DNA of 55,694 nt, taken from contig WFYI01000025.1 of NCBI GenBank assembly GCA_015490155.1, positions 1 through 55,694 of the forward strand. The letters run 5' to 3'. How positions within the stretch are numbered: the first letter of the stretch is position 1; each line of letters starts with the position of its first letter. The DNA comes from Aquificaceae bacterium. Its GTDB lineage: Bacteria; Aquificota; Aquificia; Aquificales; Aquificaceae. Below are positions 1 to 55,694 of the stretch, in pieces. Below the pieces are notes generated by a model, which saw nothing but the letters and a program-made list of their open reading frames with translations, was not told the DNA's origin and did no database searches. The translations under genes were made by a program, and so were the position numbers.

Positions 1-615
1 CACGTAATCAAAAACCTCGGGTATGTGTGCCGGCTCAACTGCGTAATGCCTGCTTATGCTCGCTTCTCTCTCGGTGGTAGTGTACTTTGAGCCTGCTACA
101 AAGAGGTGTGAGAGCAAAACCTTGTACTTGGTACCTCTCACAGCTTCAGCCACGTAGAGCAGGAAAGCTCTAACCTTCTCCGTGTAAGTTTTCTTTGACT
201 CTTCGTCCGCGGGAGATATGACCCTTTCGGAAGGATAGGGGAGACATGCAACCTTCAGCTCACCCATGCTGAAAAGGAAGTTCTCCTTGTTCGGTCTGTC
301 GTATACATGAACGTTGGCGAGCTTGAGTATGGAGCTTACGCTACGCATGAAATCGTAGCTGTCGTGGTTTCCCGATATAAGAACTACGGCACTTGTCAGC
401 TCTCTGAGTTTAAGGAGAAAGTTAAATATGATTTCCTTTGAATCGTTGTCGGGGTTTGCCTTGTCAAATACATCTCCGGCTATGAGAACTAAGTCCGGTC
501 TTGAGTCTTTGCAAAAGCTCTCCACCTGCTCAAGGGAGTAAATGAGGTCTTCGTTTCTGGAAACCTTAAAGAGCGTTCTCCCAGCATGAAGGTCAGATAT
601 GTGAAGAAGTCTCAT
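1..615 (-). CDS. SbcD/Mre11-like metallophosphoesterase (3' part cut by window edge)
   Basis: The first 205 codons of a DNA-repair nuclease of the SbcD/Mre11 type (or a close calcineurin-like phosphoesterase). Read from the ATG at 615, the metal-binding motifs occur in family order: D8-x-H10 in ISDLHAG, GDVFD at 47-51, GNHD at 82-85 and a SHLF histidine motif near residue 167. SbcD acts with the SMC-like SbcC as an ATP-dependent end-processing nuclease; whether sbcC follows cannot be seen because the frame runs off base 1. The start overlaps the stop of the upstream LOG-family gene by 23 bases, so the two are probably translated from one message. The C-terminal capping domain that separates SbcD from generic phosphoesterases is missing here, so the subfamily is inferred. 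Confidence 0.85.
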   Translation of the reverse strand, partial: MRLLHISDLHAGRTLFKVSRNEDLIYSLEQVESFCKDSRPDLVLIAGDVFDKANPDNDSKEIIFNFLLKLRELTSAVVLISGNHDSYDFMRSVSSILKLANVHVYDRPNKENFLFSMGELKVACLPYPSERVISPADEESKKTYTEKVRAFLLYVAEAVRGTKYKVLLSHLFVAGSKYTTTEREASISRHYAVEPAHIPEVFDYV

Positions 616-1357
616 ACCTTTTAATTATCTCCTCCAACTGTACCATAAAAGGGGTTTTTTCCTTGTAAACCTTACTGAGTAGGGAAAGTTTCTCTCTGCT
701 CCTTTCGTAAACAATCTGCAAGACTTCCTCCGGCTCATCAACGGGCTTGACGAGTTCAAGGTCTCTGCTGTCTATTGTTCCCTCAACAGCCATGGTGTTT
801 CTCATAAACTCTATAAGGGGCTTCCAGTAATCCGTCCCGAATAGAACTATCGGAAATTTATGGCTTTTGCCGGTCTGAATTAGGGTAAGGGCTTCAAACA
901 GCTCATCGAGGGTTCCGAACCCACCGGGGAATATTATGTAAATCATAGAGTACTTGAGGAGCATAACCTTTCTTACAAAGAAGTAGGTAAACTCGAGGGA
1001 AAGGTTTTGATAGCTGTTGGGAACTTGCTCGTGGGGGATTTTTATGTTTAAACCCACCGAGAGCGTTCCGCTGTCGTGCGCACCCCTGTTGGCGGCTTCC
1101 ATTATGCCAGGACCTCCCCCGGTTATGACCGCGTATCCCAACTGCCCAAGTCGGAAGGCAGTTTCGTAAGCGAGTTTGTAGTACTTACTTTCCTCTTTAC
1201 TTCTGGAGCTTCCGAAGAAGGTTACCGAGGGACCTACCTTTGCAAGTTCGTCAAAACCCTGAACGAACTCGCTCATTATCTTCAAAACTCTCCAAGTGTC
1301 TCCCTGTCGGAGTTTAAGTTCCTCTATGACTTTAATACTCTCTTGCTCTTCACTCAT
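593..1357 (-). CDS. LOG-family (TIGR00730-type) nucleotide-binding protein
   Basis: A 254-aa Rossmann-like protein of the LOG/'lysine decarboxylase-like' family. The family signatures are clear: GGGPGIMEAANRGA near residues 80-93 and PGGFGTLDELFEA near 143-155. Characterised members are nucleoside 5'-monophosphate phosphoribohydrolases (cytokinin-activating LOG enzymes and bacterial YgdH/PpnN relatives), cleaving the N-glycosidic bond of nucleotides; the lysine decarboxylase label found in databases is not supported by the family biochemistry. The Glu/Arg pair expected for catalysis lies in these motifs. The gene sits in a minus-strand array, overlapping the basic exported protein upstream by 8 bases and the SbcD-like gene downstream by 23. 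The substrate in this organism is unknown. Confidence 0.88.
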   Translation of the reverse strand: MSEEQESIKVIEELKLRQGDTWRVLKIMSEFVQGFDELAKVGPSVTFFGSSRSKEESKYYKLAYETAFRLGQLGYAVITGGGPGIMEAANRGAHDSGTLSVGLNIKIPHEQVPNSYQNLSLEFTYFFVRKVMLLKYSMIYIIFPGGFGTLDELFEALTLIQTGKSHKFPIVLFGTDYWKPLIEFMRNTMAVEGTIDSRDLELVKPVDEPEEVLQIVYERSREKLSLLSKVYKEKTPFMVQLEEIIKRYETSSHI

Positions 1358-1574
1358 TTAAGTCCCTTAGCATATCTTTAAGCTTCAAAAAGTCCCCGCT
1401 TACAGCCCTGTTAACGTGCGCAGCCCCGATATACCTGTACCTCACCTTCTTATGGCTTTTCTTGTACTTACCAGCTGCCTTGGCTACATACTTCTTCTTC
1501 TTGTTTTCCTTTGGCTTTGCTTCTACGAGTGGAATAAGGAAAAAAACGCTTAAAATTAAGGGAAGTAGTCTCAT
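1350..1574 (-). CDS. Small, very basic exported protein of unknown function
   Basis: A 74-aa protein that I do not recognise. Residues 1-19 look like a Sec signal peptide (MRLLPLILSVFFLIPLVEA, cleavage after VEA). The mature part is extremely Lys/Arg-rich from about residue 20 to 48, followed by a short, less basic tail ending in LKDMLRDLNE. Such a composition would suit binding to a negatively charged cell-wall polymer, lipid or nucleic acid in the periplasm, but that is only inference. It lies 18 bases downstream of dnaN and overlaps the LOG gene by 8 bases, so it is likely co-transcribed. The overlap with the next gene and the clear signal peptide argue that it is real in spite of its size. 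Confidence 0.6.
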   Translation of the reverse strand: MRLLPLILSVFFLIPLVEAKPKENKKKKYVAKAAGKYKKSHKKVRYRYIGAAHVNRAVSGDFLKLKDMLRDLNE

Positions 1575-1592
1575 GCTTTATCCTCCCAAAGC

Positions 1593-2684
1593 TCAAACGC
1601 GCATCGGCATTATTATACACTTGTAAGGGTCTTGGCTATAATCGTCCGCCTCGAGGAGAGTTGCTGTGTCGGGTGTGGTAAACCTGAACCACACCTTTTC
1701 CGAGTCAAAGGCATTCAAAGCCTCAAGAACGTAGCTCCCGTTAAAGCCTATTTCGTAAGTATCTCCTACGTAATCTATGTCTATCTCGTCTCTACCCTCT
1801 CCGAACTCCGGGTCTGAAATCTCTATCACCGCTATGTTGTCCCCGAGGGTGAACTTAACCGGCAGTATTCTTCCCTCACCTATGCTTGCCAGCCTCCTGA
1901 GTGTGTTTCTCAGCTCATTTCTATCAAACATCACCTCCACCGAGAACTCAGTAGGTATAACCGCCATGTAGTCGGGAAATTCTCCCTCAAGGAGCCTTAC
2001 CACAAGGTTCCAATTTTCCGTTCTGAAGTTAGAAAAACCTCCGTCCTCACTCTTTACAACCTCTACATCCTCTATTCCCGTGATTAGTTTTTGTAGAACC
2101 TTAAGGCTCTTTCTGGGTATCAGAAGCTCCTTTGAGAAGTTCCCCTCCGGCTCGTAAAGGGCAAGTCTGTGTCCGTCGGAACCTACGAAGTGAACTCTCC
2201 CATCGTAGCCCTTCATGTACATACCTTGCAAGGATATGCGGGCTTCCTCTTTGGCGATAGCGTACTCCGTTTTATCTACAGCCTTGAGTATTAGGTTGCC
2301 CGGTATTATCTCCGGACTGCCCTCGGAAACGGGAAACTCGGGAAAGTCCTCGGGGCTTATGACGGGGAGTTTAAACTTACTCCTTCCACCTGTAAGTATA
2401 AGTTTATCGGAGTCTGAGTTAAGGTTCACAACCGCGGAGTTAAGGTTTCTAACTATTTCGCTCAGTCTCTTCGAGTTAACACATACGCTCCCCTCTTCCT
2501 CAACCTCCGCGCTCACGCTAACGGTCAGGTAGTTCTCAAGGTCTGTGGCTCTAACCACCAACTTCTGCCCAACAGCTTCAAGAAGAAAGTTGGTAAGTAT
2601 CGGGAGTGCTGACTTTTTCTCCGTAGCTTCTCTGGCATTTCTGAGAGCCTCTTCAAACTCCTCCCTGTCCACTTGTAATTTCAT
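1593..2684 (-). CDS. dnaN: DNA polymerase III sliding clamp (beta subunit)
   Basis: A 363-aa beta clamp, the ring-shaped processivity factor that tethers DNA polymerase III to DNA. The N-terminus [15 protein letters not shown] and the phrase [13 protein letters not shown] are typical of the first clamp domain; [10 protein letters not shown] in the middle domain and the C-terminal IMPMRV are conserved landmarks of the family and of its peptide-binding pocket. I place the start at the ATG at 2684, not at an in-frame ATG at 2705, because a perfect GGAGG lies seven bases upstream of 2684 and the longer version adds only seven non-conserved residues. Unusually, it is not next to dnaA or recF but sits in an array behind carbon-uptake genes and an endonuclease III-like gene. 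Confidence 0.97.
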
Positions 2685-2691
2685 ACCATTT

Positions 2692-2696
2692 CCTCC
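2692..2696 (-). promoter_or_regulatory. Ribosome binding site deciding the dnaN start
   Basis: GGAGG on the minus strand, seven bases before the ATG at 2684. The in-frame ATG at 2705 lies upstream of this motif and has no equivalent site, so the shorter dnaN reading is preferred. Confidence 0.8.
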
Positions 2697-2716
2697 AAGT
2701 CTCAAAGTTGTTTATC

Positions 2717-3373
2717 TTATTTTACACTCAAACAGAGGCTCCTCAAGGGACACCCACCGCAGACCGGATTTTTTCTACAAAACCTTTTGGCGTGTTCATC
2801 CATCAAGGCGTGGAACTCCTTGTACATCTCAAGGTCTTTCGGAAGATTTGCCTCAAAGAGAGTTTTAAGCTCGTCGTAGCTTCCGGAAATACCCAGAACC
2901 CTTTTAACAATCCTCTTTGTGTAGGTGTCTATAACGAAAGAGAGCCTGTCCGCCGCGTAGAGCAAAAGCACATCGGCGGTTTCATCGCCTATGCCCTTTA
3001 TGGAAAGAAGCTCTTTTCTGCTTGCGGACTTTAGCCCATCTACACTCCCTGTCCTGCCGATAACCTCTTTGAGCCTTTTTGCCTTTTGGTTGTAGTAGCC
3101 TGCAGGTTTTATCAGAGCTTTAAGCTCCTCAAGTTCCACGGAAAGTATCCCTTTAAATGAAAGGAGCTTATTTTCCTTGAGATTTGAAATAGCTTTCTCC
3201 ACATTTCTCCAACTCGTATTTTGAGTTAGGATTGCCCCTATTACCACCTCCTCCCTCGGGTCGGTGCCTTGACTTTTGTGGTACTCTTTGTCAACAGGCC
3301 ACCAGTTCTGCTTACCGTATGCATTTAGTAGCAGGTCGTATATCCTTAGAAGCTCACTTCTTGAACTTCTCAA
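2717..3373 (-). CDS. Endonuclease III / MagIII-like HhH-GPD DNA glycosylase
   Basis: A 218-aa base-excision-repair glycosylase. It has GAILTQNTSWRNVEKA in the N-terminal helical part, the helix-hairpin-helix SIKGIGDETADVLLLYA near 125-141 and the catalytic aspartate in VIDTYTKR just after it. A C-terminal [4Fe-4S] motif follows, with Cys spacing x6-x2-x5 in CRKNPVCGGCPLRSLC. The sequence style (QNTSWRNVE) is close to the MagIII/archaeal endonuclease III-like subgroup, so the target could be oxidised pyrimidines or alkylated purines. The lysine usual for bifunctional Nth (K in LPGVGRKTA) is not present in that form, which favours a monofunctional glycosylase. The start is a TTG at 3373, overlapping the PII-like gene by 20 bases; no better start exists. 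Confidence 0.85.
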   Translation of the reverse strand: MRSSRSELLRIYDLLLNAYGKQNWWPVDKEYHKSQGTDPREEVVIGAILTQNTSWRNVEKAISNLKENKLLSFKGILSVELEELKALIKPAGYYNQKAKRLKEVIGRTGSVDGLKSASRKELLSIKGIGDETADVLLLYAADRLSFVIDTYTKRIVKRVLGISGSYDELKTLFEANLPKDLEMYKEFHALMDEHAKRFCRKNPVCGGCPLRSLCLSVK

Positions 3374-3680
3374 GCCTGCTCACCTGAACGTCCGATATGA
3401 ACACAACGCCGGAGTGTTTGTTAAAGAAAGGCTGAAGCCCTTCAAGAAGAGCCTCAACCCTGTCCTCGGGCATAACGCTTATCACCATAACCAGAACTTC
3501 CTCCTCGTTAAACATTAGGTGTCCCTCGTGAAATCCGTGACTTCCCTTACCCGAGAGGTTGTGAAGTATGGTGTAACCGTGAACCCCTGCTCTCTCAAGA
3601 AGGTCTAATACAAAGTCTAAGTGTTCTCCCTCAACTATTACCTCTACCTTTTTCATGCTGTAAAGATTAAGGTTTTTCAT
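3354..3680 (-). CDS. PII-like signalling protein of the DAB carbon-uptake operon
   Basis: A 108-aa protein with the ferredoxin-like beta-alpha-beta layout of PII/CutA-type trimers: MKKVEVIVEGEHLDFVLDLL at the start (strand and helix), GVHGYTILHNLSGKGSHG at the position of the first turn and T-loop, then EEVLVMVISVMPEDRVEALLEGL for the second half. PII-like proteins accompany DabA, SbtA and carboxysome genes in several autotrophs; the carboxysome-associated CPII responds to bicarbonate and adenine nucleotides. By context this one probably senses carbon or energy status and controls DabA/DabB. I choose the ATG at 3680, which overlaps the dabA stop by 14 bases and has GGAGGAGG seven bases upstream; longer readings lack a site. 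The uridylylated Tyr of classical GlnB is not evident. Confidence 0.78.
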   Translation of the reverse strand: MKNLNLYSMKKVEVIVEGEHLDFVLDLLERAGVHGYTILHNLSGKGSHGFHEGHLMFNEEEVLVMVISVMPEDRVEALLEGLQPFFNKHSGVVFISDVQVSRLEKFKK

Positions 3681-6600
3681 CTTTAAGCCTCCTCCATTCT
3701 CCTTCTGAAAATATGTAGAATTCTCCTTTAAGCGGGTCAAGTACCACAAGGTTAATCCAGCCGTTGTGAACCAGCTCCCTTACCTTTTGAACCATCTTTA
3801 TGGACTTCTTTACAAGCTCCAAGGGAGCTTCAATTAAGGTTATCAACCTGATAGGTTCGTGATGGGGAAGCTCTCCCCTCAAAACGGTTTGAGCAGGAAG
3901 TCCCGTTCTCAGGTCGCTCAAGTTCCCGGATATTACCCCAAGCCTGCCTACGACGTTGTGATAGACCTTGCTACCGCTACCGAAATGCTCGTTGTCCACC
4001 GCAGAGAAGTAATGCTCCATATTTATCCACTCTCCGACTATCAAAGGTCCCGAGAGTATGTTCTCAAGGTAAAAACCCTTCGGGTCTATCCTGTAATCGT
4101 AAGAGTGCAAAAACACCCTCCCTTGAAGGTTCATCTCCCTTGTAAGCTCTCTCCTACCTATAACAAAAGCGTAATTCCCCGAAAGTCCCCACTCGGGTCT
4201 GACCTGAGTCCAATCCACAGAGTTCCTTAAAATACTTTTAATGGCACTATCCTTGCTATCGCATCGGGATACGGGAAGCTCCTTGCATCTCTCATAAGCA
4301 GTTTCTACGCCCGCCAGCTTTATGTCCTCTACGAGCTTCTCTAAAAAAACCTTGTGCGTAGGCGGTATGAGGTCTGTATCAAAGAACTCCACCTCGTCGG
4401 TGGTGGTGTTATGCTCTCCCGCTAAGAAGAGCGTGTCCTCCGGTATATCTATGCCCCTTTCCCTGAGTCTCTCCCTAACCTCCTTTTTATTAGCCATAAA
4501 GCAGAATACCCTTGCGTTCACAATTCCGTGGTCTCCACCGCAGGCACCGCAGTCTAAAGCAGACTCGTAGGGGTTGTTGTCCGACTTGCTCCCGTGACCG
4601 AGAGTTAATACAAACCTGCCGAAGTTTTCGGTTAGCCCGACCATCTTTAAAGCCTTCTCAACGAAGTGAACCTGTTCCTCTACGGTGAACCCCACCTTGG
4701 AAAGCTTCTCCACGTGAACCCTCGTGTATCCCCTGTCTATCTTGTACTCCTTCCGAACCTTTTCTATAAAGTCTTTAAGTGCGTCAGTATCTACTCCTTT
4801 ATCCCTTAGCTCCCCGCTCTCCTCGGTCAACAAAGCGCTTATGTCCTTCCTCTCCAGAGCCACCTCTCTGGTAAGCTTCAGCGTCCGTTCACCCACTTCA
4901 ACCCCTAACTCCCTTCTGAAAGCCCTCTTCAAGATTTCTATCTGCAAGGTTTCAATTATCTGGTAAACGTCCTCCTTGGGTATCTTGTCTATAATTAAGG
5001 TAGTTTCTCCTTTATGCCCGTACAGTCTCTCACGGAACTTGGAGTAGCCAAGGGGGAACAAGGTCTTGCCCACCATATCAAATCCGAAAAGCAGTCCTAT
5101 GGCTTCAACGGTTATGTAGGGAGTGAACACGTTGTTTTTTAGGTCGTGAAGTATCTCCTTAACCACGTGCCACAATTTCTCCCCTTCTTCCCTCTTGTGC
5201 TTGTACATCTCCATAACCACATTTTTAGGCTTTATGAGAACTGGGCATAGATATGTCTCGTGTCCCTTTCCCAACTCTATAAAGCTTATAGGCACGCCGA
5301 AAAATCCCGCTATGCCGTAGGTCTCGTACCCTTCTATCCTCTCTAAGTTCCTCCTAAACCTCTCCGAACGAACGTCTATGCAGAAGAGTGCCTGAGCAAA
5401 AGCCCTGTCTTCTTTCTTTCCTTCAGTTACGGAAAGCCCACCGATGAGTTGGTGTAATTTAGTCCTCTCGTGAGCCTTCAGCCACAGGTAACCCTCCTCC
5501 TCTTCAAACCTTTTAAAGAACCTCAAAAGTTGGTTAAGCTCCTCAGCCTCAAGCTCCGCAAGCTTCTCCTCCTCCCCGACCGCCTTAAAGAGTTTCACGA
5601 GGTAAACGGCCTTAGCCCTGTTCTCGTTCTTTAGCTTCTCAGCCACATACTCGTCGCACAACTTCTTGATGGAGCCTTTACTACCAAGCTCTATTACATC
5701 GCTCACCCTGTCCGCAAACTCCGGTATCACAGAGTTAGAGTAAAGCTCGTATCTTAAAAAAGCTTCTTCAGTATTGTTCTCTACGAACTCGATAACCCTA
5801 TTAAAAGTGGGTTCAAAGGGAAGCGTATCCTTAGCACCTTTAAGCAGGGAAAGGGCTAAGGTGAGCCTGATAGCCAAGAAGTCCACGAGGTCTGCGGGAT
5901 ACCTTTTCTGCCAGTAGTAATCCCTCGTATGGCTCCTCCACCTTATAAAACCAGACCAGCCGTGGAGCTTTGCAAGCTCAAGGGGAAAGTAATGTTCCCA
6001 TAACTCTTTCGGGATTTCCATGGATTCAAGAACAAACTCAACTGCCTCCTCCGGCTCTTTGCACCGCTCAAGGAGTTCTTCCGTTCCGTAACACCCGCTT
6101 AAACACAGTCCCATATCACTTCGGGATATCCTTCTCCAGGACTTGTAAAATCCCTCCCTCCTGTAAGGCATTCCCCACGTAGCCTGTCCCTCGTCCAGAA
6201 ACTCCATGCAAACCTTTATGGTGAGTTCATTCAGCGAGCTTCCTATGTTCGTGCCGAACAGCAAATCAACCGCGTCGTAAAGGGTTATATCCTTACCGAG
6301 GGAGTTCACGAACTCCCTTAAAAACCTAACGGGTAAGTTCCTGTCTCCGTTAGAAAGCTTGAGCTTTTCCGCTATCTCAATCGCCCAATCGCAACACTCA
6401 AGGCTTACAGGGCGTTTTCCCAAGCTCTCTTCCGAGTTTTTCATAAGCTCAAGGGACAGCTCAACGAGGTCAACTTTATCTCCCACATCCGGCTTGTTCG
6501 CTTCAACAAAGCGGGATACCTCCTCTCTCAATATTCCCTCTTCAATCCTCCCCTCTTGTAGAAACCTCTGGTAAATCTTACGGGGAAGGTAAACCCGGCC

Positions 6601-6771
6601 GTGGAATAGCCTACCACCTGTCTTGAGCGCGTCCCTGAACTCCAAACCCTCAAGCCCGTAAAGGGGATTGTGATGGATAAAGTTCCTCATGGGCCAGAAA
6701 AAGGGGATAACGTCCGAGGAAACCTCTATAAGACTTCTTATGTAAAGCTGATTTCCTGTTCTACCGCTCAA
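3667..6771 (-). CDS. dabA: DabA: inorganic carbon (CO2/bicarbonate) uptake, carbonic anhydrase-like subunit (UPF0753/DUF2309)
   Basis: A 1034-aa member of the DUF2309 family. DabA with DabB forms the DAB complex, thought to convert CO2 to bicarbonate inside the cell one way, driven by the cation gradient. The four zinc-site residues defined for Halothiobacillus DabA are recognisable: C464 and D466 in FCIDVRSERF, H726 in TLGHGSKSDNNP and C741 in ALDCGACGGDHG. The protein is soluble in character, with FFWPMRNFIHHNPL typical of the N-terminus. It is somewhat longer than many DabA proteins. Its start overlaps the preceding membrane gene in an ATGA junction, and the PII-like gene begins inside its last codons, so the operon is translationally coupled. 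An Aquificales cell fixing CO2 by the reductive TCA cycle would use it to raise internal bicarbonate for carboxylases. Confidence 0.95.
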   Translation of the reverse strand: MSGRTGNQLYIRSLIEVSSDVIPFFWPMRNFIHHNPLYGLEGLEFRDALKTGGRLFHGRVYLPRKIYQRFLQEGRIEEGILREEVSRFVEANKPDVGDKVDLVELSLELMKNSEESLGKRPVSLECCDWAIEIAEKLKLSNGDRNLPVRFLREFVNSLGKDITLYDAVDLLFGTNIGSSLNELTIKVCMEFLDEGQATWGMPYRREGFYKSWRRISRSDMGLCLSGCYGTEELLERCKEPEEAVEFVLESMEIPKELWEHYFPLELAKLHGWSGFIRWRSHTRDYYWQKRYPADLVDFLAIRLTLALSLLKGAKDTLPFEPTFNRVIEFVENNTEEAFLRYELYSNSVIPEFADRVSDVIELGSKGSIKKLCDEYVAEKLKNENRAKAVYLVKLFKAVGEEEKLAELEAEELNQLLRFFKRFEEEEGYLWLKAHERTKLHQLIGGLSVTEGKKEDRAFAQALFCIDVRSERFRRNLERIEGYETYGIAGFFGVPISFIELGKGHETYLCPVLIKPKNVVMEMYKHKREEGEKLWHVVKEILHDLKNNVFTPYITVEAIGLLFGFDMVGKTLFPLGYSKFRERLYGHKGETTLIIDKIPKEDVYQIIETLQIEILKRAFRRELGVEVGERTLKLTREVALERKDISALLTEESGELRDKGVDTDALKDFIEKVRKEYKIDRGYTRVHVEKLSKVGFTVEEQVHFVEKALKMVGLTENFGRFVLTLGHGSKSDNNPYESALDCGACGGDHGIVNARVFCFMANKKEVRERLRERGIDIPEDTLFLAGEHNTTTDEVEFFDTDLIPPTHKVFLEKLVEDIKLAGVETAYERCKELPVSRCDSKDSAIKSILRNSVDWTQVRPEWGLSGNYAFVIGRRELTREMNLQGRVFLHSYDYRIDPKGFYLENILSGPLIVGEWINMEHYFSAVDNEHFGSGSKVYHNVVGRLGVISGNLSDLRTGLPAQTVLRGELPHHEPIRLITLIEAPLELVKKSIKMVQKVRELVHNGWINLVVLDPLKGEFYIFSEGEWRRLKDEKP
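3688..3695 (-). promoter_or_regulatory. Strong ribosome binding site for the PII-like gene
   Basis: GGAGGAGG on the minus strand lies seven bases before the ATG at 3680, inside the end of dabA. It decides the start of the PII-like gene and suggests that this protein is made at a high rate compared with dabA. Confidence 0.75.
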
Positions 6772-7523
6772 GGGACTGCCTCCGAAAGGTATTTGGCAAA
6801 GAACAGAACCCCTATAAATAAGCTAACTGCAATACTCACTCCGAGTGTAAGAGCTTCTGTAAACTGTAAATCCTTGACCTTCAAGTCTCCTCTGACCTCT
6901 CCGTAAAAGGTGTTAAAGACCTTAACCGTACCGTAACCCAACAGAAACCACGTGAGGGCAAACACGAGACCCCTGTAAATTCCCACAAAGTCAAGGCTAA
7001 AGGATAGGTAAAGACTCACAACCGAGGGGAAGAATAGCAGGCTAAAAGGTGCCATGCCCATAACCAACATCACAACGAAGGTAAGATAGCCCAGAACAGG
7101 TGTTTCGGAAAGCATACCCCTCAGAACTACAAGGTTCGTCGTGCCGAACCTTGAGCGCAGGTATTTCAAGGCTACACCGGAAACTACACCCAGAATCGGT
7201 AGGTACGAGAGGGAAAGAAGGGGAAAGTAGTCCACGCTCACTGGCAGTGCAAGTGCGGTAGATAGGTTCACAACGAACGCGTAAGCGACCCACCTGTCAA
7301 GGTTGTTAACGGATAGAGTTCTGAGAGAGTAAACAAACCCTATACTTAGAAGTACGGTACTCGCAGCAAGCCCAAAACCTACGAGAGCCTCCCTAAGGAG
7401 GAGTATAAAAAGCAGGGGAATTAACACAGAGGAGAGCAGCTTAATCCTAAAGTCTGGCTTCTGAACCAGGTAGGAGGACAGAATCAAAGCCACAACACCC
7501 AGAACAGCACCCACTATACCCAC
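6768..7523 (-). CDS. Half-size antiporter-like membrane protein between dabB and dabA
   Basis: A 251-aa integral membrane protein with about eight hydrophobic segments. I do not know a characterised homologue. Residues 134-160 (GMLSETPVLGYL, then MVMGMAPFSLLFF) have the pattern G..x..P..x..G-x-P-P-F-S that marks the late transmembrane helices of the NuoL/NuoM/MrpD proton-translocating family, with the first proline of PPFS changed to Ala. The first half, with the conserved Glu and Lys helices of a full antiporter, is absent. It may be a shortened, diverged antiporter subunit that completes the DabB proton path, or an accessory subunit. It overlaps dabB by 10 bases upstream and dabA by 4 downstream, so it is very likely part of the same complex. 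Confidence 0.6.
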   Translation of the reverse strand: MGIVGAVLGVVALILSSYLVQKPDFRIKLLSSVLIPLLFILLLREALVGFGLAASTVLLSIGFVYSLRTLSVNNLDRWVAYAFVVNLSTALALPVSVDYFPLLSLSYLPILGVVSGVALKYLRSRFGTTNLVVLRGMLSETPVLGYLTFVVMLVMGMAPFSLLFFPSVVSLYLSFSLDFVGIYRGLVFALTWFLLGYGTVKVFNTFYGEVRGDLKVKDLQFTEALTLGVSIAVSLFIGVLFFAKYLSEAVP

Positions 7524-9169
7524 CTCGTTAAGCGATTTATCCTTGTAGCAACAGAGCTTAGGAGTTTATCAAGCTTTGAGAAGAAACCTTGAACGTAAAG
7601 CTCTCTGGAAAGCAAGGTATATAACCACACCCTCGCCTCGCCGAGGCTTTCTAAAACACCGCCCCTGTTTATGCTTCTGTAGTAAACGAAGAGCCAGCCC
7701 AACGCTATCACCAAGGTAAGGATAAGAGCCTGAATCTCAAATACCGCAGGATTAATGTTCGCATTTTCGTAAACACGCTCTATAAACTCTCTATTTGGAT
7801 ACAAAAACTTCTCAAAGGAGTGTCCTATAACCACGTAACCGAGGACTACTACGGAAAAGGAAAGTATTACAAATAAAAGGAGCTTGTAAACCCCATGAGT
7901 CCCGAGCCTGTATATGCTGAATATAGTTTGCGCTCCGGTAATCCAGCCGAAGAAGAGCAGTAGTAAAGCACCTTGGTACTTAAACACATCTACACCCACA
8001 ACCCAGTGGGCGAGGAAAACGATAGCCAGAGGAACAGAAACTGTTATTATCGCAAACACTATCCACGGAAGTCTCGGGGGCGGAACTTCCCTCTCTACGA
8101 GGAACTTATAAACCTCGTCCTCTGGTATGTTGGGGTCTTTACGAGCCTGATGTATAACGCTGCCCGAACCCATAAATAGGGTTGCTTTAAATATACCGTG
8201 GGCTATGAGGTGGTACACCGCAAGGGCAAAGGCTCCGAGCCCGCACTCCATTATCATGTATCCCATCTGTCCCACGGTGGAGTAGCCGAGAGACTTCTTT
8301 ATGTCGTTCTGTATGAGCATAAGCGTTGAGCCAAGTATGGCAGTGATAAGACCTACCCAAAACGCCAAATGTAGTCCAACCTCGGAATTGTAAAACACGA
8401 AGGCAAACCTGTTTATTAGAAAGCCCCCGGCGTTAACTATACCTGCGTGCATGAGAGCAGAAACGGGAGTGGGACCTCCCATTGTATAAGGTAGCCATAT
8501 ATGGAAGGGAAACTGTGCAGACTTTACAAAAGCTGCAATTACCACAAACACACCAGCAAGCTCTAACAGAATACGGTTTTCCGTATCCTGAACCGCAAGA
8601 CGGGAAAGTTCTTCAACGTCAAAGCTCCCGTAAAGGTAGAAAAGCAAAAGTATAGATATAAGCAGTGGAATATCACCGAACCGATGGGTTATAAAAGTCC
8701 AGAGCGCATACCTACCCGAAGATGGATTCTTGGTTTCGTGCCCCAGCAAGAGATAAAGTATTACCCCTATAAAATGCCAACCTACTAATAGGAGAAGTAA
8801 ATTTCCCGACAGAACGGTTATAAAGAGGGAGAAGCTCATTAGGTCAAGCAGTAGGAAGAACCTCTTATACCCTGCGTCGTCCTGCATGTACCTTACAGAG
8901 TAAACGTGAACTAATAGACTTATAAACCCTATGGTAAGGCTCATCACGAGCGAGAGGGAATCAAGGCGAAGTTCTAAAGTCTCAAAGCCGAAGGGAAGGT
9001 AAGAATATCCTCCGTCCAACAGGAAGCTAAGAAGTAAAAGGAGAGTTAGCAGAAAAGTTAGAACGCTAAAGCCTACGCTTATCCTGTAAACTGCACGCTC
9101 ACTCCTACCGAAAATGAAAACCAGAAAAGCGGAAAGTAAAGGTAAAAGCGGGAGTAAACCCAGAAGCAT
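7514..9169 (-). CDS. dabB: DabB: NuoL/MrpA-like cation-coupled membrane subunit of the DAB carbon pump
   Basis: A 551-aa polytopic membrane protein of the complex I NuoL / Mrp antiporter family. The family core is clear: FVKSAQFPFHIWLPYTM followed by GGPTPVSALMHAG, with the proton-path lysine in the first phrase and the helix-breaking region in the second; YHLIAHGIFKATLFMGSG holds the second conserved Lys/His helix, and DIKKSLGYSTVGQMG follows the usual NuoL wording. Because dabA lies in the same operon it is assigned as DabB and not as a respiratory subunit; no other nuo genes are nearby. On the minus strand a TATATA sequence lies only a few bases before the ATG, and no clear Shine-Dalgarno sequence is seen. 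Confidence 0.92.
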   Translation of the reverse strand: MLLGLLPLLPLLSAFLVFIFGRSERAVYRISVGFSVLTFLLTLLLLLSFLLDGGYSYLPFGFETLELRLDSLSLVMSLTIGFISLLVHVYSVRYMQDDAGYKRFFLLLDLMSFSLFITVLSGNLLLLLVGWHFIGVILYLLLGHETKNPSSGRYALWTFITHRFGDIPLLISILLLFYLYGSFDVEELSRLAVQDTENRILLELAGVFVVIAAFVKSAQFPFHIWLPYTMGGPTPVSALMHAGIVNAGGFLINRFAFVFYNSEVGLHLAFWVGLITAILGSTLMLIQNDIKKSLGYSTVGQMGYMIMECGLGAFALAVYHLIAHGIFKATLFMGSGSVIHQARKDPNIPEDEVYKFLVEREVPPPRLPWIVFAIITVSVPLAIVFLAHWVVGVDVFKYQGALLLLFFGWITGAQTIFSIYRLGTHGVYKLLLFVILSFSVVVLGYVVIGHSFEKFLYPNREFIERVYENANINPAVFEIQALILTLVIALGWLFVYYRSINRGGVLESLGEARVWLYTLLSRELYVQGFFSKLDKLLSSVATRINRLTRWV

Positions 9170-9194
9170 GGCTTTTATATAAGGTCAGTAAGCC

Positions 9195-9488
9195 TCACTC
9201 ACCGCCGTATTCTACGCTGTCTATCTCTTCCATGAATTGCTCTATCATGAAGGTTATGTACTCTTTAAGCTCCTCAACGCTTTTGCTCCAGTTATCTGTG
9301 GATATCTCTATATCCTTCTCGTGAACATTATGTTCGTCTGTAGTGTACTTGAGTTTAACGTAGGGAAACTTTCTCGGCTTGTAGCAGTCCTCATCTAAAC
9401 ACGGCTCTATCTCTATATCCGGATTTACCATAGCGCTCTCAAGCTCTTGTGCAAGTACCCTGAACTTCTCCCTTATGTCTTTATCCAT
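9195..9488 (-). CDS. Uncharacterised acidic 97-aa protein, first gene of the dab array
   Basis: I do not recognise this protein. It is soluble, acidic and probably alpha/beta: an N-terminal helix (MDKDIREKFRVLAQELE), a strand-rich middle with EPCLDEDCYKPRKFPYVKLK, and a C-terminal acidic helix (VEELKEYITFMIEQFMEE). The two cysteines of CLDEDC could bind metal or form a disulfide. A good GGAGG site stands before the ATG at 9488. It is 25 bases upstream of dabB and downstream of a terminator and a candidate promoter, so it is the likely first gene of the dab transcription unit and may act with that system; an independent role is equally possible. Confidence 0.6.
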   Translation of the reverse strand: MDKDIREKFRVLAQELESAMVNPDIEIEPCLDEDCYKPRKFPYVKLKYTTDEHNVHEKDIEISTDNWSKSVEELKEYITFMIEQFMEEIDSVEYGGE

Positions 9489-9523
9489 ACTTAGCCTCCG
9501 TCAAAGTTTTCGTTGGGTTTTAT

Positions 9524-9552
9524 ATATTAAAATAAAACTGCAAAGAGTTTAA
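9524..9552 (-). promoter_or_regulatory. Candidate promoter of the dab array
   Basis: On the minus strand TTAAAC (9547-9552) and TAATAT (9524-9529) are separated by 17 bases, in an A/T-rich gap between the oxidoreductase terminator and the 97-aa gene. Resemblance to a sigma-70 promoter is moderate; the position is sensible. Confidence 0.35.
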
Positions 9553-9578
9553 GTCTTATTTGATTTTATTTAAAAGTT

Positions 9579-9608
9579 AAAAAGAGGGGAGGGAAGATTA
9601 ATTCCCTC
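9579..9608 (-). terminator. Rho-independent terminator of the 2-oxoacid:ferredoxin oxidoreductase operon
   Basis: On the minus strand a perfect 7-bp stem GAGGGAA/TTCCCTC with a 6-base loop is followed within five bases by a run of five T. The stem starts within the stop codon of the ferredoxin-like gene. It separates this operon from the dab array. Confidence 0.75.
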
Positions 9609-9831
9609 AATCACCGGTTTTTACCATAACCATCTCTATACAGTTTCTCTTTAAAAGGTCTGAACAGACGTAAACGCATATCTCGCAACCTTTACACCTG
9701 TCATACCATACCCATGCGGTATGTCCGCTTTCCTTGTAATTGAGACAGTTAGGCTCCGGGCAGAACAGAACGCACTGTTTGCAGTTATACTTTGCGCACT
9801 CCTTGTCGTGAACCTCCGCTACAAAATACAT
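9607..9831 (-). CDS. Ferredoxin-like (epsilon/delta) subunit of five-subunit 2-oxoacid:ferredoxin oxidoreductase
   Basis: A 74-aa iron-sulfur protein, last gene of the oxidoreductase operon. The second cluster motif is canonical (C46-x2-C49-x2-C52-x3-C56). The first region is less regular, with cysteines at 12, 17, 20, 24 and 29, enough for a second [4Fe-4S] cluster with altered spacing. It should pass electrons between external ferredoxin and the catalytic subunits. GGAGG lies upstream of the ATG at 9831, and the gap to the gamma gene is only 11 bases. In the Hydrogenobacter 2-oxoglutarate enzyme this position is called forE; I do not assign the symbol because pyruvate and 2-oxoglutarate versions cannot be told apart with certainty here. 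Confidence 0.82.
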   Translation of the reverse strand: MYFVAEVHDKECAKYNCKQCVLFCPEPNCLNYKESGHTAWVWYDRCKGCEICVYVCSDLLKRNCIEMVMVKTGD

Positions 9832-9842
9832 TTACAACCTCC

Positions 9843-10532
9843 TCAGGTAGCTACTTTCTCCTCTTCCTCCTCCACCCAGCCTTTTTCCTCTGCCATCTTG
9901 AGAGTATATTTTATGACGTCCATATTTTTAGACAATAGCTCTTGCTTCTTCTTAAACTTCTTCTCTATGGCGCTATCGAGGGCTGTAGTTCCACCTGAGG
10001 CAACAAAGGAACCTCCTAAGAACCTCTCAACGAGAGCCTTCTCAATATGGTCAAGGTTAACCAATTTAGTAATACCGAAGAACAGCCCTATCATAGCCAT
10101 GTTGGTGGCAAGCTCAGTACCGGCTATGTCTCTGGCTATCTGGGTTGCGGGTATGTAGTATATCTTAGCCCTTAAATCGTCGAGAATCTTTTTATCCTCA
10201 TCGGGAATTATGTCCACGTCCGAGTTAATTATCACCATTCCGTCGGGCTTCAAACCCGTATAGAAGGGCATCGTATAAGATTTACCGTGGGTTATAACCT
10301 GAGGGTGATAAATCATTATCACGTTGGGATAGACAACCTCGCCCACCTCGTATATGGGCTGGTCGGAAGCCCTCACGTAAGCCTCAACGGGAGCCATCCT
10401 CTTCTCAGAACCGAAGAAGGGAACCAGAGATGCGTACTTACCGGCTGCGGACATAGCGTTACCGAGAATGTGGGCGGAGGTAACGACCCCCTGCCCACCG
10501 ACACCTGCAATTCTCATGTTATATCTTTTCAT
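9843..10532 (-). CDS. 2-oxoacid:ferredoxin oxidoreductase, gamma subunit
   Basis: A 229-aa protein of the POR/KOR gamma family. It begins with RIAGVGGQGVVTSAHILGNA, the nucleotide-fold glycine motif of the domain that contributes to CoA binding, and continues with FGSEKRMAPVEAYVRASD, a typical gamma-subunit phrase. The C-terminal extension from about residue 185 is rich in Lys/Glu and is specific to this type. Together with the alpha and beta subunits it makes the catalytic core that reductively carboxylates succinyl-CoA or acetyl-CoA in the reductive TCA cycle. Its ATG overlaps the beta-subunit stop by four bases (ATGA), so translation is coupled. Confidence 0.93.
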   Translation of the reverse strand: MKRYNMRIAGVGGQGVVTSAHILGNAMSAAGKYASLVPFFGSEKRMAPVEAYVRASDQPIYEVGEVVYPNVIMIYHPQVITHGKSYTMPFYTGLKPDGMVIINSDVDIIPDEDKKILDDLRAKIYYIPATQIARDIAGTELATNMAMIGLFFGITKLVNLDHIEKALVERFLGGSFVASGGTTALDSAIEKKFKKKQELLSKNMDVIKYTLKMAEEKGWVEEEEEKVAT

Positions 10533-11395
10533 GATTTGACCTCCTTCGCCTTCTTCTCTATCTCGTTGAAGTACTCCTTAACCTCGTCGGTCATCCACTC
10601 GTAGAACTTGAAGTCCTTTTTCTCTCTCTGCCTTGCATCTGCGAGAACTTCCCTCGTGGGTATGGAGTACTCGATGTTACAGGAGGTATAAGCGTGTATG
10701 AAAGTAGGACCAAACTTCCTTGCGGCGAGTATAGCCCTTCTTATAACCTTAGCTATCCTCTTAGGATTGGTGGGAGAAATTCTTGCCACGTACACACATC
10801 CGGCGGTTTGTGCAAGCTCAACGGCGTTTATCTTATCGAACTTCTTACCCGTAGGAGCCATCTTGAGCTGTATGCCCTTGGGAGACATTCCGCTCTCCTG
10901 ACCACCGGTGTTTCCGTAAACCTCGTTGTCCACCATTATGGTGGTAAACTTCTCCCTTCTGAACCAAGAGTGCATGGTCATTCCGAAACCTATGTCCATC
11001 AGACCACCGTCTCCAGCCATAACGACGACATCCTTATCCTTATCGGGGAACCTTATGGACAAAGCCCTCTTGAGTCCGGAAGCGACTGCGTTGGTGTCCC
11101 CGTAGTTTCCGTATATGAAGGGAACAGCCGCCTGAGAAAGGGCAAGCCTTGCACAACCTGCGGTTCCGAGAACAATCGTGTCCTCGGGCTTAGGAAGGGC
11201 TGCGTAGAACACCCTTATGAAGTAAGCCATGTAACATCCGGCACACATAGGGTGTTCTTCAACCAGCTCCTTAAACTGCCCCATCTGCATAACGTCCAGC
11301 TCTTTACCAAACTGACCGTACTCAACCAGGTCTACGTAGTCCCTGGGCATGTATTTCTCAAATCCCGGTGAAATCTTTACGTACTCAAGACCCAT
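10529..11395 (-). CDS. 2-oxoacid:ferredoxin oxidoreductase, beta (TPP-binding) subunit
   Basis: A 288-aa thiamine-diphosphate-binding subunit. The TPP/Mg motif is GDGGLMDIGFGMTMHS followed by DNEVYGNTGGQ. The cysteine pair in HPMCAGC, the cysteine of GTAGCARL and the one in TSCNIEYS are in the positions that ligate the [4Fe-4S] cluster in POR-type beta subunits, although the last motif (PCPxGW in standard POR) is altered to SCNIEY. The protein reacts with the 2-oxoacid and passes electrons to the cluster. It lies between alpha and gamma in the operon, 24 bases after alpha. The altered last motif is one reason to see this as the five-subunit anabolic type and not the archaeal four-subunit enzyme. 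Confidence 0.95.
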   Translation of the reverse strand: MGLEYVKISPGFEKYMPRDYVDLVEYGQFGKELDVMQMGQFKELVEEHPMCAGCYMAYFIRVFYAALPKPEDTIVLGTAGCARLALSQAAVPFIYGNYGDTNAVASGLKRALSIRFPDKDKDVVVMAGDGGLMDIGFGMTMHSWFRREKFTTIMVDNEVYGNTGGQESGMSPKGIQLKMAPTGKKFDKINAVELAQTAGCVYVARISPTNPKRIAKVIRRAILAARKFGPTFIHAYTSCNIEYSIPTREVLADARQREKKDFKFYEWMTDEVKEYFNEIEKKAKEVKS

Positions 11396-11419
11396 AGCAC
11401 ACCTCCTTATACAAAGTAT

Positions 11420-12589
11420 TCAAACTAAGGTTTTCTTTTCCTTCTTAATACCGAAGGCTTTGTAAACCTCTTCCATAATTAACTCAACGGGAAGGGTCAT
11501 TCCTCCGTAAACCTTCGGTCCATCAACAACTATACCGCTGTTGGGAATTGCCGCCTTAACTTCTTTGGCGAGCCAGCCTACGATGTTATGTTCAGGAACT
11601 ATAACAGCCTTAGCGTTCTTAAGGGTATCCCTAAGCTCCTGTACGGGGAACGGTCTGAGGGATTTAACCTTTACCAGTCCCACGTTAAGACCTTCAAGCT
11701 CAGAGTACCTTTGAGCCTCTCTACCTTGGGCGGCGGCACAACCGCTTGCAACTATAAACACTTCCGCGTCCGGATTTACCACTTCTATCAATCCACCGAT
11801 GTAGTGCTTAATCCACTTTCTCGCCCTCTCGTTGGCAGACCAGATTTCCTGCTGCCATACCGCGTGTATCAGGTAGCTCATGAAGTTGGACTTTTGAACG
11901 GGAGCGTCCCTTTGTATCCTTGCGGGAGGTATCTCACAGTCCGTTGGAGGAACCGGAGCCTTATAAGGGTCTCTCGGAGGTAATTTCATGTCCTCCGGAG
12001 GCAAATCAACGTATCCCTTGGCGTGGGTTACGAAGAAGCCCTCCGTGGCTACGACCACTGGAAGATAAACGTCAACCTTCTCTGATATGGGGAAGCCTGC
12101 GAGGGTAAAGTCAAAGACGTCCTGCTGGTTTTCCGCGTGTAGAACTACAAGCCCGGAGTGCAATAGGTAAGCGAGTTCAACGTTGTCGGGCTGTATGGAA
12201 AGGGGTGCGTTCACAACCCTCGTCATAACACCTAAAACCGCGGGAATTCTGTGTCCGGGCCAGGAGACTATAGCCTCGAGACCCCTCAGCAGCCCTGGTC
12301 CGGAAGTTGCGGTAAAGGCTCTGGCACCACCCCTAACTGCACCTGCTATGGCGGACATAGCTCCGTACTCTTCTTCAGCCCTGTAGTAGTCCTTTAGGTA
12401 TCCCTGTGCGTATAGGTCTCCAACGAGATGCATCGTCTCCGACTGGGGTGTTATAGGATAAGCTATAGCTATATCTACATTGGCTCTCTTAACTGCTTCA
12501 GCAAAGGCTTGAGAGCCTGTTATAAATTTCCTCTCCCTTGGCGCCTCCAAAAGGAGGTGTTCCGCTTCTACTACTTTCTGTTCAGGCAT
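11420..12589 (-). CDS. 2-oxoacid:ferredoxin oxidoreductase, alpha subunit
   Basis: A 389-aa alpha subunit with the pyrimidine-binding TPP domain (YPITPQSETMHLVGDL near residue 40; EEEYGAMSAIAGAVRGGAR; TATSGPGLLRGLEAIVSWPG) and a C-terminal transketolase-like domain containing VIVPEHNIVG. The glutamate in EEEYGA is at the place of the cofactor-activating residue. SGPGL is intermediate between the SSQGL of many pyruvate enzymes and the SGPGL of 2-oxoglutarate enzymes, so substrate identity is left open. The first 20 residues are not conserved. The D-A-B-G-E order matches the forDABGE operon of Hydrogenobacter thermophilus, which favours 2-oxoglutarate synthase of the reductive TCA cycle. Confidence 0.93.
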   Translation of the reverse strand: MPEQKVVEAEHLLLEAPRERKFITGSQAFAEAVKRANVDIAIAYPITPQSETMHLVGDLYAQGYLKDYYRAEEEYGAMSAIAGAVRGGARAFTATSGPGLLRGLEAIVSWPGHRIPAVLGVMTRVVNAPLSIQPDNVELAYLLHSGLVVLHAENQQDVFDFTLAGFPISEKVDVYLPVVVATEGFFVTHAKGYVDLPPEDMKLPPRDPYKAPVPPTDCEIPPARIQRDAPVQKSNFMSYLIHAVWQQEIWSANERARKWIKHYIGGLIEVVNPDAEVFIVASGCAAAQGREAQRYSELEGLNVGLVKVKSLRPFPVQELRDTLKNAKAVIVPEHNIVGWLAKEVKAAIPNSGIVVDGPKVYGGMTLPVELIMEEVYKAFGIKKEKKTLV

Positions 12590-12613
12590 AATTGCACCTC
12601 CACCTAAAATAAA

Positions 12614-13336
12614 TTACTCACTTTCTTCTACTACCTCGCCCCTTCTGGGCATGAGCAGAGCAGCATACTCTCCAAAGTCAAATGGGGTAATCTTAGTCCA
12701 ATCTTCTTTGGGCAAGGAGGGATTTTCCGGAGGAAGCTTCGGTTCCCACTCTATTCCCATCTCGTTTCTCACTTGCACCAGGACATCTTTGAACCTTCTT
12801 ATCTCCTCAGCATGCTGGTCTCTGAGGGACACCATAGCGTCCTCGTGACCCATCTCCGCACAGAGGGCTATGGTAAAGCAGTTGGTTCCAGCCCTTATCA
12901 TCCTTAGAGACAGGTTTGCATAGTGGCAGTGAACACCCACGAATATGCACGCCTCAATCTTGTTGTGGAGTATGGTCAGGTTAGGGTGGTTTGGATTTAT
13001 CTCAGCCTCGGGGTCTATTTTGGGATACTTGGGCCTGTAATCTGGCATGGGAATTATTCTGCAGTTGGGAATCTCTTGAGCAAGCTCAAGAACAGCCTTG
13101 GCCTTTTCCATAGCGGCTGCGTTCCATCCCCAAAGAACCAATGGTCCAGGGAATATAGTGGGGTTTCCCCTAGTTAGCATAGCCTTTGCGGCTTCGCGCA
13201 TGGCTTTCTCTTCATCTACCTCCTCTCCGTAAAGCAAAGCCCTTCCGGGTGGAGGCAAATCTACCCCGAGAAAAGCTGCCGGCTTTGGGTTATACCCTGC
13301 AGGTCCAGGGACTATAACTTTCTTTTCTTCTTGCAT
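12614..13336 (-). CDS. CODH beta-subunit-like (CdhB-type fold) accessory subunit of the oxidoreductase
   Basis: A 240-aa protein, first gene of the operon. It resembles the small 'carbon monoxide dehydrogenase beta subunit family' of nucleotide-fold proteins (ACS/CODH epsilon-like): TIFPGPLVLWGWNAAAMEK near 80-98 and ACIFVGVHCHYANLSLRMI near 133-151 are the core phrases. In Hydrogenobacter the corresponding fifth subunit (D) belongs to the anabolic oxidoreductases; its exact chemical role is not known. Cysteines in CHYAN, TNCFTIALCAEMGHE and PNCR are numerous, which would allow metal or disulfide chemistry. The protein is Pro-rich at both ends. A promoter with 17-base spacing is seen 58 bases upstream. 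Confidence 0.78.
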   Translation of the reverse strand: MQEEKKVIVPGPAGYNPKPAAFLGVDLPPPGRALLYGEEVDEEKAMREAAKAMLTRGNPTIFPGPLVLWGWNAAAMEKAKAVLELAQEIPNCRIIPMPDYRPKYPKIDPEAEINPNHPNLTILHNKIEACIFVGVHCHYANLSLRMIRAGTNCFTIALCAEMGHEDAMVSLRDQHAEEIRRFKDVLVQVRNEMGIEWEPKLPPENPSLPKEDWTKITPFDFGEYAALLMPRRGEVVEESE

Positions 13337-13393
13337 AAGACGACCTCCGCTTAATACAAAATGCGTATGTAAAATCTACCTGCCGATACTCCT

Positions 13394-13422
13394 ATTGTAT
13401 ATGAGATTTGTCAGAAATTCAA
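13394..13422 (-). promoter_or_regulatory. Promoter of the 2-oxoacid:ferredoxin oxidoreductase operon
   Basis: On the minus strand TTGAAT (13417-13422) and TACAAT (13394-13399) are spaced by exactly 17 bases, matching the sigma-70 consensus at 4 of 6 and 5 of 6 positions. It lies in the 104-base gap before the first gene, giving a leader of about 50 bases. Confidence 0.55.
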
Positions 13423-13440
13423 ACATCGTTTTATACCTCA

Positions 13441-13878
13441 TTAAGGACTTTTTATAGCTTCCAGTAGGCATTCTCTCATAAAGTTTTCCGAAGGATTGCC
13501 CATATCCACCATCGTATCGAAGTCGTCTCCGTATCCCCTTCGCTTGAGTTCGTCCATCAATAGGCGGTAAACATTCTTGAGACCCTCTTTCATGCTCACG
13601 TTCTCTTTGAAGATATACAGTTCGTCGTCCTCCCTGTAAAAGGCTATGCCGTAATCCTCCGGATTCTTTACCTCGAACTCTACGCCAACGGCAAAGGCTT
13701 TCCCGTGATTTACTGCATTCTCCTCGGGTAGATAGCTCTCCGAAAAGCAGGAAAATTTCTGAGCCATAGTGAGGTTTCTGTCCGTAGGAACAGCCACTAT
13801 GTACAGCGCACCCTCAACCTCTGACTCTCCTTCCTTGTTCCTTCCTACCAACTGTATAAAGTAAGTCCAAGACTTCAT
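13441..13878 (-). CDS. Uncharacterised 145-aa protein downstream of thiC
   Basis: I do not recognise this protein. It is soluble with mixed strands and helices: an N-terminal beta-rich half (SWTYFIQLVGRNKEGESEV and GALYIVAVPT), a middle with FAVGVEFEVKNPEDYGIAFY, and a helical end with YRLLMDELKRRGYGDDFDT. There are only two cysteines and no obvious active-site motif. It follows thiC after 11 bases on the same strand and is the last gene before the promoter gap of the oxidoreductase operon. A link to thiamine supply or to the TPP enzyme downstream is possible by position only. Confidence 0.6.
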   Translation of the reverse strand: MKSWTYFIQLVGRNKEGESEVEGALYIVAVPTDRNLTMAQKFSCFSESYLPEENAVNHGKAFAVGVEFEVKNPEDYGIAFYREDDELYIFKENVSMKEGLKNVYRLLMDELKRRGYGDDFDTMVDMGNPSENFMRECLLEAIKSP

Positions 13879-13889
13879 GTTAATCCCCC

Positions 13890-16381
<2,492 letters not shown>

Positions 16382-16413
16382 AAGGATATTTAATATATCA
16401 CAAGCACTTCACA

Positions 16414-17025
16414 CTACCTTTGCCCCGGATTTCCGAGAGTAGAAACCCTTTTGTATCTTCTGAGAACCCTATCCCTTAAAGTGTCGCGTTCCGTATACTT
16501 GGTGAGCCAGTTATCCAACTGCTTCTTTATCTCCTCCGCGTGCCTGAGCGATGCAGACTTGCCATCAGGTTTTTGAGCCTGCAACTTGTGTCCACCCTCC
16601 ATAAGCCCCTCCGGTATGTACCAGTCCCTGAACCACGTGTAGCCCTGAGAAAGCAGTTTGTACCCGAGCCTTGAAAGAGCAGGTGGAACTCCCTTCGAAA
16701 GCTCTTCTACAGTTTCTCTATCTTCAAAGTACTCCACAAACACCCTCCCGAAGAGCTGACTAATCTCTTTGAAAAGTGTTTCCTCAACCGCAGAGCCGAA
16801 GAAGAGAGGATTTATACCGAAAATCTCAGCCCACTCCTTGTAAAACTTGCCCCTGCCTGTAAAAACTTTCATGTAGAGCAGGTGGTTGGAGTTCAGGTTA
16901 AGCTCCAGATTAAATTCTTCTTTGAACCTACCCTGAGTTTTCCTTCTGAGCTTGAGCAAACCCAGAGGGGTCTCTACACCTTCCAAGAGAGAGCCTACAA
17001 AACTATCGAGGGCTTTCTTATCCAT
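16414..17025 (-). CDS. Uncharacterised 203-aa protein
   Basis: I do not recognise this protein with confidence. It is soluble, begins with an acidic helix (MDKKALDSFVGSLLEGVE), contains aromatic-rich strands (HLLYMKVFTGRGKFYKEW), and has a long charged C-terminal helical part ending in RVLRRYKRVSTL. RGKFYKEWAEIFGINPLFFG looks like a conserved core. No cysteines are present, which suits a cytoplasmic thermophile protein. It overlaps the exported DUF4412-like gene by 8 bases and lies 32 bases before thiO, so it is in the long minus-strand unit that begins with dapA. No function can be given. Confidence 0.6.
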   Translation of the reverse strand: MDKKALDSFVGSLLEGVETPLGLLKLRRKTQGRFKEEFNLELNLNSNHLLYMKVFTGRGKFYKEWAEIFGINPLFFGSAVEETLFKEISQLFGRVFVEYFEDRETVEELSKGVPPALSRLGYKLLSQGYTWFRDWYIPEGLMEGGHKLQAQKPDGKSASLRHAEEIKKQLDNWLTKYTERDTLRDRVLRRYKRVSTLGNPGQR

Positions 17026-17767
17026 TCGGTATCTGTAACTTCTGCTCCTTGTATCCCGCGGGGAGGTTAAAAATCCCGTGCTTCAACGCTCCCTTTTGTA
17101 CCTTCTTTAGTACAGTCCTACTGACTTCCTTACCACCCTCGTAGTATATCTCTACCACGGGAAGCCCCTTGTCAAAAGCCCTACTCACCTTTTCAGAGGC
17201 TACGCTACCCAAAAACTCGTCAAATGACTTTATTAGATTAACCACCTCCCCTTCAATGCCCAGTTTACCGAAGGGAACCACACACAGGCGTGATACTCTC
17301 TCGCCGTTTACCAACTCTTCGTAAAGGTCGCACTTCCATCCGTTTAGCTTGGCTCCTTTTTCAAGTAGCTTGTACTCAACCCGCGGAGGGTTCATAAGCT
17401 CTCTCATACGAGAATCCATCATGCCCTTCATAGCTTCCCTTTGCTCGGGTGGAAGCTGAGCAAGTTGTTCCTGCATACGCCTCTTCATCTCCTCCATGTA
17501 CTTTTCAGCAGACTTGATGTACTCCTTAGTAATAACCGTGTACTGTCTCTTAGCGTGGTCTATCAGGTAAATCTTACCCTCGGGATAATTAAATATAACC
17601 GTGTGCTTGAGGACTTTCCCTTCCATGTCGTCCGCCCTTATGGCACCATTCGCGACGTAAATTACATGCTCACCCGTCTTTTGCCCACCCTTGATTTCTT
17701 CCGACAGGAACATAATATCCGCAAAGCTAAAGGATAAAAGCAAGAACACACCCAGAATCATCTTCAT
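17018..17767 (-). CDS. Exported DUF4412-like protein
   Basis: A 249-aa periplasmic or surface protein. Residues 1-16 (MKMILGVFLLLSFSFA) form a signal peptide. The mature protein has a strand-rich N-terminal part with VIFNYPEGKIYLIDHAKRQY, a long Met/Glu-rich amphipathic helix at about 90-130 (MEEMKRRMQEQLAQLPPEQ), and a second strand-rich part with NGWKCDLYEELVNGE and LCVVPFGK, whose two cysteines could form a disulfide. This layout resembles the DUF4412 family of secreted proteins, whose function is unknown. It sits between the Atg22-like transporter gene and the unknown 203-aa gene in the dapA-to-thiC unit. Confidence 0.65.
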   Translation of the reverse strand: MKMILGVFLLLSFSFADIMFLSEEIKGGQKTGEHVIYVANGAIRADDMEGKVLKHTVIFNYPEGKIYLIDHAKRQYTVITKEYIKSAEKYMEEMKRRMQEQLAQLPPEQREAMKGMMDSRMRELMNPPRVEYKLLEKGAKLNGWKCDLYEELVNGERVSRLCVVPFGKLGIEGEVVNLIKSFDEFLGSVASEKVSRAFDKGLPVVEIYYEGGKEVSRTVLKKVQKGALKHGIFNLPAGYKEQKLQIPNG

Positions 17768-17793
17768 GGCATAAAACCTCCTATGTGAACAAA

Positions 17794-18915
17794 TTATAGA
17801 CCTTTCACAACAAACCTACGGTACAGGATAAAACCCACAATCGGGAAAATCGCCATAAGAGAGGCTGAAAGCCTGTAATTATCATCGGTGAGAAGCAGGA
17901 GCAAAGACCATACGAGCAGTCCGGTCATGGAAGCTATTCGCTCCGTGAGTGAGAGGAAAGACAACCTAAGGGAGGTCTCCTGCGAGGGGAATTCCTCAAT
18001 TACGTAAACCCTCGAGCAAGTCCACACGTGGGAGAGAGAAAAACCCGCAAGGAAGCCGGCGAGTATTACGGCTTTTTGCGGTACGAAGGGGAGTAGGAGG
18101 AGAAACCCCGCCCAAAGGAAAAACCCAAAGGGGAAAACCCTTTTAATTCCGAATGTATCAACAGCCTTTCCCCAGAAAAGCCCTCCTAGAACACCCCCTA
18201 ATGCAGAGGTTCCTATTACTTTATATATATGTGTATTATCAAAGTCATATACATCTCTGAGATAAATTCCCATCATTGCTATCAAAGTGTTTGCCACTTC
18301 GGTTATGGAAAGGATTGTAAGTATCAGGAACATAAATCTTTTATCCTTAAATACTTCCTTTACGCTAACCGTCTCGGACTTTTCCACAGGGTTGGGGATA
18401 AACATAGCCGAGGGTAGGAAAAAGAACAGGTACAAGAGAGCCACCACGAAGTAGACTTCCGGCTCTTTCAGCGTATCCGCCAGCAGGAGAAGAGCTACAG
18501 CAGAACCCACGTATCCCAGAGATACACCCAAGCCGGATACACCCCCCCTTTTATCAAAACCCAACAGCATGGAGTTGTAAAATACCAACGCTTGCTGGTG
18601 GAATATAGCCATCAAGAGAAACACTGCTAGGGCTATAAAGGGAAAGCCGTAAACTACCCCTATCAGGGAACAGAGTAGGCTAACCCCAATCGCAAAGGAC
18701 ACGAAAAAGTGCTTCCTGAGAGCCTTTCTATCAGCCAGCTTGCCCATGTAGAGAGCGAGCAAGAAGGAAAAGAGGAAAGATAGCCCGTAAAGGAAGCTGT
18801 AAACCTTTGTATCCACAAACTTAGTTATGTACAGGGGGAAGAAGGTGGAAAATACCAAAGCCCCTAAGATTGTTTCTCCGACATCAAAGAGGGCAAAGGA
18901 AAAGCCCTTCCTCAT
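17794..18915 (-). CDS. MFS transporter of the Atg22/UMF1 type
   Basis: A 373-aa membrane protein with about 11-12 transmembrane segments. The first loop has the MFS pattern G-K-L-A-D-R (YMGKLADRKALRKH). FYNSMLLGFDKRGGVSGLGVSLGYVGS in the middle resembles the Atg22/UMF1 signature, where a YN-motif precedes a sequence like SALGFALGYLG; only part is quoted as conserved here. Family members are thought to export amino acids or other small metabolites. It directly abuts dapA (stop and start of neighbours in adjacent bases), so lysine-pathway products are a possible but unproven substrate. FGIKRVFPFGFFLWAG marks the second half. Confidence 0.8.
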   Translation of the reverse strand: MRKGFSFALFDVGETILGALVFSTFFPLYITKFVDTKVYSFLYGLSFLFSFLLALYMGKLADRKALRKHFFVSFAIGVSLLCSLIGVVYGFPFIALAVFLLMAIFHQQALVFYNSMLLGFDKRGGVSGLGVSLGYVGSAVALLLLADTLKEPEVYFVVALLYLFFFLPSAMFIPNPVEKSETVSVKEVFKDKRFMFLILTILSITEVANTLIAMMGIYLRDVYDFDNTHIYKVIGTSALGGVLGGLFWGKAVDTFGIKRVFPFGFFLWAGFLLLLPFVPQKAVILAGFLAGFSLSHVWTCSRVYVIEEFPSQETSLRLSFLSLTERIASMTGLLVWSLLLLLTDDNYRLSASLMAIFPIVGFILYRRFVVKGL

Positions 18916-19800
18916 TTAGTTTACGAGAGGCAGCCCGTACTCCTTGAGTACCTGTCTGAGTTTATTCTCGTTCTCCTCCTTCATGGGAGTTATGGGAAGG
19001 CGAAACTCCTTCTCGCACATGCCGAGCATCCAGCAGGCGGTTTTAACGGGTATAGGGTTCGTTTCTATAAACAGAGCTTTAAACACGGGATAGAGTTTGA
19101 GGTGTAGCTCTCTCGCTTTTTTGAAGTCTCCCTCAAGGGCTAAATCGGTCAGGGTTTTTATCTCCCTCGGGAGTATGTTGTTGGCGACGGAAACTACACC
19201 TTTAGCCCCGAGGGACATCATGGGAAGGGTGAGGCTGTCGTCTCCGGATAGAACGGCAAAGCTCTCTCCGAGTCTGCCAACCAGCTCGGAAATCCTGTCC
19301 ATATTGGGAGTGGACTCTTTGGAGCCTACAATGTTAGGGTAATCCGACACAAGTCTATACACTGTATCCACACTTATCTCAACCCCAGTCCTTGAGGGTA
19401 TGTTGTACAGGATTATGGGTATGTCCACCTCCTCCGCTACCGCGCTGAAGTGTCTGTACAAGCCCTCTTGTGTAGGTTTGTTGTAATAGGGAACTACAAG
19501 GAGCGCCGCGTCCGCACCCACCTCTTTGGCGTGTGCGGTAAGGTGAACCGCCTCGTGGGTAGCGTTGGCTCCGGTGCCGGCTATTACCTTTATCCTGCCG
19601 GCCGCATGTTTTACAGCAAACTCAACGACCTTGTCGTGCTCCTCAAAGGTCAGCGTGGGAGACTCTCCTGTGGTTCCGCACACGAGAACCGCGTCCGTTC
19701 CGTTGTCAACGTGAAAGTCTATGAGCTTTCCGAGGGCTTCGTAATCTACCTCTCCGTCTTTGAAGGGTGTTATGAGGGCAACGATAGAGCCTTTAAACAT
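18916..19800 (-). CDS. dapA: 4-hydroxy-tetrahydrodipicolinate synthase
   Basis: A 294-aa DapA that condenses pyruvate with aspartate semialdehyde, the first committed step to lysine and meso-diaminopimelate. The substrate-binding CGTTGESPTLTFEEH is near residue 42, the tyrosine of ILYNIPSRTG near 133 and the Schiff-base lysine in VGSKES near 160 are in place, so it should be active. Length and motifs are ordinary. The start at 19800 has no Shine-Dalgarno sequence but has TAAAAT seven bases upstream (19808-19813 on the minus strand), as seen for several genes here, suggesting a very short leader. It is divergent from the plus-strand sulfur/exopolysaccharide unit. Confidence 0.96.
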   Translation of the reverse strand: MFKGSIVALITPFKDGEVDYEALGKLIDFHVDNGTDAVLVCGTTGESPTLTFEEHDKVVEFAVKHAAGRIKVIAGTGANATHEAVHLTAHAKEVGADAALLVVPYYNKPTQEGLYRHFSAVAEEVDIPIILYNIPSRTGVEISVDTVYRLVSDYPNIVGSKESTPNMDRISELVGRLGESFAVLSGDDSLTLPMMSLGAKGVVSVANNILPREIKTLTDLALEGDFKKARELHLKLYPVFKALFIETNPIPVKTACWMLGMCEKEFRLPITPMKEENENKLRQVLKEYGLPLVN

Positions 19801-19853
19801 GCAGATAATTTTAACCTATGTGGTGAGCGGTAAATGGTATATTTAATAGCACT

Positions 19854-20135
19854 ATGGTAAAGAAGGAGGATATAGTAGCGAGGAGCGTTGAGATAGAGGT
19901 CATAGGAGACATAGAGCGGTGTCACGAGGGTGAGTACTCCAAGTTTTACTGCATAAGGGCAAAGATAAAGTTTGACAACGGAGAGGAGAGAGAGTTCCTC
20001 ATGAGGTCTCACGAAAGTCCCAAAAGCTTGGAGAACTTTATACAGAACAAGAAGGGCATTAAGGAGAAAACGGAAAAGTCCTACGTGCTGCTCAAGAACG
20101 GTGAAATCATGTACGTGTATGACTTAGAGTTTTGA
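19854..20135 (+). CDS. Uncharacterised 93-aa protein heading the sulfur-transfer operon
   Basis: I do not recognise this protein. It is small and soluble, with alternating strands (SVEIEVIGDIERC, FYCIRAKIKFDNGEEREFL) and a helix (SPKSLENFIQNKKGIKEK), ending in a strand with a tyrosine (IMYVYDLEF). Cysteines at ERCHEG and FYCIR might take part in sulfur handling, which would fit its position 17 bases before tusA. The ATG at 19854 is preceded by TATATT ten bases upstream and no ribosome site, so it may be the first gene of a transcript with a very short leader. The reverse-strand reading through the same bases is less convincing. Confidence 0.6.
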   Translation: MVKKEDIVARSVEIEVIGDIERCHEGEYSKFYCIRAKIKFDNGEEREFLMRSHESPKSLENFIQNKKGIKEKTEKSYVLLKNGEIMYVYDLEF

Positions 20136-20152
20136 ATTATATTAATGTAGTT

Positions 20153-20401
20153 ATGCAGGAGGAAAAGCTTAAGATAGACAAAGAGCTTGACATAAGGGGC
20201 GAAATTTGCCCATTCACCTTTGTAAAGAGCAAACTCGTTTTAGAACACATGGAAAAAGGGGAAGTTCTGAGGGTGATAGTTGATTACCAACCCTCGGCGG
20301 AGAGCGTCCCCAAAAGCATGAGAGAAGAAGGACAAGAGGTCATAGCGGTAAACGAGATAGGTGACAACACTTGGGAGATAATCCTCCGTAAAGCCAGATG
20401 A
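20153..20401 (+). CDS. tusA: TusA-family sulfur carrier protein
   Basis: An 82-aa TusA/SirA-like protein. The CPxP-type motif appears as GEICPFTFVKSKL, with Cys19 as the persulfide-carrying residue; the second proline is Thr here. VIVDYQPSAESVPKSM replaces the usual VxxxDP-A-xxDIP element. In sulfur-oxidising Aquificales TusA, with DsrE-type proteins, moves sulfane sulfur toward the Hdr-like oxidation complex; in other bacteria it serves tRNA thiolation or cofactor synthesis. I prefer the ATG at 20153 to a TTG at 20132, because the N-terminal part would otherwise carry seven extra residues and TATATT lies nine bases before 20153. Its stop overlaps the DsrE-like gene by four bases. Confidence 0.88.
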   Translation: MQEEKLKIDKELDIRGEICPFTFVKSKLVLEHMEKGEVLRVIVDYQPSAESVPKSMREEGQEVIAVNEIGDNTWEIILRKAR

Positions 20402-20700
20402 GGGTCTTAATCGTAATAACCAGCGTTCCCTTTGCAAAGGACTTCAACACGATAAGCAACCTGATAAGGACTTTCAACACATCGGGCGACGAGGTAAGCG
20501 TATTCTTAGCAGGAAACGGCGCCTACTACCTTCTCAGACCGGAAGTAAAGGAGCTTTCCCAACTTGCGAGATTCCTCTTCTGTTCTCATTCCGCACACGA
20601 AAGGGGCGTGGAAACAGTACCGAGCTGGGCGGAAAGCAGTTCCACCTACAACCTTTCTAAGATGCTTCCGGAGTTTGATAAGGTAATAGTGTTTAATTAA
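20398..20700 (+). CDS. DsrE/TusD-like sulfurtransferase
   Basis: A 100-aa alpha/beta protein of the DsrE family. RVLIVITSVPFAKDFNT is the first strand and loop, DEVSVFLAGNGAYYLL the second, and Cys62 in FCSHSAHERGV stands where DsrE/TusD have the sulfur-accepting cysteine. The set TusA, DsrE-like, DsrF-like, DsrH-like in one row is the typical sulfur-relay cluster; the hexameric DsrEFH of phototrophs receives sulfur from TusA. The gene overlaps tusA by four bases and is followed after five bases by the DsrF-like gene. Whether the relay feeds energy metabolism or tRNA modification is not decidable here; an Aquificales host makes sulfur oxidation likely. Confidence 0.82.
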   Translation: MRVLIVITSVPFAKDFNTISNLIRTFNTSGDEVSVFLAGNGAYYLLRPEVKELSQLARFLFCSHSAHERGVETVPSWAESSSTYNLSKMLPEFDKVIVFN

Positions 20701-20705
20701 CTGCT

Positions 20706-21047
20706 ATGAGGGTAGCTTTCGTAATAAAGGGAGACCCATTTTCTTGGAAGGCTCACGAAGCTCTTAGGCAAGCTATAGCTGTGGGTATGAACCACGAGCT
20801 TGACCTAATCCTCGTAAGGGACGGCGTTTACACGCTGGCAGACTGGAAACAGGAGGAACTCGGCATAAACACCTTTGATAAGTTTTTAGAGACCTTTGAG
20901 TACGTGAACATAAGGGTTATAGTTGAAGATGCCTCTGTGCAGGAAAGGGGGCTGAAGGAAAAAGACTTTACCACAGAGGTTGAAGTCCGCTCTGCCGAGG
21001 AAATTTCCGACATAATAAACTCTGCGGAGGCGGTTTTCGTATGGTGA
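20706..21047 (+). CDS. DsrF/TusC-like protein
   Basis: A 113-aa DsrE/F-like fold. RVAFVIKGDPFSWKAHEALRQ and VGMNHELDLILVRDGVYTL match the TusC/DsrF pattern (first strand, helix, then a strand ending in DGVY-L). It has no cysteine at all, so, like DsrF in known DsrEFH complexes, it would be structural and not a carrier. It is longer than the DsrH-like neighbour because of an insertion around GINTFDKFLETFEYVN. Its last codons overlap the next start by seven bases. Confidence 0.78.
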   Translation: MRVAFVIKGDPFSWKAHEALRQAIAVGMNHELDLILVRDGVYTLADWKQEELGINTFDKFLETFEYVNIRVIVEDASVQERGLKEKDFTTEVEVRSAEEISDIINSAEAVFVW

Positions 21048-21280
21048 ATACGCTCTGGCTCGTAAGGAAACTCGGAGATTTTTCCTCCGAGCTGCTATCG
21101 GACGACGATGCGGTTATCCTCATACAGGACGGAGTTCTGCGATGGCCCACACGCAAGGGCTGGTACGTTTGCAAAGAGGATGCCGAAGCAAGAGGCATAA
21201 AGGTTCCGGAAGATATAAAAAAGAGTTACGAAGAGATAGTAAACATGATAAAGGAAGCCAAGAGGGTGGTTGTCTGGTAA
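21041..21280 (+). CDS. DsrH/TusB-like protein
   Basis: A 79-aa protein that fits DsrH/TusB: NTLWLVRKLGDF at the start, DDAVILIQDGVLRW in the centre (compare the family's GDAVLLIEDGVYA), then WYVCKEDAEARGIKVPED and a C-terminal WP/VW ending. DsrH carries one cysteine in some species; the only one here is in YVCKED. It overlaps the DsrF-like gene by seven bases and stops three bases before the receiver gene of the exopolysaccharide cluster, so the sulfur relay and that cluster are probably on one message. Confidence 0.75.
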   Translation: MVNTLWLVRKLGDFSSELLSDDDAVILIQDGVLRWPTRKGWYVCKEDAEARGIKVPEDIKKSYEEIVNMIKEAKRVVVW

Positions 21281-21283
21281 GAT

Positions 21284-21640
21284 ATGAAAATACTAATAGT
21301 TGACGATGAGATGGCTATAGGTAAAGTGCTGGATACCGTATTTTCCAACAAGGGATATGAAACCAAGTGGATAAGCAGTGCGGAGAACATATCCAAGGAG
21401 GTGGAGGAATTTAAGCCGGACTTAGTACTTTTGGACGTGAACATGCCCGGAAAGTCCGGTTTTGAAGCGCTGAGGGAGATAAGACAGAACTCGAACATAC
21501 CGGTTATAATGATTACAGTTCTCTCTCAGGAGTTTAACATAGACAAAGCCTACGAGCTGGGAGCGGTGGATTACGTGGTTAAGCCCTTCAGTATTCAACA
21601 TCTGGTAAGGAAGGTAGAGGCGGTTCTCGGTGATAAGTAA
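21284..21640 (+). CDS. Stand-alone response-regulator receiver (CheY-like)
   Basis: A 118-aa single-domain receiver with no output domain. The acidic pair D7-D8, the phosphoacceptor D51 in LVLLDVNMPGKSGF, the Thr of MITVLS and the Lys of VVKPF are all present, so it should be phosphorylated. It is the first gene of the exopolysaccharide-type cluster and overlaps the next gene by 11 bases. The last gene of the same cluster is a histidine kinase without a sensor domain; the two probably form the cluster's own phosphorelay, acting by protein-protein contact and not by DNA binding. Target candidates are the membrane HEAT-repeat protein or the glycosyltransferase. Confidence 0.9.
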   Translation: MKILIVDDEMAIGKVLDTVFSNKGYETKWISSAENISKEVEEFKPDLVLLDVNMPGKSGFEALREIRQNSNIPVIMITVLSQEFNIDKAYELGAVDYVVKPFSIQHLVRKVEAVLGDK

Positions 21641-23204
21641 AGTACCGGTCTTACTTTTAGCTCTACCGATTATTGCCTTTTCACTTACGCCGGGCAAAGA
21701 CTATTACTGCGTTCAGCTGGCAAGCTCAAAGAATCCTGAGAGACTCATGAAGTTGGTAAGGCACGCAAGCTCTTATCCGAACCTGAGGATAGAACGGATA
21801 AACGGCACCTATACACTCAGAGCCGGGTTTTTTGAAAAGGTAAAAGACTCAAAGAACTTAGAGAGAGTAGTAAGAAGTGCCTTTAAAGATGCCTTTACGA
21901 GAGTATGTTCTTACAAGCCCGAGAGGGTAGTATTCCCGAAGAAGAAGTCACCAGCTTTAGAAAAACCGGAAAGGAGAACCTACACCTACGAAGTGGGTAT
22001 GAAACTATCCCGCCTGTACTTAAAGAAAAAGGATTTTAAGAAAGCTGAAGAGCTTTACAGAGACCTTTTAAAGGTTCACCCCAACAACAGGGAAATAAAG
22101 CTAATGCTGGCAAGGGTTCTATACTGGCAGAAGAAGTACGACGAGGCTTTAGAGCTTTACCGTGAGCTTGAAAGGGAAGATAACAGGCTCGCCAACGAGA
22201 GGAGAAAGGTTGAGATAAGCAGGATACTGAGTATCGCGGACAGGTTAGAGAAAGAAGGTAAAATAGAAGAGGCTATAAAAGTTCTTGAGAGACTTTACAA
22301 GGAGGAAAGGGGAAACTACAGCGTGGGTTTGAAGTTGGGAAAGCTATACATAAAGAGGGGTTTAAGGAACAGGGCGCATGAGGTTTTCGGAGAGCTCGTT
22401 TTGAAATATCCGAAGGATAAAGACATAAAATACCTTTACAGGATTACCTCTCCAAGAGAGGTGGTAAAAAAAAAGAGCGTATCAGAAAGGAGGGAGAAAG
22501 CTATAAGCTCACAGAAAAAGGAACTGCTTAATTATGCAAGGCTTGGAGCAAGGTACTTCTGGTACTCCAACAGGGACTTTGAAGACAAAGAGCTGTATCT
22601 AAACTTTAAGCTGAAAAACCTACTACCCGGTTCCTTGATAGGCACAGTTAGGGTTGTAAACAGGTTCAGAAAGGAGAATAAACAGCTCGGGCTTGAGTAT
22701 TACAGAAAGCTATTCCCCAAGTGGTGGGGTTACCTGTCTTCAGATTTTTCTCCCGAGGCGGACTTCTTAGCCAAGTACTCCTTTGGTGGGGGTGTGTTCA
22801 GGTCTATGAAGAGCTTAGAGGTAGGGGGGAACGTAAGGTACATGAGATTTAAGAACTCCGAGGTACTTCTTTTAATTCCCTCTGTATTCATGTACCTACC
22901 GTTGAACATGTCAAACCAAACCTCCCTTTACATAAATCCCAAGAGGGGAACTTACACGCTCTTAAATAAGCTCTATTACACGGGAGAGAAGTTAGAAAGC
23001 TTTGTATCACTTTCCATGGGAACCTCATCGGAGAGACTCGAAGCTAGGGAGGACTTTCTAAGGTACTCTACCCTGTCAATATCCGCCGGGTTTGAGTACG
23101 ACCTGAGCAAAAGGTTTTCGCTGGGGGGCTCCTTTAAGTTTGAGAATAGGAAAGAGCTTTACAAAAGATATGGGATAGAAGGTTATGCCAGGTTTAGGTG
23201 GTGA
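21630..23204 (+). CDS. Outer-membrane exporter-like protein: SPOR-like + TPR + YaiO-type beta-barrel
   Basis: A 524-aa exported protein. Residues 1-18 are a signal peptide. Residues 24-90 resemble a SPOR-type domain (YYCVQLASSKNPERLMKLV and later GTYTLRAGFFEK). Residues 118-270 hold four TPR units, for example KKDFKKAEELYRDLLKVHP and QKKYDEALELYRELERE. From about 300 to the end alternating hydrophobic strands end in a terminal aromatic residue (YARFRW), as in outer-membrane barrels of the YaiO family. A TPR-plus-barrel layout is that of polysaccharide exporters such as PgaA. With the glycosyltransferase two genes downstream this is likely the outer-membrane exit of a polymer. It overlaps both neighbours (11 and 20 bases). 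Confidence 0.75.
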   Translation: MISKVPVLLLALPIIAFSLTPGKDYYCVQLASSKNPERLMKLVRHASSYPNLRIERINGTYTLRAGFFEKVKDSKNLERVVRSAFKDAFTRVCSYKPERVVFPKKKSPALEKPERRTYTYEVGMKLSRLYLKKKDFKKAEELYRDLLKVHPNNREIKLMLARVLYWQKKYDEALELYRELEREDNRLANERRKVEISRILSIADRLEKEGKIEEAIKVLERLYKEERGNYSVGLKLGKLYIKRGLRNRAHEVFGELVLKYPKDKDIKYLYRITSPREVVKKKSVSERREKAISSQKKELLNYARLGARYFWYSNRDFEDKELYLNFKLKNLLPGSLIGTVRVVNRFRKENKQLGLEYYRKLFPKWWGYLSSDFSPEADFLAKYSFGGGVFRSMKSLEVGGNVRYMRFKNSEVLLLIPSVFMYLPLNMSNQTSLYINPKRGTYTLLNKLYYTGEKLESFVSLSMGTSSERLEAREDFLRYSTLSISAGFEYDLSKRFSLGGSFKFENRKELYKRYGIEGYARFRW

Positions 23205-24330
23205 GCTTCCCGAGCTTCTCGATAAGATACAGTTTATTCCCCCTCCGGTACTAAAAGAGATACTAATAAAGCTTATTCTCACCCTCTTTCTAATAAACGT
23301 AGTTCTATTTGCCATCACGGTAGGACAACGGCTGTGGGTTGATTACAGGGATAGAAGGTACAGAAAAGCCTACGAGAAATACACCGAGCAGGTCTCTCAG
23401 GCTCTATTCACCGAAGGTAAAGTAGACAAACCGAAAACGAGGATAGAGATGGAAGCGCTGGGCGATGTGTGCATAGAGATAAGGAGGAAGTTCAAAGGCA
23501 TGGTAGAGGAGAGAATACTTGAGATTGCCGAGGATACGGGTGTGATTAGGTATTACAAAAAGCAGACGAAGAGCTTTCTAATTCAAACGAAGATAACCGC
23601 TTACGAAAAACTCAGCTACCTGGGAGTAACATCTGTTAAGCCCTCCCTTAAGGAGGAAATCAAGAAAGAGGATAAGGATTGGGTTGTGGGAAAGCTGTGT
23701 TTTGCTTACGTAAACCTCTCGGAGACTGTCGAGGACGTCGGATTTGTGTTTAGCAGGTTATCCGAGTTTAAAACTATAAGCCTGAAGTTCATAGAGTTTC
23801 TATGGTTCGAAACCATAAAGAAGTTTAACGAAAGGGGAGAGCTGTCTAACCTAATAGATTTTGTGAGAGACAGATTTTACCTGAGGTACTATCAAGCGGA
23901 CACGCTGAGAGCGTTTATAGAAGCACTGGGAAACTTCGGAGCCGTAGAAGGCACAGATTTCATTCTCGAGGTTTACGAGGAAAAGGGGGAGGACATTCTG
24001 ATTAGACTAAGCTGTATAAGGTCTTTGGGTAACATGGGTTATAGTGATTTTTGCAGGATTTTTATTGAGAATGTGAGCCATAAGGACTGGAGAGTGAGGG
24101 CGGTGGTGTTCAAGTTTTCCTATCTGTGTGAGAGAGAGGTGGTTATGGATTACCTTGAGAAGGGGTTAGGAGACGAAAACTACTACGTTAGGATGAACGC
24201 CGGAAGGGCGTTCCTGTTCTTCGGAGATAATGCAAAACCTGTACTTGAGAAACTTTTGAATTCGGAAGACACCTTCACAAGAGATACAGTTACTTACCTG
24301 CTCGAGGAACTGGAGGCTAAGAATGCTTAA
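23185..24330 (+). CDS. Membrane-anchored HEAT-repeat protein of the exopolysaccharide cluster
   Basis: A 381-aa protein with one strong transmembrane helix at about residues 28-48 (ILIKLILTLFLINVVLFAIT) after a short Pro-rich start, and a large cytoplasmic part. From about 215 onward alpha-helical repeats of HEAT type are seen, such as YYQADTLRAFIEALGNFG, ILIRLSCIRSLGNMG, DWRVRAVVFKFSYL and NYYVRMNAGRAFLFFGD. HEAT repeats usually bind proteins. Lying between the export barrel and the processive glycosyltransferase with overlaps of 20 and 8 bases, it probably organises the synthase or receives a signal from the cluster's receiver. I do not know a characterised homologue. Confidence 0.7.
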   Translation: MPGLGGELPELLDKIQFIPPPVLKEILIKLILTLFLINVVLFAITVGQRLWVDYRDRRYRKAYEKYTEQVSQALFTEGKVDKPKTRIEMEALGDVCIEIRRKFKGMVEERILEIAEDTGVIRYYKKQTKSFLIQTKITAYEKLSYLGVTSVKPSLKEEIKKEDKDWVVGKLCFAYVNLSETVEDVGFVFSRLSEFKTISLKFIEFLWFETIKKFNERGELSNLIDFVRDRFYLRYYQADTLRAFIEALGNFGAVEGTDFILEVYEEKGEDILIRLSCIRSLGNMGYSDFCRIFIENVSHKDWRVRAVVFKFSYLCEREVVMDYLEKGLGDENYYVRMNAGRAFLFFGDNAKPVLEKLLNSEDTFTRDTVTYLLEELEAKNA

Positions 24331-25747
24331 AGCCTTGGCTTACTTCCTTCTGGGATTTCAACTATTCATACTTATTTACTTCTTCATAGTTAACGCGATA
24401 TACACGATGTTCATCGCTGTAGCTGTTTTTCACATATTCAGGTTCATGATTTTGATACGCAGGGAGAGGCTTGAGCTTATGCTTTCCAACGTTCTCTACA
24501 GACCCATATCTATACTCGTCCCCGCTTACAACGAGGAAGAGACCATAGTTTCGAGTCTTAAATCCCTGCTTAATCTTCACTACCCTGAGTTCGAGGTGGT
24601 TGTTATAAACGATGGCTCAACGGATAACACCATGGAAGTACTAAAAAAAGAGCTTAAGCTCGTAAGAATAGACAAACCTGTAAGAAAGGTAATAGAGCAT
24701 AAACCGGTGAAGGACATATACATATCTCTTGACTTCCCCAACTTAATAGTAGTCGATAAGGAAAACGGAGGAAAGGCCGATGCCCTTAACTGCGGTATAA
24801 ACGTATGTAATTATCCCCTTTTCTGTTGCATAGATGCGGATTCCATCTTAGAGGAGGAAGCACTACTAAGGGCTTCACGGTTATTCGTAGAGGATAAACT
24901 CGTGATAGCCACCGGAGGAACTGTAAGGGTTCTCAATAACAGCGTTGTTAAGGGTGGTAGAGTGGTTGAGATAAAAGCTCCCAAGAAGTGGGTGGAGATA
25001 TTTCAAGTCATAGAGTACACGAGAGGATTCTTGAGCGGGAGAACGGCATGGAATATATTCAACAGCTTACTCATAATATCCGGAGCTTTTGGTATCTTTC
25101 GTAAAGATGCGGTCATGATGGTAGGAGGTTACAGGCACACCGTAGGCGAGGACATGGATTTGGTAGTCAGGCTCCATAGGCACTTTATAGAGGAAAAGAT
25201 ACCTTACAAGATACTGTTCGTGCCTGACCCTATATGTTGGACACAGGTTCCTTCGGACTTAAAGTCCCTTCTGAAGCAGAGGAACAGGTGGCATAGAGGG
25301 CTTATAGATAGCCTTTGGTTCAGCAAGAAAATGTTTTTCAATCCGAGGTACGGCTGGGTGGGTATGCTGGGATACCCTTACTTCGTCTTTGTTGAGGCAC
25401 TGGGACCCATGGTTGAGTTTCTGGGTTACCTCGGAGTGGTTCTCTTTTACCTATTCGGAATGCTCAACAGGGAGTTCGCTCTTTTATTCTTCTTACTTGC
25501 CTTTCTCTGGGGGATTTTAATAAGTGTAGGCTCTATCCTTATAGACAACCTCATGTACAGAAGATATGGACACTTTAAAGATATACTTAAGCTGTGTGTC
25601 TTTAGTATAATTGAGGCTTTCGGCTACAGACAGCTGATAGTTATGGAGCGCTTTGTAGCCCTATTCCAGTTCTGGTATCGAGCATGGGGAAAACCCAAAA
25701 GGAAAAGGATAGAGGGAAGAGAAGTTGAAAAAACTTCTTCTGCTTAG
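24323..25747 (+). CDS. Processive family-2 glycosyltransferase (PgaC/BcsA-like)
   Basis: A 474-aa membrane glycosyltransferase. Two N-terminal transmembrane segments (to about residue 45) precede the GT-A domain. ISILVPAYNEEETI starts the nucleotide-binding fold, VVINDGSTDNT carries the first aspartate, the DxD is in CIDADS, the acceptor-base motif is VGEDMD and the processive signature is QRNRW in LLKQRNRWHRG. At least three more membrane segments follow, with an amphipathic interface part. All catalytic residues are there, so it should polymerise a beta-linked sugar polymer at the inner membrane. YMR..GHF..-type ends recall PgaC, but no PgaB-type deacetylase is nearby. It overlaps the HEAT gene by 8 and the pseudophosphatase gene by 23 bases. 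Confidence 0.9.
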   Translation: MLKALAYFLLGFQLFILIYFFIVNAIYTMFIAVAVFHIFRFMILIRRERLELMLSNVLYRPISILVPAYNEEETIVSSLKSLLNLHYPEFEVVVINDGSTDNTMEVLKKELKLVRIDKPVRKVIEHKPVKDIYISLDFPNLIVVDKENGGKADALNCGINVCNYPLFCCIDADSILEEEALLRASRLFVEDKLVIATGGTVRVLNNSVVKGGRVVEIKAPKKWVEIFQVIEYTRGFLSGRTAWNIFNSLLIISGAFGIFRKDAVMMVGGYRHTVGEDMDLVVRLHRHFIEEKIPYKILFVPDPICWTQVPSDLKSLLKQRNRWHRGLIDSLWFSKKMFFNPRYGWVGMLGYPYFVFVEALGPMVEFLGYLGVVLFYLFGMLNREFALLFFLLAFLWGILISVGSILIDNLMYRRYGHFKDILKLCVFSIIEAFGYRQLIVMERFVALFQFWYRAWGKPKRKRIEGREVEKTSSA

Positions 25748-26225
25748 CTACGAATGGAGCCTCAGGTTAACCTTTGCCATAGTTATCTTGTTATCCGCTT
25801 CCGCTTTCTTACTTATATTGGTAGATTTCCCCAAGATGGACAGAGAACTGACTCTCCTCAGCCACTTAAAACAGAAGCCTAAGAAGGTAGCAAGAGGGCT
25901 GTGGATAGGTGGGTACCACTTCTCTGATAAGGAGTTCTTGAAATTTCTAAGGAAAAAAAGGATAGGTGTAGTTATATCCCTGCTCGACCCGGACATGGCA
26001 CACGAGAAGGAGCTTCTTCTTCAGGAGCGCCGTTTGTTGTCCTCAAGGGGAATCATACTTCAAAACGTTCCCATAAAGCCATTTATCAAAGATGAGAAGA
26101 AAATAGAAACCGCGCGTCGCTTAATAAAAACGTGGCGTAGAAGGGGTGTAAACGTTTATATTCATAGTTATCTCGGTAGGGTGAGGGTGGGCTACTTAAT
26201 GGAGGAAGTTAGGTATGGCGGGTAA
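25725..26225 (+). CDS. Membrane-anchored pseudophosphatase (DSP-like, catalytic Cys replaced by Ser)
   Basis: A 166-aa protein with an N-terminal transmembrane helix (FAIVILLSASAFLLILV near 17-33) and a small dual-specificity-phosphatase-like domain facing the periplasm or cytosol (topology not certain). The P-loop reads HSYLGRVR, so the HCX5R catalytic cysteine is Ser148 while Arg154 is kept. GLWIGGYHFSDKEF and IGVVISLLDPD are the strand-loop parts shared with the next gene. A Cys-to-Ser change is the classic substrate-trapping mutation of PTPs, so this protein could bind phosphorylated ligand without hydrolysing it. It overlaps its neighbours by 23 and 11 bases. It is a tandem paralogue of the next protein. 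Confidence 0.72.
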   Translation: MKKLLLLSYEWSLRLTFAIVILLSASAFLLILVDFPKMDRELTLLSHLKQKPKKVARGLWIGGYHFSDKEFLKFLRKKRIGVVISLLDPDMAHEKELLLQERRLLSSRGIILQNVPIKPFIKDEKKIETARRLIKTWRRRGVNVYIHSYLGRVRVGYLMEEVRYGG

Positions 26226-26694
26226 GATAGTTCGCGGAATATTCGTACTCGTATTTCTGGGCTATCTGCTCAGCATGGGTTCCGTTTACTTCAGCTACAT
26301 AGAGCCTTACATATTTCCTCTCAAGCTTATTCAGGGGGAAGCGAGACACGTTACGGAGAACGTGATAGCGGGTCCCTATCCCCACGAGAAAGACATAGAG
26401 AGGCTTTACAAGGTCAGCGGTGTAAAGGTCATTATCTCGCTGCTAAACCCATCTCTTCCCTTTGAAAAGAGCTTGCTTGAGAAAGAGAAAGAAATAACAG
26501 AAAAGTATGGACTGGAGTTCTACAATATCCCCATATCCTTTATCAACCTCAACAGCCCCGAGAACGTAAAGAATGTTTCCAAGGTATTGGATATAATTAA
26601 GAAGCATAAGGGAGATAAGATTTACGTTCACTGCTACTTGGGCAGGCACAGGGTGGAACTCGTCGTAAATAGGTTGATTGGGGCTGACTACTGA
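26215..26694 (+). CDS. Membrane-anchored dual-specificity-type phosphatase (HCX5R intact)
   Basis: A 159-aa paralogue of the preceding protein, with a transmembrane helix near residues 7-27 and an intact phosphatase loop HCYLGRHR (Cys140, Arg146). VIAGPYPHEKDIERL and VKVIISLLNPSLPFE correspond to GGYHFSDKEF and VVISLLDPDM in the pseudoenzyme. Small DSP-like enzymes of this kind act on phosphotyrosine, phosphoinositides or lipid pyrophosphates; the substrate is unknown. In a polysaccharide cluster a lipid-linked or tyrosine-phosphorylated target would make sense. Its TGA shares its A with the ATG of the next gene. Confidence 0.75.
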   Translation: MAGKIVRGIFVLVFLGYLLSMGSVYFSYIEPYIFPLKLIQGEARHVTENVIAGPYPHEKDIERLYKVSGVKVIISLLNPSLPFEKSLLEKEKEITEKYGLEFYNIPISFINLNSPENVKNVSKVLDIIKKHKGDKIYVHCYLGRHRVELVVNRLIGADY

Positions 26695-27638
26695 TGAAGT
26701 ATCTGTCAAGCGCATTTCTCACGTTAATTATTCTGAATGTATTAGCTTACGGTGAAGCGAAGCTTGAGGGTATAAACTTCATAAAAATAACTCAAGTGGA
26801 GGATAGGCTGAGCATATCCTATTACAAGGACAATCCCTTAAGGGAAGAGGGAAAAGCTGTATCCCCGGTGGATAGGTCTCCCGTATGCGGTGAGGGTAAA
26901 TCCCACTGGGCTTTATGGGTCTGGAATGCCAGAAAGCTGGAAAACAGATGGGAGGCGTTCTTACGAACCGTGAAGGACTGGGACATAGACAGGGTATATC
27001 TGCAGGTTAACGAAGCCCTTGAGCAAAGCCTATTGGACAGGATTAAGGCTCTGGGTCTCGAGGTGTTCTTGCTTGACGGTTCAAGAACTTACAGCCTAAA
27101 TTTTCCTCCCGAATTTCTCGGTAAGTTTGAGGTGGACGGTGTTCAGGTTGATATAGAGCCTTATCTGATGCCGGACTTCAATGTTAAAAAGGAGTACTAC
27201 CTGAGAGAGTACCTTAGGGTACTTAACGAGCTAAAACCAGCTATAAGGGGGAAAAGGTTGTCGGTGGTAATACCTTTCTGGTTTGACAAGCTCAAGCTGG
27301 GTGAAAAACCCATGCTCGAGTATATATTTGAAGTAGCGGACGAAGTGGTAATCATGGCTTATAGAGACAACTTTGAGGAGGCTTTGAACCTGTCTAAGGA
27401 AGAGATAGCCATGGGTGGCACCTACGGAAAACCTGTATTTATAGGTTTTGAGCTTCACAAACAAAAGGATGAGATTCACAGAGTTTACAGGGTGGATAGA
27501 AATGGGCTTGTTCATATCGGAACTTACAAGGTAAGAGGTAGCAAGCTAAGTATATCTAAAGAGAAGCTTAAAAGCGTGAGAAATGTGGAGTGTAAAGGGG
27601 TCTCAGGGTTCGTTATTCACAGTTTTGGAGCTATGTGA
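26694..27638 (+). CDS. Secreted TIM-barrel-like protein with DIEP motif (possible glycoside hydrolase)
   Basis: A 314-aa exported protein. Residues 1-21 form a signal peptide. The domain starts with HWALWVWNARKLENRWEAF, runs through alternating strands and helices (DIDRVYLQVNEALEQ, GLEVFLLDGS), and has VQVDIEPYLMPDF at 151-163 and VVIMAYRDNFEEAL near 225. An acidic pair at the end of a strand (D153, E155) followed by Pro is what glycoside-hydrolase-type barrels often use, so a polysaccharide-cleaving or -binding role in the cluster is plausible, but I know no named family with certainty. A lipoprotein at 52176-53081 shows the same order of motifs. The gene overlaps both neighbours by one base. 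Confidence 0.65.
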   Translation: MKYLSSAFLTLIILNVLAYGEAKLEGINFIKITQVEDRLSISYYKDNPLREEGKAVSPVDRSPVCGEGKSHWALWVWNARKLENRWEAFLRTVKDWDIDRVYLQVNEALEQSLLDRIKALGLEVFLLDGSRTYSLNFPPEFLGKFEVDGVQVDIEPYLMPDFNVKKEYYLREYLRVLNELKPAIRGKRLSVVIPFWFDKLKLGEKPMLEYIFEVADEVVIMAYRDNFEEALNLSKEEIAMGGTYGKPVFIGFELHKQKDEIHRVYRVDRNGLVHIGTYKVRGSKLSISKEKLKSVRNVECKGVSGFVIHSFGAM

Positions 27639-28213
27639 TGGATATGAAAACGGTTCTTATACACGAGCTTGCTAACAAGGTGTCTGCTCTGAAAAGTGTA
27701 TCGGAGCTGAATATAGAGTGTATAGACAGAAGCCTCGCCGAACTTATAGACAGCATAGACCTTATAGCTAAGTACATTCTGGATTTGGAAACCCTAAACC
27801 TTCACGAGAACATGAAGGAGGAAAAGCTGAAGCTGGGTAGGGTAATCGAGGACGTTATATCTGAGCTTAATATAATTGCAAACCTCAAATCTGTCAGCTT
27901 TGAGGTGTCCGGGTGCGAAGGGCTGGAAGTTCTATCTAAGGAGTTTATACTTAGAAGAAGTCTCTATAACATACTACACAACGCTGTTAAGTTCTCTCCG
28001 AAGGGAGAGAAGATAGGTATAAGATGTGCAGCTGAGGAGGGAAAAGCGGTCATAAACGTTGAGAACTCCGTGGACGAGGAAAGCCTTAAGAAAAGCAAAG
28101 GCTCAGGAATAGGCATGACTATAACCAGAAAGCTCACCGAGGTTATAAATGCCGAGATAAGACAGAACAGCAACGGCAGTAAAGTTACCACCGAGATAAT
28201 TCTAAAATTCTGA
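27638..28213 (+). CDS. Sensorless histidine kinase
   Basis: A 191-aa cytoplasmic kinase with no input domain. The phospho-accepting His is already at residue 9 (LIHELANKVSAL, compare HELRTPL), followed by the dimerisation helices and a HATPase domain: N-box LYNILHNAVKFSP, a worn G1 region VENSVDEESL in place of DNGPGI, and the G2 box KGSGIGMTI. ATP binding is therefore likely but not certain. It is the last gene of the exopolysaccharide cluster, which begins with a lone receiver. I choose the ATG at 27638, overlapping the previous stop by one base, with GGAG seven bases upstream. Confidence 0.82.
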   Translation: MDMKTVLIHELANKVSALKSVSELNIECIDRSLAELIDSIDLIAKYILDLETLNLHENMKEEKLKLGRVIEDVISELNIIANLKSVSFEVSGCEGLEVLSKEFILRRSLYNILHNAVKFSPKGEKIGIRCAAEEGKAVINVENSVDEESLKKSKGSGIGMTITRKLTEVINAEIRQNSNGSKVTTEIILKF

Positions 28214-28235
28214 TTTTAGTTAAAATAATGCCACC

Positions 28236-30038
28236 ATGAGCCTGAAACTCGTTAGGAACTTCTCAATAATAGCCCACGTTGACCACGGCAAGTCTACGCT
28301 TGCAGATAGATTACTTGAGTTTACCGGAGCTGTAACCGAGAGAGAAAAGAAAGAACAGCTCCTCGATACTCTGGACATAGAAAGGGAAAGGGGTATAACC
28401 ATAAAGATGCAAGCTGTTCGTATGTTCTACAACGCAGAGGACGGACAAACCTACAAGCTACACCTCATAGACACACCGGGACACGTCGACTTCTCCTACG
28501 AGGTTTCGAGGGCGCTGGCAGCCTGCGAGGGAGCGTTGCTTTTAGTTGATGCTACGCAGGGGATAGAGGCTCAAACCGTTGCTAACTTCTGGAAAGCTGT
28601 TGAACAGGATTTGGTAATAATACCCGTAGTTAACAAGATAGACCTGCCCGCTGCGGAACCCGATAGGGTAATAAAACAGATAGAGGATATGCTCGGTTTA
28701 CCCGAGGAAGAGGTTATACTTGCCTCCGCAAAGGAAGGTATAGGTATAAAGGAGATTCTCGAGGCTATAATCCAGAGGATACCTCCGCCCGAGGGAGAAC
28801 CGGATAAACCCCTAAAGGCTCTGATTTTTGATTCTTATTATGACACCTACCGCGGAGCGGTGGCTTTTATAAGAATTTTTGACGGCAAACTGAAGGTGGG
28901 AGACCAGATAAAGCTACTTTCAACCGGTAGAACATTCGAGATAACGGAGCTCGGTGCCCAAACTCCTAAGATGGAGAAGTTCAAAGAGCTTTCCGCCGGC
29001 GATGTGGGCTATATAGCGGCATCTATAAAGGATGTTAGAGACGTTCAGATAGGTGATACGATAACCCTTGCCAAGAGTCCTGTTAAAGAACCTATACCGG
29101 GGTTTAAACCTGCAAAGCCTATGGTTTTTGCCGGGCTTTACCCCACAGGGGACACAACCTACGAGGACTTGAGAGACGCATTAGAGAAGTATGCGATAAA
29201 CGATGCAGCGGTAGTTTACGAACCTGAAACATCACCGGCTCTGGGGCTTGGTTTTAGGGTGGGTTTTCTCGGACTTCTCCACATGGAAATAGTTCAGGAA
29301 AGGCTCGAGAGAGAGTACGGAGTCAGCATAATAACAACTGCCCCCAACGTCGTTTACAGGGTAAAACTAAAAAATAAAGATGAGATCGTAGAGGTAAGAA
29401 ACCCCTCGGAGTTCCCTGACAACGCAGGTTTGATAGAGTACATAGAAGAGCCTTACGTTCTTGTCACTGTTATAACCCCTTCGGAGTACGTAGGCAGCAT
29501 AATACAGCTCTGTCAGGAGAAAAGGGGAGAACAGAAAAAGTTCAATTACCTCGACGAGAATACAGTGGTGCTTGAATACGAGCTTCCCTTGGCTGAGGTT
29601 ATACTTGACTTTCACGACAAGATTAAGTCCCTATCGAGGGGTTTTGCATCCTTCGATTACGAATTCAAAGGTTACAAAAAGGCAGATTTGGTAAAGCTGT
29701 ACATAATGATAAACAAAGAGCCTGTCGATGCTTTATCCTTTATTGTTCATAAAAACAGGGCTTACCGGGTTGCAAGACAGCTCGTAGAGAAACTAAAGGA
29801 GGTTATCCCGAGACAGCTTTTTGAGATAAACATTCAGGGAGCTTTGGGTTCAAAGATTATAGCCTCTGAGAGGATACCCCCCCTTAGGGCAAACGTTACC
29901 GCTAAGTGTTACGGGGGCGATATCACACGAAAGAAAAAACTCTTAGAGAAGCAAAAGGAGGGAAAAAAGAGGATGAAACAGTTCGGAAAGGTTCAATTAC
30001 CTCAGGAAGCCTTTTTAAGTGTTCTTAAGGTAGAATAG
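28236..30038 (+). CDS. lepA: Elongation factor 4 (back-translocase)
   Basis: A complete 600-aa LepA/EF-4. The G-domain motifs are [15 protein letters not shown] (G1), [12 protein letters not shown] (G3) and [10 protein letters not shown] (G4); the family-specific C-terminal domain contains [20 protein letters not shown] and [22 protein letters not shown]-4 binds stalled ribosomes and reverses translocation under stress. There is no Shine-Dalgarno sequence; TAAAAT lies nine bases before the ATG (28221-28226), so it may start its own short-leader transcript after the exopolysaccharide cluster, 22 bases away. Confidence 0.98.
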
Positions 30039-30045
30039 TTCAATT

Positions 30046-30918
30046 ATGGGAAGGGACAAATACATTACCTTTATTCTGGCTGGATACGGTGGCAAGGGGG
30101 CTAAAACCTTTCAGATTCAAAAGAGAAAGCTCAAGCTCGTACTCGCTTCAACGCTCCTTTTTCTTACGGGTTTAGTGGGGTTCGCTATGCTCTCTTTTTC
30201 CCAGAACGCTTACTTACGATTTAAGATAGCTCAAATTGATAAGGAAAAAAGGGAGCTGAAAGATATGCTCTCGAAGGAGAGGCAGGCTCAAAACGAGCTG
30301 ATGGCTCTTTTGGAGCAAAGAACAGACCACTTAACTGAATTCAAGGAGCGGGTAAAGGAGCTGGAAAACAAGCTCCTGAGTATAGACGAGTTTCTTAGGA
30401 AGAAGGGTATAAGGAAAATTCCTAAGGGCGTAGGTGGAGGTAGCGGGCTTTTAGAGCCGGATATAGATTACCTTGAGTTTCTGAACACGAGTGCGGAGGA
30501 CATATTCGCTTCTTTGAGGAAGGTTCCGTTGGGATTTCCCGTATTCGGGAGAATTACCTCCAAATACGGGTACAGGTTAGACCCCTTCTCCAAACGGTAC
30601 GAATTTCACAAAGGGATAGACTTAAAAGCTCCAAAGGGAACTCCCGTAAGGGTGACCGCGGACGGAAAGGTGATTTTTGCGGGCTGGAGATACGGCTACG
30701 GAAAAACCGTCATAGTTAAACACTCCTACGGATACAAGACAGTTTACGCTCACATGAGCAGGATTAAAGTCAAGAAAGGTAGGTGGGTTAAAGCTGGAGA
30801 TGTAGTGGGCTACGTGGGTTCCACGGGAAAGTCCACAGGCTCGCACTTGCACTACGAGGTAAGGAAGAGAGGCAAAACGCAGAACCCTTATACATACCTG
30901 TATATGAAGGCGAGGTAA
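30046..30918 (+). CDS. M23-family (LytM) murein endopeptidase, membrane-anchored
   Basis: A 290-aa peptidoglycan hydrolase-type protein. A transmembrane helix spans about residues 31-51, a coiled coil about 60-115 (EKRELKDMLSKERQ), and the LytM domain 160-285. The zinc ligands are all there: H188 and D192 in HKGIDLKAP, H269 in HLHYEV, with catalytic H236 in YAHMS and H267. So it should cleave peptide cross-links in the wall. It is followed after three bases by the bactofilin gene; M23 peptidase-bactofilin pairs shape cells in several phyla (for example CcmA with Csd proteins in Helicobacter), which suggests a cell-shape role here too. Confidence 0.93.
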   Translation: MGRDKYITFILAGYGGKGAKTFQIQKRKLKLVLASTLLFLTGLVGFAMLSFSQNAYLRFKIAQIDKEKRELKDMLSKERQAQNELMALLEQRTDHLTEFKERVKELENKLLSIDEFLRKKGIRKIPKGVGGGSGLLEPDIDYLEFLNTSAEDIFASLRKVPLGFPVFGRITSKYGYRLDPFSKRYEFHKGIDLKAPKGTPVRVTADGKVIFAGWRYGYGKTVIVKHSYGYKTVYAHMSRIKVKKGRWVKAGDVVGYVGSTGKSTGSHLHYEVRKRGKTQNPYTYLYMKAR

Positions 30919-30924
30919 GGAGTG

Positions 30925-31323
30925 ATGTTTGGAGGAAAAAAGGAAAGCTATGAGATGACACCTCAGAGCAACAGCGAGATAAAAACGCTTATAGGTGAGG
31001 GGTGTTTATTCGAGGGTAATTTGACTCTTTCGGATTCAACGAGAGTGGACGGACACGTAAAGGGAAACGTCAACAGCAGAGGGATACTTGTCTTAGGTGA
31101 AAACGGACTTGTGGAGGGTGATATATCCGCAAACGAGGTCGTGGTTTACGGCAAGATTTTCGGCAACGTGACTGCAAAGAGAGTTGACATAAAAAGGGGC
31201 TCCGAGGTTAACGGAGACCTCAACACGGAGGTTTTAATAGTAGAAGAAGGGGCAACTTACAACGGCAGGTGTTCAATGTCTGAGGGGGCAACCAATACTT
31301 ACGATTTAGATACCTCCGAGTAA
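30925..31323 (+). CDS. Bactofilin cytoskeletal protein
   Basis: A 132-aa bactofilin. The central right-handed beta-helix has the regular hydrophobic/Gly pattern (FEGNLTLSDSTRVDGHVKGNV, with GILVLGENGLVEGDI and VVVYGKIFGNVTAKRVDI), flanked by short disordered ends, as in BacA/CcmA. Bactofilins polymerise without nucleotides on the membrane and recruit peptidoglycan enzymes; the M23 peptidase just upstream is the probable partner. The N-terminal FGGKKES segment resembles the membrane-touching tail. I use the ATG at 30925; a GTG at 30922 directly before it is also possible. Its 3' end overlaps the convergent panE gene by 25 bases. Confidence 0.93.
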   Translation: MFGGKKESYEMTPQSNSEIKTLIGEGCLFEGNLTLSDSTRVDGHVKGNVNSRGILVLGENGLVEGDISANEVVVYGKIFGNVTAKRVDIKRGSEVNGDLNTEVLIVEEGATYNGRCSMSEGATNTYDLDTSE

Positions 31324-32234
31324 AGCTGTTCCTTAGCCTTAATTAGTCCTACTACGGTTTGATTGACTGGCGTCTCTAAGCCAAAATCATCTCCCAAGCT
31401 GATTATCGCCCCGTTCAGGGAATCTATCTCCGTTTTACCTTTCTTAATATCTTCGAGCATAGAAGGGTAATGCTCAGCCGTAGGGGGAACTAACCTGTTG
31501 TAGAAATGCTCAAGGTAATCCTCAGCTTTGTTCCAGAACGTTTCTATACCCTTTGCGTCCAAAACGCAAAATATCTCCTTAACTATGTTGTCGATTATGC
31601 TCCTCGTCCCACTGTTTTGGGCAAGGTAGCCGTAATTTACCTCGAGCAAAGCTCCCAGTGGATTAAGAGCCGAGTTGTAAATTATCTTATCCCACAGGTA
31701 CTTGTAAACATCTCTCTCGTACCTTGTAGGTATACCTGACTTCTTGAGTATTTCCACCACCTCTTTAACCTTCTCAGAGTTCACTTTGGGTGAAGGGTTA
31801 CCGACGATTACATCGTCCGCGCTTACGGTTATTCTCACCTTGTTTCTGCTCTCCCTCTTTGCACCGAATATTATCCTCGAGAGGATAACCCTTTCCTCTC
31901 CGTAAATCTCGACTGCCTTTTCGTAGTTACCGTAGCCGTTCTGAGCTATAAGTATGAAGGTTCTTTCAGATACCACCGGCTTTATCCTTCTTAGAGCTTC
32001 CTCGGTATCAAAGCTCTTGACGGACAGGATAACCAAATCCGGAGTGTTCACCTCTCTTAGGTGTGAAGTGGTACTTACGTCCACCTTGAAGTTTCCCCAT
32101 ATTCCCTCTACCTCGATGTACTTTAGTTCCGGTCTGCCTTCCCTAAGTAATCCCTGGACACGGTTCCCTGATTTCGTGAGAAAGGCTAAGAGGGCAGAGC
32201 CTATGGCGCCCACACCTACTATTAGGATGTTCAT
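31299..32234 (-). CDS. panE: 2-dehydropantoate 2-reductase (ketopantoate reductase)
   Basis: A 311-aa PanE/ApbA-family enzyme that makes pantoate with NADPH for coenzyme A. The N-terminal nucleotide motif is NILIVGVGAIGSALLAFL; LVILSVKSFDTEEAL and IAQNGYGNYE are family phrases; YLWDKIIYNSALNPLGALL contains the catalytic Lys and conserved Asn; the C-terminal part with PSMLEDIKKGKTEIDSLNG is typical, including the Glu of TEID. Complete and normal in length. It overlaps the previous dehydrogenase gene by four bases (ATGA) and the convergent bactofilin gene by 25. Confidence 0.93.
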   Translation of the reverse strand: MNILIVGVGAIGSALLAFLTKSGNRVQGLLREGRPELKYIEVEGIWGNFKVDVSTTSHLREVNTPDLVILSVKSFDTEEALRRIKPVVSERTFILIAQNGYGNYEKAVEIYGEERVILSRIIFGAKRESRNKVRITVSADDVIVGNPSPKVNSEKVKEVVEILKKSGIPTRYERDVYKYLWDKIIYNSALNPLGALLEVNYGYLAQNSGTRSIIDNIVKEIFCVLDAKGIETFWNKAEDYLEHFYNRLVPPTAEHYPSMLEDIKKGKTEIDSLNGAIISLGDDFGLETPVNQTVVGLIKAKEQLYSEVSKS

Positions 32235-33085
32235 CTCTCATCAAAAAGTTTGTATATTGAGGAAAAATCCATGCTACCCAGTCCCCTACTTCTGAGAAGT
32301 CCGTAAGATTCCTTAACTGCTGAAAGTGTAAAGGAAAAGGTTCCAAGTTCCTTTACCAAGTCCTGAGCGTAGTGCAGGTCTTTGTATATAAGGTCTACCG
32401 TAAAGTGAGGCGAGAAATCTTCCTTAAGGAGCTTTTGCTTTTTTACATCGAGTATGTAAGACTTTCCTGCCCCGTTGTTCAGTATGTCTATAACCTTTTC
32501 CTTATCAAATCCCGCCATCTTACCCAAGGCAACTGCTTCGGCAATTACGTCCATTATCCCGCCCAGAACTATGTTGTTTATTAGCTTCATCTTGCTACCG
32601 TTTCCTGCCTCTCCCATGTAGTATATAGCCCTGCAAAACTTTTCAAACAGAGGTACGTTTTCTTTAAATACCTCCTCATTACCGCCAACGACTACGGTTA
32701 ATTCCCCTTTCTGAGCCGGGATTACGCTTCCCAAAACCGGAGCGTCTAAGTAGGAAGTTCCTTTCTTTTTTAGCTCCGAGTAAGCGAGCTTTGCATACTC
32801 AAAGTGATTGGTTGTCAGGTCTATAACCGTTTTCCCCTGGATACCACCGTGAACGAGACCATTTTCTCCGAATATCACCCTCTCCGAGGCAGAGCTGTCA
32901 AACACTATAACTATAACCTTGTCCACCTCGTTTATTAGCTCCGCGGGGCTTTCTGCAACGGGAACTCCCAGCTCCTCAGCCTTCTCCTTGGTTCTGTTCC
33001 AGACTAAAAGCTCAACACCTTGAGATATTAGCCTCTGTGCTATTGCCTTTCCCAGATGTCCTAAACCTATAAATCCAAGTTTCAT
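32231..33085 (-). CDS. beta-Hydroxyacid dehydrogenase family oxidoreductase
   Basis: A 284-aa NAD(P)-dependent enzyme of the 3-hydroxyisobutyrate/6-phosphogluconate dehydrogenase family. LGFIGLGHLGKAIAQRLI is the dinucleotide motif, VWNRTKEKAEEL the cofactor loop (Arg after Asn favours NADPH), YLDAPVLGSVIPAQKGELTV the substrate-binding phrase and GNGSKMKLINN contains the catalytic Lys. Glyoxylate/succinic semialdehyde reductases (GLYR type) also fit this pattern, and the NRT cofactor loop is common in them. The precise substrate is not decided. It is 10 bases after transaldolase and overlaps panE. Confidence 0.85.
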   Translation of the reverse strand: MKLGFIGLGHLGKAIAQRLISQGVELLVWNRTKEKAEELGVPVAESPAELINEVDKVIVIVFDSSASERVIFGENGLVHGGIQGKTVIDLTTNHFEYAKLAYSELKKKGTSYLDAPVLGSVIPAQKGELTVVVGGNEEVFKENVPLFEKFCRAIYYMGEAGNGSKMKLINNIVLGGIMDVIAEAVALGKMAGFDKEKVIDILNNGAGKSYILDVKKQKLLKEDFSPHFTVDLIYKDLHYAQDLVKELGTFSFTLSAVKESYGLLRSRGLGSMDFSSIYKLFDER

Positions 33086-33095
33086 AGCAAAGTCC

Positions 33096-33749
33096 TCAGA
33101 ATGGTTTGTCGGGAACCTTCTCCCAGTCTTTAAGGAAGGTATCTATCCCCTTGTCGGTCAAGGGATGTTTAAAGAGCTTTTCTATCGTAGAAAAGGGAGC
33201 CGTGCATATATCTGCCCCGACGAGAGCCGCCTCAAGAACGTGCATAGGGTGTCTAACACTTGCGACTATTATCTCCGTAGTGAACTCGTAGTTGAAGAAT
33301 ATCTCTCTTATCTCCCTTATGAGCTTCATACCCTCACCGGATATGTCATCTAACCTACCTACAAAGGGTGATACGTAAGAGGCTCCCGCCTTTGCAGCTA
33401 TGAGCGCCTGAGTCGGAGAGAATATCAAGGTAACGTTTGTCGGTATGCCTTCCTCTTCAAGGAGCTTTACAGCCTTCATGCCCTCTGGGGTCATGGGAAT
33501 CTTAACGACCACGTTCTCACCAAGCTCCGCAAGTTGCCTGCCTTCCTTGACCATACCTTCCGCATCGAGGGATACCGTTTCCAGACTTACGGGACCATCT
33601 ACCTCTTCAAGTATTTCTTTAACGACCTCCAAGAAGGGCCTGCCGGTTTTAGATACCAAGGTAGGGTTTGTAGTTACACCATCAAGGATTCCCCAGCTGT
33701 TCACCGTCCTTATCTGCTCTATATCCGCAGTATCTAAGAAGAACTTCAT
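33096..33749 (-). CDS. tal: Transaldolase (small, fructose-6-phosphate aldolase-like type)
   Basis: A 217-aa single-domain transaldolase of the short bacterial type. [15 protein letters not shown] is the standard start, [14 protein letters not shown] follows, the Schiff-base lysine is in [14 protein letters not shown], and SPFVGRLDD is the phosphate-binding phrase. This subfamily includes true transaldolases (Thermotoga, Bacillus) and fructose-6-phosphate aldolase; a transaldolase role is likely with a transketolase gene 5 kb away. GGAGG lies seven bases before the ATG, and the start overlaps the MFS gene stop by four bases. Confidence 0.93.
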
Positions 33750-34921
33750 CTCCTAACCTCCTTTTTAATATCGACCTTCCACATAAATATAAGGAGAAAC
33801 CACACAATAGACGTTAGCGTATAAGTGTATAACATATACGATATACCCAACTTAAGAAATATACCTCCCAGAATACCACCCAAGAACGCACCCGTGAACT
33901 GAACCGTGTTGTATATACCCGTCGACAGCCCCCTCATGTCCCTGTGGGCAAACCTCGTCAAAAGGGAGGGGATTATAGGCTCAAGTAGGTGAAAGCCTAC
34001 AAAGTAGAGAAATAGCATAGCTATCAAACCCCAAAAGGAAGGAAGTAGGGAATGTGCTGTAAAACCGATAATTATCAACAGTATACCGGTGATAAAAACT
34101 TCCTTTATCTTTCCCTTTCTCTCCGCAAGTATGGTTGAGGGAACCATTATAAACAGGGATACGAGTATAATCGGAAGGTATATCTTCCAGTGTTCGGGTT
34201 TAGGAATGCCGAACCTTTCTATCAGCTCTACGGGAACGACGGTGAACATGCTTACTAAGAAAACGTGAAGAATGGCTATGGACAAATCGAGAAGCAACTG
34301 ATTTCTATCCCTCAGTATAAGGGCTATATTTTTCAGGCTGGGTTCAACCTCTCTGGTGTGGTTCCTTTTCTCGGGTATAAACAAAAGCAGGTATATCAAA
34401 GATAACGCGGATAACCCGGCTGTCAGGAAGAATATAAAGGGAACCCCAAAACTCCCCGCAAGCACAGGAGCCACAACTATGCTCAGGGCAAAGACCATAC
34501 CTATGGAAGCTCCTATGTGGGCAAAGGCTCTAGTCCTGACGTCTTCCCTTATAAGGTCTGCTGCAAGAGCTATAGCTGAGGAGGATATAGCCCCTGCTCC
34601 CTGAAGGAACCTCGCCGCTACCATGTGCCATATATTGGGAGATAGTCCAGCCCACAGACTACCGAGTATGTGAAACATAAGCCCCAGAGTTATTATTAAC
34701 TTCCGACTGTACTTGTCGGACAGGTATCCGAAGGGAATTTGGAGTACAGCCTGCGTAAGCCCGTAAGCACCCATGGCAAGACCTACGAGTATAGGTGTCG
34801 AACCATCAAGCTCTTTGACGAAGGGTGCCAGCACAGGTAGAAGTAGGAACAGCCCTAACATACGAACGGAAACGACAAAGGTAATTCCTGCGAGAACCTT
34901 TCTTTCCTGTGAGGTCAGCAT
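33746..34921 (-). CDS. MFS efflux-type transporter (YajR-like core)
   Basis: A 391-aa, 12-segment major facilitator protein. Motif A is intact in the first half ([13 protein letters not shown]) and the antiporter-type proline/glycine motif C appears around [34 protein letters not shown] and [18 protein letters not shown] are typical of the drug:H+ antiporter-1 family and YajR, but the C-terminal YAM domain of YajR is absent. The substrate is unknown. It is the first gene of a four-gene minus-strand unit with transaldolase, the dehydrogenase and panE. Confidence 0.85.
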
Positions 34922-34982
34922 AGGGGTATATTTTACGGCAACGGACAGAAAGCTAATTCCTAAGTTTTTACTTACTTAACAC

Positions 34983-35843
34983 TTACTTCAACTTACCGAG
35001 AAATTCCAAGGTTACGGTGCTTAAATCTTCAGCGGCTAAATCCCTAAAGAAGTGGTCTGCAAAATCTATAACTACTATTTCCACGTTTTTCTTTTCCTTT
35101 ATAAAGGGCTTCAAAAACTTATCCAAATCGGGAGTTCTTTCATCCATCCCCCCCACCGCTACCAGAACGGGAACATCTATCTTTTTGAGAGCCTTTCCTA
35201 TGTTCTTATCTATACCGTAATAGCTCCAAAGGGTTCTTGCTGAAACCTTAACATCGTTGCAGTAGAAAAAGTTAGTTTTAAGGAGTGTATTACCTTTTCC
35301 ATCTTTAACCAGCTTTTTCGCCTTTTCCAAAAACTTATGTTCCATGGGAACACCGTTGGCAGGTGCAAGGGCTATAACCCCTTTTATGGAACTGTCTTTG
35401 GCTGTAGATGCGTAAAGTATAACCTGCTGTCCACCGAAGGAATGCCCTGCGAGGACTATACTTTTCACTCCTTTGTCCTTTAACCACTCTACCCACCTTC
35501 CAATTTCCTTCAAATTAAGCTCGTAGTCATGGTCTAAAGGCTTAGAACAGTCGTAGGGCTGGGTTCTGTTATCTATGCCAAGAGACAGCGTTATGGCAAG
35601 TACCGGATACCCCTCGGAGAGCCACGCCTCCCTTTGAACTCCTATAGGCTCCCGCATCTTATGTGTTTGGAAAAGTCCGTGAACGAGCAGTATTACAGGC
35701 TTTTCTGAGGGTTTAACTCCCTCCGGGACTGTAAAGTCTCCGTTCAACCTGAGCTTCTTTCCCTCATAGACCAATTCCGTTTGAACAGGCTCAGCAAAAG
35801 CGTAGGCAATTAAAAATACAATCAAAAGAATGAACCTACTCAT
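34983..35843 (-). CDS. Exported alpha/beta-hydrolase
   Basis: A 286-aa secreted hydrolase. Residues 1-17 (MSRFILLIVFLIAYAFA) are a signal peptide. The fold motifs are LLVHGLFQTHKMRE (oxyanion HG), the nucleophile elbow GHSFGGQQ, the acid in VGGMDERTPDL and the histidine in DFADHFFRDL, a full catalytic triad. DNRTQPYDCSKPLDHDYELN is an insertion with a cysteine that may pair with FYCND. An esterase or dienelactone-hydrolase-like activity on an external substrate is likely, the substrate unknown. GGGAGG stands before the ATG at 35843. It is divergent from tgt. Confidence 0.85.
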   Translation of the reverse strand: MSRFILLIVFLIAYAFAEPVQTELVYEGKKLRLNGDFTVPEGVKPSEKPVILLVHGLFQTHKMREPIGVQREAWLSEGYPVLAITLSLGIDNRTQPYDCSKPLDHDYELNLKEIGRWVEWLKDKGVKSIVLAGHSFGGQQVILYASTAKDSSIKGVIALAPANGVPMEHKFLEKAKKLVKDGKGNTLLKTNFFYCNDVKVSARTLWSYYGIDKNIGKALKKIDVPVLVAVGGMDERTPDLDKFLKPFIKEKKNVEIVVIDFADHFFRDLAAEDLSTVTLEFLGKLK

Positions 35844-35911
35844 GTCTACCTCCCTTAAAACCTTTCAGCTGCAGAACAATCATCTAACTCCTATCCTAAA
35901 ATAATACTTCC

Positions 35912-37042
35912 ATGTTTGAGTTTAAGATACTTGCAAAAGACGGAAAAGCAAGGGTAGGGAAACTTAAAACCCCCCACGGTGAAATAGATACTCCGGTGTT
36001 CATGCCCGTTGGAACACAGGGAACCGTAAAGGCTATGACGCACAGCTTGTTAGAGGATACCGGCGCTCAAATAATGCTGGGAAATACATACCACCTTTAC
36101 CTCCGACCCGGAACGAACATTATACAAAAGGCGGGAGGTCTTCACTCTTTTATAGGCTGGAATAAACCTATACTCACGGACAGCGGAGGTTATCAGGTTT
36201 TTTCTCTCGCACAAGGCAGGTATGGAGATAGAAAATCAAAGGTGAAGGTAAAGGAAGAGGGTGTTGAGTTCAGAGACCATCTTGCAGGAGACATTCACCT
36301 CTTTACACCCGAAAGGGTAATTGAAATTCAAGAAATTTTCGGCTCGGACATAATAATGCCACTTGACGAATGTGTTGAGTATCCGATAGATAAAGAGTAT
36401 GCCAAGTCAGCTTTAGAAAGAACTATAAGATGGTTGGAGAGAAGTCTTAAGGTAAAGACGAATAAATCTCAAGCCCTGTTTCCCATAGTTCAGGGTGCAT
36501 TTTTTGAAGACTTGAGAGTTGAATCTGCGAATAAGACCGTAGAGTTCGACGCACATGGTTATGCTATAGGGGGTCTTTCCGTAGGAGAGCCTAAGGAAAT
36601 AATGTACAGAATGACACAAGTTGTAACAGAAATTCTGCCCTCGGACAAACCGAGATACCTTATGGGGATAGGAAAACCCGAGGATATAATCGAGGCGGTT
36701 TACAGAGGTGTGGATATGTTTGACTGCGTAATCCCTACCAGAACGGCGAGGACAGGAACTCTATACACATCGGAAGGCACGCTTAACATAAGGCAGGAGA
36801 AGTTCAAAGATGACTTTTCCCCGATAGACCCAAACTGCGGGTGTTATACATGTAAAAACTTCTCAAGGGCGTATCTTAGACACTTGTTTGTCGCCGAAGA
36901 AATAAGCTCATACATTCTCAACACAATACACAACCTAAGCTTTTACCTAAGTCTTATGGAACGCATAAGAACCTCTATACTCGAAGGAAAGTTTGAACAA
37001 TTTAGACAGTTCACCCTTGAAAAGCTCCTCAAAAGAGTTTAG
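35912..37042 (+). CDS. tgt: tRNA-guanine transglycosylase
   Basis: A 376-aa bacterial Tgt that inserts the queuosine precursor preQ1 at position 34 of tRNAs for Tyr, His, Asn and Asp. FMPVGTQGTVKAMT near the start, ILTDSGGYQVFSL with the general-acid aspartate, GGLSVGEPKE, and the nucleophile aspartate in MFDCVIPTRTARTG are all present. The zinc site is C-x-C-x2-C in NCGCYTCKNF with the later His in RHLFVAEE. The motif wording is of the bacterial queuine type. TAAAAT lies nine bases upstream of the ATG with no ribosome site. queD is 0.9 kb downstream, in agreement with queuosine synthesis. Confidence 0.97.
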   Translation: MFEFKILAKDGKARVGKLKTPHGEIDTPVFMPVGTQGTVKAMTHSLLEDTGAQIMLGNTYHLYLRPGTNIIQKAGGLHSFIGWNKPILTDSGGYQVFSLAQGRYGDRKSKVKVKEEGVEFRDHLAGDIHLFTPERVIEIQEIFGSDIIMPLDECVEYPIDKEYAKSALERTIRWLERSLKVKTNKSQALFPIVQGAFFEDLRVESANKTVEFDAHGYAIGGLSVGEPKEIMYRMTQVVTEILPSDKPRYLMGIGKPEDIIEAVYRGVDMFDCVIPTRTARTGTLYTSEGTLNIRQEKFKDDFSPIDPNCGCYTCKNFSRAYLRHLFVAEEISSYILNTIHNLSFYLSLMERIRTSILEGKFEQFRQFTLEKLLKRV

Positions 37043-37052
37043 TAAACGAAGT

Positions 37053-37706
37053 TCATAACTCACGGGCTACAAAGTAAAAGTAAACCTCGTCAACACCGAC
37101 TTCCATCAGAATTTTAGCAACGCTTTGGGCTGTAGAGCCAGTAGTTAATAAGTCATCTACAACCAGCACCCTTTTACCCTCCAGAAGGTCTATAAAGGAC
37201 TTTCTAACCCTAAAGGCTTCTCCCGTTATCCTTTTTCTTTCCTCCCTACCGTATCCCGCGAGTGGCTTTGAGTACCTGTGTCGCTCAACAACCTTTAGGA
37301 ATGGTATGTTCATAAACCTTAACAGTTCTTCGTTATGGTCGAACCCTCTTCCCCATCTTCTCCAGAAATGAACCGGAACGAAGGTAATCATATCCGGCTC
37401 TACATCTTTCAGATACTCCTTTAGATGGGTTTCTACCTTGCCCGCAAGAGCTTGCACGAGCGGTAAAGCCCTTCTGAATTTTATAGACTTTATTACTTCT
37501 TCCAAGGCTCCTTCATACTTAGCAAATATCCTGTATCCTGATATGAAGGGAAGCTCAATATACTCAAAGGGATGAAAGGGCTTTAAGTCTTCTATGCACT
37601 TAGGGCATACGAATCCCTGTGCGTCTGCTTCAAACCCCTTTCCACAGCTTATGCAGAAATCCTCAGAAAGGAATAAACTGTCTACCAACTTACCGAGTAA
37701 TTTCAT
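37053..37706 (-). CDS. ComF-family phosphoribosyltransferase-like protein
   Basis: A 217-aa ComF/GntX-like protein. The N-terminal zinc motif is C-x2-C (CISCGKGF) with CPKC 16 residues on; the C-terminal PRPP-binding loop RVLVVDDLLTTGSTAQS is intact. In naturally competent bacteria ComF takes part in DNA uptake with the cytoplasmic helicase; in others the function is unknown. DPDMITFVPVHFWRRWGRGFDHN is the middle family phrase (VP.H..R...RGFN). It is convergent with tgt (10-base gap) and divergent from the tRNA gene, whose promoter lies in its upstream bases. Confidence 0.88.
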   Translation of the reverse strand: MKLLGKLVDSLFLSEDFCISCGKGFEADAQGFVCPKCIEDLKPFHPFEYIELPFISGYRIFAKYEGALEEVIKSIKFRRALPLVQALAGKVETHLKEYLKDVEPDMITFVPVHFWRRWGRGFDHNEELLRFMNIPFLKVVERHRYSKPLAGYGREERKRITGEAFRVRKSFIDLLEGKRVLVVDDLLTTGSTAQSVAKILMEVGVDEVYFYFVAREL

Positions 37707-37722
37707 TCCCTTGGAAGTTCAG

Positions 37723-37728
37723 TATAAT
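37723..37728 (+). promoter_or_regulatory. -10 element of the tRNA-Val gene
   Basis: A perfect TATAAT lies 13 bases before the tRNA 5' end. I find no good -35 hexamer at 16-18 bases upstream. Confidence 0.5.
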
Positions 37729-37741
37729 ATGAAATCTGAGA

Positions 37742-37817
37742 GGGCGGTTAGCTCAGCAGGGAGAGCGCCATCCTCACACGATGGAGGTCGGCGGTTCAAG
37801 TCCGCCACCGCCCACCA
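37742..37817 (+). tRNA. tRNA-Val(CAC)
   Basis: A full cloverleaf of 76 bases. The acceptor GGGCGGT pairs with ACCGCCC, then A73 and an encoded CCA. The D stem is GCTC/GAGC, the anticodon stem CCATC/GATGG with loop CTCACAC (anticodon CAC at 37775-37777, reading GUG), and the T arm GGCGG-TTCAAGT-CCGCC. All stems are perfectly paired. It stands alone between comF (divergent) and queD. Confidence 0.97.
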
Positions 37818-37845
37818 TAAAGCCTATCGCATATCTCAGGAGCGC

Positions 37846-37874
37846 TTGATTTTTGTAAGCTACTACCGTAAATT
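37846..37874 (+). promoter_or_regulatory. Candidate promoter of queD
   Basis: TTGATT (37846-37851) and TAAATT (37869-37874) are 17 bases apart. The -10 element is within a 12-base perfect palindrome TAAATTAATTTA (37869-37880), which could also be a regulator site. The leader would be about 45-50 bases; I see no preQ1 riboswitch in it. Confidence 0.4.
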
Positions 37875-37926
37875 AATTTAGCCGTAAATAAGCAACTCTT
37901 CACATAGTAATTTCAGAGGTGTAATT

Positions 37927-38421
37927 ATGAAATGGACTATATCCAAAACCTTTAGGTTTGAGGCGGGACATAGAGTATGGAAGCAAAACCTGACCCACGG
38001 GAGAGGTGCAGAGTTTACAAGAAGCGTAGAGGTTCCACAGAACAAGTGTATCAACCTCCATGGACACAGCTATGTATTAGAAGTCACGGTAGGCTCCGAT
38101 ACGCTCAGTGAGCAAGATATGGTTATGGACTTCTACCACGTCAAAAATGCACTCAAGAGCCTGATTGATACCATAGACCACAGCTTCATAATAGATGAAC
38201 AAGACCCTATGTTCGGGGAACTTAAGGAGGTAGCTGAGAAGTTTGGAGCTTTAAAGATTTTTCCGGTCAAGTTCTGCCCTACCGCGGAGGCACTTGCAAA
38301 GTTTTTCTACGACTTTCTCGAAGATAAATTGAAGGAAAAGGGCTTGCTGGGAGAGGTGAAGGTAGTAAAGGTTGTAATTTGGGAGACGGCAACTTCAAAA
38401 GCGGAATACAGCTTGAGTTAA
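37927..38421 (+). CDS. queD: 6-carboxytetrahydropterin synthase (QueD-type)
   Basis: A 164-aa PTPS-family enzyme. The zinc histidines are in FEAGHRVW and CINLHGHSY; the DHSFIIDEQDP phrase has the catalytic His/Asp; PTAEALAKFFYDFL is the usual C-terminal PTSE-like motif. QueD turns dihydroneopterin triphosphate into carboxytetrahydropterin, the first dedicated step toward preQ0 and queuosine. It is longer than typical QueD (about 120 aa) owing to insertions around NLTHGRGAEFTRSVEVP and GALKIFP; this long form is found in some thermophiles. AGAGGTG precedes the start. tgt is close by, which supports the queuosine role over folate synthesis. Confidence 0.88.
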   Translation: MKWTISKTFRFEAGHRVWKQNLTHGRGAEFTRSVEVPQNKCINLHGHSYVLEVTVGSDTLSEQDMVMDFYHVKNALKSLIDTIDHSFIIDEQDPMFGELKEVAEKFGALKIFPVKFCPTAEALAKFFYDFLEDKLKEKGLLGEVKVVKVVIWETATSKAEYSLS

Positions 38422-38432
38422 AATAAATTTTC

Positions 38433-40433
38433 ATGGACATAAAAGTCTCTTCCCAGAAGGACATAGATAGTCTGGTAATAAATACCATAAGGTTTTTAAG
38501 CTTAGACCAAGTAGAAAAAGCCAAATCCGGGCATCCGGGAATGCCCTTGGGAGCTTCCCACGTAATATACCTTATTTACGATAGATTTCTCAAATTCAAT
38601 CCCAAGAACCCTAATTGGATAGACAGGGATAGATTTATACTCTCAGCAGGACACGCCTCTGCGATGCTTTACTCGACTCTATATATGTTCGGCTACGACA
38701 TAACAATAGAAGACCTTAAACAGTTCAGACAACTTGGAAGCAGAACACCGGGACATCCGGAAAGTTGGTTAACGCCCGGAGTGGAAGCCACCACAGGACC
38801 TCTCGGGCAGGGCATAACAAACGCGGTCGGTATGGCGCTTGCGGAGAGGTACCTCGCAAGCGTTTTCAACAAAGAAGGCTTTCCCGTTATAGATCACTAC
38901 ACTTACGCTCTGTGTTCCGACGGAGACCTTATGGAAGGTATATCTTACGAAGCGGCTGCGTTCGCCGGACATCAGAAACTAAACAAGCTTACGGTTATAT
39001 GGGATAACAACCACATCTCAATAGACGGTGATACGAAGTTAGCGTGGAGCGAAGATGTTCTCGGAAGATTTGAAGCCCTTGGCTGGGAAGTGTTCAATGT
39101 GGAAGATGGATATAACCTTGAACTCGTAGAAGAAACCCTGAGAAAGGCGAAGCAAAGCGATAAGCCGAGTTTCATATCCGTAAGAACTCACATAGGGTAT
39201 GGAAGCCCCCTCCAAGATACCGCAAAGGTTCACGGCGCACCTATGGGTAAAGAAAAAGCCATAGAAACCAAACGGCGTGCGGGTTGGTCTACAGAAGAGT
39301 TCTTCGTGCCAGAGGAAGCTCTTAACTACTCTCGCAGGCACATAGAACTCGGTGAGGAAAGAGAAAGGGAATGGTCTGAACTATTTGAAAGATACAAAAG
39401 AGAGTTCCCGGAGCTTGCCTCAGAGTTGGAGCGAGCCTTCTCCAAGGATTGGTCTACTGACTGGTATAAGGAGCTTCCGGACTTTACAGAGGATATGGCT
39501 ACCCGCAAAGCTTCCGGAAAGGTCTTGAACATACTAGCCAAACACATACCTACCATGATAGGCGGCTCTGCTGACCTATCCGAATCCAATAACACTATTC
39601 TCAAAGACTATCCCGAGCTTGAAGCTAACCAACCTGCGGGCAGGAACATACATTACGGTGTAAGGGAACACTCTATGGGAGCCATAATGAACGGCATGGC
39701 TTATCACGGGGGAGTACTTCCCTACGGAGGTACGTTCCTTATATTCTCGGACTATATGCGTCCTCCCATAAGGCTTGCAGCCATGTCGAAACTACAGGTT
39801 ATATATGTGTTCACCCACGATTCTATAGGTTTAGGTGAAGATGGACCCACGCATCAACCCGTTGAACAGTTACCCTCTTTAAGGCTCATACCCAACCTGT
39901 GCGTGATAAGACCCTGCGATGCAAACGAGGTAAAAGTGGCGTGGAAAGTAGCTGTAAGCAGGAAGGAAGGTCCAACAGCTATAGTTTTAACCAGACAGAG
40001 CGTTCCAGTACTTGACAGGAGCATGTACCCATCTGAAGAAAACCTTGAAAAGGGAGCTTACGTCCTTAAAGATACCGGCGATAAGCCCGAGGTTGTACTC
40101 CTTGCGTCCGGTTCTGAGGTTCACGTTGCCCTGAAAAGCGCCGAGCTGTTGAAGGAAAATGGAATAGCAAGTAGGGTTGTAAGCTTTCCTTCGGATTTTC
40201 TTTTTGAGCTACAAGATGATGAGTATAAAGTTAGTGTAATCCCTACGGAAATAAAAAGGATAGTAGCCATAGAGGCTTCAAAGGGCAACCTGTGGTATAA
40301 ATACGTGGGAAGGGACGGACTCATAATATCCATGGAGAGCTTTGGTAAATCTGCTCCCGGCGGCGCCTTATTTGAGCATTTTGGTTTTACCGCCGAGGCG
40401 GTAGTTAAAAAAATAAAAGAAAAATGGTTCTAA
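38433..40433 (+). CDS. tkt: Transketolase
   Basis: A complete 666-aa transketolase, transferring two-carbon units between sugar phosphates with TPP. The TPP domain is marked by GHPGMPLGASHVIYLIYDR near the start, TTGPLGQGITNAVGMALAER, and SDGDLMEGISYEA with IWDNNHISIDGDT; the pyrimidine domain has GGSADLSESN and GVREHSMGAIMNGMAYHGG (catalytic Glu). It follows queD after 11 bases, but TAAAAT eight bases before the ATG suggests an own start of transcription. With transaldolase it completes the non-oxidative pentose phosphate route. It converges with the next gene, 6 bases away. Confidence 0.98.
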   Translation: MDIKVSSQKDIDSLVINTIRFLSLDQVEKAKSGHPGMPLGASHVIYLIYDRFLKFNPKNPNWIDRDRFILSAGHASAMLYSTLYMFGYDITIEDLKQFRQLGSRTPGHPESWLTPGVEATTGPLGQGITNAVGMALAERYLASVFNKEGFPVIDHYTYALCSDGDLMEGISYEAAAFAGHQKLNKLTVIWDNNHISIDGDTKLAWSEDVLGRFEALGWEVFNVEDGYNLELVEETLRKAKQSDKPSFISVRTHIGYGSPLQDTAKVHGAPMGKEKAIETKRRAGWSTEEFFVPEEALNYSRRHIELGEEREREWSELFERYKREFPELASELERAFSKDWSTDWYKELPDFTEDMATRKASGKVLNILAKHIPTMIGGSADLSESNNTILKDYPELEANQPAGRNIHYGVREHSMGAIMNGMAYHGGVLPYGGTFLIFSDYMRPPIRLAAMSKLQVIYVFTHDSIGLGEDGPTHQPVEQLPSLRLIPNLCVIRPCDANEVKVAWKVAVSRKEGPTAIVLTRQSVPVLDRSMYPSEENLEKGAYVLKDTGDKPEVVLLASGSEVHVALKSAELLKENGIASRVVSFPSDFLFELQDDEYKVSVIPTEIKRIVAIEASKGNLWYKYVGRDGLIISMESFGKSAPGGALFEHFGFTAEAVVKKIKEKWF

Positions 40434-40439
40434 ATCCTT

Positions 40440-41861
40440 CTATGGACCTATATGTTTGAGAAAGCTCGGCACCTCTTCACTTCTAAGCCAGCCGGCACTT
40501 TCAAGGCGTGAATCTATAAACCCCTTATCCTTACCGAGCTTCTGTGAGAGGTAATCAACGAACCCCTCTCTGTTACCCTTGTACTTCTCTATATCCTCCT
40601 CATCAACCTCGGGGAACCTTGAAACTATCCTGCGTTTAACTTCCCTCCAAACGACTGGGGAGTCGTAAAGGCTGAATTTTTTATCTCTTACGCCCGTTTT
40701 TACAACCAGCTCCTTTATTGATTCGAGAAACTCCGTATCCGAGGTAACTATAGCCTCTGCCATTATCGGGTCTACCCTGTAATAAAGCCCGAAGAGTTTA
40801 CCCAAAAGTCTGCGTTTAGTTCTTATAAACAGCCCGAGCTTTTCCTCAACTTCTTGAACTTTATCCCTGATAAGGTCGTAATAGCTTAAAAGTTCCAACT
40901 CAAGCCCGCCGAGATGCCTTATGTGGGCTGAGAGCAACGAAGCGCTGTAATGTGTTTTTTCCCTTTTCTTAGTTTCTTCTTTTCTGTAATGCTCGTCGCC
41001 GTATTCTACCTCTACATCGGTATGAATGGGAGGAACTATGTGGAAGCTTTCGGACTCCCAACCCGCCTTACGAAGTATCTGCTCCGCTCCATGCTCGTCG
41101 AGATTATACTTTTGCATGAGCAATTTTTTAAGTCCTTCCCTATCCTTTTTATACTTATCCAGCTCATCGTAAGGTATGTCAACCTCTACGTAGACAAGCT
41201 TACTGCCCCCGCTACCGTTGGGAACTACTATGTTTTTCCTACCGTTGATATTCCTCCTGATAAACTCCCAGTCGTCATCTGTCATAACGGGCTCCGGATG
41301 CCAACGGCTATCCATCTCGCTTTCCAGCTCAAGGTAAGGAACGGTTTCGTACCAGGTTGCCTTCGCGAGTTTTTCTTCTATAAGCTCCTCCGATTCACCC
41401 AGCTTGTCCCTGACATACTCTATAAACTCGTTTCTCTTAAACTTGAACCGGTCTATCTCGTCAAAGGACAGCTCCGGGAATAGTATCTTGAGCTTGTATC
41501 TTATGTAATCCCAGTTACCGAAGAGGTTTTGAGGCTCGAGAACATCCTCGAAGTAAGCGTGTTTTTTCACAAAGTCAAAGTAGTACTGGATAAACTTTCT
41601 TACCCTCGGGTCTGTGTTGATGAGTATATCCATAAACTTGGGGTCGTAATGTCTTATTATGGACAGCAGGCGTGCCACGTTTACCTTTTTAACGTTGTGC
41701 AGGTGGCACAGCTCTATGGCGTAGTCCTTTGAGAGCTTGTCGTTAACCTTGCAGTACTCGTTAAGGGTTTCCATTTCCCTTTTGAGTAGTTCTCTGAATA
41801 CAACTAACTTTTCAGTATTTGATAGCTCGTCCTTCAAAACCAAAACTTCAAATACCCCCAT
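40440..41861 (-). CDS. Protein with three CsbD-like helical repeats, function unknown
   Basis: A 473-aa soluble, charged protein with no characterised full-length relative that I know. Three segments match the small stress-protein family CsbD/YjbJ: residues 116-170 (NWDYIRYKLKILFPEL, then KRNEFIEYVRDKLG), 196-268 (DDWEFIRRNI, then DREGLKKLLMQKYNLDEHGA) and 403-458 (VWREVKRRI, then GNREGFVDYLSQKLGKDKG). Each has the family layout: Trp, basic helix, acidic turn, (K/D)-x-R, a long helix and a final Trp. The helical segments at 30-105 and 320-390 resemble each other too, so the protein may be an ancient duplication. The start at 41861 has GGAGG seven bases upstream; the ATG at 41876 precedes that site. 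Confidence 0.7.
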   Translation of the reverse strand: MGVFEVLVLKDELSNTEKLVVFRELLKREMETLNEYCKVNDKLSKDYAIELCHLHNVKKVNVARLLSIIRHYDPKFMDILINTDPRVRKFIQYYFDFVKKHAYFEDVLEPQNLFGNWDYIRYKLKILFPELSFDEIDRFKFKRNEFIEYVRDKLGESEELIEEKLAKATWYETVPYLELESEMDSRWHPEPVMTDDDWEFIRRNINGRKNIVVPNGSGGSKLVYVEVDIPYDELDKYKKDREGLKKLLMQKYNLDEHGAEQILRKAGWESESFHIVPPIHTDVEVEYGDEHYRKEETKKREKTHYSASLLSAHIRHLGGLELELLSYYDLIRDKVQEVEEKLGLFIRTKRRLLGKLFGLYYRVDPIMAEAIVTSDTEFLESIKELVVKTGVRDKKFSLYDSPVVWREVKRRIVSRFPEVDEEDIEKYKGNREGFVDYLSQKLGKDKGFIDSRLESAGWLRSEEVPSFLKHIGP

Positions 41862-41868
41862 GTCTCTA

Positions 41869-41873
41869 CCTCC
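41869..41873 (-). promoter_or_regulatory. Ribosome binding site deciding the start of the CsbD-repeat gene
   Basis: GGAGG on the minus strand lies seven bases before the ATG at 41861 and inside the five-codon extension that the ATG at 41876 would give, so 41861 is the better start. Confidence 0.75.
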
Positions 41874-41966
41874 CATTAGTAGATTTCTTACAACTCTTAA
41901 TTTACCTTCTCAGGTACAAACTCACTGTGAGCAAGCTCATTTAAGAAAAAGCCTTATATTTTTTCT

Positions 41967-43139
41967 ATGGGTATAAGCACTCCAACCGTCGGAGAAATAC
42001 AGTACGAGTTTTCCAAAAAGGTATTCACGGAGCTTCTGAACAACAAGCCCAAGTTCGTAGATTACCTAAATACAGAAAAAACTCCCCTTCTGTTGATGGA
42101 TACCGAAGGCGTAAAGAGTAGGTATGTGCAAATAAAGTACCACATGCCTGATGTAGAAGTTTACTACGCCGTAAAGGCAAACGACCACCCGCAGGTGATA
42201 AAAGTTCTCGTAGAGGTTGGAGCGGGCTTTGAAGTTGCATCCGTAAGGGAGCTGCAGGAGGTTCTCTCCGCGGGAGCAAGCCCGGAAAGGATTATATCGA
42301 GTAACCCAGTAAAACCTCCTGAGTTCATAGACTTTGCCTACTCAAGTGGTGTACAAAGGTTCGCAGTGGATAGCTTCAGCGAGATTGACAAAATTCAGAG
42401 AATAGCTCCCCGTGCAAGGATTTACGTAAGAATTACCGTTCCGAACGAAGGTAGCGATTGGCCCCTCTCGAGGAAGTTCGGCACCGACCCGGATACAGCC
42501 TTGGAAATACTTGACTACAGCAGGAGAAAGGGGCTCATCCCAATAGGTATAACCTTCCACGTAGGTTCTCAATGTAACAACCTGAGAAACTGGTTCATAG
42601 CAATAAAAAGGGCTTCACTTCTGTGGAACAAAGCTAAGGACAGAGGTATAAGGTTGCTTACCCTTAACATGGGAGGTGGGATACCGGTCAGGTATTCTTA
42701 CGAATCCGTAAAGATAGAGGATATAGCGTATTACGTTAAAGGACTGCTCAGGAAGTACTTTCCCGTTCCTCCCTACGAGCTTCAGATAGAACCGGGCAGA
42801 GGTATAGTTGGTGACCAAGGCTTGATGATAACCAAGGTCATAGGTAAAGCTGAAAGGGGAAACGAAAAGTGGCTCTATATAGATACAGGTGTGTTTAACG
42901 GACTTGCAGAAGCCATAGGAGGCATAAGGTATCCCTTCTATTTAGAATCTAAGGGGGAGCTGAAAGAGTGGACGATAGGCGGAGTGTCCTGTGACAGTAT
43001 GGATGTGGTGGCGAGGAACGTGTTTTTACCGGAACCCGAGGTGGGACAACTCCTTTACATTCCCTCAGCAGGAGCTTATACCACCGTCTACGCCTCAGAG
43101 TTTAACGGGTTCCCGAAGCCGCGTGTTATATGCTTGTAA
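41967..43139 (+). CDS. Fold-type III PLP-dependent ornithine/diaminopimelate-type decarboxylase
   Basis: A 390-aa alanine-racemase-fold decarboxylase. The PLP lysine is in EVYYAVKANDHPQV, the phosphate/His motif is GITFHVGSQC, GGGIPVRY and EPGRGIVGD bind the cofactor phosphate, and the cross-subunit cysteine motif is VSCDSMDVV, with GAYTTVYASEFNG near the end. CDSMDV and the length are closer to eukaryote-type ornithine (or ornithine/lysine) decarboxylases than to LysA, whose motif is CESGD. It would then make putrescine or cadaverine for the polyamines of a thermophile. TATATT is six bases before the ATG. The 3' end overlaps the convergent pseudo-PilT gene by 14 bases. Confidence 0.82.
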   Translation: MGISTPTVGEIQYEFSKKVFTELLNNKPKFVDYLNTEKTPLLLMDTEGVKSRYVQIKYHMPDVEVYYAVKANDHPQVIKVLVEVGAGFEVASVRELQEVLSAGASPERIISSNPVKPPEFIDFAYSSGVQRFAVDSFSEIDKIQRIAPRARIYVRITVPNEGSDWPLSRKFGTDPDTALEILDYSRRKGLIPIGITFHVGSQCNNLRNWFIAIKRASLLWNKAKDRGIRLLTLNMGGGIPVRYSYESVKIEDIAYYVKGLLRKYFPVPPYELQIEPGRGIVGDQGLMITKVIGKAERGNEKWLYIDTGVFNGLAEAIGGIRYPFYLESKGELKEWTIGGVSCDSMDVVARNVFLPEPEVGQLLYIPSAGAYTTVYASEFNGFPKPRVICL

Positions 43140-43986
43140 GGGAGAACCTTACCCTGTTGTTCTCAAGCTCTGTTAATTCAATTACCTTCGTTACAAAAGA
43201 CTTGTATATATCTGCAGAGTCCCCGAGGAGTATGTCTATGGATGTACTCAAAGCCTTTGCATCTGGGAGAGTTTGACTCACTATCAGCGTAAATGGGAAG
43301 GGCATCAGCTTAACCACCGAGGTCATCATCTCCCTATCCTTAAAGGCTATGTCGCTGACGTAAACGATATCCGGGTCGAGCAAAAGTGCCTCCTCTATAC
43401 CCTGATGGAAAGTATCCACATCTATGTTTAACTCCCTCTGAACTACTACGGAGTTATTGTGGTTCAAAAGATAGGTTATAGGTCTTTCGAGTATGTATAT
43501 GAACTCTTGTTTCAACAGAGAAAGTCTTTTGAGAAGGGAAAAGGCAAAGGTGTTATGTAGCATAAAGTTCTCACCAACTATGTATATGACCTTCCCCTTA
43601 GCATTCTCTACGAGGTTTATAAGCCCACTTATACTCTCCGCGTCGTTATCGGTTATAGCGGTTATTTCCGGTATTTCAAAGGGGACGTTCACCACGCTAA
43701 ACATATAACTTCCCCTCTGTGTAACGTACCCTACCCTGATTCTCCCTATCTCCTCCAGCCCGAAGGAGAAAAACCCTTCCCGCTCTAAGGGACCCCTAAA
43801 GGTCTTTGACCTTTCCCTGAGAGAGTTCAGTGTTTCCCTTGTATCCGCAGGCGTTAAGGGTACATCGGCCAAAGGTACGAGTTTGTCCTTTAGCCTTTCC
43901 ATAGGCGGTTTGTTGGGCGCAAATAAAAGCTCGGTAAACCCCTTCTTTCGCCTGAACAGGTCAAGTATTATCGGTACATAATTCAT
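43126..43986 (-). CDS. PilT-like protein without Walker A (probable pseudo-ATPase)
   Basis: A 286-aa relative of the type IV pilus retraction ATPase PilT. The N-terminal part (RGPLEREGFFSFGLEEIGRI) fits the PilT N-domain, and the Asp-box-like phrase LERPITYLLNHNNSVVVQRE at 166-185 is plainly related to PilT's EDPIEYVHKHKKSIVNQRE. Walker B-like LLLDPDIVYVSD follows near 202-212. But where PilT has GPTGSGKST, this protein has GENFMLHNT at 138-146: Gly-Lys-Ser/Thr is missing, so it should not bind ATP in the normal way. It may regulate pilus motors as a subunit or platform. The start has TATAAT 13 bases upstream, divergent from mrp. Confidence 0.75.
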   Translation of the reverse strand: MNYVPIILDLFRRKKGFTELLFAPNKPPMERLKDKLVPLADVPLTPADTRETLNSLRERSKTFRGPLEREGFFSFGLEEIGRIRVGYVTQRGSYMFSVVNVPFEIPEITAITDNDAESISGLINLVENAKGKVIYIVGENFMLHNTFAFSLLKRLSLLKQEFIYILERPITYLLNHNNSVVVQRELNIDVDTFHQGIEEALLLDPDIVYVSDIAFKDREMMTSVVKLMPFPFTLIVSQTLPDAKALSTSIDILLGDSADIYKSFVTKVIELTELENNRVRFSLTSI

Positions 43987-44039
43987 ACCTACAGAATTGA
44001 TTATAAATTAAATCTGATGACAGCAGTCATACATAAATC

Positions 44040-44068
44040 TTAAAACCCTTATATTCTTATTTTATACA
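44040..44068 (+). promoter_or_regulatory. Candidate promoter of the mrp/cysteine-desulfurase-like unit
   Basis: TTAAAA (44040-44045) and TATACA (44063-44068) are 17 bases apart, giving a leader of about 25 bases before the strong ribosome site. Ten bases upstream of the -35 is an inverted repeat, ATGAC-AGCA-GTCAT (44017-44030). Confidence 0.4.
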
Positions 44069-44084
44069 TTTTCTTTTTAAGGTG

Positions 44085-44092
44085 AAAGGAGG
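44085..44092 (+). promoter_or_regulatory. Strong ribosome binding site for mrp
   Basis: AAAGGAGG lies seven bases before the ATG at 44100. A GTG at 44082 is upstream of this motif and is rejected as the start. Confidence 0.85.
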
Positions 44093-44099
44093 CTCGCAG

Positions 44100-45164
44100 A
44101 TGGCTGTTAAGGACATAATGGATGCTCTCAAGGCGGAATCCCTTGAAGATTTGGGTATTCAAGCAAACTTAGCTCAGCTGGTAAAGGACATAAAGTTGGT
44201 AGGCAAAGAACTGAGCGTAGTGGTAGGTGTAGACAGGCCGGAGTTGCAGAGTGCGGTTCGTGATAGGCTTCAGAAAGCCCTGCTGAAGTCCGGTGAAGTT
44301 GATAAGGTGAATGTGAAGTTCACCACTGCTCCTCCACCGAAGGAGCATACGCATGCTCCTCAGCAGGCTCCGATGGGACAACCGGCTTTCACCAAGCGGG
44401 GAGTTCCGGGTGTAAGGAACATAATTTTGGTGGGGAGTGGTAAAGGAGGCGTTGGTAAGTCCACAGTTTCAGCTAACCTCGCCCTATCGTTGGCGAAGCT
44501 CGGCTTTAAGGTCGGTCTTCTTGACGCTGATATATACGGGCCCAGCATACCCACTCTCTTCGGTATAAAGGGTGAAAGGGTGGAAGTTAACGAGCAGAAC
44601 AAGATAATCCCCAAGGAAAAGTTCGGAATAAAGGTTCTTTCCATAGGACTCATGCTCCCCTCGGAGGATACGCCGGTTATATGGCGGGGTCCCATGCTGA
44701 TGAAGGCTCTTACCCAATTCATGTTTGACGTTGAATGGGGAGAGCTTGATTACCTAATACTTGACCTGCCTCCCGGAACGGGAGACGTCCAGCTGACACT
44801 CGCACAGAACGTAAAGATAGACGGAGCGATAGTGGTAACCACACCTCAAGATGTGGCACTTGCGGACGTCAGAAAGGCTACCTCCATGTTCAAAGAGGTG
44901 GACATACCCATAGTCGGCGTTGTTGAGAACATGGCTTACTTCGTATGCCCGGAGAGCCAGAAAAAGTACTACATATTCGGTAAAGGTAAAACGGCTGTAT
45001 TCGCAACCACGTACGGGCTAAGGGTTCTTGGTTCAATTCCGATTGACCCGGAGGTGGCCGAGAAATCCGACGAAGGAGACCCCATAGTGGTAAGCGAGCC
45101 TGATTCAGAAACTGCAAGGGTATTTACAGCTATAGCTAAGGTTGTAGCGGAGGAAGTCCATTGA
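44100..45164 (+). CDS. Mrp/ApbC (NBP35-type) iron-sulfur cluster carrier ATPase, CxxC changed to CxxS
   Basis: A 354-aa P-loop protein. Residues 1-78 resemble the MIP18/DUF59 domain, then a Pro/His-rich linker, then the deviant Walker A GSGKGGVGKSTVS at 111-123, DADIYGPSIPTLFG and LILDLPPGTGDVQLT, all standard for Mrp. Mrp proteins bind a [4Fe-4S] cluster between two subunits through a CxxC motif and pass it to apo-proteins. Here that motif reads FVCPESQKKYYIFG: Cys283 is kept but the second cysteine is Ser286. A normal cluster bridge is thus doubtful. The gene is 28 bases before a cysteine-desulfurase-like gene that also lacks a key residue. Confidence 0.9.
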   Translation: MAVKDIMDALKAESLEDLGIQANLAQLVKDIKLVGKELSVVVGVDRPELQSAVRDRLQKALLKSGEVDKVNVKFTTAPPPKEHTHAPQQAPMGQPAFTKRGVPGVRNIILVGSGKGGVGKSTVSANLALSLAKLGFKVGLLDADIYGPSIPTLFGIKGERVEVNEQNKIIPKEKFGIKVLSIGLMLPSEDTPVIWRGPMLMKALTQFMFDVEWGELDYLILDLPPGTGDVQLTLAQNVKIDGAIVVTTPQDVALADVRKATSMFKEVDIPIVGVVENMAYFVCPESQKKYYIFGKGKTAVFATTYGLRVLGSIPIDPEVAEKSDEGDPIVVSEPDSETARVFTAIAKVVAEEVH

Positions 45165-45192
45165 ACATTAAATACATTAGGAGGTTGAAGAT

Positions 45193-46410
45193 ATGTTTGC
45201 AAAAAAGATAGGTAAAAGGGTAGTTTACTTAGACCACATAGCCACCACGCCGGTGGCGGAGGAAGTCCTTGAGAAGATGATGCCCTACTTCAGGGAGTAC
45301 TTTGGTAATCCTACATCCTTGCACAGCTTTGGACAGGAAGCTAAAAAGGGAGTGACCGAAGCGAGGGAGAAGATAGCCGAGCTTATAAACGCAAATGTTC
45401 CGGAGGAAATAGTATTCACCTCGGGTGGTATAGAGGCGAACAACCTCGCTATAAAGGGAATTTCAAGCGCTTACAAAAGGAGAGGTCAACACATAGTAAC
45501 TACAGATATAGAACACCACTCCATACTCCACCCGTGTAAATCTCTTGAACGCAAAGGTTGGGAAGTAACTTACCTCAAGCCCGATAAACACGGTCTCATA
45601 GACCCGGAGCAGGTCAGGGAAGCCGTCAGAAAAGATACGGTTTTGGTCTCTATTGGACACTCCAACAGAGAGATAGGAACAGTCCAGAACATAAAGGAGC
45701 TGGTTCAAGCGGCTAAGGATAAGAACCCCAAGGTCGTTTTCCACACGGATGCGGCACCGTCTCTTGGACACTATCCCGTTGACCTGAAAGAATGGGGCGT
45801 TGATGCGGCCTCATTTACAGCTCACCTTATGTACGGACCCAAGGGTGTGGGTGCGCTATGGACGAGGAAGGGGGTTAAGGTAAGACCCCTTATAGAGGGC
45901 GGTACTCAAGAGAGAGGCGTGAGAGCAGGAACCGAGAACGTTCCCGCGATAGTGGGTTTCGGAGCGGCAGCTGAGCTTGCCATGAAGGAGTTAGACGACA
46001 GGATTAACAGGCTTTCCTCTTACAGAGACCGTCTTAGGAAAGGGCTTGAAGAAAAGCTCCAATATATAGAATTTACGGGACACCCTACCCAGAGACTTCC
46101 GCATCACCTATCTCTCATAGTTCACTTCGTAGAAGGAGAGGCTATGCTCCTAAGACTTGATTTAATGGGAATAGAAACCGCATCGGGTTCTGCGTGCGTA
46201 TCCCTTGCCCTCAAACAGTCTCACGTTCTATTTGCAGTGGGAGTTCCCAAGGAAGTTTCAAACGGCTCTCTCGTTTTCAGCTTCGGCAGAGAGAACACAG
46301 ATGAGGATGTGGATTACATACTTGAGGAGTTCCCGAAAACTATCAACTGGCTCAGGGAGGTGTCTCCCTTTAATCCCGAAAACTGGGAGAACTACGTTAA
46401 GTCAAAATAA
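45193..46410 (+). CDS. NifS/IscS-like cysteine desulfurase homologue lacking the PLP lysine
   Basis: A 405-aa class V aminotransferase-fold protein. It aligns with IscS/NifS throughout: YFGNPTSLHSFGQEAK, IVFTSGGIEANNLAIKG, the PLP-stacking His in TDIEHHSIL, and the catalytic loop cysteine Cys335 in ASGSACVSLALKQSHVL. But the internal-aldimine lysine (SAHK in IscS) is Leu212 in FTAHLMYGPKG, and the Gln that touches the PLP oxygen (DAAQ) is Pro189 in TDAAPS. LDHIATTP replaces LDNAATTP. With no Schiff-base lysine it should not release sulfur from cysteine in the usual way; a sulfur-carrier, scaffold or altered enzyme role is possible. GGAGG precedes the ATG. It follows mrp. Confidence 0.85.
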   Translation: MFAKKIGKRVVYLDHIATTPVAEEVLEKMMPYFREYFGNPTSLHSFGQEAKKGVTEAREKIAELINANVPEEIVFTSGGIEANNLAIKGISSAYKRRGQHIVTTDIEHHSILHPCKSLERKGWEVTYLKPDKHGLIDPEQVREAVRKDTVLVSIGHSNREIGTVQNIKELVQAAKDKNPKVVFHTDAAPSLGHYPVDLKEWGVDAASFTAHLMYGPKGVGALWTRKGVKVRPLIEGGTQERGVRAGTENVPAIVGFGAAAELAMKELDDRINRLSSYRDRLRKGLEEKLQYIEFTGHPTQRLPHHLSLIVHFVEGEAMLLRLDLMGIETASGSACVSLALKQSHVLFAVGVPKEVSNGSLVFSFGRENTDEDVDYILEEFPKTINWLREVSPFNPENWENYVKSK

Positions 46411-46424
46411 CTCCCTTTGCGGTT

Positions 46425-49554
<3,130 letters not shown>

Positions 49555-49559
49555 TTACC

Positions 49560-49580
49560 GGGGGAGGTTTTCCCTCCCTT
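49560..49580 (+). terminator. Hairpin between the convergent cytochrome c and uvrC genes
   Basis: GGGAGG (49562-49567), a TTTTC loop and CCTCCC (49573-49578) form a stem in the 25 bases between the two stops. There is no long T-run on either strand, so the terminator call is likely but not certain; it could serve both directions. Confidence 0.5.
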
Positions 49581-51268
49581 CAGGTTTTGTATATCTCCTT
49601 CTCAACCTTTTGTTTGAGGCCTACGGGAATGCCGAGCTTTTTAAGTTCTTCCTCACGGGCGTTTATAAAGTCGTACAGGCTATCAAAGTTCCTGTAAATT
49701 ATCTGTTTTCTCACCTCGCCTACACCTTTAACTCTGGAAAGGGTATCCTCAAGGGCTTTCTTTTCCCTCAGCTTTCTATTGAAAGTTAATGCGAACCTGT
49801 GTGCCTCGTCCCTGATTTCCCCGAACACCCTGTAAAGCATGGGATTATCTTTAAGTCTAATTTCGTCCCCGTGTTCGGTAAACAGTATCTCCTCCTCCTT
49901 TGCGAGGGAAAAGAGGTTAATTTTTAATCCTAATATCTTTTTGACCCTCTTTGCCACGTTCAGCTGCCCTATCCCACCGTCTATAAGCCATGCCTCCGGC
50001 ATAGGCTCTCTGCCCTCTTTTAGCTTCTTGCCCCGCCTTCGGAGGACTTCTTCCAGAGCTTGGTAGTCGTCTATTCCCTTAACGCTCTTTACTTTGTACC
50101 TCCTGTAACGCCTCTTGTTCATCTTACCCTTTTCCCACACCACGCAAGAGCCGACGGTGTCCTCGCCGTAGAAGTGTGATATGTCAAATCCCTCTATTAT
50201 CGCAGGCAAAGGAATACCGAGCTTGGTCTTAAACTCCTCCTCAAGGCTTTTCAGGTTCAAGTTCTCTTTGACGTTTTCCCTTGCTATTTCTTCCAACTCT
50301 GCGGGTATGCTTGTAGAAAACTCAACCTCGCGTTTCGCTCTGGAGCTAATCCACCGCTTTACCTCGTCGTTGAGCTTGAAGTTGGTTACCACCAAAGGTG
50401 GTACATAGTTAGAGTAGTAATAGCCCAGCAAAAACTCCTCCACCTCTTCTTCTTTATCGAAGTCGTATATCTCCTTACTGAGGAGCTTCCCACCCCTTAT
50501 TAGGAACAAACCGAGCCTCAAGCCCAGCTTGAAGAAAAAGTCTCCCTCTTTAAATGTAAAGCCTGATACACCTTGTCCCTTGGATATATTTTCAAGAGCG
50601 GTTATCTGGTCTCTAATTACAGCACACTTCTCAAACATCATCTCCCTTGAGAACTCCTCTAACTTCCCGTAAAGGTGGGGAAGGACTTCCGATACCTCCC
50701 CGGAAAGCAGAGCCTTTGCAGACTCAAGGTTAAGGCTGTACTCCCTCTGAGATATGTACCCGCAACAAGGAGCGGAACATAGCCCCAGATGGTAGTCCAT
50801 GCAAGGCTCGTCCCTTTTGGGCAGGGGGTCGCAGGTTCTAAGTTTAAAGAGCTTGTGTATGAGCTTCTTTACCTTGTGAGCTTTCTTGGTCTGAAGGAAA
50901 GGTCCGTACAAAAAACCCTCGTGCTGAGTTCCCCTAACTACCTTGACGGTAGGGTACTTATCCGAGGTAACGAGCAGCATGGGATAACCGCTTCCGTACT
51001 TGTGGAGAACGTTGAACCTCGGCTTGTGCGTTTGTATGAGGTCTATCTCAAGAACCAGAGACTCGTACTCGTTTCTGGTTATTATCCACTCTATAGAGCG
51101 CGCTGAGTTCACTATCATGAACTCCTTCGGGTCTTTTTCGGCGAGTTTGATGTGTTGTAAAAGTCTCTTCTTTATGTTCTTAGCCTTTCCTATATACACC
51201 GGTTTTCTCTTCCCCTTGAATATGTAAACCCCGCATTTTTCAGGAGCTTTTTTTACGAACTCTTCCAT
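49580..51268 (-). CDS. uvrC: UvrC, excinuclease ABC subunit C
   Basis: A complete 562-aa UvrC that makes the two incisions around a DNA lesion. The GIY-YIG nuclease domain opens with CGVYIFKGKRKPVYIGKAKN. Cysteines in TCDPLPKRDEPCMDYHLG and LCSAPCCGYI correspond to those reported to hold an iron-sulfur cluster. The RNase H-like 5' nuclease domain contains EGFDISHFYGED and WLIDGGIGQLN, both with catalytic Asp. RVKGVGEVRKQIIYRNFDSL is the start of the C-terminal helix-hairpin-helix region. It is somewhat shorter than E. coli UvrC because of a compact C-terminus. Its start overlaps the ArsA-like gene end by 16 bases. Confidence 0.97.
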   Translation of the reverse strand: MEEFVKKAPEKCGVYIFKGKRKPVYIGKAKNIKKRLLQHIKLAEKDPKEFMIVNSARSIEWIITRNEYESLVLEIDLIQTHKPRFNVLHKYGSGYPMLLVTSDKYPTVKVVRGTQHEGFLYGPFLQTKKAHKVKKLIHKLFKLRTCDPLPKRDEPCMDYHLGLCSAPCCGYISQREYSLNLESAKALLSGEVSEVLPHLYGKLEEFSREMMFEKCAVIRDQITALENISKGQGVSGFTFKEGDFFFKLGLRLGLFLIRGGKLLSKEIYDFDKEEEVEEFLLGYYYSNYVPPLVVTNFKLNDEVKRWISSRAKREVEFSTSIPAELEEIARENVKENLNLKSLEEEFKTKLGIPLPAIIEGFDISHFYGEDTVGSCVVWEKGKMNKRRYRRYKVKSVKGIDDYQALEEVLRRRGKKLKEGREPMPEAWLIDGGIGQLNVAKRVKKILGLKINLFSLAKEEEILFTEHGDEIRLKDNPMLYRVFGEIRDEAHRFALTFNRKLREKKALEDTLSRVKGVGEVRKQIIYRNFDSLYDFINAREEELKKLGIPVGLKQKVEKEIYKT

Positions 51269-52173
51269 GACCTCTCCAAAGTATCAGACACATAACCAAG
51301 CATCTCCATGCCCTTTACGTCCCTTTCCATCAGGGGAATAATTATTTTATTCAAATCCCGGAAGTTTTCCTCTATCTGTCTCATGTAAATTTCCTGTTGC
51401 GCTAACCTCTTGCGGATAAACTCGTCCTCGGATTTCACATTAAGAACCTTGTTCACCACTAAGTACTTGAGGTCTATACCCATGCTCCTTAATCTACCCA
51501 CAGCCCTCATCGTTTCAAGTATGGGAAGTTTCTCGGGGTTCAGGACGGGTACAAAGAGCGTATCCTTTGAAAAAAGCTTGCCGTAGAACTTCTCAAGCCT
51601 CGTTCTCCTTTCTTTCATAAGACTTACAAGCTCATCTCGGCTTTCCCGACCCGCCGCTCTTTTAAAGCTTTCCGACTTTTCCCTATTTTTTATGAGCCTT
51701 TCTATCCAATCTCCTGCTTTTGAAACCGTCCTTAACATCTGTAGAGTGTGTCCGGTGGGAGCTGTGTCCACCACCAGGGCGTCGTAGCTCTCTTCAAGGA
51801 CTATACGCGACACCCTCTCTATAATAGCCGTTTCCGTAAGACCCGGTGAGTCCTCCAGCAAGTGGAACATATCCTTTACCTTTGAGAACACATCTGGATT
51901 CAAAAGCCTCTCCATTCTTCCGAGTACCTCGCTCAGGTACAGGTGTGCTTCCCTGTAAGGGTCTATCTCAAGGGCGTAGAGGTTGGGTAATACCTCCACT
52001 CTCCGAGTACCTATCTCGGTCTCAAGTATGTCCGAAAGAGAATGGGCGGGGTCTGTAGAGATTAGGAGGGTTCTTAGCCCCTTTTTAGAAAGCATAAGGG
52101 AAAAAGAGGAGGATAAGGTCGTCTTACCTACACCGCCCTTACCAACAAAGAAAAAGAGCCTACTTACAGCCAA
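51253..52173 (-). CDS. ArsA/Get3-like ATPase
   Basis: A 306-aa single-domain member of the ArsA/GET3 family. The deviant Walker A is FFVGKGGVGKTTLSSS at 8-23, then STDPAHSLSDIL (switch I with catalytic Asp) and VVDTAPTGHTLQML (switch II). The Cys residues that bind arsenite in ArsA, and the CxxC of eukaryotic Get3, are both absent, so it is neither a typical arsenite pump nor a normal tail-anchored-protein targeting factor; the family's bacterial single-domain members are little studied. The start is TTG at 52173 with a GAGAGG site, two bases after the stop of the lipoprotein gene. Confidence 0.88.
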   Translation of the reverse strand: MAVSRLFFFVGKGGVGKTTLSSSFSLMLSKKGLRTLLISTDPAHSLSDILETEIGTRRVEVLPNLYALEIDPYREAHLYLSEVLGRMERLLNPDVFSKVKDMFHLLEDSPGLTETAIIERVSRIVLEESYDALVVDTAPTGHTLQMLRTVSKAGDWIERLIKNREKSESFKRAAGRESRDELVSLMKERRTRLEKFYGKLFSKDTLFVPVLNPEKLPILETMRAVGRLRSMGIDLKYLVVNKVLNVKSEDEFIRKRLAQQEIYMRQIEENFRDLNKIIIPLMERDVKGMEMLGYVSDTLERSWKSS

Positions 52174-52175
52174 GT

Positions 52176-53081
52176 TTACCTCTCCAGATAGGACATGAGC
52201 CAGAAGTAGTCCTGAAACACGATAGACTCAGCCCCTTCGGTTGCAACTACGCCTATAGCCGTTCTTAACTCTTCCTTATCCTTGTAATAGAAAGAAAAGC
52301 CTCCCACGATACTTTCCTCCACGGACAAGGCTATCCTTAGCTTTTTTTCTTTGGTTATAGACCTGTAGTAATTGACGTTCTCTCTTATCCTGTCGAGCTG
52401 GTTCAGGTAGAGCATAACCACCAGCGTATCCGTGTACTCGAGGACATCTTTATCCAATCCATAATACCTGTAAGCGTAAGATATAACCGGGTTAAACCTT
52501 CCTACGCTGTTTTTAGCTTCTCTCAAAGTATCAAGGTATAGCCTTCTGTAGTAAGGGGTTATAAACTCTCCTGTCGTCTGTGAGCTTATCACATGGGGTT
52601 CGATATCGAGGTTAATAGGTATGTAGCTACCGTAAAACTTAACGAAGTCCTTGTAAAGACCGAGAAACTCTAACAACTCACCTCTCATATAGGGGAAAAT
52701 CCAACGGTTCTTGCTCAGGACTATCTCAAACCTTATCCCGTGTACCCGTAAGTTGTCCACGAAATCCTTTAACGTGTACCTGCCCTCACCCATCAGGTAA
52801 TCGATATGATTGGAGGAAAATAAGAGGCAGTTTATTCCCTCGGAGATTAAAGAGTCTAAAAGCTCTTCCCGTTTATCGAGATACTCCTCACCGTTCCACA
52901 GGAATACACATACCTCAAGGTTGCCCTCCGCATCCTTTATAGGGTGAAGATTAGAAGGAGTCTCCCTTATTACTTCCGGGAGGTTTACCGAATTATTAGC
53001 ATCGGACTTGCTTCCACCTCCGCAGGAAAGAATAAGAAGAACTAAACTGATGCCTAAAATTCTCAAAGCCCCTGCCAGCAT
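52176..53081 (-). CDS. Lipoprotein with TIM-barrel-like DIEP domain, possible paralogue of the protein at 26694
   Basis: A 301-aa lipoprotein. VLLILSCGGG gives a lipobox with Cys20 when read from the ATG at 53081; a TTG at 53120 would overlap the divergent gene and is not needed. The domain has EVCVFLWNGEEYLDKREEL at the start, PINLDIEPHVIS with D159 and E161, VVMLYLNQLDRI, and IALSVEESIVGG. These occur in the same order as VWNARKLENRWEAF, VQVDIEPYL and VVIMAYRDNF in the secreted protein of the exopolysaccharide cluster, so both probably share a fold and perhaps a catalytic acid pair. Substrate unknown. It is co-transcribed with the ArsA-like ATPase and uvrC. Confidence 0.65.
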   Translation of the reverse strand: MLAGALRILGISLVLLILSCGGGSKSDANNSVNLPEVIRETPSNLHPIKDAEGNLEVCVFLWNGEEYLDKREELLDSLISEGINCLLFSSNHIDYLMGEGRYTLKDFVDNLRVHGIRFEIVLSKNRWIFPYMRGELLEFLGLYKDFVKFYGSYIPINLDIEPHVISSQTTGEFITPYYRRLYLDTLREAKNSVGRFNPVISYAYRYYGLDKDVLEYTDTLVVMLYLNQLDRIRENVNYYRSITKEKKLRIALSVEESIVGGFSFYYKDKEELRTAIGVVATEGAESIVFQDYFWLMSYLER

Positions 53082-53106
53082 ACCGCTCAGGTTATCATAA
53101 TACCCG

Positions 53107-53823
53107 ATGGGTATAGACAAGGTAGAGGCTAAAAAACTTTTAGGGCTTCAAGAGGTGGAGCTTGACATATCCCGGATAAACAGAAGGCTTGAGAAAATAG
53201 AGGAGGAAAAGAGTAAACTAAGGCAAGAGAAAGAAGAGCTTAACGCCGAGCTTGAAGGGTTGAAAGAGAAACTTGAAAATCTCAGGGAAGAGATAAAGCA
53301 GGTAAGGGAAGAGATAAGGAACCGGGAGGAGCAGTTGGAAAGAACGGAAAAAAAGCTGACAATGGTAAAAAAGGAGAGCGAGTACAAAGCTGCCCTCAAG
53401 GAGAAAGCAAAACTTGAGGACTTTATACTTAAAACCTCTTACGAGCTTGAGGCTTTAGAGAAAGAGCTTGAGGAACTCGAGCTTGAGCTTGAGAAGAGAT
53501 TACCTCAGCTTGAAGAAAAACTCTCGGAAATAGAGGAAAACATAGAGGACTTAATTTATGAAGAAAAAACCGCCTTAAGGCGGTTAGAAGAATTAAAAAA
53601 GGAAAGAGAAATTAAGGAAAAGGAGCTTAGTCCTGCTACCCTGAGCTTCTATACGTCTGCGAAGGACAGGTTTGACAGCTTGGTGCTTGTCCCCATGGAG
53701 GAGTCCGCCTGTGCAGGGTGCGGAATGATGATTCCCGATGTGGTGTACTCGAAAATGATTAAGGAAGAGAGTATAGAGCAGTGTCCCAACTGCGGTAGGT
53801 TTATATACTACAAGTTGGGTTGA
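53107..53823 (+). CDS. Coiled-coil zinc-ribbon protein (HP0958/CdsZ-like, former DUF164)
   Basis: A 238-aa protein. Residues 1-185 are a nearly continuous coiled coil rich in Glu/Lys (for example RLEKIEEEKSKLRQEKEE), followed by a zinc ribbon with C-x2-C in CAGCGMMIP and C-x2-C in CPNCGRFIYY. This is the layout of the HP0958/FlgZ/CdsZ family; HP0958 of Helicobacter stabilises RpoN and binds flagellin mRNA. An adaptor role for RNA or protein is likely. CATAAT lies five bases before the ATG with no ribosome site. Its 3' end overlaps the convergent sensor kinase gene by 16 bases. Confidence 0.85.
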   Translation: MGIDKVEAKKLLGLQEVELDISRINRRLEKIEEEKSKLRQEKEELNAELEGLKEKLENLREEIKQVREEIRNREEQLERTEKKLTMVKKESEYKAALKEKAKLEDFILKTSYELEALEKELEELELELEKRLPQLEEKLSEIEENIEDLIYEEKTALRRLEELKKEREIKEKELSPATLSFYTSAKDRFDSLVLVPMEESACAGCGMMIPDVVYSKMIKEESIEQCPNCGRFIYYKLG

Positions 53824-55025
53824 ACCAGAACCTTTGTTAAGTCAAGGGTAAAAATGTTCTCCCCTTTTTCGTATCTATAGCTTACGCTTACTCCGTGGGT
53901 ATCCAGTATGTACCTGACTATGTACAAACCAAGCCCAAGCCCGCTCCTGTTTCTTTCGCTCACCTCTTTGGAGAAAGGTTCAAACATATACTCTTCCGGT
54001 ATGCTAACCTTCTCACCACGGTTCGCAATCTCGAGCCTTCCCTTTGTGTAATACACCCTAACCTTCCCGTCTTCGCTGAACTTTAGCCCGTTGTCTATCA
54101 AGTTCTTTAACGCTACGGAAAACATATCCGGGTCTACATTCACAGCTACATCTTCCGGAACTTGTATCTCTATACCTTCTTTATCCTGAAGTAGCAAATT
54201 TAGAGATTTCTCTATCAGCTCCTTCAAAGGTATCTCCATTTTGCGTAGCTTGACGTCCCCAACTGCTATGCTCTCGGCTGTCAAAAGTTCGCCCACAAGG
54301 GTCTCAAGCCTGTTGAACACGCCCGAGAGTATCTCCTTCTTTCTTTCGTCCTCAAGTAGCTCGACGGCAAGTTTTCCCTTTGTAATCGGTGTCTTAAGCT
54401 CGTGGGCTATGTTTCTTAAAAATAACTGCCTTGCTGCGGTAATTTTTTTCAAGCCCTTGACTGCCTTGTCAAGCTCAATCGCCACGTCACCGATTTCGTC
54501 CTGCCTGCCTATGTCGAAGGAAACTTCAAGGTCTCCTTCCCTGAACTTCTTTATCTTTTTCTGCAAAACTCTAAGGGGGTTTATGCTCCTTATTATGCTC
54601 AGGTAAAGGGCTGCCATGCTAAAGGCGGATATAAAGAACACCGCAAGGAAGAGGGCCCTTATCTCAGAAATCTTTTTGACCTTCTCTATCATAAACATAC
54701 CGCTTCCGGATACGAAAAGGAAGTACTTATTACCTCTGTAATCGTAAATTACGACCCTGAACTGGGGAAATTTCTGGAGCATTAAGACTTCCCCCCGGGT
54801 AGTAACCCTCTGTATCTCCTTTGGGTCGCTCAGGAGCTTCATATCCTTTCGTGCCTGAAGGTTAGGGAACCCTCCGCTACGGAGTGTCATAAGTATGCTC
54901 TGGACAAAGTTTAGGTCTTCCCTCCTCTCTAACGCCCTGTATATTATGGATAGGAAAAAGCCCACCGTAAGCAGAGCTATAAGAAAAAGTAAATTGAGCT
55001 TGAAGAATATGGAGTGCTTTCTCAT
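53808..55025 (-). CDS. Sensor histidine kinase (ArsS/CpxA-like)
   Basis: A 405-aa membrane kinase. A first transmembrane helix (about 9-27), a periplasmic sensor of about 95 residues, a second helix (about 122-142), a HAMP region (NPLRVLQKKIKKFREGDLEV), the H-box LRNIAHELKTPITKGKLA, and a full HATPase domain with LIDNGLKFSE (N-box) and GLGLGLYIVRYI (G2). The phrase HELKTPITKG is characteristic of the ArsS acid-response kinases of Campylobacterota. It is coupled to the response regulator gene by a four-base overlap, so the two form a pair. The signal is not known; envelope or acid stress is the guess from the family. Confidence 0.92.
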   Translation of the reverse strand: MRKHSIFFKLNLLFLIALLTVGFFLSIIYRALERREDLNFVQSILMTLRSGGFPNLQARKDMKLLSDPKEIQRVTTRGEVLMLQKFPQFRVVIYDYRGNKYFLFVSGSGMFMIEKVKKISEIRALFLAVFFISAFSMAALYLSIIRSINPLRVLQKKIKKFREGDLEVSFDIGRQDEIGDVAIELDKAVKGLKKITAARQLFLRNIAHELKTPITKGKLAVELLEDERKKEILSGVFNRLETLVGELLTAESIAVGDVKLRKMEIPLKELIEKSLNLLLQDKEGIEIQVPEDVAVNVDPDMFSVALKNLIDNGLKFSEDGKVRVYYTKGRLEIANRGEKVSIPEEYMFEPFSKEVSERNRSGLGLGLYIVRYILDTHGVSVSYRYEKGENIFTLDLTKVLVQPNL

Positions 55026-55684
55026 CCCACGAATTTGTAGCCTATTCCCCTTATAGACTTTATGTACCTCGGGTTTCTCGAATCGTCACCCAGCTTCTTC
55101 CGAAGCCTGCTCACTATGACATCAACACTCCTATCCACACTATCCCAATGCATAGAGGAGGTGTTCTCAAGTATGTAATCTCTGGAGAGAACCCTGCCCC
55201 TGTTCTCTATGAGGAGTGCCAGAACCTCGTACTCCGCAACCGTTAACTCAAGGGCTTCTTCTCCTTTGTATATCTGCATCTTCTCCCTGTCCACGGTGAA
55301 CTCCCCTTCCTTGTCTTTAGTCTTCTTATACCTGCGCATAACAGCCTGTATCCGAGCCACAAGCTCTCTCGGTTCGTAAGGTTTAGCGATGTAATCATCC
55401 GCCCCCAGCTCAAGTCCCACCACTTTATCGGAGGTATCACCCCTCGCGGAGGATATTATTATGGGTATCTCGTACCTTTCCCTTACCCTTTTGCACACCT
55501 CAAGCCCGTCCATGTAGGGTAGGGTAAGGTCAAGTATTAAAAGGTCGTACTCCTCGTTCTTTAGAATGTCCATAAGGTACTTAGGGTTCTCTATGTTTTT
55601 CAATTTTATGTTGAACTTAGATAGGTACTCCTCAAGGAGTTCCGCTATGTCAGGGTCGTCCTCTACCATCAGGGCTTTTATCAT
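55022..55684 (-). CDS. OmpR-family response regulator
   Basis: A 220-aa regulator complete within the window. The receiver has the acidic pair in MVEDDPDIAELLE, the phosphoacceptor in LLILDLTLPYMDG and the Lys of YIAKPYEPREL; the winged-helix output domain has LTVAEYEVLALLIENRGRV and the recognition-helix phrase DVIVSRLRKKLGDD. It is partner of the kinase that follows. It belongs to the same subgroup as Helicobacter ArsR by overall wording, but the target genes are unknown. Only ten bases of the window lie upstream, so its promoter is outside. Confidence 0.95.
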   Translation of the reverse strand: MIKALMVEDDPDIAELLEEYLSKFNIKLKNIENPKYLMDILKNEEYDLLILDLTLPYMDGLEVCKRVRERYEIPIIISSARGDTSDKVVGLELGADDYIAKPYEPRELVARIQAVMRRYKKTKDKEGEFTVDREKMQIYKGEEALELTVAEYEVLALLIENRGRVLSRDYILENTSSMHWDSVDRSVDVIVSRLRKKLGDDSRNPRYIKSIRGIGYKFVG

Positions 55685-55694
55685 ACCTTTTAAT

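Follow-up and report, generated by a model that had tools for sequence, protein, structure and literature searches.

Among bacterial polysaccharide synthases, those studied best are under c-di-GMP control, and the PgaCD type responds to this nucleotide without a PilZ domain. We analysed a gene cluster from the Aquificaceae that resembles several described systems in its parts. With PgaABCD/IcaABCD it shares a processive GT2 of the PgaC type, an exporter composed of TPRs and an outer-membrane barrel, and an exported TIM-barrel protein; unlike them it has no PgaB deacetylase and possesses a receiver and a HEAT adaptor. With the cellulose system BcsABC(Z) it shares a GT2, a TPR–barrel exporter and a putative periplasmic glycoside hydrolase, but PilZ and BcsB are missing, the putative hydrolase is GH18-like rather than GH8, and a HEAT adaptor is present. 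E. coli YaiO/YaiP likewise places a YaiO-family barrel next to a GT2; there YaiO is not known to belong to a receiver–HEAT module, whereas the barrel of the cluster is encoded with one. TpbA, a periplasmic dual-specificity phosphatase, is an exported HCX5R enzyme tied to exopolysaccharide. The cluster shows the same association, but with a membrane-anchored pair, one member of which is a conserved Ser-for-Cys partner, and with no cyclase.

The eight proteins were searched with Pfam and NCBIfam profiles. Although PgaC/IcaA (TIGR03937) is the best NCBIfam match of the GT2, the score is 142 bits against a cut-off of 422.3, and the exporter scores 30 bits against 366.65 for PgaA (TIGR03939). Since synthase and porin both fall far below the family cut-offs, the cluster is not a Pga system, although a sequence-only reading of this DNA had referred to PgaA-type exporters and PgaC-type synthases, which make PNAG-like polymers. 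That reading had also noted the lack of a PgaB-type deacetylase, BcsB and PilZ, and the profiles found none of these in the eight proteins, which do not constitute a Bcs cellulose synthase. Its step from there to control that does not look like c-di-GMP control is rejected as an argument: the absence of PilZ does not speak against c-di-GMP, because PgaCD-type synthases manage without it and because this genome has 16 GGDEF and 5 PilZ matches. The domain calls themselves were borne out for the receiver, the TPR region with its YaiO barrel, the HEAT repeats, the GT2 motifs and the Ser-for-Cys/HCX5R pair. We consider it likely that the cluster is a synthase-dependent exopolysaccharide machine controlled by the receiver through the HEAT adaptor, with slippage at a run of nine A's (A9) in the exporter gene.

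The receiver–HEAT–GT2 core

The window, i.e. the whole stretch of 55,694 nt analysed, comes from a hot-water bacterium. Its ORF list contains eight ORFs on the forward strand at 21284–28213, overlapping at each junction by 11, 20, 8, 23, 11, 1 and 4 bases in gene order, in agreement with the coordinates and the range of 1–23 bases reported before. Small sulfur-relay-type genes stop 3 bases before the block and lepA begins 22 bases after it, both on the same strand. The block thus sits within a longer same-strand run, and the term 'self-contained' was an overstatement. The grouping is far beyond chance, for in other phyla these genes are again found together and in an identical order.

The first gene (21284–21640) encodes a lone receiver of 118 aa (PF00072, 102 bits) with its phospho-acceptor Asp in LLDV (21428–21439), the acid pair in VDDE and the Lys in VVKPF. 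The same pocket is found in homologues from Elusimicrobiota, Deinococcota, Pseudomonadota and haloarchaea. The HEAT-repeat protein (23185–24330, 381 aa; PF13646, 42 bits) has a single N-terminal transmembrane segment at about aa 28–46 followed by a C-terminal HEAT domain. Charge counts of 2 versus 6, with the same sense in other phyla, place this domain in the cytoplasm by the positive-inside rule, and we propose that the protein is an adaptor between receiver and synthase. The GT2 (24323–25747, 474 aa; PF13641, 83 bits; PF00535, 87 bits) carries DGSTDNT, DADS (24833–24844), GED (25145–25153) and QRNRW (25277–25291) together with hydrophobic transmembrane segments, as is characteristic of processive GT2 synthases. 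D97, D171/D173, D277 and QRxRW are invariant in an alignment of 17 homologues.

We compared 49 loci from Aquificota, Elusimicrobiota, Deinococcota, Bacillota, Pseudomonadota, Bacteroidota and haloarchaea. The HEAT gene lies directly 5′ of the GT2 gene in all 49, and a lone receiver precedes the HEAT gene in 36. The receiver is not universal, since homologues in Bacteroides, Legionella, Planococcus and several Elusimicrobiota lack one. The exopolysaccharide-type system with its lone receiver and HEAT protein is thus conserved far beyond this genome, and the possibility that the genes occur together only here is disposed of. In the GT2 tree, the Aquificaceae are sister to a clade of Elusimicrobiota that carries the phosphatases (100/99). 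A haloarchaeal homologue adjoins glmS and a sugar nucleotidyltransferase gene. We found neither a genuine receiver–HEAT fusion nor a HEAT–GT2 one. An apparent HEAT–GT2 fusion of 850 aa in locus L083 was discarded, its upstream stretch being an out-of-frame translation rich in Arg, Pro and Gly, and long ORFs in L086, L090 and L095 were rejected on the same grounds. In L029, a single draft contig, an 839-aa GT2–phosphatase ORF reads through cleanly; it was set aside as evidence.

The last gene of the block (27635–28213, GTG start) encodes a soluble HATPase_c protein of 192 aa (34 bits) and is found in eight of the nine Aquificaceae genomes with the system. It had been described as a sensorless histidine kinase. 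The H-box (HELANK, 27662–27679), the N-box (27968–28000) and the G2 box (28100–28114) are indeed present, but the G1 motif DxGxG is replaced, with Asn at this place in a four-sequence alignment. The protein therefore lacks the full box set (H, N, G1, G2) of a histidine kinase and may be a kinase or a phosphotransferase.

In the proposed machine, the GT2 would polymerise a sugar, probably an N-acetylhexosamine, across the inner membrane. The receiver, with input from the HATPase protein or from other kinases, would bind the cytoplasmic HEAT domain when phosphorylated and thereby switch the synthase on or off. The SPOR-like and TPR domains in the periplasm and the YaiO barrel would carry the polymer outward. 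If this is correct, the triad is a general second mode of synthase control from Aquificota to haloarchaea. Searches of a library of open-access papers found no description of the triad or of the A9 site in the exporter gene and nothing relevant on combinations of HEAT, YaiO, GT2 and receiver.

The phosphatase pair and the putative exported hydrolase

Two membrane-anchored phosphatase-like proteins follow the synthase. The first (25725–26225, TTG start) is a pseudophosphatase with Ser in place of the catalytic Cys (HSYLGRVR, 26163–26186); the Ser is retained in L015, L030, L032 and L080. The second (26215–26694) has HCYLGRHR (26629–26652), and its HCX5R motif is kept in 5/5 active-type sequences of Aquificaceae and in Elusimicrobiota. 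Its AlphaFold model (pLDDT 86) gave atypical dual-specificity phosphatases (DUF442, SIW14 and a plant glucan phosphatase) as best Foldseek matches. With HCX5R on this fold, it belongs to the Cys-dependent dual-specificity type, and TM values of about 0.6 alike to glucan, inositol and protein phosphatases do not separate these classes.

The sequence-only reading had receiver, kinase and phosphatase pair gating synthesis through the HEAT protein, a model that puts the phosphatases on the same cytoplasmic circuit. The tight overlap of all eight genes agrees with such a circuit, as does strict co-occurrence in the Aquificaceae: the phosphatase gene is present in 9/9 genomes with the system (both copies in eight), even on a contig separate from the system (G059, G051), and absent from 3/3 genomes without it. 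The pair and the DIEP protein described below also recur in Elusimicrobiota. Outside the Aquificaceae, however, we found the pair in a single Elusimicrobiota clade, and it is missing from most receiver–HEAT–GT2 loci beyond these two groups. The core dispenses with it in Deinococcota, Bacillota, Pseudomonadota and haloarchaea, which makes the pair an accessory and not the gate. The phosphatase domains, by weak charge counts, lean towards the periplasm, most clearly in an Elusimicrobiota tandem phosphatase protein with about three N-terminal transmembrane segments, and thus probably lie across the membrane from the cytoplasmic HEAT domain. Moreover, PTP-type enzymes are not normally active on phospho-Asp or phospho-His. 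Gating by the phosphatases is thus quite improbable. We believe that the pair is probably periplasmic, with a glycan, lipid or protein that bears phosphate as its likely substrate.

Another reading is that the cluster makes a glycan decorated with phosphate, such as phosphoglycerol or similar, which the pair edits. In Elusimicrobiota, proteins of the 'Sulfatase' fold (124 and 140 bits) are encoded beside the system, as is DgkA (PF01219, 116 bits); these LtaS/MdoB-like transferases and DgkA point to such a substituent. An LTA synthase adjoins it in Emticicia, and the phosphatase model lies near glucan phosphatases. In the eight Aquificaceae genes, however, Pfam and NCBIfam detected no such transferase or DgkA, and the Foldseek ranking does not distinguish a glucan substrate from inositol or protein. 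We regard a phosphate-decorated product as a minor possibility.

The gene at 26694–27638 encodes an exported protein of 314 aa with the motifs DGVQVDIEP (27135–27161) and MAYRD (27354–27368); homologues L015 and L080 have a lipobox. The protein alone had no match in Pfam or NCBIfam. Its family profile matched 10yv, a 'putative GH97' (2.6e-15), and the AlphaFold model (pLDDT 88) gave GH18 SleL and chitinases as top Foldseek matches, mostly GH18 with a TM of only about 0.4. In DGVQVDIE the last D and the E of the GH18 motif DxxDxDxE are kept, with Q/N at the first D of DxDxE, and the L015 homologue reaches 20.9 bits against a GH18 Pfam cut-off of 29.6. The earlier description as a secreted DIEP-motif barrel thus stands for export and motif, the barrel being, by profile and fold, a GH18-like TIM barrel and not an outer-membrane barrel. 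In the periplasm such a hydrolase would trim or clear the polymer.

The A9 tract in the exporter gene

The exporter gene (21630–23204, forward strand, GTG start) encodes 524 aa: a signal peptide, a SPOR-like domain (aa 24–88; 21.8 bits, cut-off 21.0), TPRs at about aa 120–280 (TPR_19, 74 bits), a linker whose coding sequence contains A9, and an outer-membrane barrel at about aa 301–524. TIGR04390 (83.8 bits, cut-off 32) and PF19413 (56 bits, cut-off 23.9) assign the barrel to the YaiO family. Between TPRs and barrel lies GT-AAAAAAAAA (22464–22474, forward strand), a predicted slippage site overlooked in the sequence-only reading; its interrupted form, AAGAAAAAG, would serve as slippage control.

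This sequence is identical in 9/9 Aquificaceae homologues, although the flanks have diverged until unalignable and TPR identities among the nine genomes are mostly 42–61%. It is the sole A/T run of at least 8 in the 55.7-kb window. In pattern searches of genomes, from which base rates were taken, A9 runs numbered about 2–13 per genome; GTA9[C/G] occurs once in this genome, at this site, and three relatives that lack the exporter gene do not have it. Most of the relatives are known from fragmented draft assemblies, and several carry the label MAG.

In the window the ORF is intact, with the barrel in frame with the TPRs. In the eight relatives the barrel is encoded in the −1 frame and has neither a usable start of its own nor a signal peptide. 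Its dN/dS of about 0.1 equals that of the TPR part, and the out-of-frame barrel is under purifying selection. The relatives thus show a conserved homopolymer of at least 8 at a frame change, followed by a conserved ORF, as expected of programmed slippage. Because A9 is conserved and the start-less barrel is under selection, we predict programmed slippage, probably at the RNA level, so that one gene would yield two proteins, a soluble TPR protein in the periplasm and the full outer-membrane TPR–barrel channel. The in-frame product would be the channel in the window and the TPR-only protein in the eight relatives. Computed products of the window with A8, A10 or A11 are TPR-only proteins of 291–300 aa, whereas A10 gives TPR–barrel fusions of 499–513 aa in four computed cases. 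Since the window ORF is intact, the only effect of slippage there would be that some of the product lacks the barrel.

Ribosomal frameshifting by −1 at A_AAA_AAA/G would also join the two frames, and E. coli dnaX uses it (PMC3711429). Exactly −1 is needed in 8/8 two-frame genes, and heptamers of the A_AAA_AAR type are present in both of the codon phases in which A9 occurs across the homologues. However, no consistent structure was found 3′ of A9 in seven sequences (z −1.8 to +1.0), and seven A's are enough for a heptamer, yet exactly nine are kept. Nine fits instead the length of the RNA polymerase hybrid and the precedent of Thermus thermophilus dnaX (PMC5009743, PMC1088944). A ribosomal shift is therefore unlikely. 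Like Thermus dnaX, the exporter gene has nine A's and stops nearby in the other frames, and it is predicted to yield two products; the Thermus layout, with the long product in frame, is that of the window, and that of the eight relatives matches a two-ORF dnaX layout already described (PMC3711429). Here, in contrast, the gene encodes an outer-membrane exporter, and what separates the two predicted products is an entire membrane channel.

Homopolymers in surface-polysaccharide genes often mediate phase variation, and a window that is 'on' beside eight relatives that are 'off' could suggest replication slippage toggling the barrel in sub-populations. The tract, however, has exactly nine A's in 9/9 genomes, the differences in frame arise from the surrounding sequence and not from tract length, each of the eight 'off' genes requires an identical −1 shift, and strong purifying selection acts on the barrel; dnaX, presumably essential, shares the design in the same clade. 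We consider a phase switch very unlikely.

Programmed slippage at A9, in the interpretation that we favour with somewhat less assurance than the machine as a whole, would set the ratio of free SPOR–TPR protein to TPR–barrel channel and would also serve dnaX and a lipoate-ligase fusion as part of a small clade-wide recoding set, with receiver–HEAT–GT2 as the phosphorelay-controlled counterpart of c-di-GMP-controlled synthases in bacteria and haloarchaea. A9 would then fix the stoichiometry of an envelope machine, and automatic annotation would be breaking up such an exporter gene, listing a TPR protein and, apart from it, a barrel fragment that has no start. A search by title and abstract found nothing relevant on slippage combined with exopolysaccharide. 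The same −1 design with A9 is present in dnaX and in a lipoate-ligase/DUF116-like gene of this clade.

The gene block and its core in other phyla

On the + strand of the window, eight ORFs at 21284–28213 overlap successively by 11, 20, 8, 23, 11, 1 and 4 bases. They encode a receiver, an exporter with SPOR, TPR and YaiO-barrel parts, a HEAT protein with one N-terminal transmembrane segment, a GT2 synthase, two phosphatase-like proteins (the first a pseudophosphatase), an exported DIEP protein and a small HATPase protein; start codons are GTG for the TPR and HATPase proteins and TTG for the pseudophosphatase. Small sulfur-relay-type genes (TusA-like, DsrE-like; 19854–21280) end 3 bases 5′ of the receiver gene and lepA begins 22 bases beyond the 3′ end, so the limits of the block were drawn from conservation rather than gaps. 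The sulfur-relay-type run is possibly co-transcribed with the receiver gene in the window; the flanks differ in relatives.

A protein search found GT2 relatives in Aquificaceae, Elusimicrobiota, a Desulfosporosinus and Deinococcales. Neighboring genes in these phyla are in the same order; the block noted in the sequence-only reading is real and conserved. Plasmid records extend the set to Paenibacillus, Planococcus, Deinococcus radiophilus, Mesorhizobium, Erythrobacter, Legionella, Emticicia, Bacteroides and the haloarchaea Halosolutus and Salinirubellus. At strict thresholds, whole-genome searches gave GT2 matches for 38 of the 111 genomes from Deinococcota, 27 of the 248 from Elusimicrobiota and 8 of the 136 from Aquificota; the HEAT protein gave strong matches in nine Aquificota genomes. 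With a refined profile, HEAT lay directly before GT2 in 49/49 loci and a receiver was nearby in 36; this profile was retrained on the upstream sequences, and the independent evidence is the first-pass table. Because HEAT always precedes GT2, the receiver is frequent and YaiO/TPR genes occur chiefly in diderms, the core is receiver–HEAT–GT2, which the exporter joined where an outer membrane exists. The receiver pocket is conserved in homologues, and charge counts (charge rule) place the HEAT domains in the cytoplasm in several phyla.

Another Aquificaceae genus carries a more distant HEAT–GT2 version (L082, G032:C1:93000-109500), lacking receiver and phosphatases, with its own TPR–barrel gene downstream. 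HEAT–GT2 in Planococcus (L043:813-3669) is found together with polyphosphate-polymerase, DUF4956 and CotH-kinase genes. In Bacilli and Deinococcus, a large exported protein, hydrolase-like by eye, lies upstream of HEAT–GT2 (L037:2767-5868, L038:3250-5676, L043:3694-5763); that of L037 had no Pfam match. It may take the hydrolase's place at these loci.

A nine-A tract within the exporter gene

Every Aquificaceae genome other than the window's seemed to have its exporter gene split in two. On inspection, each split fell at a GT with exactly nine A's after it (22464–22474 in the window). GT-A9-[C/G] was found in nine genomes, representing about seven separate lineages with TPR-part identity of mostly 42–61%. 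Since the flanks cannot be aligned and the tract sits in two codon phases while GT-A9 is identical, its exact retention can be explained by selection on the nucleic acid; selection on the protein cannot account for it. The sequence-only reading missed this conserved, predicted recoding site, which we judge the most surprising element.

In eight of the nine genomes the TPR part and the barrel lie in different frames, the barrel in −1, and translation without a shift yields a TPR-only protein of ~280–290 aa. One added A yields a TPR–barrel fusion of 499–513 aa (computed for four genes). The out-of-frame barrel ORF has a signal peptide in none of the eight two-frame genomes and, in seven, no start codon ahead of the first conserved barrel segment; L007, an Aquificaceae locus, has one GTG inside that segment. 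The barrel therefore cannot be exported alone. Both halves are under equal purifying selection (dN/dS ~0.1). The window's own gene encodes the long product without a shift; a tract of A8, A10 or A11 would give TPR-only proteins (291–300 aa, computed).

The tract is the sole A/T homopolymer of ≥8 in the window. GTA9[C/G] occurs once in the 1.59-Mb genome, at the exporter gene, and a whole-genome pattern search did not find it in three relatives without that gene. Given ~2 to 13 distinct A9 runs per whole genome, one would fall by chance in a 120-base linker about once in several thousand genomes.

Thermus thermophilus dnaX also has nine A's, at which slippage occurs, the short product amounting to about half (PMC5009743, PMC1088944); dnaX genes of two-ORF layout have been described (PMC3711429). 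The lack of a consistent RNA structure downstream of the exporter tract favors RNA-polymerase slippage over ribosomal frameshifting. Phase variation at the tract is less likely, because its length is constant between genomes; slippage would take place in the RNA.

In five Aquificaceae genomes dnaX holds A9 near its 3′ end (G000:C31:19656-19664, L119; also L114, L116, L121 and L128). The 0-frame ends in LF, and the −1 frame leads to a conserved alternative C-terminal tail, YDE(A/S)VLKxxELFxAK. A lipoate-protein-ligase/DUF116-like gene has A9 where two domains meet; the frame continues across it in the window's genome (G000:C40:13518-13526, L123) and is −1 in a relative, G044 (G044:C242:5784-5792, L109). 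These two genes, named by eye rather than by family search, account for several of the other A9 runs inspected. Thus the same device appears to serve at least three genes in the clade.

Control, phosphatases and polymer

The receiver would act on the GT2 synthase via the HEAT protein, and the small HATPase protein, in which the G1 box is absent, may feed the receiver as kinase or phosphotransferase. Control by c-di-GMP had been discounted for want of a PilZ domain; that argument fails, as GGDEF proteins are numerous in this genome and some PilZ proteins are encoded too. Receiver control is the more general reading, since the receiver–HEAT–GT2 triad occurs in haloarchaea. The wiring first proposed, in which receiver, kinase and a phosphatase pair gate synthesis through HEAT, was half right: receiver and HEAT belong to the core, and the phosphatases to one lineage as an accessory.

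Of the Aquificaceae genomes, all 9 with the system have the phosphatase gene (in G059 and G051 on a separate contig), and none of the 3 lacking the system does. In the GT2 tree, Aquificaceae adjoin exactly the phosphatase-bearing Elusimicrobiota clade (support 100/99). From this co-occurrence and tree position, the pair is a genuine accessory of one sub-lineage. Ser for Cys in the pseudophosphatase is kept in other Aquificaceae (L015, L030, L032, L080). The pair and the GH18-like exported protein are found again in Elusimicrobiota, with the phosphatases joined into one tandem protein, its first domain intact (HCYLGKDR) and its second dead. The phosphatases would work outside the cytoplasm; by charge counts their domains lean weakly periplasmic. 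In structure comparison, the modeled phosphatase resembles atypical dual-specificity phosphatases (DUF442, SIW14, plant glucan phosphatase), a match that does not fix the substrate.

The DIEP protein was modeled as a TIM barrel (pLDDT 88). Most top Foldseek matches were GH18 enzymes, its profile found a solved putative glycoside hydrolase (2.6e-15), and the last catalytic D and the E of GH18 are kept, as is an MxY motif. GH18 enzymes act on N-acetylhexosaminides, and glmS and a nucleotidyltransferase adjoin one haloarchaeal locus; both observations point tentatively to an amino-sugar polymer.

In one draft contig (L029:7098-9617), GT2 and the tandem phosphatase form a single 839-aa ORF, a possible natural fusion. 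DgkA adjoins the system at six Elusimicrobiota loci (L017, L021, L024, L025, L028, L033), in some with LtaS/MdoB-like enzymes, which suggests phosphoglycerol-type chemistry there.

Follow-up and report, generated by a model that had tools for sequence, protein, structure and literature searches.

A conserved, probable bacterial pseudophosphatase encoded beside its Cys-bearing paralogue in a predicted exopolysaccharide cluster of Aquificaceae

The A/B gene pair and its surroundings

The window analyzed here, a 55,694-nucleotide stretch of DNA from a member of the Aquificaceae, carries two overlapping genes, designated A and B, whose products are membrane-anchored proteins with a predicted PTP fold. 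Gene A (25725-26225; forward strand, as for all genes described below) starts with TTG and encodes a protein of 166 aa that its open reading frame, an alignment of its orthologues and an AlphaFold2 model identify as a probable pseudophosphatase. Gene B (26215-26694) starts with ATG and encodes a protein of 159 aa whose P-loop Cys is present in all of its ten orthologues, making it the likely catalytic partner. The overlap between the two genes comprises 11 bp (26215-26225), consistent with translational coupling. As stated in the original prediction, the P-loops read HSYLGRVR in A (CAT AGT TAT CTC GGT AGG GTG AGG), where the loop and the following helix span positions 26163-26222, and HCYLGRHR in B (CAC TGC TAC TTG GGC AGG CAC AGG). 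The common layout that it had attributed to both proteins was recovered as well, with a single, strongly hydrophobic N-terminal segment (residues 15-33 in A and 8-26 in B) followed by a small soluble domain of ~120 residues with the predicted PTP fold. A and B share 25% sequence identity (E 2e-10) and are thus paralogues; B has no other close relative within this genome.

The PTP-like domains of A and B probably reside in the periplasm, with the N-terminus facing inward, as suggested by a short basic N-terminus ahead of the membrane helix, the near absence of Cys and the export-rich nature of the operon. The segment flanking the helix on its N-terminal side has a net charge of 0 to +3, with a positive-inside contrast that is weak for A. 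Cys residues are lacking entirely from eight of the nine A proteins, and the P-loop Cys is the only one in nine of the ten B proteins, a scarcity that suits an extracytoplasmic domain. In B, the juxtamembrane stretch YFSYIEPYLFPLR (26287-26322; residues 25-36) is nearly invariant and thus better conserved than most of the domain, suggesting that it may form a membrane-proximal binding surface.

The surrounding cluster is headed by a gene for a receiver-only response regulator (21284-21640; Response_reg, 2.1e-29), followed by one for a protein with TPR motifs and a YaiO-type outer-membrane barrel that is likely, by prediction, to mediate polymer export (21630-23204; TIGR04390 OMP_YaiO_dom, 1.7e-23, over the cut-off), a gene for a membrane-anchored HEAT-repeat protein (23185-24330; HEAT_2, 9.3e-11) and a gene for a GT2 polysaccharide synthase resembling PgaC/IcaA (24323-25747; Glycos_transf_2, 1.4e-24; TIGR03937 PgaC_IcaA, 2.5e-41, which lies below the cut-off of that family), whose end overlaps the start of A. 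Downstream of B lie a gene for an exported protein (26694-27638) that carries a DGVQVDIEPY motif, is probably glycoside-hydrolase-like when judged by eye and did not match any Pfam or NCBIfam family, and a gene for a small cytosolic histidine-kinase-like protein (27635-28213; HATPase_c, 4.3e-08), followed by lepA. Judged by its gene content, the cluster around A and B is a synthase-dependent exopolysaccharide cluster. Its HEAT-repeat gene was found only in genomes that also bear A, B or both, and an orthologue of the HATPase gene is present in most of the relatives' loci. A literature search for clusters combining YaiO and HEAT proteins yielded nothing useful.

Conservation of the nucleophile position and distribution of the pair

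The proposal that the nucleophile of A has been replaced as a conserved trait called for a comparison of orthologues, and in particular for a search for A proteins that still carry Cys. Among the nine A orthologues, each from a separate genome and with the window included, the nucleophile position is occupied by Ser in eight cases and by Gly in one (G015, with the loop HGYFGRFR), and Cys was found in none (0/9). Cys is in turn retained in the B orthologues without exception (10/10), so that the comparison did not refute the proposal. The Ser codons of A are invariably AGT or AGC, a single base away from the Cys codons TGT and TGC, and synonymous sites are mostly near saturation between genomes, so that a reversion to Cys has had ample chance to occur. 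A sequencing error or a local mutation as the source of the Ser is ruled out by the presence of Ser or Gly in all nine orthologues.

All nine A reading frames are open, and dN/dS values among three close genomes (G016, G021 and G023) range from 0.13 to 0.37 for A and from 0.06 to 0.13 for B, indicating at the sequence level that A is under purifying selection, with a constraint weaker than that on B. The evolutionary rate of A is about two to four times that of B, and A sits on a long branch in the tree, in which it forms a single clade with a support of 100/100. This monophyly, together with the purifying selection, points to one old loss of the Cys that has since been maintained. Summed over the A tree, there were ~5.8 changes per column, and the Ser position changed once. 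Moreover, invariant positions are concentrated in the P-loop of A, where they account for five of eight residues, versus 20 of 152 elsewhere in the protein (Fisher p 0.003), and the pattern H-x-Y-x-G-R-x-R is common to the loops of all 19 proteins (nine A and ten B). The main role of the loop Arg in PTPs is to hold the phosphate. Judging from these alignments, A keeps the phosphate-holding part of the loop while its nucleophile is gone. With a predicted PTP fold and a catalytic Cys that is replaced across its orthologues, the assignment of A as a conserved bacterial pseudophosphatase appears well supported. The same Cys-to-Ser change is the standard laboratory substrate-trap mutation, which abolishes turnover in the PTPs studied.

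Whole-genome searches of 136 Aquificota genomes (E 0.001) identified A or B in 11 of them, all from two genera of the Aquificaceae; at the same threshold, the pair was missing from G063, the second genome in the set for the genus of the window, and from the rest of the phylum. Besides the window, a pattern-based scan of genome contigs gave a single genome; one of the relatives is the Aquificaceae MAG JALSTO. A plasmid search with B returned one weak match, from Azospirillum (E 2e-3), and a search of PHROGs gave no match. In all seven genomes with both genes on one contig, A and B overlap, by 8, 11 or 20 bp, and the pair usually sits behind the gene for the PgaC-like synthase. In G013, the two genes occur on separate contigs, A behind the GT2 gene and with a shortened C-terminus, B ahead of the glycoside-hydrolase-like gene. 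Two incomplete genomes carry one member each. In G019 (85% complete), B lies directly behind the GT2 gene, with no A found and the contig ending 158 bp past B. In G017 (79% complete), an archease gene and miaB flank a solitary A with an altered N-terminus, and neither the GT2 nor the HEAT gene was found. At its locus (L045, 1116-1574), this lone A has a changed membrane segment and gives the impression of a remnant left behind by deletion of the remaining operon. A and B thus occur together usually but not always, and their genetic pairing is well supported. A distant cluster in G047 (L089, 2943-10236) encodes a GT2 with 44% identity, a HEAT protein, a large TPR protein, a YaiO-like barrel and a polysaccharide deacetylase; since neither A nor B was found in it, the pair appears to be an accessory rather than a core part of such clusters.

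Predicted fold and departures from textbook phosphatases

AlphaFold2 models built on the 19-row alignment reached a pLDDT of 88.3 for A and 87.7 for B. Both predicted structures adopt the PTP alpha/beta fold around the P-loop, placing the proteins in the PTP/DSP superfamily, and superimpose on many PTPs and DSPs over ~110 residues at roughly 1.7-3 A, with Z scores of 12-14. The best solved matches of the A model were TkPTP (Z 13.6), AtPFA-DSP1 (Z 12.8) and STYX (2r0b, Z 12.8), and those of the B model DUF442 (3gxh, Z 13.8), TkPTP (12.6), Siw14 (12.3) and STYX (12.2). A lack of structural similarity to PTPs would have spoken against the original prediction, and the models, with Z scores of about 13, show the opposite. 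Sequence profiles agree weakly with the PTP fold, and the best Pfam match of B is Y_phosphatase2. A chance resemblance to PTPs is ruled out by the fold matches in combination with these weak but consistent Pfam matches.

The two proteins differ from textbook enzymes in several respects. DSPs extend past alpha4 with more helices and with the loop that positions water for its attack, and the residue following the P-loop Arg is usually Ser or Thr in the family. A and B both end about 10 to 20 residues past the P-loop Arg, one helix on, and this Arg is followed by Val in B and in most A proteins. The place of the D-loop Asp is taken by Ser or Gly in B and by Lys or Asn in A. B contains an invariant Glu (Glu116) on the same loop, eight residues beyond the canonical Asp place, which might substitute for the general-acid Asp; the D-loop of A is four residues shorter and has no invariant acid. 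The description of B as the intact copy of the pair therefore stands for the HCX5R signature, since Cys and Arg are present in all ten orthologues, but not for the remainder of the active site, which lacks the D-loop Asp, has Val after the Arg and is devoid of helices beyond the one that follows the P-loop. Given these departures, B may be a weak phosphatase or no phosphatase. The missing Asp alone does not imply a loss of activity, because AtPFA-DSP1 and Siw14 act on inositol pyrophosphates without a D-loop Asp (PMC9038691).

Siw14 and other PFA-DSPs resemble B in their P-loop (HCxxGKHR, compared with HCYLGRHR) and in having a D-loop that lacks the canonical acid (PMC9038691). They differ from it in being soluble eukaryotic proteins with an alpha5-alpha6 loop, a Thr after the Arg and an inositol pyrophosphate substrate, whereas B has the sequence HCYLGRHRV in place of the PFA-DSP motif HCxxGKHRTG, lacks the Thr and stops after an alpha4-like helix. 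The best structural match of B is the DUF442 phosphatase-like protein from Shewanella (3gxh/3gxg; Z 13.8, 1.7 A over 109 residues), with 3gxh also being the second-best sequence match of the joint profile; unlike B, it has no membrane anchor in the crystal construct. We know of no paired Ser form of DUF442.

A possible role in the control of exopolysaccharide synthesis

A and B may descend from a single atypical phosphatase of the dual-specificity type, with a PTP fold, that was duplicated in this lineage of Aquificaceae. The single N-terminal helix would anchor each of them in the inner membrane, with the PTP-like domain probably in the periplasm, where both would serve the synthase-dependent exopolysaccharide machine. 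B could act on, or at least grip, a phosphorylated group near the synthase on the outer side of the inner membrane; it would probably be a specialized phosphatase and, because the canonical general-acid Asp is missing, perhaps slow or directed at an activated or pyrophosphate-like phosphoester. A, having lost the nucleophile and the conserved D-loop acid and kept the phosphate-gripping loop, should bind a phosphorylated ligand without hydrolyzing it. It would most likely be a regulatory partner of B or a competitor for its substrate, either shielding the ligand or, when bound to B, altering B activity, and would thereby set the activity of the polysaccharide synthase. Drawing on sequence, predicted models and analogy, we favor with moderate confidence the reading that A and B are a periplasm-facing phosphatase/pseudophosphatase pair that tunes exopolysaccharide synthesis.

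The original prediction went further and proposed a sensor and an eraser acting on one phospho-ligand. This proposal is supported in part. Its first element, a pseudoenzyme A that binds phosphorylated groups, is reasonable in view of the predicted PTP fold, the conserved Cys-to-Ser replacement and the invariant loop. Efficient erasing by B and constant joint action of the two proteins found no support, and neither did a shared ligand, which the difference between the D-loops of A and B makes doubtful. A natural, periplasm-facing substrate-trap pair that jointly reads and erases a phosphate mark controlling the exopolysaccharide synthase is thus a tentative idea that we are inclined to doubt. 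If true, it would constitute a bacterial counterpart of STYX and the MTMR pairs, built on a minimal, C-terminally shortened PTP fold.

Several other explanations deserve consideration. A could be a purely structural component whose membrane and juxtamembrane segments keep B or the synthase within a hetero-oligomer, with a P-loop that serves folding rather than ligand binding. The nearly invariant juxtamembrane stretch of B, to which a related stretch exists in A, the production of both proteins from overlapping genes and the structural roles that the Gly, Tyr and His of the P-loop could have would all fit such an arrangement. We nevertheless consider it unlikely, given that neither Arg in the P-loop of A varies, that conservation is enriched in this loop and that A occurs alone in G017 and B without A in G019. 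It is distinctly improbable that the constraint on A has been relaxed and that the gene is a duplicate in decay, with no function of its own: its fast evolution and long branch, the loss of the acid loop, the shortened C-terminus in G013 and the possible loss of the gene in G019 are what decay would produce, but nine open frames, dN/dS values well below 1, five invariant P-loop positions, an overlap with B that is kept in 7/7 one-contig genomes and a Ser position that changed once over ~5.8 changes per column argue against it.

The remaining alternatives concern the chemistry of the pair. Sulfur is oxidized by many Aquificaceae, and B could belong to the rhodanese-phosphatase group as a persulfide-handling or otherwise cysteine-based protein, in which case A would be its inactive relative. 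Apart from this metabolic context, the idea could draw on DUF442 (3gxh) as the closest solved structure, on a weak match to Blh, a sulfur transferase/dioxygenase, within its N-terminal part (NF040641, E 0.003) and on the combination of a Val after the Arg with the missing canonical general acid. The HCX5R loop with Gly at the DSP place, the best Pfam match to Y_phosphatase2 and an operon that concerns polysaccharide rather than sulfur render it rather improbable. Finally, A might still hydrolyze phosphoesters, using Ser, a possible nucleophile in an otherwise intact loop, or another route. Such activity is highly improbable in light of the loss of turnover upon Cys-to-Ser exchange in the PTPs studied, the Gly found in one orthologue, which is unable to act as a nucleophile, and the lack of a conserved acid in the A D-loop.

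The phosphatase/pseudophosphatase reading has precedents in eukaryotes. STYX has Gly120 in place of the Cys, with activity revived by the exchange G120C, and it binds ERK (ERK2) in competition with DUSP4 (PMC10211241). Like A, it combines a PTP/DSP fold with an HCX5R loop that is kept apart from the Cys, whose place is taken by Gly in STYX and by Ser or Gly in A; unlike A, it is a soluble member of the human DUSP family with full C-terminal helices and without an active paralogue encoded alongside. Inactive and active paralogues form pairs in myotubularins, as in the case of inactive MTMR13, which raises the activity of MTMR2 (PMC10211241), although these proteins are large eukaryotic lipid phosphatases, and physical contact between A and B is conjectural. 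Among bacterial proteins, TpbA (PA3885), a periplasmic DSP of Pseudomonas aeruginosa that restrains biofilm formation and Pel via the diguanylate cyclase TpbB (PMC4409338), is comparable in that it links an extracytoplasmic DSP, a location that is putative for A and B, to exopolysaccharide control, and its structure (4r0t) matches the A model with a Foldseek E of 1.5e-4. TpbA differs from A and B in that it carries a signal peptide, uses Asp105 as its general acid and depends for solubility on a C-terminal helix (PMC4409338). It is not known to have a pseudoenzyme partner. A and B end one helix past the P-loop, and because both the Asp and the C-terminal helix are missing, we do not class them with TpbA. 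By analogy, it is possible that they work like it, and in view of the 16 GGDEF matches and one clear Ser/Thr kinase domain in the genome, a TpbA-like route via c-di-GMP is conceivable. On these comparisons, the pair is best read as an analogue of TpbA, STYX and the MTMR pairs that differs from each of them.

If these predictions hold, the laboratory C-to-S trap has a natural equivalent that evolution has preserved alongside its Cys form. To our knowledge, pseudophosphatases have been studied almost only in eukaryotes. Our literature search for bacterial pseudophosphatases, which covered the titles and abstracts of the papers listed, found no bacterial case with a PTP fold; a review of the rhodanese-phosphatase superfamily (PMC10034599), outside this coverage, may mention such inactive forms. 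The A/B pair may thus offer a compact model for regulation by a dead phosphatase and a way into a new kind of control by phosphate over how deep-branching thermophiles secrete polysaccharide, while its minimal fold, without the post-alpha4 helices, tests what the PTP core needs to work.

Two further observations concern the neighbors of the pair. The cluster has the gene for the receiver-only protein (21284-21640) at its head and that for the HATPase protein (27635-28213) at its tail, an arrangement suggestive of a split two-component pair that could regulate it. An orthologue of the exported protein (26694-27638) adjoins B in seven relatives and is absent beside B in G024; its relatives share a conserved DG(V/F/Y)Q(V/I)D(I/L)EPY motif, with lipoprotein-like versions in G013 and G022, and may represent a new glycoside-hydrolase-like family of polysaccharide clusters.

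Follow-up and report, generated by a model that had tools for sequence, protein, structure and literature searches.

Cysteine desulfurase is treated as the sulfur entry point for ISC-type Fe-S assembly, tRNA thiolation, and cofactors. A. fulgidus IscS is inactive as a desulfurase because Asp replaces its lysine (PMC7585200), and Cys321 of this protein ligates the [2Fe-2S] cluster in its complex with IscU (PMC9769115; PMC7585200). IscS1 of M. acetivorans is also without the lysine, and other IscS copies occur in the same genome (PMC7585200). In E. coli, TusA and IscU occupy adjacent, overlapping sites on IscS (PMC11302665), and sulfide can supply IscU in the absence of IscS (PMC13015791). DsrE and TusA are sulfur-trafficking proteins, which transfer thiosulfate in sulfur oxidizers (PMC4175335).

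We analyzed a lysine-less IscS-fold protein, referred to as IscS*, which is encoded in a stretch of 55,694 nucleotides (the window, taken at its full length) from an Aquificaceae genome of 1.59 Mb with a completeness of 96.5%.

Rebuilt PLP pocket of IscS*

The residues of IscS* were mapped by aligning the window protein with E. coli IscS from the K-12 record (Table 1), and the roles of the E. coli pocket residues were assumed from general knowledge of IscS. The preliminary description had placed a leucine at the site of the Schiff-base lysine and a proline at that of the PLP-contacting glutamine, with the active-site cysteine and the stacking histidine retained, and the alignment agreed with all of these assignments. 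It had named two changed cofactor residues, which stood, and had missed three more (I80, R159, and V361); at least five cofactor or catalytic residues of IscS* thus differ from those of E. coli IscS. D180 and T243 are also kept (D186 and T247), and the conserved Lys217 is still present. In the TusA-binding arginine patch of E. coli IscS, R220 and R225 correspond to K226 and K229, so that the charge is the same and the residues are not.

Table 1. Positions of IscS*, its diagnostic codons, and adjacent genes in the window.
Feature	Position	Strand	Remarks
286-aa protein	43126-43986	-	No Pfam match over cut-off; weakly like T2SSE/PilT ATPase (E 0.09)
Mrp/ApbC-type Fe-S carrier P-loop NTPase	44082-45164	+	28 bases upstream of IscS*; GTG start as listed
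IscS* (lysine-less IscS-fold protein)	45193-46410	+	ATG start, 405 aa
Codon 80, ATA (Ile)	45430-45432	+	Phosphate-binding Thr76 site of E. coli IscS
Codon 108, CAC (His)	45514-45516	+	Ring-stacking His, E. coli H104; kept
Codon 159, AGA (Arg)	45667-45669	+	E. coli IscS Asn155 site
Codon 189, CCG (Pro)	45757-45759	+	Within DAAP; PLP-contacting Gln site, E. coli Q183
Codon 212, CTT (Leu)	45826-45828	+	Within FTAHLMYGPKG; Schiff-base Lys site, E. coli K206
Codon 335, TGC (Cys)	46195-46197	+	Persulfide Cys, E. coli C328; mobile loop
Codon 361, GTT (Val)	46273-46275	+	Substrate-carboxylate Arg354 site of E. coli IscS

IscS* matched PF00266 (class-V fold type I scaffold) with 279 bits and passed the cut-off of the NCBIfam model NF002806, "IscS subfamily cysteine desulfurase" (318 bits, cut-off 304), and it missed the equivalog cut-offs of TIGR02006 for IscS (393 of 643) and TIGR03402 for NifS (482 of 531). 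The AlphaFold model reached a mean pLDDT of 93.1 with a diverse alignment, which was used instead of an alignment of near-identical rows that gave only 69.6. The sole weak inner stretch of the model was residues 334–338 (pLDDT <50), the loop of Cys335; low confidence would be expected here, as this loop is mobile in IscS-type proteins. The model lay within 1.0–1.2 Å of A. fulgidus IscS and 1.6–1.9 Å of E. coli and human IscS/NFS1, with structure-match Z scores of approximately 54–55 against the A. fulgidus and E. coli proteins.

The replacement residues are fixed in the family. Leu212, Arg159, Ile80, Ile16, and Cys335 were invariant in all 52 Aquificaceae copies, position 189 was Pro in 51 copies and Ala in one, and Val361 was found in the 51 copies readable there, one cut-off copy being unreadable at this position. 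Arg159, Ile80, Val361, and Cys335 were also invariant in 20 copies from Hydrogenothermaceae, each of which carries Tyr at position 212; across Aquificales, Arg159, Ile80, and Cys335 were present in 72/72 copies and Val361 in the 71 readable ones. The preliminary description held that a lysine at position 212 in orthologues of the same genus would refute its reading, and the single same-genus genome contained a 92% identical copy with Leu212. The comparison of this copy with the window gene (pN 0.056, pS 0.674) indicated strong purifying selection. A sequencing error, against which the preliminary description had already argued, or a decaying pseudogene is a practically negligible explanation, as the five replacements are fixed among the 52 Aquificaceae copies, the same residues are common to more than 50 independent assemblies and the PDB sequence of the A. 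aeolicus protein, and the gene is under strong purifying selection. Replacement residues that are so fixed point to a new function rather than to decay.

The A. aeolicus orthologue was identified in a PDB sequence search, which retrieved seven entries named "cysteine desulfurase" (9wfy, 9wfe, 9wfb, 9wf8, 9wew, 9wer, and 9wep), known here by their sequences and molecule names alone. The sequence of 9wfy is identical to that of the orthologue read from the A. aeolicus genome (G002), which is 88% identical to the window protein and has the same I80, R159, P189, L212, V361, and Cys335. The others form a series of variants, in which 9wfe carries R159N and L212K, 9wfb adds V361R, 9wf8 adds P189Q, 9wew adds I80T, 9wer adds I16A, and 9wep adds G155M. 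As these entries put canonical residues back into the A. aeolicus protein, it is already being studied by others. No paper on entries 9wep–9wfy was found in a literature search, and they seem recent, as they were not among the Foldseek matches in a PDB structure copy to 8 April 2026.

IscS* may still be a PLP enzyme that binds PLP non-covalently or through another lysine and has residual desulfurase activity or a new reaction. His108, Asp186, Thr247, and Lys217 would be available for this, and PLP is named in a published figure legend for the structure of A. fulgidus IscS despite the missing lysine (PMC9769115). However, the equivalents of the phosphate-side Thr, Gln183, Asn155, and the substrate Arg are gone too, and the PDB series from 9wfe to 9wep restores exactly those residues stepwise, which suggests that the wild type is without the function; we consider a retained PLP enzyme highly improbable. 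With five residues of the catalytic site or cofactor pocket replaced, all of them fixed in the family, the loss of PLP chemistry that the preliminary description had proposed for this desulfurase homologue is well supported. Judging from these residues, IscS* very probably no longer performs PLP-dependent cysteine desulfuration.

Desulfurases and scaffolds in Aquificaceae

The preliminary description raised the possibility of a second, canonical desulfurase gene elsewhere in the genome. A PF00266 search of the window's genome found no second IscS, NifS, or SufS; four other matches were rejected as canonical desulfurases from their sequences, being two aminotransferases of the DegT type, one of the alanine/serine-glyoxylate type, and one enzyme of the KBL/BioF type. 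Of the 64 Aquificaceae genomes, only G002, G010, G011, G013, G017, G021, G022, and G025 showed a NifS-type homologue with the lysine, G012 having an ambiguous fragment, and a lysine-bearing desulfurase was not found in 29 of the 32 genomes that were at least 97% complete.

The SUF system was rejected as an alternative route, as SufB/D (PF01458) gave no match in the window's genome or in any of the 64 Aquificaceae genomes, while all 14 control genomes were positive. IscU was present in 60 of the 64 genomes and TusA in all of them, and IscU was the only scaffold type found in the window's genome. Because the lysine-less IscS* is the only protein of this type in the window's genome and in most relatives, another sulfur source for Fe-S clusters is suggested.

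In a Hydrogenobaculum-like genome (G035, 99% complete), neither a lysine-less nor a canonical desulfurase was found and IscU was present, reflecting an assembly gap or a real loss. In H. thermophilus G030, Thermocrinis-like G052, G029, and G037 (loci L069–L072), a second class-V homologue without the lysine was observed, which is very divergent, reads GPSLLGPQG where the lysine would be, and has the conserved motif SSPC/STPC. Another Hydrogenobaculum-like genome (G032, locus L056) encodes, beside the main copy, a third lysine-less IscS-like protein (AGHYFYAPHYSG) with the Cys kept.

Spread and gene neighborhoods of lysine-less homologues

Searching 84,980 species genomes for lysine motifs in which the lysine codon does not begin with A gave at least 119 stretches, and all 119 stretches listed were IscS homologues. 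Among the matches listed, the lysine site was occupied by Leu or Tyr in Aquificota, mostly Gln and in some cases Glu in Nitrospirota, Leu in Rokubacteria and Leptospirillum, Leu or Ala in Chloroflexota, Arg in Hydrothermarchaeota and Verrucomicrobia, and His, Leu, or Arg in Asgard archaea, and the Cys335 equivalent was retained in almost all of them. Each of 20 genomes that encode a lysine-less copy in other phyla contained one or more further homologues, mostly lysine-bearing; Aquificaceae stand out against these, as most of their genomes are without a lysine-bearing homologue.

In a quick tree of 87 rows with the trait columns removed and A. fulgidus IscS left out, the forms from Aquificota, Nitrospirota, Deferribacterota, Hydrothermarchaeota, and Verrucomicrobiota fell on one side of the tree, separated from the lysine-bearing enzymes, and further lysine-less groups sat inside the canonical side. 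At least four label changes were needed, of which well supported branches force two, and a single origin of all lysine-less forms was thus rejected on this tree, whose midpoint root is arbitrary and from which the direction of change cannot be read. The forms of Rokubacteria/Leptospirillum and of Chloroflexota/Asgard archaea look separate from the Aquificota/Nitrospirota clade.

In Rokubacteria and Leptospirillum (L077, L081, L128, L078, L096, and others), the lysine is replaced by Leu and the substrate Arg is kept, in keeping with a separate lysine loss; these genes lie in isc-type operons with Rrf2 and IscU, followed in L077 by DnaJ- and Hsp70-like genes. In one Leptospirillum genome (G146, locus L250), the only other homologue found is also without the lysine (SSGRMGGPPG), and this genome may have no canonical desulfurase.

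In Aquificales, Mrp was encoded directly upstream of IscS* in 26 of 27 Aquificaceae loci and 20 of 20 Hydrogenothermaceae loci; in the window, an in-frame ATG at 44100 fits the Mrp orthologues better than the listed start. The tusA and iscU genes of the window's genome lie together in an operon on contig C63, separate from IscS*. This operon encodes, in order, IscU, a ThiI-like protein of the PP-loop type, TusA (C63:7227-7481), a DUF1858-like protein, and a protein of the NifU C-terminal type (Nfu), and the same gene order was found in A. aeolicus. In Hydrogenothermaceae, IscU was downstream of IscS* in 14 of 20 loci, followed by the ThiI-like gene and TusA, the latter being present in six of ten long loci.

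The DUF1858-like protein (L202:7478-7723, contig C63) is small, is encoded between the genes for TusA and Nfu, and is conserved in Aquificales operons. The 286-aa protein of the window shows no Walker A motif by eye and is perhaps a degenerate pilus-type ATPase; related ORFs adjoin mrp in several Aquificaceae loci.

Neighbors were counted on the same strand within 2.5 kb, and the scan pattern that gathered the lysine-less copies was blind to neighboring genes. For Nitrospirota-type IscS*, TusA was encoded upstream in 35 of 38 loci, in many cases with a 4-base overlap at the start of IscS*, with IscU downstream in 34 and Rrf2 upstream in 31. Eight Chloroflexota-type loci contained TusA, accompanied by DsrE2 in all eight and by downstream IscU in seven. 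The gene order in Hydrothermarchaeota was IscS*, TusA, lysine-bearing IscS, and IscU. Lysine-bearing control loci, a small set (n = 20) that was not lineage-matched, contained TusA on the same strand in 0/20, IscU in 3/20, and Rrf2 in 1/20. The difference for TusA (35/38 vs 0/20) gave a Fisher p of 1e-12, calculated over related rows; the better argument is therefore that four lineages, one with a separate lysine loss, share the company of TusA and IscU. The Hydrothermarchaeota order was observed as a tandem operon in L088 and L137, the IscU-like protein of L137 looking divergent.

In Aquificaceae and Hydrogenothermaceae, iscU and tusA flank a ThiI/PP-loop-like gene, which would fit a sulfur distributor for tRNA or cofactor thiolation, in which IscS* passes sulfur between TusA and a ThiI-like protein and does not serve Fe-S clusters. 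However, the Nitrospirota operons consist of Rrf2, TusA, IscS*, and IscU, the ThiI-like gene was found among the loci scanned in Hydrogenothermaceae only, and the upstream Mrp points to Fe-S work, so that a thiolation distributor appears improbable. IscS* probably works with IscU in Fe-S assembly, and the chances that it is loaded by TusA appear evenly balanced.

Sulfur supply to IscU and comparison with known systems

We propose that IscS* is a PLP-free sulfur relay, in which Cys335 is loaded by TusA and not by cysteine and IscU receives the sulfur, although we hold this reading as a whole at slightly below an even chance. TusA would carry sulfane sulfur from inorganic sulfur metabolism and persulfidate Cys335, the IscS* dimer would present Cys335-SSH to IscU via the loop, as normal IscS does, and reduction would then build the cluster on IscU. 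The transfer from TusA to IscS* would run opposite to the first step in E. coli, in which TusA is known to receive its sulfur from IscS. As the TusA and IscU sites in E. coli are adjacent and overlapping by the IscS Cys, the geometry for a hand-over from TusA to IscU exists. Because IscS* in Aquificaceae adjoins mrp and not iscU or tusA, the link to TusA is carried over from relatives. In most genomes outside Aquificaceae that have a lysine-less copy, a lysine-bearing one is kept too, and the lysine-less copy could be accessory there. Two further points against the relay are the genome G035, in which neither form was found, and the changed arginines of the TusA-binding patch. Of the functions offered in the preliminary description, the persulfide carrier is favored by the retained mobile loop of Cys335 and the TusA/IscU operons, and a regulator or a new enzyme gained no support.

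Aquificaceae inhabit sulfidic hot springs and vents, and this habitat would also suit a structural partner of the A. fulgidus type, in which Cys335 is a temporary cluster ligand or IscU platform, free sulfide is the sulfur source, and no persulfide is carried. The inactive A. fulgidus IscS, whose Cys321 ligates the cluster with IscU (PMC9769115, PMC7585200), has the same double loss of the lysine and the substrate Arg. H2S rescues E. coli without iscS but not without iscU (PMC13015791), and the feeding of E. coli IscU by sulfide implies that a persulfide relay may be unnecessary; the desulfurase-free SMS system also runs on sulfide (PMC12192291). However, a structural partner leaves unexplained the TusA linkage in four lineages, including the Chloroflexota-type with its separate lysine loss. 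Sequence alone cannot separate the persulfide relay from the ligand or platform, and the TusA linkage tips the balance to the relay; we consider the structural partner, the closest rival, rather unlikely.

Extended to the family, the persulfide relay would mean that most Aquificaceae make Fe-S clusters without cysteine desulfurase, passing inorganic sulfur through TusA and PLP-free IscS to IscU, and that this rewiring, which turns the IscS–TusA direction around, had more than one origin among bacteria and archaea, a generalization that we offer as tentative and doubtful. The recurrence of TusA beside lysine-less IscS suggests that sulfane sulfur reaches Fe-S clusters by a general route. In a thermophile family with IscU, mostly without a lysine-bearing desulfurase, and with no SUF, the sulfur source is directly testable, and the proteins form a heat-stable, tractable set for this question, one of them already crystallized. 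As NF002806 still names the protein a cysteine desulfurase, pathway reconstructions are probably wrong at the desulfurase step.

A. fulgidus IscS (4eb5, 4hvk; D199K mutant 4r5f) shares with the window protein the IscS fold, the absence of both the Schiff-base Lys and the substrate Arg, and the retained Cys, and all these features of its kind are present in the window protein. Its partner is IscU, and it is approximately 44% identical and within 1.0–1.2 Å of the IscS* model. It differs in having Asp instead of Leu/Tyr at the lysine site (motif SSND vs TAHL), and because it keeps the equivalents of Asn155 and Thr76, its pocket is less rebuilt than that of IscS*. Active paralogues accompany IscS1 in M. 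acetivorans but are missing from the window's genome. E. coli IscS shares with IscS* the fold, the mobile Cys loop, and the partner families TusA and IscU, but it is active as a PLP-dependent desulfurase and passes sulfur to TusA, while the proposed flow is from TusA to IscS*. The novelty is lower than the preliminary description had it, as a lysine-less IscS had been studied before in A. fulgidus and the PDB already contains the A. aeolicus orthologue. What appears to be new here is the breadth of the lysine-less forms, the lack of desulfurase and SUF in most Aquificaceae, and the repeated linkage of these proteins to TusA and IscU.
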